From assembly GCA_943840565.1 (NCBI GenBank), contig CALSUY010000003.1:1-34637 (forward strand): DNA of 34,637 nucleotides, written 5' to 3'. The notes beneath the pieces were generated by a model. It saw only the letters and a list, made by a program, of their open reading frames with translations. It ran no database searches and was not told where the DNA came from. Positions within the stretch are counted from its first letter, which is position 1. Every line of letters begins with the position of its first letter. This document shows, in pieces, positions 1 through 34,637 of the stretch. The position numbers and the translations under genes are program-made. Source of the stretch: an uncultured Candidatus Actinomarinales bacterium. Lineage in GTDB: Bacteria > Actinomycetota > Acidimicrobiia > Actinomarinales > Actinomarinaceae.

Positions 1-1
1 C

Positions 2-709
2 ATAGATGCAGATAAACAAAAGACCTTTATCAAAACATTGAGAGGTGATAGTGGTACCTATCATGCTGGAATGCCGACTCTTCAAAAAGTAGCGCGTGGT
101 GGTGGAGATGATTACAGTCCAAACTTTCTAATGTCTGCTGAGAGTTATGATTTAGATTATTTATTTGATTCACACTATGACAACGACATGGTCTGGTATC
201 TAAATTCATCTGGTGAAGGTTTCGGAAATGGTGATACTGATGCAGCAGAAGTTATTGAACACGTATTTCATACAATTCATATGAGCGGTTTAGACGCTCT
301 AGCTTTAAAGCAGTATTCTGAATTTTCATCAGATTGGGCAAGTGGACCGACATATGCCGCAATGCAGGAAGCTTATGATGGAGGGCTTTGGGATTCAGAA
401 GGATATGGTGGAGATGCTTGGAAGTCTGATCCATTCATGTTTGAAGTTGCTCAGAAAGAATATTTGTACTTGCTTAATTTCAGTATGTTTGAATACACAA
501 GTTTATGGGAAAATGGATCACTTTCTCCCGAATGGAGCGACAGTGTACGGACACCATCAGGTATTCTTGCAAATAATCCATTGGGCTATGAGTTGTTTAA
601 CACATATATAGCACCAGTAATCAGCAAACCAGATTTAAGTACAATAAGAGATATTTTTCAAGATGGAGACGTAGGAGATCCTACAGTGGCAGGGTCTTCA
701 GGCTATTAA
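2..709 (+). CDS. Hypothetical protein, C-terminal part only
   Basis: The reading frame is open from the left edge, so the true start lies outside the window; the TTG at 38 is not needed as a start. About 235 residues are visible. I do not recognise the family. The protein is acidic, rich in Gly, Asp, Ser, Tyr and Trp, and has no membrane segment in the visible part, which fits a secreted or cell-surface protein. A cluster EVIEHVFHTIH (codons at about 248-280) places one Glu and three His at three-residue spacing on a presumed helix and could bind a metal; a metallopeptidase-like role is only a guess. The C-terminus is Gly/Ser rich. It ends convergently with fabI, overlapping it by 4 bp. Confidence 0.6.
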   Translation: MDADKQKTFIKTLRGDSGTYHAGMPTLQKVARGGGDDYSPNFLMSAESYDLDYLFDSHYDNDMVWYLNSSGEGFGNGDTDAAEVIEHVFHTIHMSGLDALALKQYSEFSSDWASGPTYAAMQEAYDGGLWDSEGYGGDAWKSDPFMFEVAQKEYLYLLNFSMFEYTSLWENGSLSPEWSDSVRTPSGILANNPLGYELFNTYIAPVISKPDLSTIRDIFQDGDVGDPTVAGSSGY

Positions 710-1482
710 GGTAACATCGTTCCACCAACGGAGTGTGCTCCCCCATCAGCATGGATTATCTCTCCTGATACAGCCTCAGAAAATTCAGAAAGTAGAAAGT
801 TAACCACTTTTGCAACCGGTAATGCATCTTTGGAGTCCCATCCAAGAGGTGCTCTCTCATCCCATTCATCATTCATTTCTCCAAATCCAGGGATATTTTT
901 TGCTGCTGTTGTAGCTAGAGGACCAGAAGCAACTGCATTTACTCGGACTCCTTCTTTACCCATATAAAAAGCTAAATAGCGGACAATCGATTGAAGACTT
1001 GATTTTGCCACTCCCTGCCAATCATATCCTGGCCAAGCTTGTGAGTTATCAAAATCTAAAGCAACAATTGATCCAGGGTTATTTAAAATTGGTGAGAAAC
1101 CCTGAGCTAGAGTTTTCAAGGAAAATGCCGATACTTCAAAGGAAGTTAGCGCATCCTCTACTTTTGTATTCATGAAATTACCTCCCATTGCTTCAGTTGG
1201 AGAAAATGCAATAGCATGAAGGATTCCATCAAGATTTCCTATATTTTCTTGGACATTATTAACTGTTTTTTCAATCTGCTCAGGATTTTGAATATCCATT
1301 TCGTAAACCTGAATGTCCTCGGATAATCTTTTAACTGCTCTTTCTGTGATTCTAAGACCTTTACCAAATCCTGTAGCAACAACTTGGGCTCCATTTTCTA
1401 ATGCCACTTGAGCAGATGCATAAGCAATACTTTTATCGGTTAGTATTCCAGTAATTAATATTTTTTTATCTTTTAAGATCAT
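706..1482 (-). CDS. fabI: Enoyl-[acyl-carrier-protein] reductase (NADH), InhA-like FabI
   Basis: Cytoplasmic short-chain dehydrogenase of 258 residues that reduces the trans-2-enoyl thioester in the last step of each fatty-acid elongation cycle. The N-terminal Rossmann start is ILITGILTDKSIAYA (8-22). The catalytic pair is Tyr153 and Lys160, spaced by seven residues as in InhA (GYDWQGVAK), preceded by ALDFD. The segment DERAPLGWDSKDALPVAK and the end HADGGAHS match mycobacterial InhA more closely than E. coli FabI from memory, which supports an actinobacterial host. The ATG has a weak AGGA 8 nt upstream. It lies 58 bp downstream of ppdK on the same strand and may be co-transcribed. The visible sequence looks complete. 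Confidence 0.93.
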   Translation of the reverse strand: MILKDKKILITGILTDKSIAYASAQVALENGAQVVATGFGKGLRITERAVKRLSEDIQVYEMDIQNPEQIEKTVNNVQENIGNLDGILHAIAFSPTEAMGGNFMNTKVEDALTSFEVSAFSLKTLAQGFSPILNNPGSIVALDFDNSQAWPGYDWQGVAKSSLQSIVRYLAFYMGKEGVRVNAVASGPLATTAAKNIPGFGEMNDEWDERAPLGWDSKDALPVAKVVNFLLSEFSEAVSGEIIHADGGAHSVGGTMLP

Positions 1483-1540
1483 ATTTTTATCCTACTAACT
1501 AAGACTCAAAAAGTAGAGACAATGTATCAAAGAAATTTAA

Positions 1541-4189
1541 TTATTTAGAAATTTCAGCTTGTGCTGCTGCTAAACGAGCCGTTGGAATTCTAAATGGAGA
1601 GCAGGAAATGTAATCAATACCTAATGTGTTAAGAAAATGGATTGAGTCTGACTCTCCAGCATGTTCACCGCAAACTCCTATTTTTATTTCTTTATTCTTC
1701 GCCTTCCCATCACGCACTGAAATCTCTACAAGCTTTCCAACAGTATCAACATCAATTGATACGAATGGATCAATACTAAATATATCTCTATCAACATATT
1801 CATTTAAGAACTTAGATGCATCATCTCTTGAAAGTCCGAGAGTAGTCTGTGTTAAATCATTAGTTCCAAATGAGAAGAAATCTGCATGTTCTGAGATTGA
1901 TGCAGAGTTTAATGCTGCACTTGGCAGTTCGATCATCGTTCCAATGGTGTAGGAAAATTTATAATCTAATTTTTTTTCAATTATCTCAATTTTGTTAATG
2001 AGGATTTCTTTCATCTGCTGTAACTCTGAAGCATTCATCACTAGCGGAATCATGATTTCAGGAGTTATCGTTATACCATCATCTTTATATAGCTTATGTG
2101 CTGCTCTCAAAATTGCCTCAACTTGCATTTCGTAAATCTCTGGGTAGCTTAATCCAAGCCTTACCCCACGATGACCGAGCATAGGATTGCTTTCTGAAAG
2201 TCTTAAAAGCATTTCCCGGACATAGGTTGGAGTAACACCTATCACATTTGCTAAATCTGTCATTTCAATATCGCTTTTAGGCAAAAACTCATGCATTGGT
2301 GGATCTAGTAGCCTTACAGTAATGGGTTTATCTTTTAGTAAGGTGAAGATAGATTCAAAATCTGCAATCTGATACTTGATTAATTTTTTTAATGCTCGTT
2401 TTCTACCTTGAACGCTGTCAGACATAATCATCTCACGCATAGGAATAATTCTCTCACCTTCAAAAAACATATGTTCTGTTCTACAGAGACCAATACCCTC
2501 TGCACCAAACTCTAATGCTTTCAAAGTATCTGTCGTTGTTTCTGCATTAGCTCTGACTTTCATCCTTCTAAATTCATCACTCCACTCCATCAGTGTATTG
2601 AATTCTTGAGATGGCTTAGGTGGTTCAGATTTTAACTCCCCTATATAAACCTCTCCTAGTGTTCCATCAAGAGAGATGATGTCTCCTTCTTCAAGCACGA
2701 TTGTTCCGTTTGAAATTGTCTTTTCTTCTAAATCGATGATAAGATTTTCTGCACCTACTACGCAGGGTTTACCCATTCCTCGTGCAACAACGGCGGCGTG
2801 ACTTGTCATACCGCCTTTGGTTGTAAGTATTCCTACAGAGGAATGCATACCATGAATGTCTTCTGGACTTGTTTCATCTCTAACTAATATCACCTCTCTA
2901 CCTTTTACTGCCTCCTCTTCAGCTTTATCTGCATCAAAAACAATTTCTCCTACTGCTGCACCAGGAGATGCATTAAGGGCTTTGTTAAAGAATTTTTTAT
3001 CTTGAGATTCCACAAACTGTGGATGTAAAAGATTAGTTATATTATTAGCATCAACCATCAGGAGCCCTTCCTCTTTAGAAATAACTCCTTCATTCACCAT
3101 ATCTATTGCAATTTTTACACTTGCTTGGGCAGTTCTTTTAGCTTTCCTAGTCTGAAGTAAGAAGATTTTTTCATTTTCTATCGTGAATTCGATATCTTGA
3201 ACATCCTTAAAATGTGTTTCAAGTTTATCTGAAATATCTTTAATCTCTTTAAATGCATCAGGATGGTTGGCTTCTAAGGAGTTGCCATCAGTTGCTACTT
3301 TTTTATTCAAAGGTAGCGGTGTTCTGATTCCTGCAACAACATCTTCTCCTTGCGCATTCATTAAATACTCACCGTAAAGTTCCTTTTCACCATTAGATGG
3401 ATTTCTTGAAAAAGCTACCCCCGTTCCTGACTTTTCATTTAGATTCCCAAATACCATAGTTTGTACAGTTGCCCCTGTTCCCCAAGCGTCTGGAATATTG
3501 TTAATTTTTCTATACGTTACAGCTCGATCGTTTAGCCAACTAGCAAATACTGCCTCTACTGCGCCAAGTAACTGCTCTTGAGGATCTTGTGGAAATGGTG
3601 CCTTGGAAAATCTCTCTACAGTATTTTTAAATGCATCAATTATCCAATTTAATTGATCAACATTAAAGTCCGCATCTGAGACAACATTGTCCATTCTTTT
3701 TTTATTTGCTATCACCGCTTCAAATCGATCATGCTCTAATCCAAGAACAACATTGGAGTACATCTGGATCAGTCTCCTGTAGGAATCAAGGGCGAATCTC
3801 TCATCATCAAATGTATCTGCTAATTTACCAACATTATCATCGTTGAGGCCAATATTTAAAATTGAATCCATCATTCCGGGCATGGAGATTTTACCACCGG
3901 AACGGACTGATAGAAGTAAAGGGGTACCGTCTCCACCGAATTGTTTACCAGAGTATTCCTCTAATTTCTGAACAGATCTTTTGATATCTTTTTCCAAAGA
4001 ATCTGGAAGCTCGGCATGTTCCATAAAGTAGTTACATACCTCGGTTGTTATTGTGAATCCTGGTGGAACTTGTATTCCCATCCTGCTCATCTCAGCTAAG
4101 TTTGCTCCTTTTCCACCAAGCAAATCAGTCAAAGAAGAGTCTCCATCTGTGTGGATTTTGGAAAATTCAAAAATGGGGTTGTTATTCAT
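1541..4189 (-). CDS. ppdK: Pyruvate, phosphate dikinase
   Basis: Interconverts pyruvate, ATP and phosphate with phosphoenolpyruvate, AMP and pyrophosphate. At 882 residues it has normal length. The N-terminal ATP-grasp part shows LLGGKGANLAEM (23-34) and GGKISMPGMMDSILNIGLND (98-117). The swivelling domain carries the phosphorylated His464 in GGMTSHAAVVARGMGKPCVVG. The C-terminal PEP/pyruvate TIM barrel has GTNDLTQTTLGLSRDD and the catalytic Cys840 in GVCGEHAGES. No regulatory extension is seen. It is divergent from a type II GAPDH, with only 24 bp between the start codons; a TATAAT reading on the minus strand (4208-4213) can serve as its -10. The pairing with GAPDH points to central glycolysis/gluconeogenesis. 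Confidence 0.96.
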   Translation of the reverse strand: MNNNPIFEFSKIHTDGDSSLTDLLGGKGANLAEMSRMGIQVPPGFTITTEVCNYFMEHAELPDSLEKDIKRSVQKLEEYSGKQFGGDGTPLLLSVRSGGKISMPGMMDSILNIGLNDDNVGKLADTFDDERFALDSYRRLIQMYSNVVLGLEHDRFEAVIANKKRMDNVVSDADFNVDQLNWIIDAFKNTVERFSKAPFPQDPQEQLLGAVEAVFASWLNDRAVTYRKINNIPDAWGTGATVQTMVFGNLNEKSGTGVAFSRNPSNGEKELYGEYLMNAQGEDVVAGIRTPLPLNKKVATDGNSLEANHPDAFKEIKDISDKLETHFKDVQDIEFTIENEKIFLLQTRKAKRTAQASVKIAIDMVNEGVISKEEGLLMVDANNITNLLHPQFVESQDKKFFNKALNASPGAAVGEIVFDADKAEEEAVKGREVILVRDETSPEDIHGMHSSVGILTTKGGMTSHAAVVARGMGKPCVVGAENLIIDLEEKTISNGTIVLEEGDIISLDGTLGEVYIGELKSEPPKPSQEFNTLMEWSDEFRRMKVRANAETTTDTLKALEFGAEGIGLCRTEHMFFEGERIIPMREMIMSDSVQGRKRALKKLIKYQIADFESIFTLLKDKPITVRLLDPPMHEFLPKSDIEMTDLANVIGVTPTYVREMLLRLSESNPMLGHRGVRLGLSYPEIYEMQVEAILRAAHKLYKDDGITITPEIMIPLVMNASELQQMKEILINKIEIIEKKLDYKFSYTIGTMIELPSAALNSASISEHADFFSFGTNDLTQTTLGLSRDDASKFLNEYVDRDIFSIDPFVSIDVDTVGKLVEISVRDGKAKNKEIKIGVCGEHAGESDSIHFLNTLGIDYISCSPFRIPTARLAAAQAEISK

Positions 4190-4213
4190 ATTTTTTGATA
4201 TTCTTATATTATA
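4190..4213. promoter_or_regulatory. 24-bp divergent promoter region between ppdK and gap
   Basis: All sequence between the ATG of ppdK and the TTG of gap is 24 bp of almost pure A/T. On the minus strand TATAAT (4208-4213) lies 18 bp upstream of the ppdK ATG. On the plus strand TATTCT (4199-4204) or TATATT (4205-4210) could act for gap. There is no room for a Shine-Dalgarno sequence plus separate promoters, so gap is probably leaderless and -35 contacts must fall inside the neighbouring coding sequences. Confidence 0.5.
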
Positions 4214-5257
4214 TTGAGTAAAAACATTTTAGTCGTCGGAACTGGAACAATTGGAGAACCCTTGATTGGTCTCCTCGCCGAACACAAACCTGCACTTGGC
4301 ATTGATAATGTCTACTTCTATAAAAGAACTCCTCTCACTGAAGAAAAAGGTAAAGTCGAGGCTTTGCAACGTAAGGGTGCTCAAATAGTTACAAAAAAAG
4401 AAACTATTCCTGCATTTAAAGATATTGGGTTTGATGCTGGTGATGTCGAGAATGCTTACGAGGATGCCCAGGTAATCATTGACTGTACACCGAGTGGAAA
4501 TAAAAACTGGGATGAAATCTACTCCGACTTAGATCCTGAAAAAAGATATATGGCACAAGGATCAGAGCATGGTTTTGGACCATTTTTTGCATGGGGAATA
4601 AATAATGATGTACTAACAAGAGAAGTTAATAAATATCTTATTGCTTCATGTAATACACACAATATTGCATCTATCGTAAAAACATTCGCACTTGATGTGG
4701 AAAGAACCCTTGATCAGGGTAAGTTTGTCTGTCTTCGAAGAGCGAACGATGTTTCACAAAATGATTCATTTGCTCCATCTCCAACAATAACAAAACATGA
4801 CAACCAGGAATTTGGGACTCATCATGCAAGAGATGTCTATGAGCTCTTCGATCAAGAGGGTATTAAAGTAGATTTATTTTCCTCTGCAATAAAACTTCCT
4901 ACTCAGTACATGCATACCTTATGGTTTAATCTAGCTTTTGAAGATAGCTTAGAGCTAGATGCTGTCAAGAAAGAGCTTGAAGATAGTGAATTCTTAATGT
5001 CTACAGAGAAACTCTCATCAAATAAGGTATTCTCCTTTGGTCGTGATCATGGATATCATGGCAGGCTTCTCTCTCATGGAATCGTAGCTGCTGACTCCCT
5101 GCATGTAAAAGGTAACCAACTGACGGGGTATTGCTTTACTCCACAGGATGGAAATGCATTATTATCTTCAGTTGCAGCGTCTGTAAATTATTTTTATGAA
5201 GATACCTGGGTTGAGAAAATGAATGTGTTTAACAAATATATCTTTAAAAATATTTAG
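4214..5257 (+). CDS. gap: Glyceraldehyde-3-phosphate dehydrogenase, archaeal type (type II)
   Basis: A 347-residue NAD(P)-dependent dehydrogenase. It starts at TTG: the next residues, KNILVVGTGTIG, form the Rossmann strand and glycine loop, so no later start is possible. The catalytic cysteine is Cys146 in ASCNTHNIA, equivalent to SCNTTGL of archaeal GAPDH. LRRAND matches archaeal RRAADP, the pair of His in GTHHARD matches PSHHGPD, and LPTQYMHTL matches VPTTLMH. Bacterial type I GAPDH (SCTTNC motif) does not fit. The family converts glyceraldehyde 3-phosphate to 1,3-bisphosphoglycerate in glycolysis, or the reverse. Divergent from ppdK; a strong terminator lies about 180 bp downstream. Sequence divergence from archaeal enzymes is considerable, so the exact substrate is less certain than the family. 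Confidence 0.82.
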   Translation: MSKNILVVGTGTIGEPLIGLLAEHKPALGIDNVYFYKRTPLTEEKGKVEALQRKGAQIVTKKETIPAFKDIGFDAGDVENAYEDAQVIIDCTPSGNKNWDEIYSDLDPEKRYMAQGSEHGFGPFFAWGINNDVLTREVNKYLIASCNTHNIASIVKTFALDVERTLDQGKFVCLRRANDVSQNDSFAPSPTITKHDNQEFGTHHARDVYELFDQEGIKVDLFSSAIKLPTQYMHTLWFNLAFEDSLELDAVKKELEDSEFLMSTEKLSSNKVFSFGRDHGYHGRLLSHGIVAADSLHVKGNQLTGYCFTPQDGNALLSSVAASVNYFYEDTWVEKMNVFNKYIFKNI

Positions 5258-5436
5258 TCACACAAGATACCATTTTAATAGATTTTAGTTTCACAATCAA
5301 CTTAGCCTTGTGCAAATCTAAGTCTTTCTAAGAAATCTGTCTGAAATATTGATAGCTTGAGAGTAGCAATAGAGGGGGTCAATGGATTACAAGGAAGAGT
5401 GCTATTGAAAAGAAATAGCACGGTAAAAAGTATGTC
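5258..5436 (+). other. Gene-poor stretch with hairpin and an 8-codon ORF
   Basis: No protein gene of normal size. On the plus strand a tiny ORF (ATG 5382, stop 5406-5408, peptide MDYKEECY) is preceded by GAGGGGG 5 nt upstream. Its stop is embedded in a perfect 8-bp hairpin, GTGCTATT / AATAGCAC (5399-5421), and a large terminator follows at 5437. The arrangement resembles a leader-peptide attenuator, but no plus-strand gene follows. It may be the gap 3' untranslated region or an independent small RNA. Confidence 0.35.
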
Positions 5437-5509
5437 ATAGAACCAGCCCAAAATCCAGCAAAGACCAAATATGAAAAAAGGGATTTTCGGAGCTGGTTCT
5501 ATTTTTTTA
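5437..5509 (+). terminator. Large intrinsic terminator hairpin
   Basis: An 11-bp perfect arm (5437-5447 with 5492-5502) continues inward as 2 bp and 7 bp (5448-5456 with 5481-5490) separated by single-base bulges at 5488 and 5491; the loop is about 24 nt. A run of T starts at 5502 on the plus strand. It would end gap transcription or a small RNA. Because it sits just beyond the stop of the leftward efflux gene, it may also act there, although no T-run follows on that strand. Confidence 0.75.
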
Positions 5510-5527
5510 TATTCTTTATTTAGCTCT

Positions 5528-6091
5528 TTACTTATGTTCTTTAAACTCTTTATAAAGCCATGGAATCATAAATAAAGCAGCAACTGGGTCAAAATACCAG
5601 ATATCAAATAGATAATTTACACCTACACCAATAATTACGAGAACAGATAAGTTTAGACAAAATAATGTTTCTTTGGCTTCAGCAATAATGAGGTCATTAT
5701 TAAGTTTTCGCCCCAATTTAAACTTTTTATAAGCTAAGGGTCCTTCAACAAATATTGAAACAACTCCAATGATTACTCCAATGTAGGTAATTTCATTTAA
5801 TTTACTATTGAGTAAGTCATAAGAGGATTTAGCAAGAATAAAAAATATTAGAAAAAGAAAAGAGTATGCGATGTATTTTTCGGCTGTTTCTGCGTTTAAT
5901 TTTTTAGTATTTGAGATTCCCAACAAAGCTACGCTGGAGGCAAAGATCTCTATAAAACTATCAAGACCAAAGCTAAGAAGTGCGGTGGAGTTTTCACCTA
6001 TACCAACAGTAAGAGCAATGATGCCTTCAACAAGGTTATATAAAATAGTAAAATAAATTAAATTTTTTGACTGCTTTAAAACATCACTCAT
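5528..6091 (-). CDS. Cation-efflux (CDF)-like transmembrane protein
   Basis: A 187-residue integral membrane protein with about five hydrophobic segments and no C-terminal cytoplasmic domain. The layout fits the transmembrane part of cation diffusion facilitators: NLVEGIIALTVGI, then SFGLDSFIEIFAS in helix 2, and a late helix after IIAEAKETLFCLN. The Asp and Glu in the helix 2 motif are kept, but the His common in zinc-transporting members is absent, so the substrate is unknown. Starts at ATG. It stands alone between two stretches without protein genes. Confidence 0.65.
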   Translation of the reverse strand: MSDVLKQSKNLIYFTILYNLVEGIIALTVGIGENSTALLSFGLDSFIEIFASSVALLGISNTKKLNAETAEKYIAYSFLFLIFFILAKSSYDLLNSKLNEITYIGVIIGVVSIFVEGPLAYKKFKLGRKLNNDLIIAEAKETLFCLNLSVLVIIGVGVNYLFDIWYFDPVAALFMIPWLYKEFKEHK

Positions 6092-6119
6092 AAAAAGAAT
6101 TCTACTAATTAAATGATTT

Positions 6120-6416
6120 AGAACACTTTTGTTGTGTCAAAAGTTTAAATAAAGTTACTAGACCCTTATAGAAAAGGGAGCATAAGCTCCCTATCTATCA
6201 ACCTACCTCTTCTGTGGGAACAAGTAAGTTAGTCCATAAGTTAACAACTATACAACCCATGTAGGTTTATCTACTTGGAGAGTTTTAACTTTATATAAAA
6301 ATAGAAACTTCTCTTTTCATATGGTTTTTACATTGTTAGATTGTTAACTGGTCAACTTTTAATGCGGTTGTTAAAAGTTTGGCTTTGAAGAAGGGGTTCA
6401 CGCCCCTTTTTCTTTT
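6120..6416 (+). ncRNA. Candidate structured non-coding RNA
   Basis: No protein gene is visible in 6092-6478. The plus strand carries successive hairpins: AGGGAGC/GCTCCCT with an ATAA loop (6175-6192), GTAG/CTAC around 6265, a perfect 9-bp stem AACTTTTAA/TTAAAAGTT (6354-6379), and a terminator (6391-6416). The flanking genes both run leftward, so a plus-strand terminator here needs its own plus-strand transcript. I find no conserved cores of tmRNA, RNase P RNA, SRP RNA or a known riboswitch. The 5' end is not defined; 6120 is a guess. Confidence 0.4.
6391..6416 (+). terminator. Intrinsic terminator
   Basis: AAGGGG (6391-6396) pairs with CCCCTT (6403-6408) around TTCACG and runs directly into TTTTTCTTTT on the plus strand. 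On the minus strand the hairpin is not followed by T, so it does not serve the leftward gene at 6479. Confidence 0.75.
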
Positions 6417-6478
6417 ATAAGGTGAGATTGTAAAAACAATGAGAGATGTACTTAAGTTAGCTAAAAGTATTAAATAAT

Positions 6479-7138
6479 TTAAGTAACTTTTTTAGCTAAC
6501 TCTCTTTTTGAGAAATAAATAATAATAGGGGTTCCTACAATAGTTGGGGCAACCCAGTTAAGCCAATCAATAGAAAATGGATTTAAAGTCACAATAAATG
6601 CAGTTGTAGTTGCAATAGTTCCAGCAAGCATGAGGTTTAAATGTAGATTAGTTCTGTCATAAAAATCTGGACGTTCGACTATCTTCATACGACGAAAATC
6701 ATTAATACCCATACCTAATGCTATGCTTCCAAAAACAACAGATGTAATCCACATAGAATCTTCGATTAAATATAAACTCACAGCCATAGAATAAAAAAGA
6801 ATACTTGTAGCAGTAATGAATACACCTAGAACTTTATCTATTTGCTCACGTGCTCCATTTCTATCTCGACCTTGGCGATATCCTGAAAATGCGAGATAAA
6901 ACGAGAAAATAGCAACAACAAACAGAAATGGGTTGAATTCTCCAAGCAAACTTAGTGGAATTGCTGTCACAAAAATAGTTGACATCCCATAGACATAAAT
7001 CAGCCCTAATTTTTTGTGTCTTTTATTACCTTTCTTGATGAATAAAAGAACATAGGCAATACCTAGAGAAATTAAACCGGCGAGAATATGAAGGTAAAGT
7101 AAAGGTTTCTCTATTGCTAAATAATCACCGTTAATCAT
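6479..7138 (-). CDS. DUF2306-like integral membrane protein
   Basis: A 219-residue protein with about seven hydrophobic helices. The N-terminal part, with LLYLHILAGLISLGIAYVLL (13-32) followed by the basic loop KKGNKRHKKLG and another helix, fits the DUF2306 type of membrane protein: a His early in helix 1 and a HKKLG motif before helix 2. FYDRTNLHLNLMLAG near residue 160-175 adds two more His that could be at the membrane surface. Function unknown. It follows pntB by 19 bp on the same strand and may be the last gene of that operon. Starts at ATG. Confidence 0.6.
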   Translation of the reverse strand: MINGDYLAIEKPLLYLHILAGLISLGIAYVLLFIKKGNKRHKKLGLIYVYGMSTIFVTAIPLSLLGEFNPFLFVVAIFSFYLAFSGYRQGRDRNGAREQIDKVLGVFITATSILFYSMAVSLYLIEDSMWITSVVFGSIALGMGINDFRRMKIVERPDFYDRTNLHLNLMLAGTIATTTAFIVTLNPFSIDWLNWVAPTIVGTPIIIYFSKRELAKKVT

Positions 7139-7157
7139 CTAAAAAGTATATAACTTT

Positions 7158-8486
7158 TTATACCAATTCAAAAGATTTAACAATATTTTCTAAGCCTTCT
7201 TTTGCGTCCGCAAATAACATTTTCGTATTCTCTTCAATAAAGAGTGGGTTAGCAATCCCAGCATAACCTGGTGACATAGATCTTTTTATTACAACAACCT
7301 GTTTTGCCATATCCACATCCAAGATTGGCATCCCATAGATTGGAGAGTCTTCATCTGTTCTTGCTAATGGATTTACAACGTCATTCGCACCAATAACAAG
7401 TACTACATCAGTCGCGGAAAACTCAGAATTAATATCTTCTAAGGTAAACATATCCTCATAATCAATATCTACTTCTGCTAATAAAACGTTCATATGTCCT
7501 GGCATTCTTCCTGCCACCGGATGGATAGCAAACTTCACTTCAATATTTTTTGATTTCAAAGTATTCGTCAGTTCTTTTACTGCAGACTGTGCTTGCGCAA
7601 CAGCCATACCGTAACCTGGAACAATAACAACAGAGTCTGCATAACTTAACTGAATAGCAATATCCTCTGCAGATGTACTAATCGGATCTTTCTCATATTC
7701 GTTGTTGATTTTCGTTGTTCCGAAACCACCCTTAAGTACTTGGTAAATAGTCCTATTCATTGCGCTACACATTAAAAGAGTAAGAATAATTCCAGATGCT
7801 CCAACCAACGCACCCGCTATGATCAGGATGATACTGTTCACAATAAATCCTGCTGCCATTGCTGCAATTCCTGATAGAGAGTTTAAGAATGCTATGACCA
7901 CTGGCATGTCAGCCCCACCAATTAATACCACTCGTGTTATACCAAGTAGTAAAGAGAGAATGATGATGTACTCAGTTGAGTAATCTATTTTAGTTGTAAG
8001 CATTGTAATTACCCCAACCAGTAATACTCCTGACAAAATATTGATTACTGTTGCATTGAAACTATTTAACTTTCCACGTAATTTAGCTACTGCAATCAAA
8101 CTTCCAGAAAAAGTAAAGACACCAATGGTCATAGAAAATATAGCTACTGAGAAATCTGTTAGAACCAAAGTGCTATTTGAGAGCTCCACATAAGCAATAG
8201 CTCCTGATGCTCCACCCCCAAGGCCATTAAAAATACCAACTAACTCTGGCATTTGTGTCATCTGTACCCTGTTAGAGACAACCACTCCAAGCCCAGCTGA
8301 AACGAGAATTACTAAATAAAACACAACATCGTAATCAGCAAACTTTAGGTTAAATGCAGAGATGATTGCTAAAACCATGCCTCCAATAGCTAAATTGTTG
8401 GCACGAAATGCAGTCGAAGGTCTTGAAAACAATTTAAGCGCAAAGATAAAAAGTACTGCGGAGATAAGATAAAGTGATTCAGTCAT
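7158..8486 (-). CDS. pntB: NAD(P) transhydrogenase subunit beta
   Basis: A 442-residue subunit of the proton-translocating transhydrogenase, which uses the proton-motive force to move hydride from NADH to NADP+. The first roughly 245 residues are membrane-spanning (about eight or nine helices, with GLGGGASGAIAYVEL early). The C-terminal NADP(H)-binding dIII domain shows VVIVPGYGMAVAQAQSAVKE, FAIHPVAGRMPGHMNVLLAE, VVLVIGANDVVNPLA and the late VVIKRSMSPGYAGIANPLF. Length and motifs are complete. Its start overlaps the end of pntA2 by 8 bp, indicating translational coupling. Confidence 0.96.
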   Translation of the reverse strand: MTESLYLISAVLFIFALKLFSRPSTAFRANNLAIGGMVLAIISAFNLKFADYDVVFYLVILVSAGLGVVVSNRVQMTQMPELVGIFNGLGGGASGAIAYVELSNSTLVLTDFSVAIFSMTIGVFTFSGSLIAVAKLRGKLNSFNATVINILSGVLLVGVITMLTTKIDYSTEYIIILSLLLGITRVVLIGGADMPVVIAFLNSLSGIAAMAAGFIVNSIILIIAGALVGASGIILTLLMCSAMNRTIYQVLKGGFGTTKINNEYEKDPISTSAEDIAIQLSYADSVVIVPGYGMAVAQAQSAVKELTNTLKSKNIEVKFAIHPVAGRMPGHMNVLLAEVDIDYEDMFTLEDINSEFSATDVVLVIGANDVVNPLARTDEDSPIYGMPILDVDMAKQVVVIKRSMSPGYAGIANPLFIEENTKMLFADAKEGLENIVKSFELV

Positions 8487-8766
8487 TTTTCTTAAACATT
8501 TCTAATATTCTGCCGGTAACAGAGAATCCGCCAACTATATTCATAGTCGCAAAGGAGACCCCAATAAGCACAATTGTTTTAAGTAATACATCATCAACTA
8601 CATTTGGATAAATAAGAATACCTGCAATTAAGGTAATGCCTGAAATTGCATTTGAGCCTGACATGAGAGGGGTGTGTAATGTTTGAGGTATTTTTGAAAT
8701 CAGTTCATAACCTATAAAACTGGCCATGGCAGTAATTAATAAGGTGTATAGAAAAATCTCAGTCAT
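8479..8766 (-). CDS. pntA2: NAD(P) transhydrogenase subunit alpha, membrane part (PntA2)
   Basis: A 95-residue membrane protein with three or four helices, equal to the C-terminal membrane part of PntA as found in organisms with split alpha subunits. The motif IPQTLHTPLMSGSNAISGIT is the family hallmark. Together with PntB it forms the proton channel. It overlaps both neighbours by 8 bp, giving a compact pntA1-pntA2-pntB operon. Confidence 0.93.
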   Translation of the reverse strand: MTEIFLYTLLITAMASFIGYELISKIPQTLHTPLMSGSNAISGITLIAGILIYPNVVDDVLLKTIVLIGVSFATMNIVGGFSVTGRILEMFKKND

Positions 8767-9787
8767 GTTTACTCATTTCTTCAAATATTTCATCTTCTGG
8801 ATTTTCTTCAAGAAGCTGAACAAGATTTCTAATATTTTCTGAATATAACTTTGTTGCAGCATGTTTTACATTTTTAAGAATATCCATTTCCCCAACAATC
8901 TTTACTCCATCTTTTTGAACTACTTTTCCGACTTTTGTAAGTTCACAGTTACCACCTGTTCCTGCAGCTAAATCAACAATAACGGAATTTTTTTTCATTT
9001 TAGAAACTGTTTTTTTATCAATTAGTAATGGGGCTTTTTTTCCAGGTATCTGTGCAAAGGTAAGTACGATATCACTTTCAGTAACTTGATTGGCTAATGC
9101 TTTCTTTAAATCTGCTTCTTCTTTCTTCGTCAACTCTTTTGCATACACGCCATCTTGGGATGTGGAACTTGCTTCTACAAATTTTGCACCAAGACTTTCA
9201 ACCTGGTCTTTAACATCTGCTCTTACATCATAACCCCAAACACGTGCGCCTAATCTTTTTGCTGTGGCGATAGCCTGTAAACCAGCCACACCTATGCCTA
9301 GAATTAATACTTTGGCTGGTGAAATATTTCCTGCTGCAGTGGTCATCATTGGAATAACATTTGATGTCTCTAATGAAGCTCTTAGTACTGATGCATACCC
9401 AAGCAGGTTTGCTTGTGATGAAAGAGCATCCATATTCTGTGCTCTTGAAATTCTAGGAAGTTTGAAAAAATCATATAGTGCTACATCTTGCCTTAATTTC
9501 ATGATTCCTTTTTTTGTCTTTTCGTCAAAGAGACCAATAATTTTTGTATTTGGCTTTAGCGATTTAACTATATTGAGGTCTATAGAGTCAACAAAGCAAA
9601 CTACATCCATTTGCTTCAATGCTGTTTTATTCAAATTTTTAAGTTTTTTATAGTCTTTTAAATCTAGGTCAAGATTTTTGAATATATCTTTCTCTACAAA
9701 TAATTTTGTTTTGCTATATTTTGTAAGTGAATCTGGATGCAAAGGAGCTCTAAACCCATTTTTGTCTGATAGAAATCCAATGTTCAT
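8759..9787 (-). CDS. pntA1: NAD(P) transhydrogenase subunit alpha, NAD-binding part (PntA1)
   Basis: A 342-residue cytoplasmic subunit (dI) that binds NAD(H). The signature RAQNMDALSSQANLLGY (about 126-142) contains the mobile-loop region, and KVLILGIGVAGLQAIATAKRLGA is the Rossmann fold related to alanine dehydrogenase. FAQIPGKKAPLLI and VIVDLAAGTGGNCELT follow as in PntA. The N-terminal part is shorter than in E. coli. The ATG is 48 bp from the divergent glycerate kinase start, and no clear Shine-Dalgarno sequence precedes it. Confidence 0.93.
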   Translation of the reverse strand: MNIGFLSDKNGFRAPLHPDSLTKYSKTKLFVEKDIFKNLDLDLKDYKKLKNLNKTALKQMDVVCFVDSIDLNIVKSLKPNTKIIGLFDEKTKKGIMKLRQDVALYDFFKLPRISRAQNMDALSSQANLLGYASVLRASLETSNVIPMMTTAAGNISPAKVLILGIGVAGLQAIATAKRLGARVWGYDVRADVKDQVESLGAKFVEASSTSQDGVYAKELTKKEEADLKKALANQVTESDIVLTFAQIPGKKAPLLIDKKTVSKMKKNSVIVDLAAGTGGNCELTKVGKVVQKDGVKIVGEMDILKNVKHAATKLYSENIRNLVQLLEENPEDEIFEEMSKHD

Positions 9788-9835
9788 TATTTTATTTTAT
9801 TAGGTTTAAGGGCTATCTATAAATAAACTTAAGTC

Positions 9836-10876
9836 ATGAAAGTTAATATTTACAGTGATAAATTTTCCGGAACACTCTCTGCCTCTGAAGTGTTGGGAAT
9901 TATAAAATCTGTATTTAAGAATTCTGATATACAAGCTAAATTTTTTCCAGTAACAGATGGAGGAGAAGGCTCAACGGAAATTTTTAAGCATTACAACATG
10001 CCAATATATCAAACAGTTATGAAAAAAGACTTTGCAGGTAACTGGATACCGGCAGAATCTCTAAGTATTAATAATCAGATTTTTTTTGAATCTGCATCAT
10101 TAATAGGAGTGAATAATTCAATACTGCATCCTTATGAGTTAAACACGTCATGCCTATCTCAAATAATAAGAGAGGTTGATGTTTTAGGTTTGGGGGGTTC
10201 TAAAACAGTCGATGGCGGTATCGGGTTATTAAGTTCTCTTGGAATAGATTTTTATTCAGATGAGGAACTAATTACAGACCCAAAGCCAAAAGATTTTGCA
10301 CGCATTAGTTCAGTAAAAATTCTTGATTCTTTTACAAATTTGGAAATGAAGGTTTTAACGGATACTGCCATTCCGTTATTAGGTAATAACTCAGCAATAT
10401 CTGCATATGGACCACAAAAGGGACTAAATAGAAAAGAAATCACCCAAACTCAAGAACAACTGCAAAGAATATATGAATTATTAGCTACTGCTCTAAATAT
10501 TACACTCGATCCGTATGACAAAAATACTGGTGCTGCTGGTGGCCTGTCTTTTGTATTTGAGAAGATTCTTGGGTGTAAAATAATTTCTGGTGCAGAATTC
10601 TTCCTTAAGGAAACTAGTTTGATTCATAAAATTCCACGCTCTCCAATCACTGTAGTCTGTGAGGGGAAGTTTGATAAAACATCCCTAAGTGGAAAGGTAG
10701 TAGGCGAAATTTTAAGACATGTTTCTGGCGATAGATATTTTTTAGGAGGTCAGTATGATTATATTGATAGTAATGAATTCAATGGAATTTATGAATGTGG
10801 ACCCAAGGGTCTATTGAACCCTAAAGAAGAGCTTAAAAATGTCGCAGGCAAACTCTTAGAACAAATTAGTATATAG
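9836..10876 (+). CDS. glxK: Glycerate kinase (GK1 family)
   Basis: A 346-residue kinase that phosphorylates D-glycerate. Family features in order: KVNIYSDKFSGTLSASEV at the N-terminus, FPVTDGGEGSTEIF near residue 39, FESASLIGV, VLGLGGSKTVDGGIGLLSSL (about 116-135), GAAGGLSFVFEKILGCKIISG (near 233), and VVCEGKFDKTSLSGKVVGEI near the C-terminus. It feeds glycerate from glyoxylate or sugar-acid breakdown into lower glycolysis. There is no Shine-Dalgarno sequence; TATAAA sits 14 bp upstream of the ATG, implying a very short leader. The DUF1289 gene starts 2 bp after the stop. Confidence 0.9.
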   Translation: MKVNIYSDKFSGTLSASEVLGIIKSVFKNSDIQAKFFPVTDGGEGSTEIFKHYNMPIYQTVMKKDFAGNWIPAESLSINNQIFFESASLIGVNNSILHPYELNTSCLSQIIREVDVLGLGGSKTVDGGIGLLSSLGIDFYSDEELITDPKPKDFARISSVKILDSFTNLEMKVLTDTAIPLLGNNSAISAYGPQKGLNRKEITQTQEQLQRIYELLATALNITLDPYDKNTGAAGGLSFVFEKILGCKIISGAEFFLKETSLIHKIPRSPITVVCEGKFDKTSLSGKVVGEILRHVSGDRYFLGGQYDYIDSNEFNGIYECGPKGLLNPKEELKNVAGKLLEQISI

Positions 10877-10878
10877 AA

Positions 10879-11133
10879 ATGGCAATTGTATCCCCATGTA
10901 TAAACGTATGTGTAACTGATCCAAATAGTGATCTGTGTTACGGGTGTGCTCGTACTACTGATGAGATTAAAAAATGGTCATCCTATTCAGATGAAGAACA
11001 GAAAAAAGTTGTTGAGATTGGAAGGTCCAGAATGGATGGATGGCAGTTAAAAGCTTTTGATAAAGCCTATAAACAAAAAGTTGATACCGGAAAAAGTCCT
11101 ATAAAAGAACAGAAACTTCTGAACGAAAAATAA
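10879..11133 (+). CDS. DUF1289 family protein
   Basis: An 84-residue soluble protein. The N-terminal half has the family pattern SPCINVCVTDPNSDLCYGC (5-23), with four Cys that may bind an Fe-S cluster or zinc, followed by ARTTDEIKKWSSYSDEEQKK. The family is small and of unknown function. It lies 2 bp after glycerate kinase and is almost certainly co-transcribed with it. The C-terminal 35 residues are basic and have no recognisable feature. Confidence 0.85.
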   Translation: MAIVSPCINVCVTDPNSDLCYGCARTTDEIKKWSSYSDEEQKKVVEIGRSRMDGWQLKAFDKAYKQKVDTGKSPIKEQKLLNEK

Positions 11134-11161
11134 TATTGATTAAGTATTTTAGAAATACAGG

Positions 11162-11404
11162 CTACATAATTTTAAAATACTTTAAACAACGAATCGCAAA
11201 ATAAATGAACAATAAAAAACTTACAATAGCAACAATGATTTCTGAGGTACTAACTCCCCTTGGAGCATAAGTAACAAAACTAACTATTGCTACAGAACTC
11301 CATAAAATCACTTGAATGATTTGTTTCTTTCTTTCTTTTGGGTTTTGCGGATTTTCAAGTTTGTTAAATTTTTGAGAAAGAATTTTAGCTATGATTTCAT
11401 ACAT
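11162..11404 (-). CDS. Small membrane protein, hypothetical
   Basis: An 80-residue protein with a basic N-terminal half (NPQNPKERKKQ) and two hydrophobic helices separated by the short loop TYAPRGVSTSEI. The loop motif YAPRG....EI recurs in the 122-residue membrane protein at 17645-18013, also between two helices, which suggests a shared small family. Function unknown. Starts at ATG. Confidence 0.5.
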   Translation of the reverse strand: MYEIIAKILSQKFNKLENPQNPKERKKQIIQVILWSSVAIVSFVTYAPRGVSTSEIIVAIVSFLLFIYFAIRCLKYFKIM

Positions 11405-11483
11405 TTTTTATCCAATATTTAGTAAAGTTAGTTTAATTCAATAGTGACTGTTTTGTCTGTACTATCTTAATTCGATCCAGTTA

Positions 11484-11675
11484 TCAATCATCCCCAGGCC
11501 AATTTGGGTTACCTTTATATTCATCTAGGAATTTTTCTTCGTACAAATCATCCATAGAGAGATAAATTTTTTTAGCGATTGTTCCTATGGCTATAATGCC
11601 TTTTTTAAGGAGCCATTTATATGGTGCGGAGAATACCTTGTTTTCCCATTTTAAAAATGTCTTCCATAAACTCAT
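11484..11675 (-). CDS. Small hypothetical protein
   Basis: 63 residues starting at ATG. The first 40 residues are basic and aromatic with one moderately hydrophobic stretch (KKGIIAIGTIAKKIYL); the last 20 are acidic and end NPNWPGDD. Possibly membrane-associated. I do not recognise it. It could be a real small gene given the coding-like composition, but support is limited. Confidence 0.4.
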   Translation of the reverse strand: MSLWKTFLKWENKVFSAPYKWLLKKGIIAIGTIAKKIYLSMDDLYEEKFLDEYKGNPNWPGDD

Positions 11676-11725
11676 ATTGAAATTTTACAATCTATACAGG
11701 TAATGTAATTTTTCACTTACCCCAG

Positions 11726-11768
11726 AAACAGAAAAAGAGAGAATGAAAGGTCCTCTCTTCTGCTGTTT
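11726..11768 (-). terminator. Hairpin, probable terminator for the leftward gene
   Basis: Inner stem AAGAGAG/CTCTCTT (11735-11741 with 11753-11759) and outer stem AAACAG/CTGTTT (11726-11731 with 11763-11768). Read on the minus strand, the inner stem leads into TTTTTCTGTTT, a terminator-like end for the transcript of the gene at 11862-12062. Confidence 0.5.
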
Positions 11769-11812
11769 GAAGCTTATAGTGTTGCAACACTAATTCTTAA
11801 AAAGACAGCTTC
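11769..11812. repeat. Nested palindrome, operator or hairpin
   Basis: A perfect 16-bp palindrome, TAGTGTTGCAACACTA (11777-11792), is enclosed by the arms GAAGCT (11769-11774) and AGCTTC (11807-11812). It could be a repressor operator or part of an RNA structure upstream of the 63-residue gene. No assignment to a regulator is possible from sequence alone. Confidence 0.45.
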
Positions 11813-11861
11813 TAAATAGATATTACAGCTGTGCGTTTTAAAAAGGTAAGGTATTTTTAAT

Positions 11862-12062
11862 TTAATTTAGTTTCTTGCGAGTATTCAAATAGTAAATGAA
11901 AAAAAATAATGCTGTCATACCGGTAAGAAGGTTGGGAATTGTGAAAACTCCCTCATCGGTACCATAATCTGCCCATACTCCGGTAATAAAAGCTAAGAAC
12001 CAAGTGATGACTGCAAGAAGCGGCCAATTCCACTGTTTGATATTTTGTATATAGTTACTCAC
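11862..12062 (-). CDS. Small membrane protein, hypothetical
   Basis: 66 residues with two hydrophobic helices: WPLLAVITWFLAFITGVWA and NLLTGMTALFFFIYYL. The C-terminus is basic (NTRKKLN). The ATG lies 22 bp after the tryptophanase stop on the same strand, so it probably belongs to the tnaA transcript. No known family recognised. A link to indole or tryptophan transport cannot be claimed at this size. Confidence 0.5.
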   Translation of the reverse strand: MSNYIQNIKQWNWPLLAVITWFLAFITGVWADYGTDEGVFTIPNLLTGMTALFFFIYYLNTRKKLN

Positions 12063-12084
12063 TGTTTTCCTTAATTAACGATTA

Positions 12085-13467
12085 TCACGTTTTAGGTTTT
12101 AATTTTGCAGTGAAGTGTCTTAATAACTTTGGTTGATAAGTTATCTCGTACCCTTTTAATGTATCTTTTTTTTCTACTAGTTTTTCTAGAACTTCCGCAA
12201 CATAATCAAAATGGCTTTGTGTATATGATCTTCTTGGAGCAGCAAGTCTAACTAACTCGTGTGTTGCAGGAGTATCATCTTTTCCATCTTCTCCAGCAAC
12301 CCCAAATGCTAATGTTCCGAGCTCAACAGCTCTAACACCACCTATAAGATATATCTCACATGCAAGTGAATGTCCCGGATATTGATGTGGAGGAATGTGA
12401 GGAAGAAATGTTTTTGCATCTATATAAAGAGCATGTCCGCCTGCAGGTTGGACGATTGGTATTCCATACTCAAGAGCTTTCTCTGCTAAATACGAAATGG
12501 ATCGTGCACGATATTCAAGATAGTTTCTATCTGTAATTTCGATTAAACCTTGAGCTAATGCATCTAAATCTCTTCCTGTAAGTCCACCGTATGTGGGAAA
12601 ACCTTCAGTTAATATCAATACATTTTTAGCTGCCTCTGCGAGAGCATCGTCATTAAAAGCTAGAACGCCTCCAATGTTACCGAAACCATCTTTTTTTAAA
12701 CTAATGGTACAACCATCAGCTAAGCGAAACGCCTCTTTGGCAATCTCTCTTATCTCAATATCTTTATAAGAGTCTTCTCTTTGTGATACGAACCACGCAT
12801 TTTCTGAAAATCTGCAAGCATCTAGAAGAAACATCTTATTATATTTTTCACACAGAGCTTTTACGGCTTTAAGATTCTCCATTGATACAGGTTGTCCTCC
12901 ACCTGTATTATTTGTAATTGTCATTAAAACAAAAGGAATTTTGTCAATATCATCACTATTTAGTAGGGCTTCTAATTTTTCTAAATCTATATTTCCTTTA
13001 AATGGTGCTGGAGTTAAAAGATCTAATCCCTCTTTGCAAAGTAAATCTACTGGTGTTGCAAGAGCAGCCTCAAAGTTAGCTCTTGTTGTATCGAAATGGC
13101 TGTTGCTTGGGATAATGTCACCCTCTTTAACGGTTATCGTTGCAAGAATTTTCTCACTGGCTCTGCCTTGGTGAGTTGGAATGATATGTTTGTACCCCGT
13201 AAGTTCAGTTAATACTCTATTAAACCTTTGCCAAGAATGAGAACCTGCATAAGCTTCATCACCTCTCATAATTGCTGCCCATTGCTCGGATGACATTGCA
13301 CCAGTTCCAGAATCAGTTAATAAATCTATTGTGACCTCTTGTGACTGAAGACCAAATAAATTCCAGTGTTCTCTTTCTAGGTACTCTTTTCTCTCTTCTG
13401 GAGTAGTGATTGCGAGTGGTTCAACAGATTTTATTTTAAAAGGTTCGATGATTGTTTTAAATTCCAT
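12085..13467 (-). CDS. tnaA: Tryptophanase (tryptophan indole-lyase)
   Basis: A 460-residue PLP enzyme of the beta-eliminating lyase family; splits L-tryptophan to indole, pyruvate and ammonia. Motifs follow E. coli TnaA throughout: IDLLTDSGTGAMSSEQWAA (47-65), MRGDEAYAGS, THQGRASEKI, FLLDACRFSENA with Asp216 and Arg219, and the PLP-lysine in SLKKDGFG (Lys259, aligned with E. coli Lys270). QPAGGHALYIDAK and the end LRHFTAKLKPK also match. The related tyrosine phenol-lyase has Met-Glu-Arg at the substrate-selecting position; this protein has Val-Glu-Leu in GVRAVELG, which favours tryptophanase. Starts at ATG 40 bp from the divergent YbaK-like gene, without a Shine-Dalgarno sequence. Confidence 0.9.
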   Translation of the reverse strand: MEFKTIIEPFKIKSVEPLAITTPEERKEYLEREHWNLFGLQSQEVTIDLLTDSGTGAMSSEQWAAIMRGDEAYAGSHSWQRFNRVLTELTGYKHIIPTHQGRASEKILATITVKEGDIIPSNSHFDTTRANFEAALATPVDLLCKEGLDLLTPAPFKGNIDLEKLEALLNSDDIDKIPFVLMTITNNTGGGQPVSMENLKAVKALCEKYNKMFLLDACRFSENAWFVSQREDSYKDIEIREIAKEAFRLADGCTISLKKDGFGNIGGVLAFNDDALAEAAKNVLILTEGFPTYGGLTGRDLDALAQGLIEITDRNYLEYRARSISYLAEKALEYGIPIVQPAGGHALYIDAKTFLPHIPPHQYPGHSLACEIYLIGGVRAVELGTLAFGVAGEDGKDDTPATHELVRLAAPRRSYTQSHFDYVAEVLEKLVEKKDTLKGYEITYQPKLLRHFTAKLKPKT

Positions 13468-13507
13468 AAAGGAATACTACATAAATAAATCATATATCAT
13501 TATTCAT

Positions 13508-13984
13508 ATGGTAGATATTCATAAAACAGTACAAAACATTTATGGTGAGAATCAAGAAAATCTAGAAATCTTTGAGTGTAAAGATGAATTCTCAGATACA
13601 CAGAGCTTTTGTGACCACTACGGATACAAAATTGAAGACTCGTGTAATGCAATTTTAATAAAGTCTAAGAAACCAGAAGAGTTTTATGCTTTATTTTGTG
13701 TACTTGGCGTAGATAGATTAGATGTAAACCATAAAGGAAAGGTTGTCTTAAATTCTAAAAAACTAAGTTTTGCTTCCAGAGAAGAAGCTGAACTACTGAC
13801 GGAACAAACATATGGAGGAATCAGTCCCTTAGGCCTTCCAGAGAGTATAAAAATTTACGTTGATAAAAATGTCATGAATAGAGAGAAGGTTTTTATAGGT
13901 GGTGGAAATCGAGTTAGTAAGTTTTTTCTTTCACCTGAAACACTTGTTAAGTTAACGAATGCAAGTGTTGAAGATTTAACTTAA
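13508..13984 (+). CDS. YbaK/ProX-type aminoacyl-tRNA deacylase domain protein
   Basis: 158 residues from the ATG at 13508. An in-frame start further upstream (13406) would run into tnaA and is unlikely. The C-terminal half carries the YbaK editing-domain signature: LSFASREEAELLTEQTYGGI, SPLGLPESIKIYVDKNV, then EKVFIGGGNRVSKFFLSPE. Such proteins hydrolyse mischarged aminoacyl-tRNA (for example Cys- or Ala-tRNA-Pro) in trans; substrate not predictable here. The N-terminal third is divergent. Divergent from tnaA and overlapping the convergent gene at 13976 by 9 bp. Confidence 0.72.
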   Translation: MVDIHKTVQNIYGENQENLEIFECKDEFSDTQSFCDHYGYKIEDSCNAILIKSKKPEEFYALFCVLGVDRLDVNHKGKVVLNSKKLSFASREEAELLTEQTYGGISPLGLPESIKIYVDKNVMNREKVFIGGGNRVSKFFLSPETLVKLTNASVEDLT

Positions 13985-14410
13985 TCCATCTCTGCATAAA
14001 CTTGCAGCTTGGGGAGCTAGGGCTTTTCCTCCAATACCCGGGAATCTTCCAGCCTGTAAGTAGTTCTTTAGAAATGTTCTGACGTTTTGAAAGTCTTCCT
14101 CACTTATCTCTTGAGGCGTTGTTAAGACACTAAATGAATCTGGTAGATAGCTGTATAGAAAAGATTGTTGCTGACTATCAAGTTTTTCAACATACTGTGA
14201 AAGTAGATTTATGGTGACATCATAGTCGTCAATAACATTGATACAATTTTCATACTCAGCGACACTCAACGGACTTACATCTACCTCATAGTCAGCTCTG
14301 TATTGAAAAAATAAAATACCAACAATAAATAGGAGAGTTCCATAAAAAAGAATCTTTATTGGAAAGAACAATAACTTTTTAATTGGCCAAAAAATAGCTT
14401 TAAGAATCAT
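13976..14410 (-). CDS. Hypothetical protein with one N-terminal membrane helix
   Basis: 144 residues from ATG. A basic N-terminus and an amphipathic start lead into one strong helix, ILFYGTLLFIVGILFFQY (20-37); the rest (about 105 residues) is probably exported or cytoplasmic with two Cys (in YENCINVIDD and ASLCRDG) that could form a disulfide if exported. No family recognised. It lies 4 bp downstream of the DDAH-family gene and is likely in the same operon. Confidence 0.55.
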   Translation of the reverse strand: MILKAIFWPIKKLLFFPIKILFYGTLLFIVGILFFQYRADYEVDVSPLSVAEYENCINVIDDYDVTINLLSQYVEKLDSQQQSFLYSYLPDSFSVLTTPQEISEEDFQNVRTFLKNYLQAGRFPGIGGKALAPQAASLCRDGLS

Positions 14411-14414
14411 ATTC

Positions 14415-15215
14415 TTACTTTAATGTAATTACAAGACACTGGCATGCACCGCCAGATTTAAGAAACTCTGAAACATTTGCAGAGACAGCATTGAGTCCAA
14501 GTTCTCTGACTTTTTCCATAACTTCAATATCTTCTGATGGAAAAATTACTGTGTCATTAATCACTACAGCATTACATGCCAATTTATTAGCATCATCTTC
14601 AGAGACTGGAATTAAGTTAAAGATGTCAGCAAATTCAGATAACGTCTCATCTTTAAATGCTTTTGGATAGAAAATTGCATCTTTATTTTCTGTTGGCAGT
14701 TGCTGAAAACAGGTATCTAGATGATAGAATTTCGGATCAGCTAACTCTACAATTTTTGGCTTAAGTCCGAACTCACTAGCTATGTATAAAAGGGCTTCTT
14801 TATCGCTTCTTATGCCGTAAGACCCGACAAGATATTCATCCAAAACAAATGCATCTCCTCTTCCTTCAAATTTAAAGTCAGATGGAATTCTTGATACTGA
14901 ATATCCATTTTCTGAGAACCAATTAGAGTAAATTTCCTCTTCACCTTGTCTCTCTTTGAATTTAAAATTTGCAATTAAAACTTTATCTTCATTAATTATT
15001 CCTGAATTTGCAGTAAACACAAGGTCTGGGTACTGTTCATGGGGTGGCACTACCTCAACAGAAGCACCTGCCTGTTCAATTGTTGTTTTTAGATTTTCCC
15101 ATTGCTGTTTTGCTAGCTCAAGATTTACGCTAACACCCTCAACCATCCATGGGTTAATAGAATATTCGACTTTAAAGTATTCCGGTGAACTCATTAATAC
15201 TGTAGTATTTCCCAT
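14415..15215 (-). CDS. Dimethylarginine dimethylaminohydrolase / amidinotransferase family hydrolase
   Basis: A 266-residue member of the pentein fold guanidino-modifying enzymes. Family features: PEYFKVEYSINPWM at the start, DLVFTANSGII (64-74), FEGRGDAF with Glu117 and Asp121, YHLDTCF with His165, LACNAVVI, and the C-terminal nucleophile region SGGACQCL with Cys258 and Cys260, one of which should be catalytic. Likely hydrolyses an arginine derivative such as dimethylarginine or citrulline; the exact substrate is not fixed by these motifs. Divergent from a GNAT gene with a 51-bp gap containing an inverted repeat. Confidence 0.8.
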   Translation of the reverse strand: MGNTTVLMSSPEYFKVEYSINPWMVEGVSVNLELAKQQWENLKTTIEQAGASVEVVPPHEQYPDLVFTANSGIINEDKVLIANFKFKERQGEEEIYSNWFSENGYSVSRIPSDFKFEGRGDAFVLDEYLVGSYGIRSDKEALLYIASEFGLKPKIVELADPKFYHLDTCFQQLPTENKDAIFYPKAFKDETLSEFADIFNLIPVSEDDANKLACNAVVINDTVIFPSEDIEVMEKVRELGLNAVSANVSEFLKSGGACQCLVITLK

Positions 15216-15266
15216 ATGAACAATTTAGCATTTTATACATACAATGTATAATTTTAAGAGTATCAA
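15216..15266. promoter_or_regulatory. Divergent promoter with a TATACAT/ATGTATA inverted repeat
   Basis: The 51-bp gap holds a perfect 7-bp inverted repeat with a 3-bp spacer (15234-15250). Its arms overlap two outward -10 elements: TATAAT on the plus strand (15247-15252), 14 bp before the GNAT ATG, and TATAAA on the minus strand (15232-15237), 16 bp before the hydrolase ATG. Either the symmetry simply reflects paired -10 boxes, or a regulator binds here and controls both genes. Both leaders would be about 8 nt. Confidence 0.55.
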
Positions 15267-15776
15267 ATGAAAATAATCAAAATCAGCAGTGAAAACTTAT
15301 TACAGTGTCACAGAATTAATCAAGAGAATACCCCTGAGGTTGGCTCTATAACATTAGAAGGACTTCAAAATTCTTTAGATAACTCAGACTATAACTTATG
15401 CGCACTTGTAGATAATGAAATTGTCGGTTTTGTAATTTGTTTCCAAGATACAGAAACAACAAACTCTTATATGAATGATATAGAACATAAAAATTTCAAT
15501 GAAATTAGCCAACGAGTAAGTGATTTTTTATATATTGATCGAATAGCTGTTGATAAAAATTATAGGAAAAGGTCTATAGGTTCAAAACTTTATGATGAAG
15601 TTGTTAACTTTGCTGAAATAAATAACATTTCATACTTAACAGCTGAAATAAATTTACTTCCCAGCAAAAATACGCCATCATTGAGTTTTCATGAAAAGTT
15701 TGATTTTACTGAACTAGATACAGTTAAGTACTCACAAGATTATGAAGTCTCTCTACAAGTAAGAATCAATAGCTAG
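15267..15776 (+). CDS. GNAT family N-acetyltransferase
   Basis: 169 residues. The acetyl-CoA site is visible as IDRIAVDKNY followed by RKRSIGSKL, the R-x-x-G-x-A/G-type loop, with a preceding strand LVDNEIVGFVIC. The end has SFHEKFDFTE, the usual late beta-alpha element with Phe/Glu. Substrate unknown. The gene is divergent from the DDAH-family hydrolase, which may hint at amine or amino-acid substrates, but this is weak. Confidence 0.82.
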   Translation: MKIIKISSENLLQCHRINQENTPEVGSITLEGLQNSLDNSDYNLCALVDNEIVGFVICFQDTETTNSYMNDIEHKNFNEISQRVSDFLYIDRIAVDKNYRKRSIGSKLYDEVVNFAEINNISYLTAEINLLPSKNTPSLSFHEKFDFTELDTVKYSQDYEVSLQVRINS

Positions 15777-15789
15777 TTAGTATATCTAT

Positions 15790-16068
15790 ATGAAATTTAA
15801 CCTACCAAGAAGACAAAGAAAAAGTTTTGAATCAATTACTAAAAAAATGATTTCTGATAATTTCAATAAAACAGAATCAACAGAACTATTTAGTAATTTA
15901 AAAAAACAATACACTAATGCTCCCCGTACTTTTGGAGCTAATGAAGGAAAAAAAGAGGCAACCCTCGAGCTACTAATTATTATTGGTAATCAGATAGCAG
16001 AAGAGTATAAAGATCTTGAAATAAGTATGGTTCTTGGAGTTCCTGAGCTTCAAAAAAGTAAAGCGTGA
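15790..16068 (+). CDS. Hypothetical protein
   Basis: 92 residues, strongly basic at the N-terminus (PRRQRKSFESITKK), then mixed helices, ending VPELQKSKA. No membrane segment. No family recognised. It starts at ATG 14 bp after the GNAT stop and is probably co-transcribed with the GNAT and the LysE exporter. Confidence 0.5.
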   Translation: MKFNLPRRQRKSFESITKKMISDNFNKTESTELFSNLKKQYTNAPRTFGANEGKKEATLELLIIIGNQIAEEYKDLEISMVLGVPELQKSKA

Positions 16069-16086
16069 ATCTAGCACTGCACTTGT

Positions 16087-16692
16087 GTGATTAGTTCTAC
16101 AGTTTTACTCCCTTTTTTAATAATCCAATTTAGCGTTGCTTTTAGCCCTGGATTAATTATTGCTTTAGTTGTAAATCAATCTGTCCAGAATTCACGACGT
16201 AAGGGTATTGAGGTAGGTATAGGAGCTGCTGTTGGAGCAATAGGAATAACCTTAGTTTCTGCAATAGTTGTAAGTCTTTTAGTTAACACTGTACCTGTCA
16301 TGATTAATATTATTTACTTTATTGGCTCTATCTATATTATTCTTAAGGGCTACCAGACAATTACATCAGATACAGGCACTAAAGAAAAAATAGCTGATAA
16401 TTCAGCTTTTCTATCGGGTTTTCAAGTTAATCTTTTGAATCCTAAGATGTGGGTTTTTTATCTCACTGTGTTACCCATTTACATGTCAGACGAAACAAGT
16501 TATTTTGTCAGCTTAATTTATCTTGGTCTTATAACCCTAGTGATAAATTTCATTGCAGATATTACCTATGCTTTTACTAGTGATTACTTCTTTAAGAACT
16601 CATCTGATAAAACAAAGAGTCTGATAAATAAAGTAAGCGGAATCTCACTTCTACTTATAGGTATCTACCTATTCGTCAGCAAGTTTATCTGA
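16087..16692 (+). CDS. LysE/RhtB family amino-acid exporter
   Basis: A 201-residue membrane protein with six hydrophobic helices. The start is GTG (MISSTVLL). The family signature is clear: FSPGLIIALVVNQSVQNSRRKGIEVGIGAAVGA in two pieces (helix 1, then the conserved Arg/Lys loop), a GSIYIILKGYQ helix 3, and VNLLNPKMWVFYLTVLP in the second half. Members export amino acids or derivatives; substrate unknown. Its 3' end overlaps the convergent SPFH gene by 24 bp. Confidence 0.85.
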   Translation: MISSTVLLPFLIIQFSVAFSPGLIIALVVNQSVQNSRRKGIEVGIGAAVGAIGITLVSAIVVSLLVNTVPVMINIIYFIGSIYIILKGYQTITSDTGTKEKIADNSAFLSGFQVNLLNPKMWVFYLTVLPIYMSDETSYFVSLIYLGLITLVINFIADITYAFTSDYFFKNSSDKTKSLINKVSGISLLLIGIYLFVSKFI

Positions 16693-17610
16693 TTCTTCTT
16701 TATCTTCTTTAAATAACTCAGAGATAGCCCCAATACTTCCCAACGTAGCTGATAATTCAGCTGGTAAGAATATCTTGGTTGCATTGCCATCAGCAATTTT
16801 TTCTAATGATTCAAGATACTTAATTGCAATCAAATCATTTGATGGATTTCCTTTATGGATTGCATTAAAGACTTGTTCGATAGCTTCTGCTTCACCTTCA
16901 GCAACTGCGATTTTTTCATATTTTTGTGCATCCGCAACAGCTTTAAGAGCTTCTGCTTCACCCTGTGCGGACAGTATTTGTGACTGTCTTTGACCTTCAG
17001 CAGTCAAAATTGCTGCTTTTTTCTCACCCTCAGCTTCAGTAACTGCTGCTCTTCTGTCTCTTTCAGCTTTCATGACCTTGTTCATTGCATCTTGAACATC
17101 TTGAGGAGGATCTACTCTTTGAATCTCAACTCTTACAACTCGAGTACCCCACTTATCAGTTGCTTCATCAAGAATAAGTTTTAATTGAGTGTTAATATTT
17201 TCTCTTGATGTCAGTGCTGCATCTAATTCCAAATCACCGACAACATTTCTTAAGTTAGTTTGTGCTAGTTTTGTTGCGGCGGTAATGAAGTCTCCTACGT
17301 TATAAACTAATTTCTTCGGATCTGTTGGTTCGTAATATATGACAGCATCAACTGTGATATTTACGTTATCTTTTGTAATAACTTCTTGTGGAGGTACGTC
17401 AATAACTTGCTCTCTCATGTCAACTATGATGAGACGTTCAACCCAAGGAATAACAATATTTAAACCTGGACTTGCTTCCCTGTTGTATTTTCCGAATCTC
17501 TCTATTAAACCTCTCTCGAAGGGTCTTAGTATTCTGAAAAGTCTGAAAATAACTATACCGACGATAATTACTTGTACGATTGTTGTGATAATATCTACTA
17601 TTTGTTCCAT
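16669..17610 (-). CDS. SPFH/band 7 (stomatin/QmcA-like) membrane protein
   Basis: 313 residues. One N-terminal helix (about 5-24) anchors it; the SPFH domain follows: RGLIERFGKYNREASPGLN, VDMREQVIDVPPQEVITKDN, VDAVIYYE, TNLRNVVGDLELDAALTSRE, and VEIQRVDPP. A long coiled coil rich in Ala/Glu (EGEKKAAILTAEGQRQSQIL and on to 250) is typical for oligomerisation. Family members organise membrane proteins and assist quality control. It lies 34 bp downstream of the respiratory operon's last gene, so a role near the bc-type complex is possible but unproven. Confidence 0.88.
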   Translation of the reverse strand: MEQIVDIITTIVQVIIVGIVIFRLFRILRPFERGLIERFGKYNREASPGLNIVIPWVERLIIVDMREQVIDVPPQEVITKDNVNITVDAVIYYEPTDPKKLVYNVGDFITAATKLAQTNLRNVVGDLELDAALTSRENINTQLKLILDEATDKWGTRVVRVEIQRVDPPQDVQDAMNKVMKAERDRRAAVTEAEGEKKAAILTAEGQRQSQILSAQGEAEALKAVADAQKYEKIAVAEGEAEAIEQVFNAIHKGNPSNDLIAIKYLESLEKIADGNATKIFLPAELSATLGSIGAISELFKEDKEESDKLADE

Positions 17611-17644
17611 GTTTTAATTATACAGAAGAGAGGTTTATAGTTTT

Positions 17645-18013
17645 TTAATCAGTAGTGTTTTCAGCTTCAGTTTTCTCTTGTTCGTACCTATTGAGTGCAA
17701 GGACAAACATTACAAAGAGTATTGTGGAACCAGCGAGAAATGTTAAAGGTAGAATTCTAATTTCGAAAGCATTTAGTCCTTCAATTTCTGCAGGTTTTGG
17801 ACCTCGGGGTGCGTAAAGAACAAAGAGTATTGAATTTATAATACACCAACCGAATGTTCCTGCTCCAACTACTAAAAATCCTAATCTTTTACCAAGGTTG
17901 GTTGCATTGATTAAAAAGGTAGATCCAAAAAATGTTATAAGAGAGCCGATAAACATAATTATTCCAGTGATTGTTAGATTTGCTGAAAGCAAAGATCTCA
18001 TTATGTCACGCAT
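17645..18013 (-). CDS. Small membrane protein at the end of the bc-complex operon
   Basis: 122 residues with three or four hydrophobic helices and an acidic C-terminal tail. The loop VLYAPRGPKPAEI between helices resembles TYAPRGVSTSEI of the 80-residue protein at 11162-11404. The start overlaps the end of the cytochrome c frame by 8 bp, so it is translationally coupled to the complex genes and may be an accessory subunit. No family recognised. Confidence 0.6.
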   Translation of the reverse strand: MRDIMRSLLSANLTITGIIMFIGSLITFFGSTFLINATNLGKRLGFLVVGAGTFGWCIINSILFVLYAPRGPKPAEIEGLNAFEIRILPLTFLAGSTILFVMFVLALNRYEQEKTEAENTTD

Positions 18014-18599
18014 CAGGCTCCATTCCTCTTAAATAGTCTATCACTAATGCAATGTCAGACTCTGGTAATACAGCTCCAAATCCTGGCATCTTACCTCCGC
18101 CAACACCATTAACTCCGTACCCTTTACCATTGACAGAACCATTGATAATAAAATCAATGAGATCATCTCTAGATTTAAATTGTATATTCGCTCTACCAGC
18201 TCTAAGTGCCGGCCCTAATCCGCCAGATCCAATTTTTTTTGTGTACGCTACACCAGCTGAGTAACCTGCAGTGTGGCATCGTGCACAGTAAGCGTTGAAG
18301 AGTCCTACAGCTCTTTTAGCTTCATCGATGTTGCCGCCAAATGTAGATTCAGCGATATCCTCAAATGAAACTTCCCATAGTCTCTGTTCTAAGGCTGTTT
18401 CCAAGAATTTAAGTCCCTCTAAACCTTCGTTCAAGAATTTTTCTTGACCATCTACTAATATCCCGGTGTTGATTAATTGTGAGTTGAGTTGTGATAGATA
18501 ACCCCTAGCGACAGAAGCGTCTTTTCTAGATGGTGTAGATTCTTCTTCTTCTGGGTTCAGGTTTAAAACAGATAAACCTACAATGTCTGCATTGTTGCA
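18006..18599 (-). CDS. Second heme-c domain, out of frame with the preceding cytochrome
   Basis: The frame is open from 18599 to the stop at 18006, yet it contains no ATG, GTG or TTG before the TTG at 18434. The 55 codons upstream of that TTG read as ordinary protein (LNLNPEEEESTPSRKDASV, then ARGYLSQLNSQLINTGILVD), so initiation at 18434 would cut off real sequence. The heme site is CARCH (18276-18290), preceded by VGLFNAY; a probable distal Met lies in GGKMPGFG. I take this as the C-terminal domain of the cytochrome at 18578-19429, displaced by a -1 shift near 18580-18600. One extra A in the local AA would join them as EYSA-NNADIVGL. Whether this is an assembly indel, a mutation or programmed frameshifting is open. 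Confidence 0.7.
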   Translation of the reverse strand, partial: CNNADIVGLSVLNLNPEEEESTPSRKDASVARGYLSQLNSQLINTGILVDGQEKFLNEGLEGLKFLETALEQRLWEVSFEDIAESTFGGNIDEAKRAVGLFNAYCARCHTAGYSAGVAYTKKIGSGGLGPALRAGRANIQFKSRDDLIDFIINGSVNGKGYGVNGVGGGKMPGFGAVLPESDIALVIDYLRGMEPDA

Positions 18600-19429
18600 C
18601 TATATTCTGAAATCTCTACTTCTACCGAGTCATAGAGGCCATCCTCATCCGAATCAATCCCGCTATCTTTTTCAAGTAATGCTGAAATTTTATCAACAGC
18701 TTCTTGTAAGACGGGTAATTTTGCTGGCCCAGCTTTTATTTCTTCGATTAAAAGTTTCTGGTTAATAATTTCGTTTTCTACTTGAAGTGCTGAGTTCTCA
18801 AGTCTGAGTAAAGAAGAGTTGATACTTGATTCAATAGTTCCTAATTCAAAGGACTGCTCTACTTGAAATGAGTGTAGGTAGTCAATCAAATCTTCAAGCT
18901 GTCCATCATTCATTGGACCTCCACCTTCAAGACCCCAAGCAGGCATAGGTGAGTTAGCTCTTCCGTAAATAAGCCAGTATTTAACTTCCGAGTCATCGTA
19001 TCTATAGAAAACATTATTTATTGCAGGTGCTGCCCACGTTACCTTCACACCACTACGTTTTTCTACGTAGGAAGCAGCTCCACCGCCACCATCTACACCA
19101 TGACAATTACCACAGCCAAATTCTTCGTATAAATGATGTCCTCTTTCTACGGAGACATCTTCAAACTCTTCAACGAAACTCTCTTGTCGGGAGTCTTCAC
19201 CAAGATAATAAAGTGGAATCATAATTGTTAAAAGGGAAGCAATAAGTACAGCCCATGACAATGACTTATCAAGGTGTTTGGTTTCCAATTCATCATCAGA
19301 TTTATATTTTGTAAGGTTTGCAGGTAGCTCTTCATTCTTTCCTGAACCTCTAAACCCAACAGCAGCAAAGTATGCCAAAGCACCAACAATAGCTAATGAA
19401 AGAAGGGTTATGAAAATAGAACTATTCAT
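18578..19429 (-). CDS. Membrane-anchored cytochrome c of the bc-type complex, N-terminal part
   Basis: 283 residues. Two N-terminal helices (about 5-25 and 57-77), then a cytochrome c domain with heme site CGNCH (Cys106, Cys109, His110) and probable distal Met162 in NSPMPAWG. A coiled-coil-like segment (about 195-250) follows, then an EF-hand-like loop DSDEDG (259-264). The frame ends abruptly at TMQTL in the middle of what looks like a calcium-loop linker, and the next frame continues with another heme domain, so the intact protein was probably diheme, about 480 residues. It should accept electrons from the Rieske protein on the outer face. Start ATG overlaps the Rieske stop by 1 bp (TAATG). 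Confidence 0.82.
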   Translation of the reverse strand: MNSSIFITLLSLAIVGALAYFAAVGFRGSGKNEELPANLTKYKSDDELETKHLDKSLSWAVLIASLLTIMIPLYYLGEDSRQESFVEEFEDVSVERGHHLYEEFGCGNCHGVDGGGGAASYVEKRSGVKVTWAAPAINNVFYRYDDSEVKYWLIYGRANSPMPAWGLEGGGPMNDGQLEDLIDYLHSFQVEQSFELGTIESSINSSLLRLENSALQVENEIINQKLLIEEIKAGPAKLPVLQEAVDKISALLEKDSGIDSDEDGLYDSVEVEISEYSATMQTL

Positions 19430-20322
19430 TAAGACTCTTCAGTTGGAGCTAAAGCGATACATGATAAACCTTGAGGATATTTTACAGAAAGTCCTGGAGC
19501 TCTAGGGGACTCAATAATTGTACCTGTGTCAATAATAAGCTTTCCTGCTGATGACACATTTACTACGAATCTATCTAAATTTCTAGGTGCTGGTCCTGCG
19601 TAATACTCCCCAACCATATTGTATTTTGAACCATGACATGGACATTCGAAACCTTGAGATGAGTTACACCATGGAACCCTGCAACCAAGATGGACACACC
19701 TTTGGTAAACGGCAACTAATCCATCAGCAATTGTTGATCCGTCAGTAAATTGTGAATCTCCTGCGGTACTCTCGCTAAATGGTAAAACATATGCTCGTGC
19801 CTCTGGAATGAAAGCAGGTATGACAGAACCATCTGCTTGTATAATTTGATTTTTCAGGTCTTCAATTTTCCCAGCATCAACCTTGGAACCGAAACCACCT
19901 GATACTTTTGGCCACAGAAACCCAAGCCATGCCAGCGCTTGAATTCCCATAAAAGCTCCAAACGTGCCTCCAAGTGCTTTTCCTAAAAATTGTTTTCTTG
20001 TGATGTATCTCTCTTCTTCAGAGATTTCTTCGTAAACTACTTTTTCTTCAATTTTAATTGAGCCGTCAGTCTCTTCTATAACTTCTTCAGTTTCATCTTC
20101 TGTAACTTCTTCGACATTTACTTCTTCAACTGATTTTGGTTTTGAGGGCGCAAAAAAACTTGTCTTTTCTTTACTCTTTTCAGCTTTTACAGCTCGTTTG
20201 TCTAAGTTTTTCTTCCAATCAATGTTTCCAGGTCCTCTACCGCTAACAATTGCGACAATTCCTACAACACCTAATAAACCTATTGCCCCAATGGCAATAA
20301 AAGATAGCTCAACTATGCTCAT
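19429..20322 (-). CDS. Rieske [2Fe-2S] protein of the bc-type complex
   Basis: About 297 residues from the ATG at 20322, which overlaps the preceding stop as ATGA; an in-frame TTG at 20337 is the alternative. An N-terminal helix (SIVELSFIAIGAIGLLGVVG) is followed by a long acidic cytoplasmic linker (many Glu/Val repeats, about 60-105), a second helix near GGTFGAFMGIQALAWLGF, and the Rieske fold. Cluster ligands are in CVHLGC and CPCHGSKYN, with the two further Cys able to form the usual disulfide. It carries electrons from quinol to cytochrome c. The two-helix architecture resembles actinobacterial QcrA, although the rest of the complex is b6f-like. Confidence 0.93.
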   Translation of the reverse strand: MSIVELSFIAIGAIGLLGVVGIVAIVSGRGPGNIDWKKNLDKRAVKAEKSKEKTSFFAPSKPKSVEEVNVEEVTEDETEEVIEETDGSIKIEEKVVYEEISEEERYITRKQFLGKALGGTFGAFMGIQALAWLGFLWPKVSGGFGSKVDAGKIEDLKNQIIQADGSVIPAFIPEARAYVLPFSESTAGDSQFTDGSTIADGLVAVYQRCVHLGCRVPWCNSSQGFECPCHGSKYNMVGEYYAGPAPRNLDRFVVNVSSAGKLIIDTGTIIESPRAPGLSVKYPQGLSCIALAPTEES

Positions 20323-21203
20323 TCGAAATATATCCAATCTAATAAGTCATCAAACCATATGCCGTCAATCCATGGATATGTCCAGTTCCAACCAGGTCCT
20401 CTAAACAACACTCCAATTATCGTAAGTGTTCCAGCTCCAGCTAGGAAAAAAGTATACATCATGATTGCGTATTTTCTCTTTGACGGATTGTTCTCCTTGT
20501 TTCTATCTATATATGGAATAGCTGCAAAACCAATTAAGCCAATAACAAGTGGAATCATAACTCCAGCAATCTGCGGATCCCAATAAGACAAAGCCTCCTG
20601 TAAGCCAAGAAAGTACCAAGGAGCTTTTGCTGGGTTAGGAGTAATATTTGGATTTGCCTCTTCTAGAAGTGGTGCCTGCAGTATTGCACTCAATAAAATT
20701 AAAAATGCCATCATTGCCATTAATGAAATAAACTCTGGAAGCATGAGGTGTGGCCAAGTGTTAACTTTATCAACTGGCTCAGATGCCGCTTTTTGAATTG
20801 GTTTTGCCTTAACGACAGTTAATAGTCTTTGTGTTACTTTAACTTCTGGAGCAAAATCTACTTCTTCTGGCGTATCTGCTTTTGCAGGAGCAGGTGTTGC
20901 TGCTTTTGCAGGAGCAGGTGCTTCAGCTTTTGCAGGTGCTTCTTCAACTTTAGGTGTTTCTACAGGAGCAGGTGCTTCAGCTTTTGCAGGTGCTTCTTCA
21001 ACTTTAGGTGTTTCTACAGGAGCAGGTGCTTCAGCTTTAACTGGTGTAGGTAAGTCTACTTCAATGACTTCTGGTTCATCATCGACAACAGTCGGTGCGG
21101 ATTCACCTTTCATTTCAGCAAGAGCTTGCTCAACAGTAATCCCTAAAGCTTTAGCTCTAGCTTCTGCGGATCTTAAAAGTAAGTGTTCTGGGATATCAAC
21201 CAT
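20319..21203 (-). CDS. Cytochrome b C-terminal (subunit IV-like) protein with N-terminal tag and repeat linker
   Basis: 294 residues. The last 145 form the subunit IV part: HLMLPEFISLMAMMAFLILL, the quinol-site region NPAKAPWYFLGLQEALSYWD, and two more helices. Before this lies an unusual extension: residues 4-34 (PEHLLLRSAEARAKALGITV, then EQALAEMKGE) match the N-termini of the two cytochromes c at 24585 and 25610, and residues 56-109 are tandem Ala/Pro/Glu repeats. Since subunit IV N-termini face the cytoplasm in b6f, the tag should be cytoplasmic. It sits between cytochrome b (13 bp gap) and the Rieske gene. Confidence 0.9.
   Translation of the reverse strand: MVDIPEHLLLRSAEARAKALGITVEQALAEMKGESAPTVVDDEPEVIEVDLPTPVKAEAPAPVETPKVEEAPAKAEAPAPVETPKVEEAPAKAEAPAPAKAATPAPAKADTPEEVDFAPEVKVTQRLLTVVKAKPIQKAASEPVDKVNTWPHLMLPEFISLMAMMAFLILLSAILQAPLLEEANPNITPNPAKAPWYFLGLQEALSYWDPQIAGVMIPLVIGLIGFAAIPYIDRNKENNPSKRKYAIMMYTFFLAGAGTLTIIGVLFRGPGWNWTYPWIDGIWFDDLLDWIYFE
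20877..21038 (-). repeat. 54-bp coding tandem repeat (18-residue unit) in the subunit IV linker
   Basis: Two identical 18-residue units KAEAPAPVETPKVEEAPA (residues 56-73 and 74-91) and a third degraded unit (92-109, KAEAPAPAKAATPAPAKA). The DNA units are also nearly identical, which indicates recent slippage or unequal exchange. The composition suggests an extended flexible linker like those between E2 domains of acyltransferases. Confidence 0.85.
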
Positions 21204-21216
21204 GTTTTACAATTCT

Positions 21217-21990
21217 CTAGAGCGGTCCAGAGATACCTCCATCTTTTCTAACTCTCCAAAAGTGAATTGCCATAAAGATAACAATGATGAATGGGAAGAA
21301 TAGAACGTGCAATACATAGAATCTGAGCAATGTAGCTGTTGTTGCTTCTAAGCCAGCAAATAACCCAAACTTAATTTGTGCACCAAACACCGGCGTGTAA
21401 CTTGCCATGTTGCCACCAACAGTAACAGCCCAAATAGCCAGCTGATCCCAAGGGAGAAGGTAACCAGTAAAAGAAAGAAATAATGTTAAAAATAACAAAA
21501 TAACGCCTATGACCCAGTTAAATTCTCTAGGTGCTTTATATGCTCCATGATAAAAAACTCGTGACATATGAAGAAAAACTACTAGAACCATAAGGTGTGC
21601 TCCCCACCTATGCATATTCCTTACTAAGGAACCAAATGCTACGCTCGTCTGTAGGGCCTGAATATCTGCATAGGCCATCTCTGTTGGTCGAAAGTAAAAC
21701 ATCAACCAAATACCAGTAATAGTCAAAACGATAAATAGAAAGAAACTCATTCCTCCCAGGCAAAGTGTGTATGACAAACGCACACCATGTCGTTTCACTT
21801 TTACAGGGTGTAAGTGATAGAGAACGTTGTTCATCACTACATATGATCTGTTTCTCGGGCTGTCAGAATAACCTTTTCTAAAAGGTGAGCCTGGACGAAA
21901 AATACTTGTCGCAAACTTGCTTGCTCTAGCAGCATCTCCGGAACCGGCCGATACTTTTTTGAATCTCTCTTTAAGGGTTAATTTTGCCAT
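21217..21990 (-). CDS. Cytochrome b6-type subunit of a quinol:cytochrome c oxidoreductase
   Basis: 257 residues, the N-terminal four-helix part of cytochrome b as a separate chain. Heme ligands are His127/His141 ([15 protein letters not shown]) and His228/His243. The second pair is 15 residues apart as in b6, not 14 as in mitochondrial-type b. YTLCLGGMS aligns with b6 YCLGGIT, placing Cys77 at the cysteine that holds heme cn/ci. [24 protein letters not shown] and the C-terminal GGISGPL are also b6-like. The first about 60 residues are a basic extension. It follows the ferredoxin gene by 9 bp and precedes the subunit IV gene. Confidence 0.93.
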
Positions 21991-21999
21991 TATATTATT

Positions 22000-22449
22000 T
22001 TATAACCTTCCATATATATACCCGTGTCTGTCAGTTCTTTCCCCTGAGTCTTCATCCCAAGGTGCTGTATACAAACCATTCTCAACAGCTGCATCAGCTA
22101 AAGATCCAGCAAATTTACCTAATGAAATTACTCCAGTAGGACACCTGTCAACACAAAGCGCACATCTAGTACAAGCGTCTTCGTCAACGACGAAAAAGCC
22201 AGGAGCTTCTTCTGCATTGGGAGACTCTACATTTACAGAGTCATCGATGGCATCAACAGATAGATAGTGGATACATTTCCACGGACAAATATCTACACAA
22301 CCCTCACAAAGAATACATTCTGCTTCGTCGATATGAAGAAATTGTTTCGGACGAACTCTAGATGATACTTTCTGTGCATCAACCATTGCAAGATTGTATT
22401 TTTTTTCAAACTCTGGCATTTCTATTAGTACTTCAGATTTTTTAGCCAT
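22000..22449 (-). CDS. 2[4Fe-4S] ferredoxin-type protein of the bc-type operon
   Basis: 149 residues, soluble. Two cluster motifs: CILCEGCVDICPWKC (47-61) and CTRCALCVDRCP (about 91-102). The first has an extra Cys after PW, the second is canonical. Flanking N- and C-terminal parts (45-50 residues each) are unique. Located as second gene of the operon, overlapping the preceding gene by 8 bp, so it may bring electrons to, or take them from, the cytoplasmic face of cytochrome b, near the heme ci site. Function inferred only from position. Confidence 0.85.
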   Translation of the reverse strand: MAKKSEVLIEMPEFEKKYNLAMVDAQKVSSRVRPKQFLHIDEAECILCEGCVDICPWKCIHYLSVDAIDDSVNVESPNAEEAPGFFVVDEDACTRCALCVDRCPTGVISLGKFAGSLADAAVENGLYTAPWDEDSGERTDRHGYIYGRL

Positions 22450-23035
22450 CTGTACCTGTTTTCACAACTTTTTTGCCATAGTCAGAAATTTTAACTTTGC
22501 CTTTTTCTTTCATGTTATTGATATCTTGAACCATGTACCCAAGCACAAAGACAGCGATTAATGCACCCTGTGATATTCCTAATTGGATAACATCTTTTAA
22601 AGCTCCAAAGCTCATAGAGACTTCATTACCAAGAAATAACATTGGTGGAAATTTAATAAACTCTCTTTGGTTAGTCCACTCTAATGGACCTTGTGCTAGG
22701 TTGAGCCACTCTGATGGAAGGACTCCAAAAATTAATGTAAGTTGAAGCCAGCTTAAAAAAGAAAAATATGCTGCCTTACTCCAGGTAAGTGGTTTATCGC
22801 TCCACGCCATAAGAACCAGCCCAATAAGAATTAATTGACTGCCACTAAAGGCAACAAACTGACCGATGGTCTGTGGAAGCCAACCTCGTGGAATCCAGTT
22901 GAAGTAATCTACAATTTCACCTTGAGGAAAACCTGCATAATGAGCAACTATAACTCCACCCGTCAAGCTACCTAAGCCAGCAAAGAAAGTTGGTAAACCA
23001 AGTTTTACTCGGTTTCTATATACAAAATTTATCAA
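22442..23035 (-). CDS. Membrane protein, first gene of the bc-type operon
   Basis: 197 residues, starting at TTG (23033-23035) with AAGGA 7 nt upstream; an in-frame stop just before fixes the start. About four hydrophobic helices: PTFFAGLGSLTGGVIVAHYA, FVAFSGSQLILIGLVLMAW, a central FSFLSWLQLTLIFGVLP, and QGALIAVFVLGYMVQDI. The tail is basic. I recognise no family. Its tight coupling to the ferredoxin and cytochrome b genes makes an additional membrane subunit of the complex likely. Confidence 0.7.
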   Translation of the reverse strand: MINFVYRNRVKLGLPTFFAGLGSLTGGVIVAHYAGFPQGEIVDYFNWIPRGWLPQTIGQFVAFSGSQLILIGLVLMAWSDKPLTWSKAAYFSFLSWLQLTLIFGVLPSEWLNLAQGPLEWTNQREFIKFPPMLFLGNEVSMSFGALKDVIQLGISQGALIAVFVLGYMVQDINNMKEKGKVKISDYGKKVVKTGTDG

Positions 23036-23188
23036 CGCAGTTCCTTAATGTTTACATTCTATTTTATCGCAAAACCATGCAATATTATAAATTGAATGAA
23101 TAAGTTTTTTTATTAATTTATTAAGTTTTTTCTCTGTATTTATTATGTTTACTACTAAAGTTTGTTTGAGTAATTAGTATAGAAATTG
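23036..23188. promoter_or_regulatory. Divergent promoter region between the two respiratory operons
   Basis: About 150 bp, very AT rich. On the plus strand TAGTAT (23175-23180) lies 8 bp before the ATG at 23189, implying a leaderless transcript. On the minus strand TATAAT (23084-23089) and TAAAAT (about 23062-23067) are possible -10 boxes for the bc operon, whose first gene has a Shine-Dalgarno sequence. Because both operons share this region they may be co-regulated. No clear operator seen. Confidence 0.45.
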
Positions 23189-24592
23189 ATGAAAATAAAA
23201 TTGATTCCGAAGAATGAACAAGACTTGTCCAAAGTTTTTATTTTTCTACTTCCTTTAGTAGTTTTACTATCTGCTTCAATAAACTTTTTAAAAGATGCCT
23301 TTAGATCTTTCTCAAATGTTCTTCCTGGAAACCAGGTACTTAATTACGGATTTTTAGATAAGCTGTCAAACCAAATAAGTTTCAATTTTTTATTTTCTTT
23401 TATATTGGTTGTGACGGTTGTCTACCTTTTGTCTAAGTCATTAGGAAGATCGATAATTATATTTCCTCTTTTCTTCCTCACCGGACTTGGGTTAATCGGC
23501 ATTGAGTTTATAGATGTGGTATTAGCTTTTATATCACCTGAACAGTTACTCGATCTTGGAAATACATCTGTTCTTTTATTAATTAAAATACTCTTAGTCG
23601 GAGCTTTTTTAGGTCTCATATTATTAAACTTTTTAGCTAAAAAAGAACCTTCAATCTTTTTGAGTAGTCAATTTCTACTCGGGGCTGTTGTGTTTTATCT
23701 AATTTCATTACTAATTTACAGAAGCGAATATACAGTTATGTCTGATAACTTCTTCATAAATTCTATGTACCTGTCAACGCATATATATGTTGGTTGTTCG
23801 TTTGTATTCTTATCAATTTTTTACTTCTTGATAACTAAGGGTATGCAAGCAACTTTATTCAGTAAAACACTGGGGACAATAAGTTTTTGGGGTTATTTAT
23901 TCCTATTACCTTGGACTGGTTTTAAATATTTTTACGGAACTACGTTACCTGACTGGATTGAGAATGTCTCAATTTACCTCTCTCTTAGCCTGATAATTCC
24001 ACTCCTTGCTTTAATAGTTAATTACTCTAAGACCATTGCTACAAAAGAAAATAAAGAGCCTGTTTTTTCAGTTCTGATAAGTTTTGCTTTTGTCGTATTT
24101 GGATTAACAAATGTTTTACAAATTATTAGTTCAATATCTAATGTTACACCGATAGTAAGTCTTACTAATTTTGAATACAGTGTCCGTTATGGATATATGT
24201 ATAGTCTCATTCTTATCTTGATTCCATTTGTCTATCATCTAGTGCCAAAAATATATGGAAGAGAATTCATCTATGGTCGATTGGAAACTTTTAATGCTTA
24301 TCTTTTAGGAACCTCTGTTGTAGCAACACTTTCATTGAATACCTTAATTGGAATTAATTCGGGATTTTCATGGAATGCAGGTGCAAATGCAGGTAATCCA
24401 ACAATTTATGGAGAAGGTTTCTTGATCACATGGTCATTAATTTCAACTCCATACACTCTCATATTGTTTCTATCTTTATTATTTTTACTTTCAACATTCT
24501 TATTTACTCTCTCAACACTAAAAGCAATTATTGGTGGATCCGTTACTGAGTCTGAAACTGTATCAGAGATATCAGGAGATAATGATGAGTGA
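23189..24592 (+). CDS. CcoN-like (cbb3 oxidase subunit I-like) protein lacking metal ligands
   Basis: 467 residues from ATG at 23189 (a TTG directly before is the alternative), about twelve hydrophobic helices. Two blocks align without gaps to CcoN: FW..........W.G.......TLPDW (residues 233-256) and a late helix ending HLVPKIYGREF, which matches the CcoN LVP...R.LYS..L region. Yet the CuB motif GPHHLHY reads GFKYFYG (Lys246, Tyr247) and the heme motif GHVH reads RYGY (Tyr334, Tyr336). The whole protein has only two His (198, 350); CcoN needs six. It cannot work as a normal heme-copper oxidase. It is first in an operon with two cytochromes c, like ccoNO. Role unknown: scaffold, electron-transfer partner or a new cofactor arrangement. 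Confidence 0.72.
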   Translation: MKIKLIPKNEQDLSKVFIFLLPLVVLLSASINFLKDAFRSFSNVLPGNQVLNYGFLDKLSNQISFNFLFSFILVVTVVYLLSKSLGRSIIIFPLFFLTGLGLIGIEFIDVVLAFISPEQLLDLGNTSVLLLIKILLVGAFLGLILLNFLAKKEPSIFLSSQFLLGAVVFYLISLLIYRSEYTVMSDNFFINSMYLSTHIYVGCSFVFLSIFYFLITKGMQATLFSKTLGTISFWGYLFLLPWTGFKYFYGTTLPDWIENVSIYLSLSLIIPLLALIVNYSKTIATKENKEPVFSVLISFAFVVFGLTNVLQIISSISNVTPIVSLTNFEYSVRYGYMYSLILILIPFVYHLVPKIYGREFIYGRLETFNAYLLGTSVVATLSLNTLIGINSGFSWNAGANAGNPTIYGEGFLITWSLISTPYTLILFLSLLFLLSTFLFTLSTLKAIIGGSVTESETVSEISGDNDE

Positions 24593-25388
24593 ATTATTAG
24601 CAAAAGTAGCAGAGATACTAGGAGCTCCAGAAACATTGGTTCAGAGATCAGCTGAAGCAAGAGCTGAAGCATCTGGAAATACTGTTGAAGAAGTTTTACA
24701 ATCATGGGCTGGTGGAGAAGCAATTGCCCCATCAGCGCCTGCAGCTGAGACTCCTGTAGTTGAAGACGCTCCTGTAGAGGAAGTCAAAGAAGAAGTTGTA
24801 GCTGAAGAGGCTCCTGTAGAGGAAGTCAAAGAAGAAGTTGTAGTTGAAGACGCTCCTGTAGAAACAATGGAGAAAGTTATTGAAGAGGAATCTGTTGAAT
24901 TAAAAAAGGAAAGCTCTTTAATCTTCATCGCTGGTGTTCTAGGTGTTGCCATGTTTACTTACTTCTTTGCATTTTCAATACCTAAAAATCAGAGTGCTGA
25001 TTTGGTTGCTGAGTCTCTAAATAATGAGGTTGTAGTAAGCCAAGAAGTATTAAAAGGTGCTCAAGTTTATAACGATTTAAATTGTCAATCTTGTCATACG
25101 CAAAATGTAAGACTTTTAATACCAGATTCACAAAATGGTAAAATTTTAAAAAATAAATTTGCCGATGAAATAATCATAAAGAATACTGGACTGCTTCGAC
25201 TAGGCCCAGACTTATCTACATCAGCAACAAGAGAACCTACCAACAATGAAAAATGGTTAACTAGATATTTAACAGACTCTGCATCAGTGAGAGATACTAT
25301 TCCTCACCCTAACTATGATTTCTTAAGCAGCTCAGATTTAGATTATTTATTAACTTATTTATTATCCTTAGGGGAAGTAAATGAATAA
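24585..25388 (+). CDS. CcoO-like membrane-bound cytochrome c with shared N-terminal tag
   Basis: 267 residues from the ATG at 24585, with AGGAG 6 nt upstream; ATG at 24582 is too close to it. The start overlaps the CcoN-like stop. Order: N-terminal tag (1-46, PETLVQRSAEARAEASGNTV at its core), acidic VEEVKEEVV repeats (to about 100), one helix (SSLIFIAGVLGVAMFTYFF), and a cytochrome c domain with CQSCH (167-171). NCQSCHTQNVR, LRLGPDLS, the YL.D...R spacing and NYDFL mirror CcoO, but the distal-ligand motif NMPAYPWL reads PHPNYDFL, so His241 replaces Met; a bis-His heme is possible. The tag and linker should be cytoplasmic, the heme outside. Confidence 0.85.
   Translation: MSELLAKVAEILGAPETLVQRSAEARAEASGNTVEEVLQSWAGGEAIAPSAPAAETPVVEDAPVEEVKEEVVAEEAPVEEVKEEVVVEDAPVETMEKVIEEESVELKKESSLIFIAGVLGVAMFTYFFAFSIPKNQSADLVAESLNNEVVVSQEVLKGAQVYNDLNCQSCHTQNVRLLIPDSQNGKILKNKFADEIIIKNTGLLRLGPDLSTSATREPTNNEKWLTRYLTDSASVRDTIPHPNYDFLSSSDLDYLLTYLLSLGEVNE
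24589..24759 (+). repeat. 171-bp perfect direct repeat, copy 1
   Basis: Identical base for base to 25614-25784 (offset 1025 bp), including all synonymous positions. It encodes the shared N-terminal tag of the CcoO-like cytochrome. After an 18-bp insertion in this copy (encoding VEDAPV), identity resumes for about 67 bp through the 42-bp VEEVKEEVVAEEAP repeat units. Confidence 0.95.
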
Positions 25389-25617
25389 AAAACAAGTAAA
25401 CAATGATTGGGACATTACAAGATGTTCAAAACCATTTTGTTGCCAAGAGGACGCAGAAGAATATATGACTTCTAAAAACTTTGATGGAATGGTATTAGAA
25501 CTCAATGATGGCACTATACAAGCTGTTTGTCCTACCTACCCCGCTGGTTATTATTCTGGTGCTAAAACTTTATCCAAAATTAATACGAATGAAAGTTGCT
25601 GTGATATAAGTGGGTGA
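25381..25617 (+). CDS. Cys-rich small protein between two cytochromes c
   Basis: 78 residues, overlapping the genes on both sides (8 bp each), so it is surely translated with them. Soluble; Cys at 15, 20, 21, 50, 73 and 74, including two CC pairs (KPFCCQED and ESCCDISG). No heme motif and no membrane helix. I do not recognise it. The CC pairs could bind copper, zinc or an Fe-S cluster, or form disulfides; an assembly factor for the cytochromes is one possibility. Confidence 0.65.
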   Translation: MNKKQVNNDWDITRCSKPFCCQEDAEEYMTSKNFDGMVLELNDGTIQAVCPTYPAGYYSGAKTLSKINTNESCCDISG

Positions 25618-26545
25618 ATTATTAGCAAAAGTAGCAGAGATACTAGGAGCTCCAGAAACATTGGTTCAGAGATCAGCTGAAGCAAGAGCTGAAGCATCTG
25701 GAAATACTGTTGAAGAAGTTTTACAATCATGGGCTGGTGGAGAAGCAATTGCCCCATCAGCGCCTGCAGCTGAGACTCCTGTAGAGGAAGTCAAAGAAGA
25801 AGTTGTAGCTGAAGAGGCTCCTGTAGAGGAAGTCAAAGAAGAAGTTGTAGCTGAAGAGGCTCCTGTTGCTAAATCAGTAACAACAAAAGTTGAAACTGTA
25901 ATCAAAAAAGTCTCCATGGCCAATAACACTATGGGTATTAAGTTAAATACTGACACTACTCTCCCAAGGTGGTTGAACTTTAGCTTTATGATTATTCCAG
26001 TATTTATCCTCATAGGAATGATTAATACTTCTGGTGCGCAGGAATGCGGAGTAAATGGAATCTTAGATGTAGACAGAAAATCTCAACAAACTGTTAATTG
26101 TGATGGATCACCCTTCGAAGGAAAAGGTGTAGCATCCACAAACGCTGTTAATTATGTAGCCGTAGGTCAGCAAGTTTATTCAGGTGCTGCGGCATGTGCT
26201 GGTTGTCACGGGGCTAATGGTGGCGGTGGTGTTGGACCATCTTTTATTGGTGGAGCTCTTTATACAACATTCCCAACCTGTGCAGATCATGCGAAATGGA
26301 TACAACTTGGATCAGCTGGTTGGCAGGCCGAAGTAGGAGCAGCTTATGGTGCTGAAGATACAATATCTATCGGTGGCATGCCTGGATTCCAAGGTAAATT
26401 AACTGAAGAAGAACTAATGGCTGTTGTTGTTTTTGAAAGAGTGGTCTTCGGTGGAGGAAATACAGAGGAAGTACTCATTGATTGTGGCCTTCTTGAAACA
26501 GAAGAAGACGAAGAAAATATAGAAGCGGTCAGTACAACTCCTTAA
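25610..26545 (+). CDS. Membrane-bound cytochrome c with shared N-terminal tag
   Basis: 311 residues from GTG at 25610; the second codon GGT then GAATTATTAGC places it exactly as in the paralogous start at 24585. Order: tag (1-46), two VEEVKEEVVAEEAP units (about 58-85), a basic segment, one helix (WLNFSFMIIPVFILIGMI), a Cys-containing spacer (QECGVNG, VNCDG), and a cytochrome c domain with CAGCH (Cys196, Cys199, His200) and distal Met257 in GGMPGFQG. Two more Cys (TFPTCADHA and IDCGLL) may form a disulfide. C-terminus acidic. It may take electrons from the bc-type complex. Confidence 0.87.
   Translation: MGELLAKVAEILGAPETLVQRSAEARAEASGNTVEEVLQSWAGGEAIAPSAPAAETPVEEVKEEVVAEEAPVEEVKEEVVAEEAPVAKSVTTKVETVIKKVSMANNTMGIKLNTDTTLPRWLNFSFMIIPVFILIGMINTSGAQECGVNGILDVDRKSQQTVNCDGSPFEGKGVASTNAVNYVAVGQQVYSGAAACAGCHGANGGGGVGPSFIGGALYTTFPTCADHAKWIQLGSAGWQAEVGAAYGAEDTISIGGMPGFQGKLTEEELMAVVVFERVVFGGGNTEEVLIDCGLLETEEDEENIEAVSTTP
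25614..25784 (+). repeat. 171-bp perfect direct repeat, copy 2
   Basis: Second copy of the 171-bp sequence at 24589-24759. Encodes the N-terminal tag of the second cytochrome c. The heme domains downstream are not similar at DNA level, so only the tag and linker have been homogenised or copied. Confidence 0.95.
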
Positions 26546-26587
26546 AAAACACTTTGTTTCTTTTCAAAAACTAATTAATATTTTGCT

Positions 26588-26659
26588 ATGTTACCTGTTA
26601 TCTATTTTCATTTGGCTCTAATCGCTTTTGCGGGCTTATTGTTTTACGTAGTTCTCTAA
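26588..26659 (+). CDS. 23-residue single-helix membrane peptide
   Basis: ATG to TAA encodes MLPVIYFHLALIAFAGLLFY then VVL: one uninterrupted membrane helix with a single His and no charged residue. It lies 42 bp after the second cytochrome c and its stop directly abuts the GTG of the next gene. Position and size recall tiny subunits such as CydX, CcoQ or PetN that stabilise respiratory complexes, but there is no sequence proof. A short AT-rich stretch precedes it, without a Shine-Dalgarno sequence. Confidence 0.45.
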   Translation: MLPVIYFHLALIAFAGLLFYVVL

Positions 26660-27118
26660 GTGGTTGCAAAAAAAAGAGCTAAGAGAGTCGTAGGCTGGAA
26701 AGAGAATGCAGCTCTACCTGATTTAAACATAGTAAGTGTCATCGCAAAAATTGACACAGGTGCCAATCTTGCTTCTATTGATGCTGCAGATATAAAAATT
26801 GTATCTAGAAAAAAAGTTAAATACGTAAAATTCACAGTCATGAAAAGAAATAATACCGTTAGAAAAACCTCTGCTCCGCTTGAGGGGTATAAAAGAATAA
26901 AGAGTTCAAATGGAGATGTTGAAAAAAGACCGTATATTAAAACTACTTTATTAATGGATGGTATTGCTAAGAAGATTGAACTTACATTAACTGACCGAGG
27001 ACCGATGGATTATACAATGTTGATTGGAAGAAAAGCACTCGGAAGAAGATGGGTTGTAAATCCATCTATCAGTTTTTTAACAAAATCAAATATTAAAGAA
27101 AGTAAAATTAAGAAATGA
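26660..27118 (+). CDS. Retropepsin-like RimK-associated protease domain protein
   Basis: 152 residues from GTG. The N-terminal part VVGWKENAALPDLNIVSVIA, then AKIDTGANLASIDA, has the DTGA motif of the PF05618 family (putative ATP-dependent zinc protease, retropepsin-like), with the late MDYTMLIGRKALGRRWVVNP as second signature. These proteins are regularly encoded beside RimK-type ATP-grasp ligases, as here: its stop overlaps the next start by 4 bp (ATGA). Cytoplasmic. The C-terminus is basic. Confidence 0.85.
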   Translation: MVAKKRAKRVVGWKENAALPDLNIVSVIAKIDTGANLASIDAADIKIVSRKKVKYVKFTVMKRNNTVRKTSAPLEGYKRIKSSNGDVEKRPYIKTTLLMDGIAKKIELTLTDRGPMDYTMLIGRKALGRRWVVNPSISFLTKSNIKESKIKK

Positions 27119-28017
27119 AGTTAGGGATTCTCTCTCAAGATATAAATTTGTATTCGACTTCACGATTATATGAAACAGCAAAAAAAAGAGGTCACGACAC
27201 ACAAGTTGTGAGTTATCTCCGTTGCTATATGAATATTGCAAAAGCAAACCCAAGAATTTTTTTCAGAGGTGATGAACTTAGTTTTGATTCGGTCATTCCT
27301 AGAATTGCAGCAACTTGGACATTCTACGGTGCGGCTGTGGTCAGACAATTTGAATTAATGGGTTCTCTATCAGCTAACTCTTCAGCCTCGATTAGTCGTT
27401 CAAGAGATAAGCTAAGAGCCCTTCAACTTATTGGAAATAGTGGGGTTGAAATGCCTGTTACTGGCTACGTTCATTTTTCTAGAGACATTGAAGCTGTCCT
27501 TAACACAGTAGGTGAACCACCGTTTGTAATAAAACTTTTAGAAGGGACACAAGGGAGAGGTGTCGTTCTTACAGAAACAATGGAGGCTGCAATTAGTGCA
27601 ATTGAGACAATGAAAAATATTGATGCAAACATTTTGATTCAAGAGTTTATTAAAGAAGCAGATGGTGAAGATATCCGAGCGATAGTAGTTGGTGATAAAG
27701 TTGTTGCCTCGATGAAGAGAAAAGCGAAACCTGGTGAATTTAGATCTAATGTGCATCTTGGAGGGTCTGTTTTAAATTATGAGATGACCGATGAGGAAAA
27801 AGAGAGTGCTGTAAGGTCAGCCAAAGTTTTAGGTCTTCAAGTTGCAGGTGTTGATCTGATTCAATCAGATCGTGGACCCTTAGTTTTAGAAGTCAACTCA
27901 TCACCTGGACTTGAAGGGATTGAACGTGCAAGCGAAATTGATGTTGCAGAAAAAATTATTGAGTTCTTAGAATATGAAATTCAAAATAGAGATCTCTCGA
28001 AACCAATAGATATTTAA
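27115..28017 (+). CDS. rimK: RimK-type ATP-grasp amino-acid ligase
   Basis: 300 residues, matching RimK in length and layout: MKLGILSQDINLYSTSRLYE at the start, FDSVIPRIAATWTFYGAAVV, the ATP-binding SRDKLRALQLI, PPFVIKLLEGTQGRGVVLTE (phosphate-clamping loop), EDIRAIVVGDKVVASMKR, and the metal-binding LVLEVNSSPGLEGIE. RimK adds glutamate to the C-terminus of ribosomal protein S6; related enzymes make other glutamyl ligations, so the target is uncertain. Paired with the protease-like gene upstream. Confidence 0.9.
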   Translation: MKLGILSQDINLYSTSRLYETAKKRGHDTQVVSYLRCYMNIAKANPRIFFRGDELSFDSVIPRIAATWTFYGAAVVRQFELMGSLSANSSASISRSRDKLRALQLIGNSGVEMPVTGYVHFSRDIEAVLNTVGEPPFVIKLLEGTQGRGVVLTETMEAAISAIETMKNIDANILIQEFIKEADGEDIRAIVVGDKVVASMKRKAKPGEFRSNVHLGGSVLNYEMTDEEKESAVRSAKVLGLQVAGVDLIQSDRGPLVLEVNSSPGLEGIERASEIDVAEKIIEFLEYEIQNRDLSKPIDI

Positions 28018-28238
28018 GAAAATAAATAATTCTTTAAAATAGTACCTTTATTTAAAATTCCCTCATCGAGGACCTTATTACCATTGAGGAGCACAGGAAC
28101 TCTTAAAAGATATTCTTGGAATCCATCTTCCACTTGAACAGTATTAATTCTAAAAAATTTATTTAAAAATGAGATAGTCTTTAAACCCTTTTCACAAAGT
28201 TCACAGTTTTCTGTAACAACTAAATGTAAAGTTTTCAT
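28014..28238 (-). CDS. Glutaredoxin-like (DUF836-type) protein
   Basis: 74 residues from ATG. A small thioredoxin fold: strand LHLVVTENC, redox motif CELC (13-16), helix, then VEDGFQEYLLRVPVLLNG with the cis-Pro (RVPVL) and a final helix. The size and the missing extensions fit glutaredoxin-like DUF836 proteins. Probably a cytoplasmic thiol-disulfide exchanger. Overlaps the end of rimK by 4 bp convergently. Confidence 0.75.
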   Translation of the reverse strand: MKTLHLVVTENCELCEKGLKTISFLNKFFRINTVQVEDGFQEYLLRVPVLLNGNKVLDEGILNKGTILKNYLFS

Positions 28239-28255
28239 AAACCTAAAATATTCTT

Positions 28256-28339
28256 ATGAGACCTTGGACATTAGTTTTTGTAGTGCTGTTAGCAGTAATT
28301 ATTTTTGTATCTGGTTTTATTGTCTTGAGCTTCATTTAA
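28256..28339 (+). CDS. 27-residue single-helix membrane peptide
   Basis: ATG to TAA encodes MRPWTLVFVVLLAVIIFVSG then FIVLSFI: a basic N-terminus and one hydrophobic helix, as expected for an N-in membrane microprotein. It lies in the gap between the glutaredoxin-like gene and the DUF62 gene, both leftward, and overlaps the latter's stop by 4 bp. No Shine-Dalgarno sequence is obvious (AAAATATTCTT precedes it, which may be a -10). Function unknown. Confidence 0.4.
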   Translation: MRPWTLVFVVLLAVIIFVSGFIVLSFI

Positions 28340-29148
28340 ATTGAAAAGCTAACCTTCGAAGAATCTTTACACTCTAGGATTTCAGCAGCATTACCATTTT
28401 TTCTAAATATTAAAACCATTCCCCAAGAGTCAGTTATTAGGCCGACATTATCTAAATACTCACTTTGGAAGCTTTCACACCAAGTTGTTTTAAAACTACG
28501 GCTACCTATCGTTACATTTACGACATCACCAATAGATAAATTTAAACCCCTGAGTTCTTCGGGTGATACATTTGTTTGACAGTTTCCGAAGTGATCTACA
28601 TAAAGAACTTCACCCTTAATTTCTTTTTCGGACACATCTGTGAGGGGAATTAAGTACTGCTTTAAGTCTCCGAGATCAACTTCTGGTCCAAATTCTTCTA
28701 AAGCAAGCTGTCCAGAAGCATATCCTGCAGCAAAAGGTGAGAAAATATCCCTTGCATGGAAAGTACTGCCTTCAGAGGGAATGATCCAATCTGTGTTTTC
28801 AAGTAAAAAAGCTCTTTGTGCACCACCAACGGTTGCACAAGCCAAATTTAATAAACCATTATCTGGCCCAATCATTACACCCCACTCAGTTTCTATCCCA
28901 ATTGCTTTTCTCTCTGTCCCTACTCCAGGATCCACTACACCAAGTAAGACCCCTTGTGGAATATATTGAATAGCTCTCATTAAGAGGAGGCTTGCATATC
29001 TAATATCTTGTGCCGGAATGCCGTGTGAAATATCATTCACCTTTAATTCGGGATCTATCCTGTTTATGACACCTTTGACAACGCCCACTGAGCCATCTTC
29101 TAAACCAAAATCTGTTGCGAAAGAAATTATTTTTTTCATAGATTTCAT
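28336..29148 (-). CDS. SAM hydroxide adenosyltransferase (DUF62/SAM hydrolase)
   Basis: 270 residues. Motifs of the SAM-dependent fluorinase/chlorinase/hydrolase superfamily: ISFATDFGLEDGSVGVVKG, INDISHGIPAQDIRYAS-like region after residue 37, GVVDPGVGTERKAI, MIGPDNGLLNLA, EGSTFHARDIFSPFAA, and VDHFGNCQTN. The Asp, Arg and His in the VDPGVGT and FHARD positions are those of the hydrolase branch that splits SAM to adenosine and methionine; no halogenase-specific loop is visible. Start ATG at 29148; a second ATG is 9 bp inside. Confidence 0.88.
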   Translation of the reverse strand: MKSMKKIISFATDFGLEDGSVGVVKGVINRIDPELKVNDISHGIPAQDIRYASLLLMRAIQYIPQGVLLGVVDPGVGTERKAIGIETEWGVMIGPDNGLLNLACATVGGAQRAFLLENTDWIIPSEGSTFHARDIFSPFAAGYASGQLALEEFGPEVDLGDLKQYLIPLTDVSEKEIKGEVLYVDHFGNCQTNVSPEELRGLNLSIGDVVNVTIGSRSFKTTWCESFQSEYLDNVGLITDSWGMVLIFRKNGNAAEILECKDSSKVSFSI

Positions 29149-29236
29149 TATATAGAGATTAGATATTCAGGAAAAATTGTTTTAAATTAGCATAATCTAA
29201 TAATTCTGTATATATTTACCTTGAAGAGGGGGAATC

Positions 29237-30184
29237 ATTAAGAAATTACTTTACGGGTTTTTAGTATTAGTTGTTGTTGGATATTTTGGGGTGGGCTATT
29301 ACATCTATGATGCATCTGCAACAGTTCCCTGCACTGTCTGGGAGGGTGAGCAAACAAATAATCCTTCAAGCTTCTCTGGTTGGGATGAATATGATGTTGA
29401 TGTTACCCCATACTTTATGCCAAGCTACGAAACAGTAAGTATTGATTCAACAGATGATGTCAAGCTAAGTGCTTGGTGGATGCAAAATGATCCACAGGCA
29501 AAAACTATAGTTGTTATTCATGGATTAACAAGTAGCAAATACTCCTCTGGTGTTCTTCTAGCTTCTGGAATACTGTACAAAAGCGGCTTCAATGTTTTAG
29601 CAATGGATATGAGAGATCATGGAGACAGTACTTGTGAAGATGGATATTACTCTGCAGGTCAAAAGGAATCTGATGACTCAGCAGCTGTAGTCGACTGGTT
29701 AGTAAACGAAAAGAATATCAGTGCAAATAAAATAGGTATTTATGGTCAGTCATTAGGAGCACTCACTACCTTGCAAACAGGTGCCAAAACTCAGAATTTT
29801 GCCGCGATCGCCGTACACGATCCGCCAGTTGCATTTGAGACTCTCGTAAGAGAAGAGATGGAATTCCAAGGTTTTCCTCCTAGTCTTTATACACCCGTTT
29901 TACACTATGCAAGAATCTTTAGAGGTGAAAATCTTACTGAAGTCACCCCTGAAGTTGCCATAGCTGGTGGTAATAAGCAACCAATATTGGTTTTTAATGG
30001 GATGCTAGACAAAAGAGTTCTTGCACATCACACAGATGATTTAATAAAAATTGCAAATGATAATGGGGTTGAAATCACTACCTATCGATATGAGGACATG
30101 GGCCATGTTGAAAGCCTTTGGGGGTACAACGAGGAATTTGGAAAAGTTATTGTTAGCTTTTTTAATGAAAACTTAAGTTCTTAA
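29237..30184 (+). CDS. Alpha/beta hydrolase, membrane-anchored or secreted, probable ATT start
   Basis: The first ATG/GTG/TTG in frame is the GTG at 29291, but the codons before it encode a good signal anchor (IKKLLYGFLVLVVVGYFGVG) and GAGGGGG lies 6 nt upstream of ATT at 29237. I therefore place the start at ATT 29237 (315 residues). The hydrolase fold shows VVIHGLTSSKYS (oxyanion region), MDMRDHGDS, the nucleophile elbow GIYGQSLGAL, an acid in FNGMLDKRV, and the His in YEDMGHVESLWG. Serine-Asp-His triad complete; substrate unknown. The Cys in TVPCTVWEG may form a disulfide. Confidence 0.82.
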   Translation: MKKLLYGFLVLVVVGYFGVGYYIYDASATVPCTVWEGEQTNNPSSFSGWDEYDVDVTPYFMPSYETVSIDSTDDVKLSAWWMQNDPQAKTIVVIHGLTSSKYSSGVLLASGILYKSGFNVLAMDMRDHGDSTCEDGYYSAGQKESDDSAAVVDWLVNEKNISANKIGIYGQSLGALTTLQTGAKTQNFAAIAVHDPPVAFETLVREEMEFQGFPPSLYTPVLHYARIFRGENLTEVTPEVAIAGGNKQPILVFNGMLDKRVLAHHTDDLIKIANDNGVEITTYRYEDMGHVESLWGYNEEFGKVIVSFFNENLSS

Positions 30185-30215
30185 CTGTCCTTGAGGTCAA
30201 TATATTTAAAGTAAT

Positions 30216-31349
30216 TTAGATAATATTTTTGTAAGCCTTTTTAAGATTTTGAGCAGTTATCTCCCAATTAAATACTAAAGAATTCTTAACTGCATTGTTT
30301 ATTAACTGAGATCTATACTCTTCGTTTTCAAATAACTTTATGATGAAATCGTATACTTGAACATCCTCAAAAGATTTAGAAACTAAACCATCCTCATTAT
30401 TTGAGATAATCTCCTTAAAAGAACCCTGATTGGTACTTAAAACTGGAAGACCTGAACGATGTGCCTCTATTGCAACCAAGCCAAATGTTTCGCTTTCTGC
30501 TGAATGAATTAATAATTTAGACTTGCGCATCAGTTTTACTAATTTTTTTTGAGATAGTGACCCAACAAACTGAACATCCTCTTCGATTCTAAGTTCTTCG
30601 ATTTTGTTCTTCATTTTTGTGAGATAAGCTTCTCCATCAGCACCACTTGGACCTCCAACAAAAATTAATTCAAGACCTTTAATTCGATACTGTAGACTTT
30701 TAAATAAATCTAAGGTTTGCAATTGTCCTTTTTGTTTTTGTATTCTTCCAACCGAGAGAATTATATTTTTCCTTTTCTCCCCCCTAAATGCTTTAAAAGT
30801 TTTTTTATCAAGACCTGGAGTGACAATGTGTATTTTTAACTTGTCAGCACCATATCGATTTAGTAAATTCTCTTTTTCAAACTGGCTGGAGGCCGTTATT
30901 TTGTCAGCAGAATTAAATATTTCTTTTTCAGCACTAATCCTATCTAAACCATTTTCCTGTATGAAGACTCCCAAGCTATGAGAAGTAAAAATAAAAGGAA
31001 TTTTATATCTTTGTTTTATCTCTTTAGCAACTAATCCTGAGAGCCAATAGTGTGCATGTACAACATCAATCTCATGTTCTTCAATGTATTGAAATGTTTT
31101 TTCGATGAACTCATCTAGGAATTCTTTTTTCTCTTCGGTATTTGCTTGATTTGTAAATAAATTGAAAGAACTTAATTTTAAATTCTTCTTACTCATATTT
31201 TTTGCTTGTTCGCCAGTAATAATATGCACTGTATTATCTTTTGCTAATTCCTTTGAAATAGATTCAACGTACACATTAAGTCCCCCTCCATCGTTAACTC
31301 CGAGACTATTCATTGGAGCTGTATGAAAGCTGATTTGTAAGATATTCAT
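30216..31349 (-). CDS. Glycosyltransferase family 4, MshA-like
   Basis: 377 residues with GT-B fold. N-terminal SLGVNDGGGLNVYVESISKE resembles the MshA/sucrose-phosphate-synthase type start (G..DGGG.N.YV); VVHAHYWLSGLVA matches MshA HSHYWLSG. C-terminal nucleotide-sugar site: IILSVGRIQKQKGQLQTLDLF and the acidic E-x7-E in SESETFGLVAIEAHRSGLPV. In mycothiol makers, MshA joins GlcNAc to inositol phosphate; this protein is somewhat shorter and divergent, so another acceptor is possible. Its ATG overlaps the end of the neighbouring acyltransferase gene by 4 bp; cell-surface glycoconjugate synthesis is also plausible. Confidence 0.8.
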   Translation of the reverse strand: MNILQISFHTAPMNSLGVNDGGGLNVYVESISKELAKDNTVHIITGEQAKNMSKKNLKLSSFNLFTNQANTEEKKEFLDEFIEKTFQYIEEHEIDVVHAHYWLSGLVAKEIKQRYKIPFIFTSHSLGVFIQENGLDRISAEKEIFNSADKITASSQFEKENLLNRYGADKLKIHIVTPGLDKKTFKAFRGEKRKNIILSVGRIQKQKGQLQTLDLFKSLQYRIKGLELIFVGGPSGADGEAYLTKMKNKIEELRIEEDVQFVGSLSQKKLVKLMRKSKLLIHSAESETFGLVAIEAHRSGLPVLSTNQGSFKEIISNNEDGLVSKSFEDVQVYDFIIKLFENEEYRSQLINNAVKNSLVFNWEITAQNLKKAYKNII

Positions 31350-32170
31350 AAGGTGATCTCAATATCGTATAGTTGCGTGGAAATGCCACCTAAGTCAAAT
31401 TTGTAGCGTTCTGTCCCCTTGAGGAAGTCAAAAAAAGTGAACTCTTTGCTGATTAATTGTTCAATTATTTTATCAATGATGATAATCCCTGGGTTGACTT
31501 CATTAAAAGTATTGTTTTTACTTGAATTATATAAATAACTTCCCACTTCATCTTCATAAACAAAGCAACAGGCAGCAATACTGTTATCTACCTCTAGGTA
31601 GTAAATTTTCCACCCCTTCATCGCTAGTAAGCTACTGAAAAATGCAGCAACTTCATCATTCATAAAATTACCTTTATCTCCATCTGATGTTTTATGAAGC
31701 TTGATAAAAGTTTCAAATATTTCACTGTCTTTAGATTCCCTCAATACAGCTTGGGGATACTTTTCTTGAAAGCGTACTTTTTTGCGCTTTAACTCATGTC
31801 TTTTTTTTCTTGGTAGAGCAGCAAGATACTCCTCATAAGACTCAGGGAGCATAAGGTTTACTACTTGATCTTGTTTTGATATTTTTAGTGAGTTCTCTGG
31901 ATACAATTTTGTAATTTCTTTAATTTGATCGAAATGCATAGAGTCAAGAGAGATCTTTTTACAGTTGAGATCTTTTAAGGATTTAGAGGTTAGATTGAAA
32001 TTTGGACGGTAGTCTATGTAATCTCTTGATCCACTGTTACATAAGGTGCCATCTTTTATTGAAAATAAATCATGTTGTAAGTCACTATCAGAAGAACTAT
32101 TTAGTTGAATTACTAAATCAAGGAATTCCTTAGTTACAAACGGTGAATTGTTTATTTGATCGACTATCAC
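31346..32170 (-). CDS. FemAB/BioF2-like GNAT acyltransferase
   Basis: 274 residues. The C-terminal half has the pattern of the BioF2-like/FemAB acetyltransferase group: LPRKKRHELKRKKVRF, a GWKIYYLEVDNSIAACCFVY strand pair, NPGIIIIDKIIEQLI, and FDFLKGTERYKFDLGG, the LKG.E.YK.. signature. Such enzymes acylate sugars or peptidoglycan precursors, often within surface polysaccharide clusters, which suits the adjacent glycosyltransferase. No membrane helix. Confidence 0.75.
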   Translation of the reverse strand: MIVDQINNSPFVTKEFLDLVIQLNSSSDSDLQHDLFSIKDGTLCNSGSRDYIDYRPNFNLTSKSLKDLNCKKISLDSMHFDQIKEITKLYPENSLKISKQDQVVNLMLPESYEEYLAALPRKKRHELKRKKVRFQEKYPQAVLRESKDSEIFETFIKLHKTSDGDKGNFMNDEVAAFFSSLLAMKGWKIYYLEVDNSIAACCFVYEDEVGSYLYNSSKNNTFNEVNPGIIIIDKIIEQLISKEFTFFDFLKGTERYKFDLGGISTQLYDIEITL

Positions 32171-32174
32171 CTAA

Positions 32175-32522
32175 CTAGAATAAACCATTCACAATATTTA
32201 CTGCATCCACAAAAAACAAAGATAGTAAAAATGCTACGAGGTAATCATACAAATATACCTGCGTAGATAGTTCGTTTATAAACTCTGACTCAAAGCGGAG
32301 TTTCAGAATTAAAAAATTAATCAACACTGTAAATAATGCCGTAAATGTTCCTGCAAGCAATATGTGAGAAATGCTGTAGTCGTAGAAGCTGCTGACTCCA
32401 ACAAAAACTACGACCGCCGCAAAAAAATTAAAGAAGTATTGAAAATTACTAAATTGCACATTAAACAAGGTTGCAATTGTCTTAATAAAGAACAACAGTA
32501 AGAAAAGATAGGTTAAGTACAT
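32175..32522 (-). CDS. Small membrane protein, hypothetical
   Basis: 115 residues, three or four helices (first: YLTYLFLLLFFIKTIATLF; last near YDYLVAFLLSLFFVDAVNIV). It starts at ATG inside the preceding membrane-protein gene, overlapping by 41 bp in another frame. Either translationally coupled, or the two frames were once one gene. No family recognised. Confidence 0.5.
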   Translation of the reverse strand: MYLTYLFLLLFFIKTIATLFNVQFSNFQYFFNFFAAVVVFVGVSSFYDYSISHILLAGTFTALFTVLINFLILKLRFESEFINELSTQVYLYDYLVAFLLSLFFVDAVNIVNGLF

Positions 32523-32985
32523 AATGTTGTCTTTGAAAATATTGAGTAAGAATAAAATGAATTACTGTCATTGAAATTATCGTTGAAAATAAAAGATTTC
32601 CTAATTTGAAAATATTTAAATCCATGACAAATATCCCAATAAGTGGAACTAATAGTAAGACAATATAAAGTAGTGTTTGAATATTTGACTCACTCAAAAT
32701 ATTGAAGAGAACAGGTAAAAAAGTTACAGAGATAAAAATTAATATCAATCTGTACTCTTTAGAGTCAACACGAAGTTGGCCTGACAACATCTCAAGTTGC
32801 CACACCAAGAGTAATCCAACAAACACAGCGGTTAATAGTTGAATATTGTCCATTAATAACCCAACAAAAATTGCTGTAGTTAAGACAACTTGTATATATC
32901 GAATTTGTACTTCTAACATCCTCGCGAAAATTTTACCTAGATAAGCTTGAAAACTAAAGTGATTTGTAATATAGTTATTAAACAC
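32482..32985 (-). CDS. Membrane protein, hypothetical
   Basis: Up to 167 residues with about five helices. The GTG at 32985 is the outermost start but falls inside an NrdR box; the ATG at 32919 (MLEVQIRYIQ) is a likelier start and leaves about 145 residues. No family recognised. Divergent from nrdJ and followed by another membrane protein. Confidence 0.5.
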   Translation of the reverse strand: MFNNYITNHFSFQAYLGKIFARMLEVQIRYIQVVLTTAIFVGLLMDNIQLLTAVFVGLLLVWQLEMLSGQLRVDSKEYRLILIFISVTFLPVLFNILSESNIQTLLYIVLLLVPLIGIFVMDLNIFKLGNLLFSTIISMTVIHFILTQYFQRQHYVLNLSFLTVVLY

Positions 32986-33028
32986 TATATTTAGTATCTA
33001 AATATACAAAGTACACCATATTTAGTTG
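32982..33028 (+). promoter_or_regulatory. Tandem NrdR boxes upstream of nrdJ
   Basis: ACACTATATTTAGTAT (32982-32997) and ACACCATATTTAGTTG (33013-33028) match the NrdR consensus acaCwATATaTwGtgt. They are 31 bp apart start to start, three helical turns, as in verified nrd promoters. A -10 candidate TATACA (33003-33008) lies between them, so NrdR binding would occlude RNA polymerase when dNTP levels are high. Confidence 0.85.
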
Positions 33029-33042
33029 TAAAAGGAGAAAAC

Positions 33043-34637
33043 ATGGCGAAGAGTTCAGGATTAAAGGTAACAAGAAAATATACATCAAAGGGCGATCCAT
33101 ATAAAGGAATTGTTTGGGAGAAGCGAACTTCAAAGATAGCTAACCCTGATGGTTCAGTAGTCTTCGAAATGGAAAATGTAGAAATCCCTTCAACATGGTC
33201 ACAAGTTGCAACAGACATCATGGTTTCAAAATATTTTAGAAAAGCTGGCGTTCCGCAAGTCGATGATGAAGGTAACACTTTAAAAGATGAAAATGGGGAT
33301 ACTATTCTTGGCTCCGAGACCTCTTCACGACAAGTTTTTGACAGACTAGCTGAAACCTGGAGACACTGGGGAGAGACAACAGGATACTTTGCAACAAAAG
33401 ATGATGCTCAAGCTTTTGAAGATGAACTCAAGTACATGCTTGCTACCCAAATGGCAGCACCTAACAGCCCACAATGGTTTAACACTGGACTCAACCATAA
33501 ATATGATCTAACAGGTCCTAAACAGGGATTTTGGTATGTAGATCCTAAATCAGGAGAACTTGTAGAGGCAGATGACTCTTATTCAAGGCCACAACCCCAC
33601 GCTTGTTTTATTCAATCTATTGATGATGACCTAGTAAATGAAGGTGGAATCATGGATCTCTGGGTTAAAGAAGCTCGACTCTTTAAGTTTGGTTCTGGCA
33701 CAGGAACTAACTTTTCAAACCTCAGAGGAGAAGGTGAAAAACTTTCTGGTGGTGGTGTTTCCTCAGGTGTAATGTCCTTCCTAAAAATTGGAGACAGAGC
33801 AGCTGGAGCAATCAAGTCTGGTGGTACAACCAGAAGAGCAGCAAAAATGGTTATTCTTGACTTGGATCATCCAGATATTGAAACTTTCATCGAATGGAAA
33901 GCTATTGAAGAAGATAAAGCTCGTGCACTTATTGCAGCTGGCTATCCTGCTGATTTTAATGGTGAAGCTTATGCAACCGTCTCAGGACAAAACTCTAACA
34001 ACTCAGTTAAGGTTCCAACAGAGTTCCTAACAGCTATTGAAGAAGATGGTGACTGGGATTTAATTGCCAGAACTGATGGATCTGTAATGAAGACTGTCAA
34101 AGCGCGTGAGCTATGGAAAAAAGTTGCTGATGCTGCCTGGAGATGTGCTGACCCGGGAGTGCAATATGATACAACTATCAACGAATGGCACACCTCCCCT
34201 ATGGGTGGAAGAATTAGAGCATCTAATCCATGCTCCGAATATTTATTCTTAGACAACACAGCTTGTAACTTAGCAAGTTTGAACTTAGTTAAATTCTATG
34301 ATGACGAAAAACAAGAATTTGATGTTGTCTCCTACAAGCATGCATTAAGAATTTGGACTATCGTTCTTGAAATCTCAGTTGAAATGGCTCAGTTTCCATC
34401 AAAAGAGATTGCCCAAGGTTCTTATGACTACAGAACATTAGGACTTGGATATGCAAACTTAGGTTCACTACTTATGAGAAAAGGTATTGCTTATGATTCC
34501 AAATTAGGAAGAGCAATCGCTGGTGCATTGACAGCCATGTTGACTGGTGAGGCTTACAAAACATCTGCTGAAATGGCAGGTATTGTTGGTACATTCCCAC
34601 GTTATAAAGAGAATGCTGACAACATGCTTAGAGTTAT
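33043..34637 (+). CDS. nrdJ: Class II (adenosylcobalamin-dependent) ribonucleoside-diphosphate reductase, N-terminal part
   Basis: Open to the right edge: 531 codons visible. ATG at 33043 with AGGAG 5 nt upstream. Makes deoxyribonucleotides using vitamin B12. Motifs: AAPNSPQWFNTGL, PQPHACFIQSIDDDL with redox Cys188, FKFGSGTGTNFSNLRGEGEK, KSGGTTRRAAKMVILDLDHP, and the active site SNPCSEYLFLDNTACNLASL with thiyl-radical Cys397 and Glu399. The order and the SGGTTRRA motif are of the long bacterial NrdJ type; the C-terminal part is missing because the window ends. NrdR boxes precede it. Confidence 0.95.
   Translation, partial: MAKSSGLKVTRKYTSKGDPYKGIVWEKRTSKIANPDGSVVFEMENVEIPSTWSQVATDIMVSKYFRKAGVPQVDDEGNTLKDENGDTILGSETSSRQVFDRLAETWRHWGETTGYFATKDDAQAFEDELKYMLATQMAAPNSPQWFNTGLNHKYDLTGPKQGFWYVDPKSGELVEADDSYSRPQPHACFIQSIDDDLVNEGGIMDLWVKEARLFKFGSGTGTNFSNLRGEGEKLSGGGVSSGVMSFLKIGDRAAGAIKSGGTTRRAAKMVILDLDHPDIETFIEWKAIEEDKARALIAAGYPADFNGEAYATVSGQNSNNSVKVPTEFLTAIEEDGDWDLIARTDGSVMKTVKARELWKKVADAAWRCADPGVQYDTTINEWHTSPMGGRIRASNPCSEYLFLDNTACNLASLNLVKFYDDEKQEFDVVSYKHALRIWTIVLEISVEMAQFPSKEIAQGSYDYRTLGLGYANLGSLLMRKGIAYDSKLGRAIAGALTAMLTGEAYKTSAEMAGIVGTFPRYKENADNMLRV

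Follow-up and report, generated by a model that had tools for sequence, protein, structure and literature searches.

The window analysed here, a 34,637-nucleotide stretch of contig CALSUY010000003.1 from an uncultured Candidatus Actinomarinales bacterium (GenBank assembly GCA_943840565.1), encodes a protein resembling CcoN, subunit I of the cbb3 oxidase, with just two histidines, H198 and H350, among its 467 residues. This raises the question of what an oxidase subunit could do without the residues that hold its cofactors. An initial annotation had counted these histidines correctly and had proposed a heme-copper oxidase fold without catalytic function. The contig belongs to Ca. Actinomarina, the title carried by relatives at 60-99% identity.

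Homology and lost ligands of the CcoN-like protein

The open reading frame begins with an ATG at 23189 and ends with a stop codon at 24590-24592. Its product matched the Pfam profile COX1 (PF00115) above the cut-off (8.6e-9) and the cbb3 CcoN chains in the PDB (7e-15, phmmer alignment), as well as TIGR00780 ccoN (1.4e-16), the last at 60.5 bits and thus far under the equivalog cut-off of 583 bits, which was passed by 0/296 genomes of the phylum sample. Profile-profile comparison aligned the CcoN-like family with His-bearing CcoN over 457 columns with a probability of 100 and an E-value of 5e-60. Taken together, the sequence and profile matches indicate that the product is a genuine CcoN homologue, and the similarity first read from the ungapped sequence, for which a PF00115 search had been proposed as a check, is borne out. 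The AF2 model of the protein was poor (pLDDT 52.5, pTM 0.49) and too weak to overlay; a Foldseek search with it ranked cbb3 first at an E-value of 0.023, which is weakly supportive. W234, N278, T282, T326 and R358 are shared with CcoN and conserved, and the family has a distinctive conserved G-rich stretch at its C-terminal end.

The ligand positions were located by MAFFT alignment with annotated plasmid CcoN/FixN sequences and with His-bearing CcoN from other actinobacterial classes, using as reference the P. nitroreducens residues H68, H215, H265, H266, H353 and H355, which we take to be the ligand histidines according to the known cbb3 structure. The CuB histidines of P. stutzeri CcoN have been given as 207, 257 and 258 (PMC3578206). 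The six positions are occupied in the CcoN-like protein by S60, S196, K246, Y247, V332 and Y334, and the active-site cross-linking tyrosine of helix VII aligned with L240 in the phmmer alignment. The alignment thus agrees with the earlier reading of the CuB pair as Lys246-Tyr247. The two heme histidines, previously read as Tyr334 and Tyr336, are indeed lost, but their register differs, falling on V332/Y334 in the MAFFT alignment and on S331/R333 when counted ungapped from LVPKIYGRE. H198, which had been suggested to match the first CuB histidine across a 2-residue gap, was aligned in this way by a genus-only profile and not by broader alignments; it is invariant in Actinomarina (34/34 distinct sequences) and absent outside the genus. 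At most one of the six ligands, H198, could therefore survive in this protein.

Conservation among relatives does not support the initial view that tyrosine had replaced histidine at four ligand sites. Position 247 varies between Y and F across the 34 distinct Actinomarina sequences, position 334 among Y, Q and H and position 336 among Y, F and L, while K246 is invariant; elsewhere in the class, A, G, S, Q, R, T, P, V and other residues occur at the six sites. Tyrosine ligands were rejected on these data, since the ligand sites hold many different residues, and an active oxidase with odd ligands was likewise rejected on conservation. A search of 46 ligand-less sequences for a conserved column of His, Met, Cys, Lys or Tyr found none except Y53, the one high tyrosine column of the family, which is phenylalanine in most CcoN and is no ligand site. 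No orthologue with all six histidines was found. Because the ligands are lost, oxygen reductase activity is predicted to be absent, and it is near certain from the alignments that the protein is no catalytic oxidase, as originally proposed.

Of 42 Actinomarina genomes, 35 carry the ligand-less gene; in two of the remaining seven the contig stops before the expected gene start. Across the class, a search with the family profile (E < 1e-40) detected it in 75 of the 197 Acidimicrobiia genomes sampled. Ligand-less members also occur in a few lineages of other classes (loci L142-L145 and L147); His-bearing CcoN is likewise present in other classes (L146, L148-L155). The gene is under strong purifying selection, with dN/dS values of 0.03-0.07 for the closer computable Actinomarina pairs and intact reading frames, consistent with the earlier expectation that it is kept and is not decaying. 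The ligand-less clade received a support of 96 in a tree built with the ligand columns and 56 without them, so a single origin is suggested by a value that falls once these columns are removed. Separately, genome G292 carries a second, divergent CcoN-like copy (L156:8247-9677, +) in which the first CuB histidine aligns with Trp and the other five ligands align with His, and at L146 and L148-L151 His-bearing CcoN adjoins proteins of 640-673 aa with five CxxCH motifs, an unusual cbb3-type partner.

A divergent gene cluster containing complex III

The genes surrounding the CcoN-like gene are listed in Table 1. The initial annotation had placed it in one operon with two cytochromes c, facing a bc-type operon; this arrangement was confirmed and is conserved across Acidimicrobiia loci, nearly all complete loci having the order TM122, diheme cytochrome c, Rieske protein, subunit IV, cytochrome b6, 2x4Fe-4S ferredoxin and TM197, followed divergently by the CcoN-like gene, the CcoO-like gene and a cytochrome c. 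Promoter, terminator and Rfam scans gave no signal beyond chance, and TM197 had no match in Pfam. A 1-nt deletion near 18590, relative to locus L033, breaks the diheme cytochrome c of the window into ORFs of 142 and 283 aa and is either a sequencing error or a recent mutation. Following the bc operon, at 16669-17610 (-) and also nearby in Actinomarina relatives, lies an SPFH/Band 7 (stomatin-like) gene, whose product is a possible membrane-domain organiser.

Table 1 Features of the divergent cluster, with positions in the window
Feature	Position	Strand	Evidence or remark
TM122, three-TM protein, last gene of the bc operon	17645..18013	-	position conserved
Diheme cytochrome c	18006..19429	-	frame split in window; 477 aa in relatives
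Rieske iron-sulfur protein	19429..20337	-	PF00355 2e-7; Cytb6fFeSPetC 3e-18, under cut-off
Subunit IV / PetD-like cytochrome b C-terminal subunit with docking peptide	20319..21203	-	PF00032 4.7e-7; ExtQ 1.3e-14, under cut-off
Docking peptide copy, N terminus of subunit IV (PetD-like)	21102..21200	-	3.6e-19; model partly built from same sequence
Cytochrome b6-type subunit	21217..21990	-	PF00033 1.6e-43; ExtP NF040969
Ferredoxin-like protein, two 4Fe-4S motifs	22000..22449	-	Fer4 4.1e-12
TM197, four-TM protein, unknown family, first gene of the bc operon	22442..23035	-	position conserved
Ligand-less CcoN-like protein	23189..24592	+	467 aa, 10-12 predicted TM helices; PF00115, TIGR00780 and PDB cbb3 matches
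CcoO/FixO-like membrane-anchored mono-heme cytochrome c	24585..25388	+	FixO 1.4e-6, slightly under cut-off; Cytochrom_C over cut-off
Docking peptide copy in CcoO-like cytochrome c, N-terminal	24618..24716	+	
Second membrane-anchored mono-heme cytochrome c (cytc_P)	25610..26545	+	Cytochrome_CBB3 6.8e-7
Docking peptide copy in cytc_P	25643..25741	+	

The pairing of CcoN with CcoO is retained at the ligand-less loci. In the window the CcoO-like gene overlaps the stop codon of the CcoN-like gene by 8 nt, and its CxxCHTQ..R and GPDL motifs agree with FixO. The two proteins are fused at L091 and L095 and are often one protein in families f2 and f7, and CcoO adjoins ligand-less CcoN in other classes as well (L142, L143). 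At L095 and L097, genes of the CcsA and ResB families, which serve cytochrome c assembly, separate the halves of the cluster. In ten relatives that lack the CcoN-like gene the bc operon is still there, usually accompanied by a lone divergent cytochrome c, but the CcoN/CcoO pair is missing; from gene content, this pair therefore looks like a module that was added (or lost). At L097 (7093-9237, -) the ligand-less CcoN carries a C-terminal cupredoxin fusion and lies beside a caa3 operon, and there the copper protein may stand in for the heme-c subunit. Where CcoO has the axial methionine segment xMPSY, Actinomarina has IPHPNY and f10, f15 and f27 have an HPSY-like sequence, while the methionine is retained in f20, L097 and L142. 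A heme c with bis-His ligation and a lower potential may be present.

Although complex III was reported missing in Ca. Actinomarinales in a published genome survey (PMC7771536), the genes of the cytochrome b6/IV/Rieske operon (window 17645-23035) indicate that it supplies this complex. It is of the split cytochrome b type, with b6, subunit IV and Rieske protein encoded together, and is the only cytochrome-b complex found in Actinomarina, each genome having one PF00033 cytochrome b, the cluster copy, apart from G012, which has two. The b6 subunit scored 288 bits against ExtP (NF040969), whose cut-off is 290, and 111 bits against the actinobacterial QcrB model (NF050120), short of the cut-off of 500 bits; the diheme cytochrome of L102 scored 20.7 bits against QcrC (NF050122), short of 200 bits. 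The CcoN-like family rarely occurs together with actinobacterial QcrB (3/75 versus 40/122 genomes, p = 7e-7), a Fisher p value that is descriptive, its significance overstated by the phylogenetic non-independence of the genomes. Many other genomes of the class have b6-type complexes without a CcoN-like gene.

The initial annotation had suggested checking whether a true oxidase is encoded elsewhere, and a conventional A-type (caa3) oxidase was found in 38/42 Actinomarina genomes, with a heme-c domain on CoxB at both caa3 loci examined; no A-type oxidase was found in the window's own genome, which is 71% complete. A second, divergent A-type subunit I is also present in two Actinomarina genomes, at G012:C1:4423-5814 and G017:C5:766-2169.

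A peptide common to the cluster and to caa3-linked proteins

Subunit IV, the CcoO-like protein and cytc_P have in common an N-terminal helical motif of ~32 residues with the consensus PExLxxRSAxARAxAxGxxVExVLAxW, referred to here as the docking peptide, which has no Pfam match. Matches of the peptide to designed repeat proteins in the PDB were judged to be chance. In an AF2 model of the CcoO-like protein the peptide was the only confident part (helices 2-16, 20-34 and 38-45, pLDDT about 70). Because the cytochromes c have a single TM helix with the heme domain outside, their peptides are predicted to lie on the cytoplasmic side.

Nearly every CcoN-like locus of the class with gene ends present carried the peptide on subunit IV and the cytochromes, with weak matches at L095 and L097; the peptide was absent or marginal in the ten bc clusters without CcoN and in other classes. 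Among 101 genomes of the class, it occurred in 32/34 genomes with the CcoN-like family versus 6/67 without it (p = 6e-18, descriptive as above). Most of the six peptide-positive genomes without CcoN (G096, G126, G141 and, more loosely, f18) have close relatives bearing the gene, and two family members, G046 and G051, had only weak peptide matches.

The same peptide extends beyond the cluster. A peptide-tagged 6-TM protein was found near the caa3 genes at 11/11 loci inspected, and across Acidimicrobiia an unannotated peptide-bearing protein of 6-8 TM helices is encoded within a few genes of the caa3 operon (L196, L197, L208-L216); two of these proteins were tested and gave no Pfam or NCBIfam name. 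In Actinomarina, the alpha subunit of a 2-oxoacid:ferredoxin oxidoreductase carries the peptide at one or both ends together with long Glu/Pro/Val-rich linkers (L198-L207). Since this oxidoreductase is cytoplasmic, the peptide may be a general tether.

A predicted scaffold for a complex III-IV assembly

These observations are probably best explained if the CcoN-like protein is a cofactor-free, cbb3-derived scaffold that holds heme-c subunits in a complex III-IV assembly. A cbb3 subunit I would have lost each of its six ligands for metal and heme and been retained in the membrane, holding the CcoO-like heme-c subunit, and probably also cytc_P, beside the b6-type complex III. Quinol would be oxidized by the cytochrome b6/IV/Rieske complex, and electrons would pass from the diheme cytochrome through the hemes of the CcoO-like protein and cytc_P to the separate caa3 oxidase. 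The helical peptide, on the cytoplasmic side of subunit IV, both cytochromes c and the caa3-linked membrane protein, would gather these parts into one assembly. We infer this physical assembly and electron path, as well as a binding target for the peptide. The idea of a supercomplex scaffold, already raised in the initial annotation, thus gains indirect support from the peptide shared by the bc complex, the cytochromes c and the caa3-linked protein, while its alternative proposal of an electron wire through the subunit does not agree with a family in which no heme-holding residue is conserved.

Other roles were weighed against the scaffold. That the protein is an assembly or maturation factor, a chaperone for membrane cytochromes c with no lasting place in a complex, is suggested by several other lineages in which the gene adjoins genes for assembling cytochrome c or heme (CcsA/ResB, CcmF, CtaA/CtaB). 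In Acidimicrobiia, however, the gene is co-linear with, and sometimes fused to, a structural CcoO or cupredoxin and stands opposite structural bc genes, and this reading is considered unlikely. A transport role retained without hemes, through a proton path or a quinone site, would resemble that of the cofactor-free antiporter-like subunits of complex I and would suit the bundle of 10-12 helices, the five residues shared with CcoN and the G-rich C-terminal stretch. It seems improbable, since the family showed no conserved chain of carboxylates or lysines in the membrane, the conserved residues being nearly all Gly, Pro, Trp, Leu or Phe.

A heme still bound through alternative ligands such as K246 or H198, and carrying electrons, would fit the invariance of both residues within Actinomarina, but neither is conserved elsewhere in the family and the only candidate column family-wide is Y53, which makes this very unlikely. 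The loss of every catalytic residue is also what a decaying, functionless oxidase gene or an assembly error might produce; intact frames, strong purifying selection and presence throughout much of the class sample leave this a negligible probability, and it is regarded as refuted by conservation.

The proposed scaffold can be compared with several described systems. It shares the fold family and subunit neighbourhood of the cbb3 CcoN with CcoO/CcoP, but unlike cbb3 it has no ligands for heme b, heme b3 or CuB and no active-site tyrosine, and it sits in a bc gene cluster. The obligate III2IV2 supercomplex of Actinobacteria (QcrCAB-aa3; PMC8361435) likewise has an electronic link, through bound c hemes, between complex III and an A-type oxidase, as we infer here, whereas the cytochrome b of the present cluster is split into b6 and subunit IV, no QcrC scored over its cut-off, and a pseudo-cbb3 module and docking peptides are added. 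The CIII2CIV bc1-cbb3 complex of R. capsulatus with its membrane-anchored cyt cy (PMC7876108) also combines a bc complex, a CcoN fold and an anchored cytochrome c, but its CcoN is an active oxidase, while here CcoN is dead and the oxidase is caa3. The closest named model for the b6 subunit is the ExtP/ExtQ pair of selenite/tellurite reduction operons (NCBIfam), from which the cluster differs in operon content, with b6 just under the ExtP cut-off and subunit IV well under that of ExtQ. The cbb3 of N. gracilis also has unusual active-site residues, altered around CuB, but is described as keeping most of its heme and CuB sites (PMC3578206). No description of a heme-copper oxidase subunit maintained by selection without any cofactor ligand was found in the open-access literature.

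The ligand-less family spans much of a bacterial class, and the cluster around it reveals the complex III that Ca. Actinomarinales were reported to lack. A broader suggestion, put forward tentatively, is that an oxidase subunit emptied of its cofactors could serve as the membrane hub of a respirasome, onto which a dedicated helical address peptide would collect complex III, heme-c carriers, a protein partnering caa3 and, in Actinomarina, also the 2-oxoacid oxidoreductase that reduces ferredoxin. With a docking peptide defined by its sequence, the assembly of a bacterial respirasome becomes testable, and genes labelled 'cbb3 oxidase' in Acidimicrobiia genomes may be no evidence of high-affinity respiration of oxygen.
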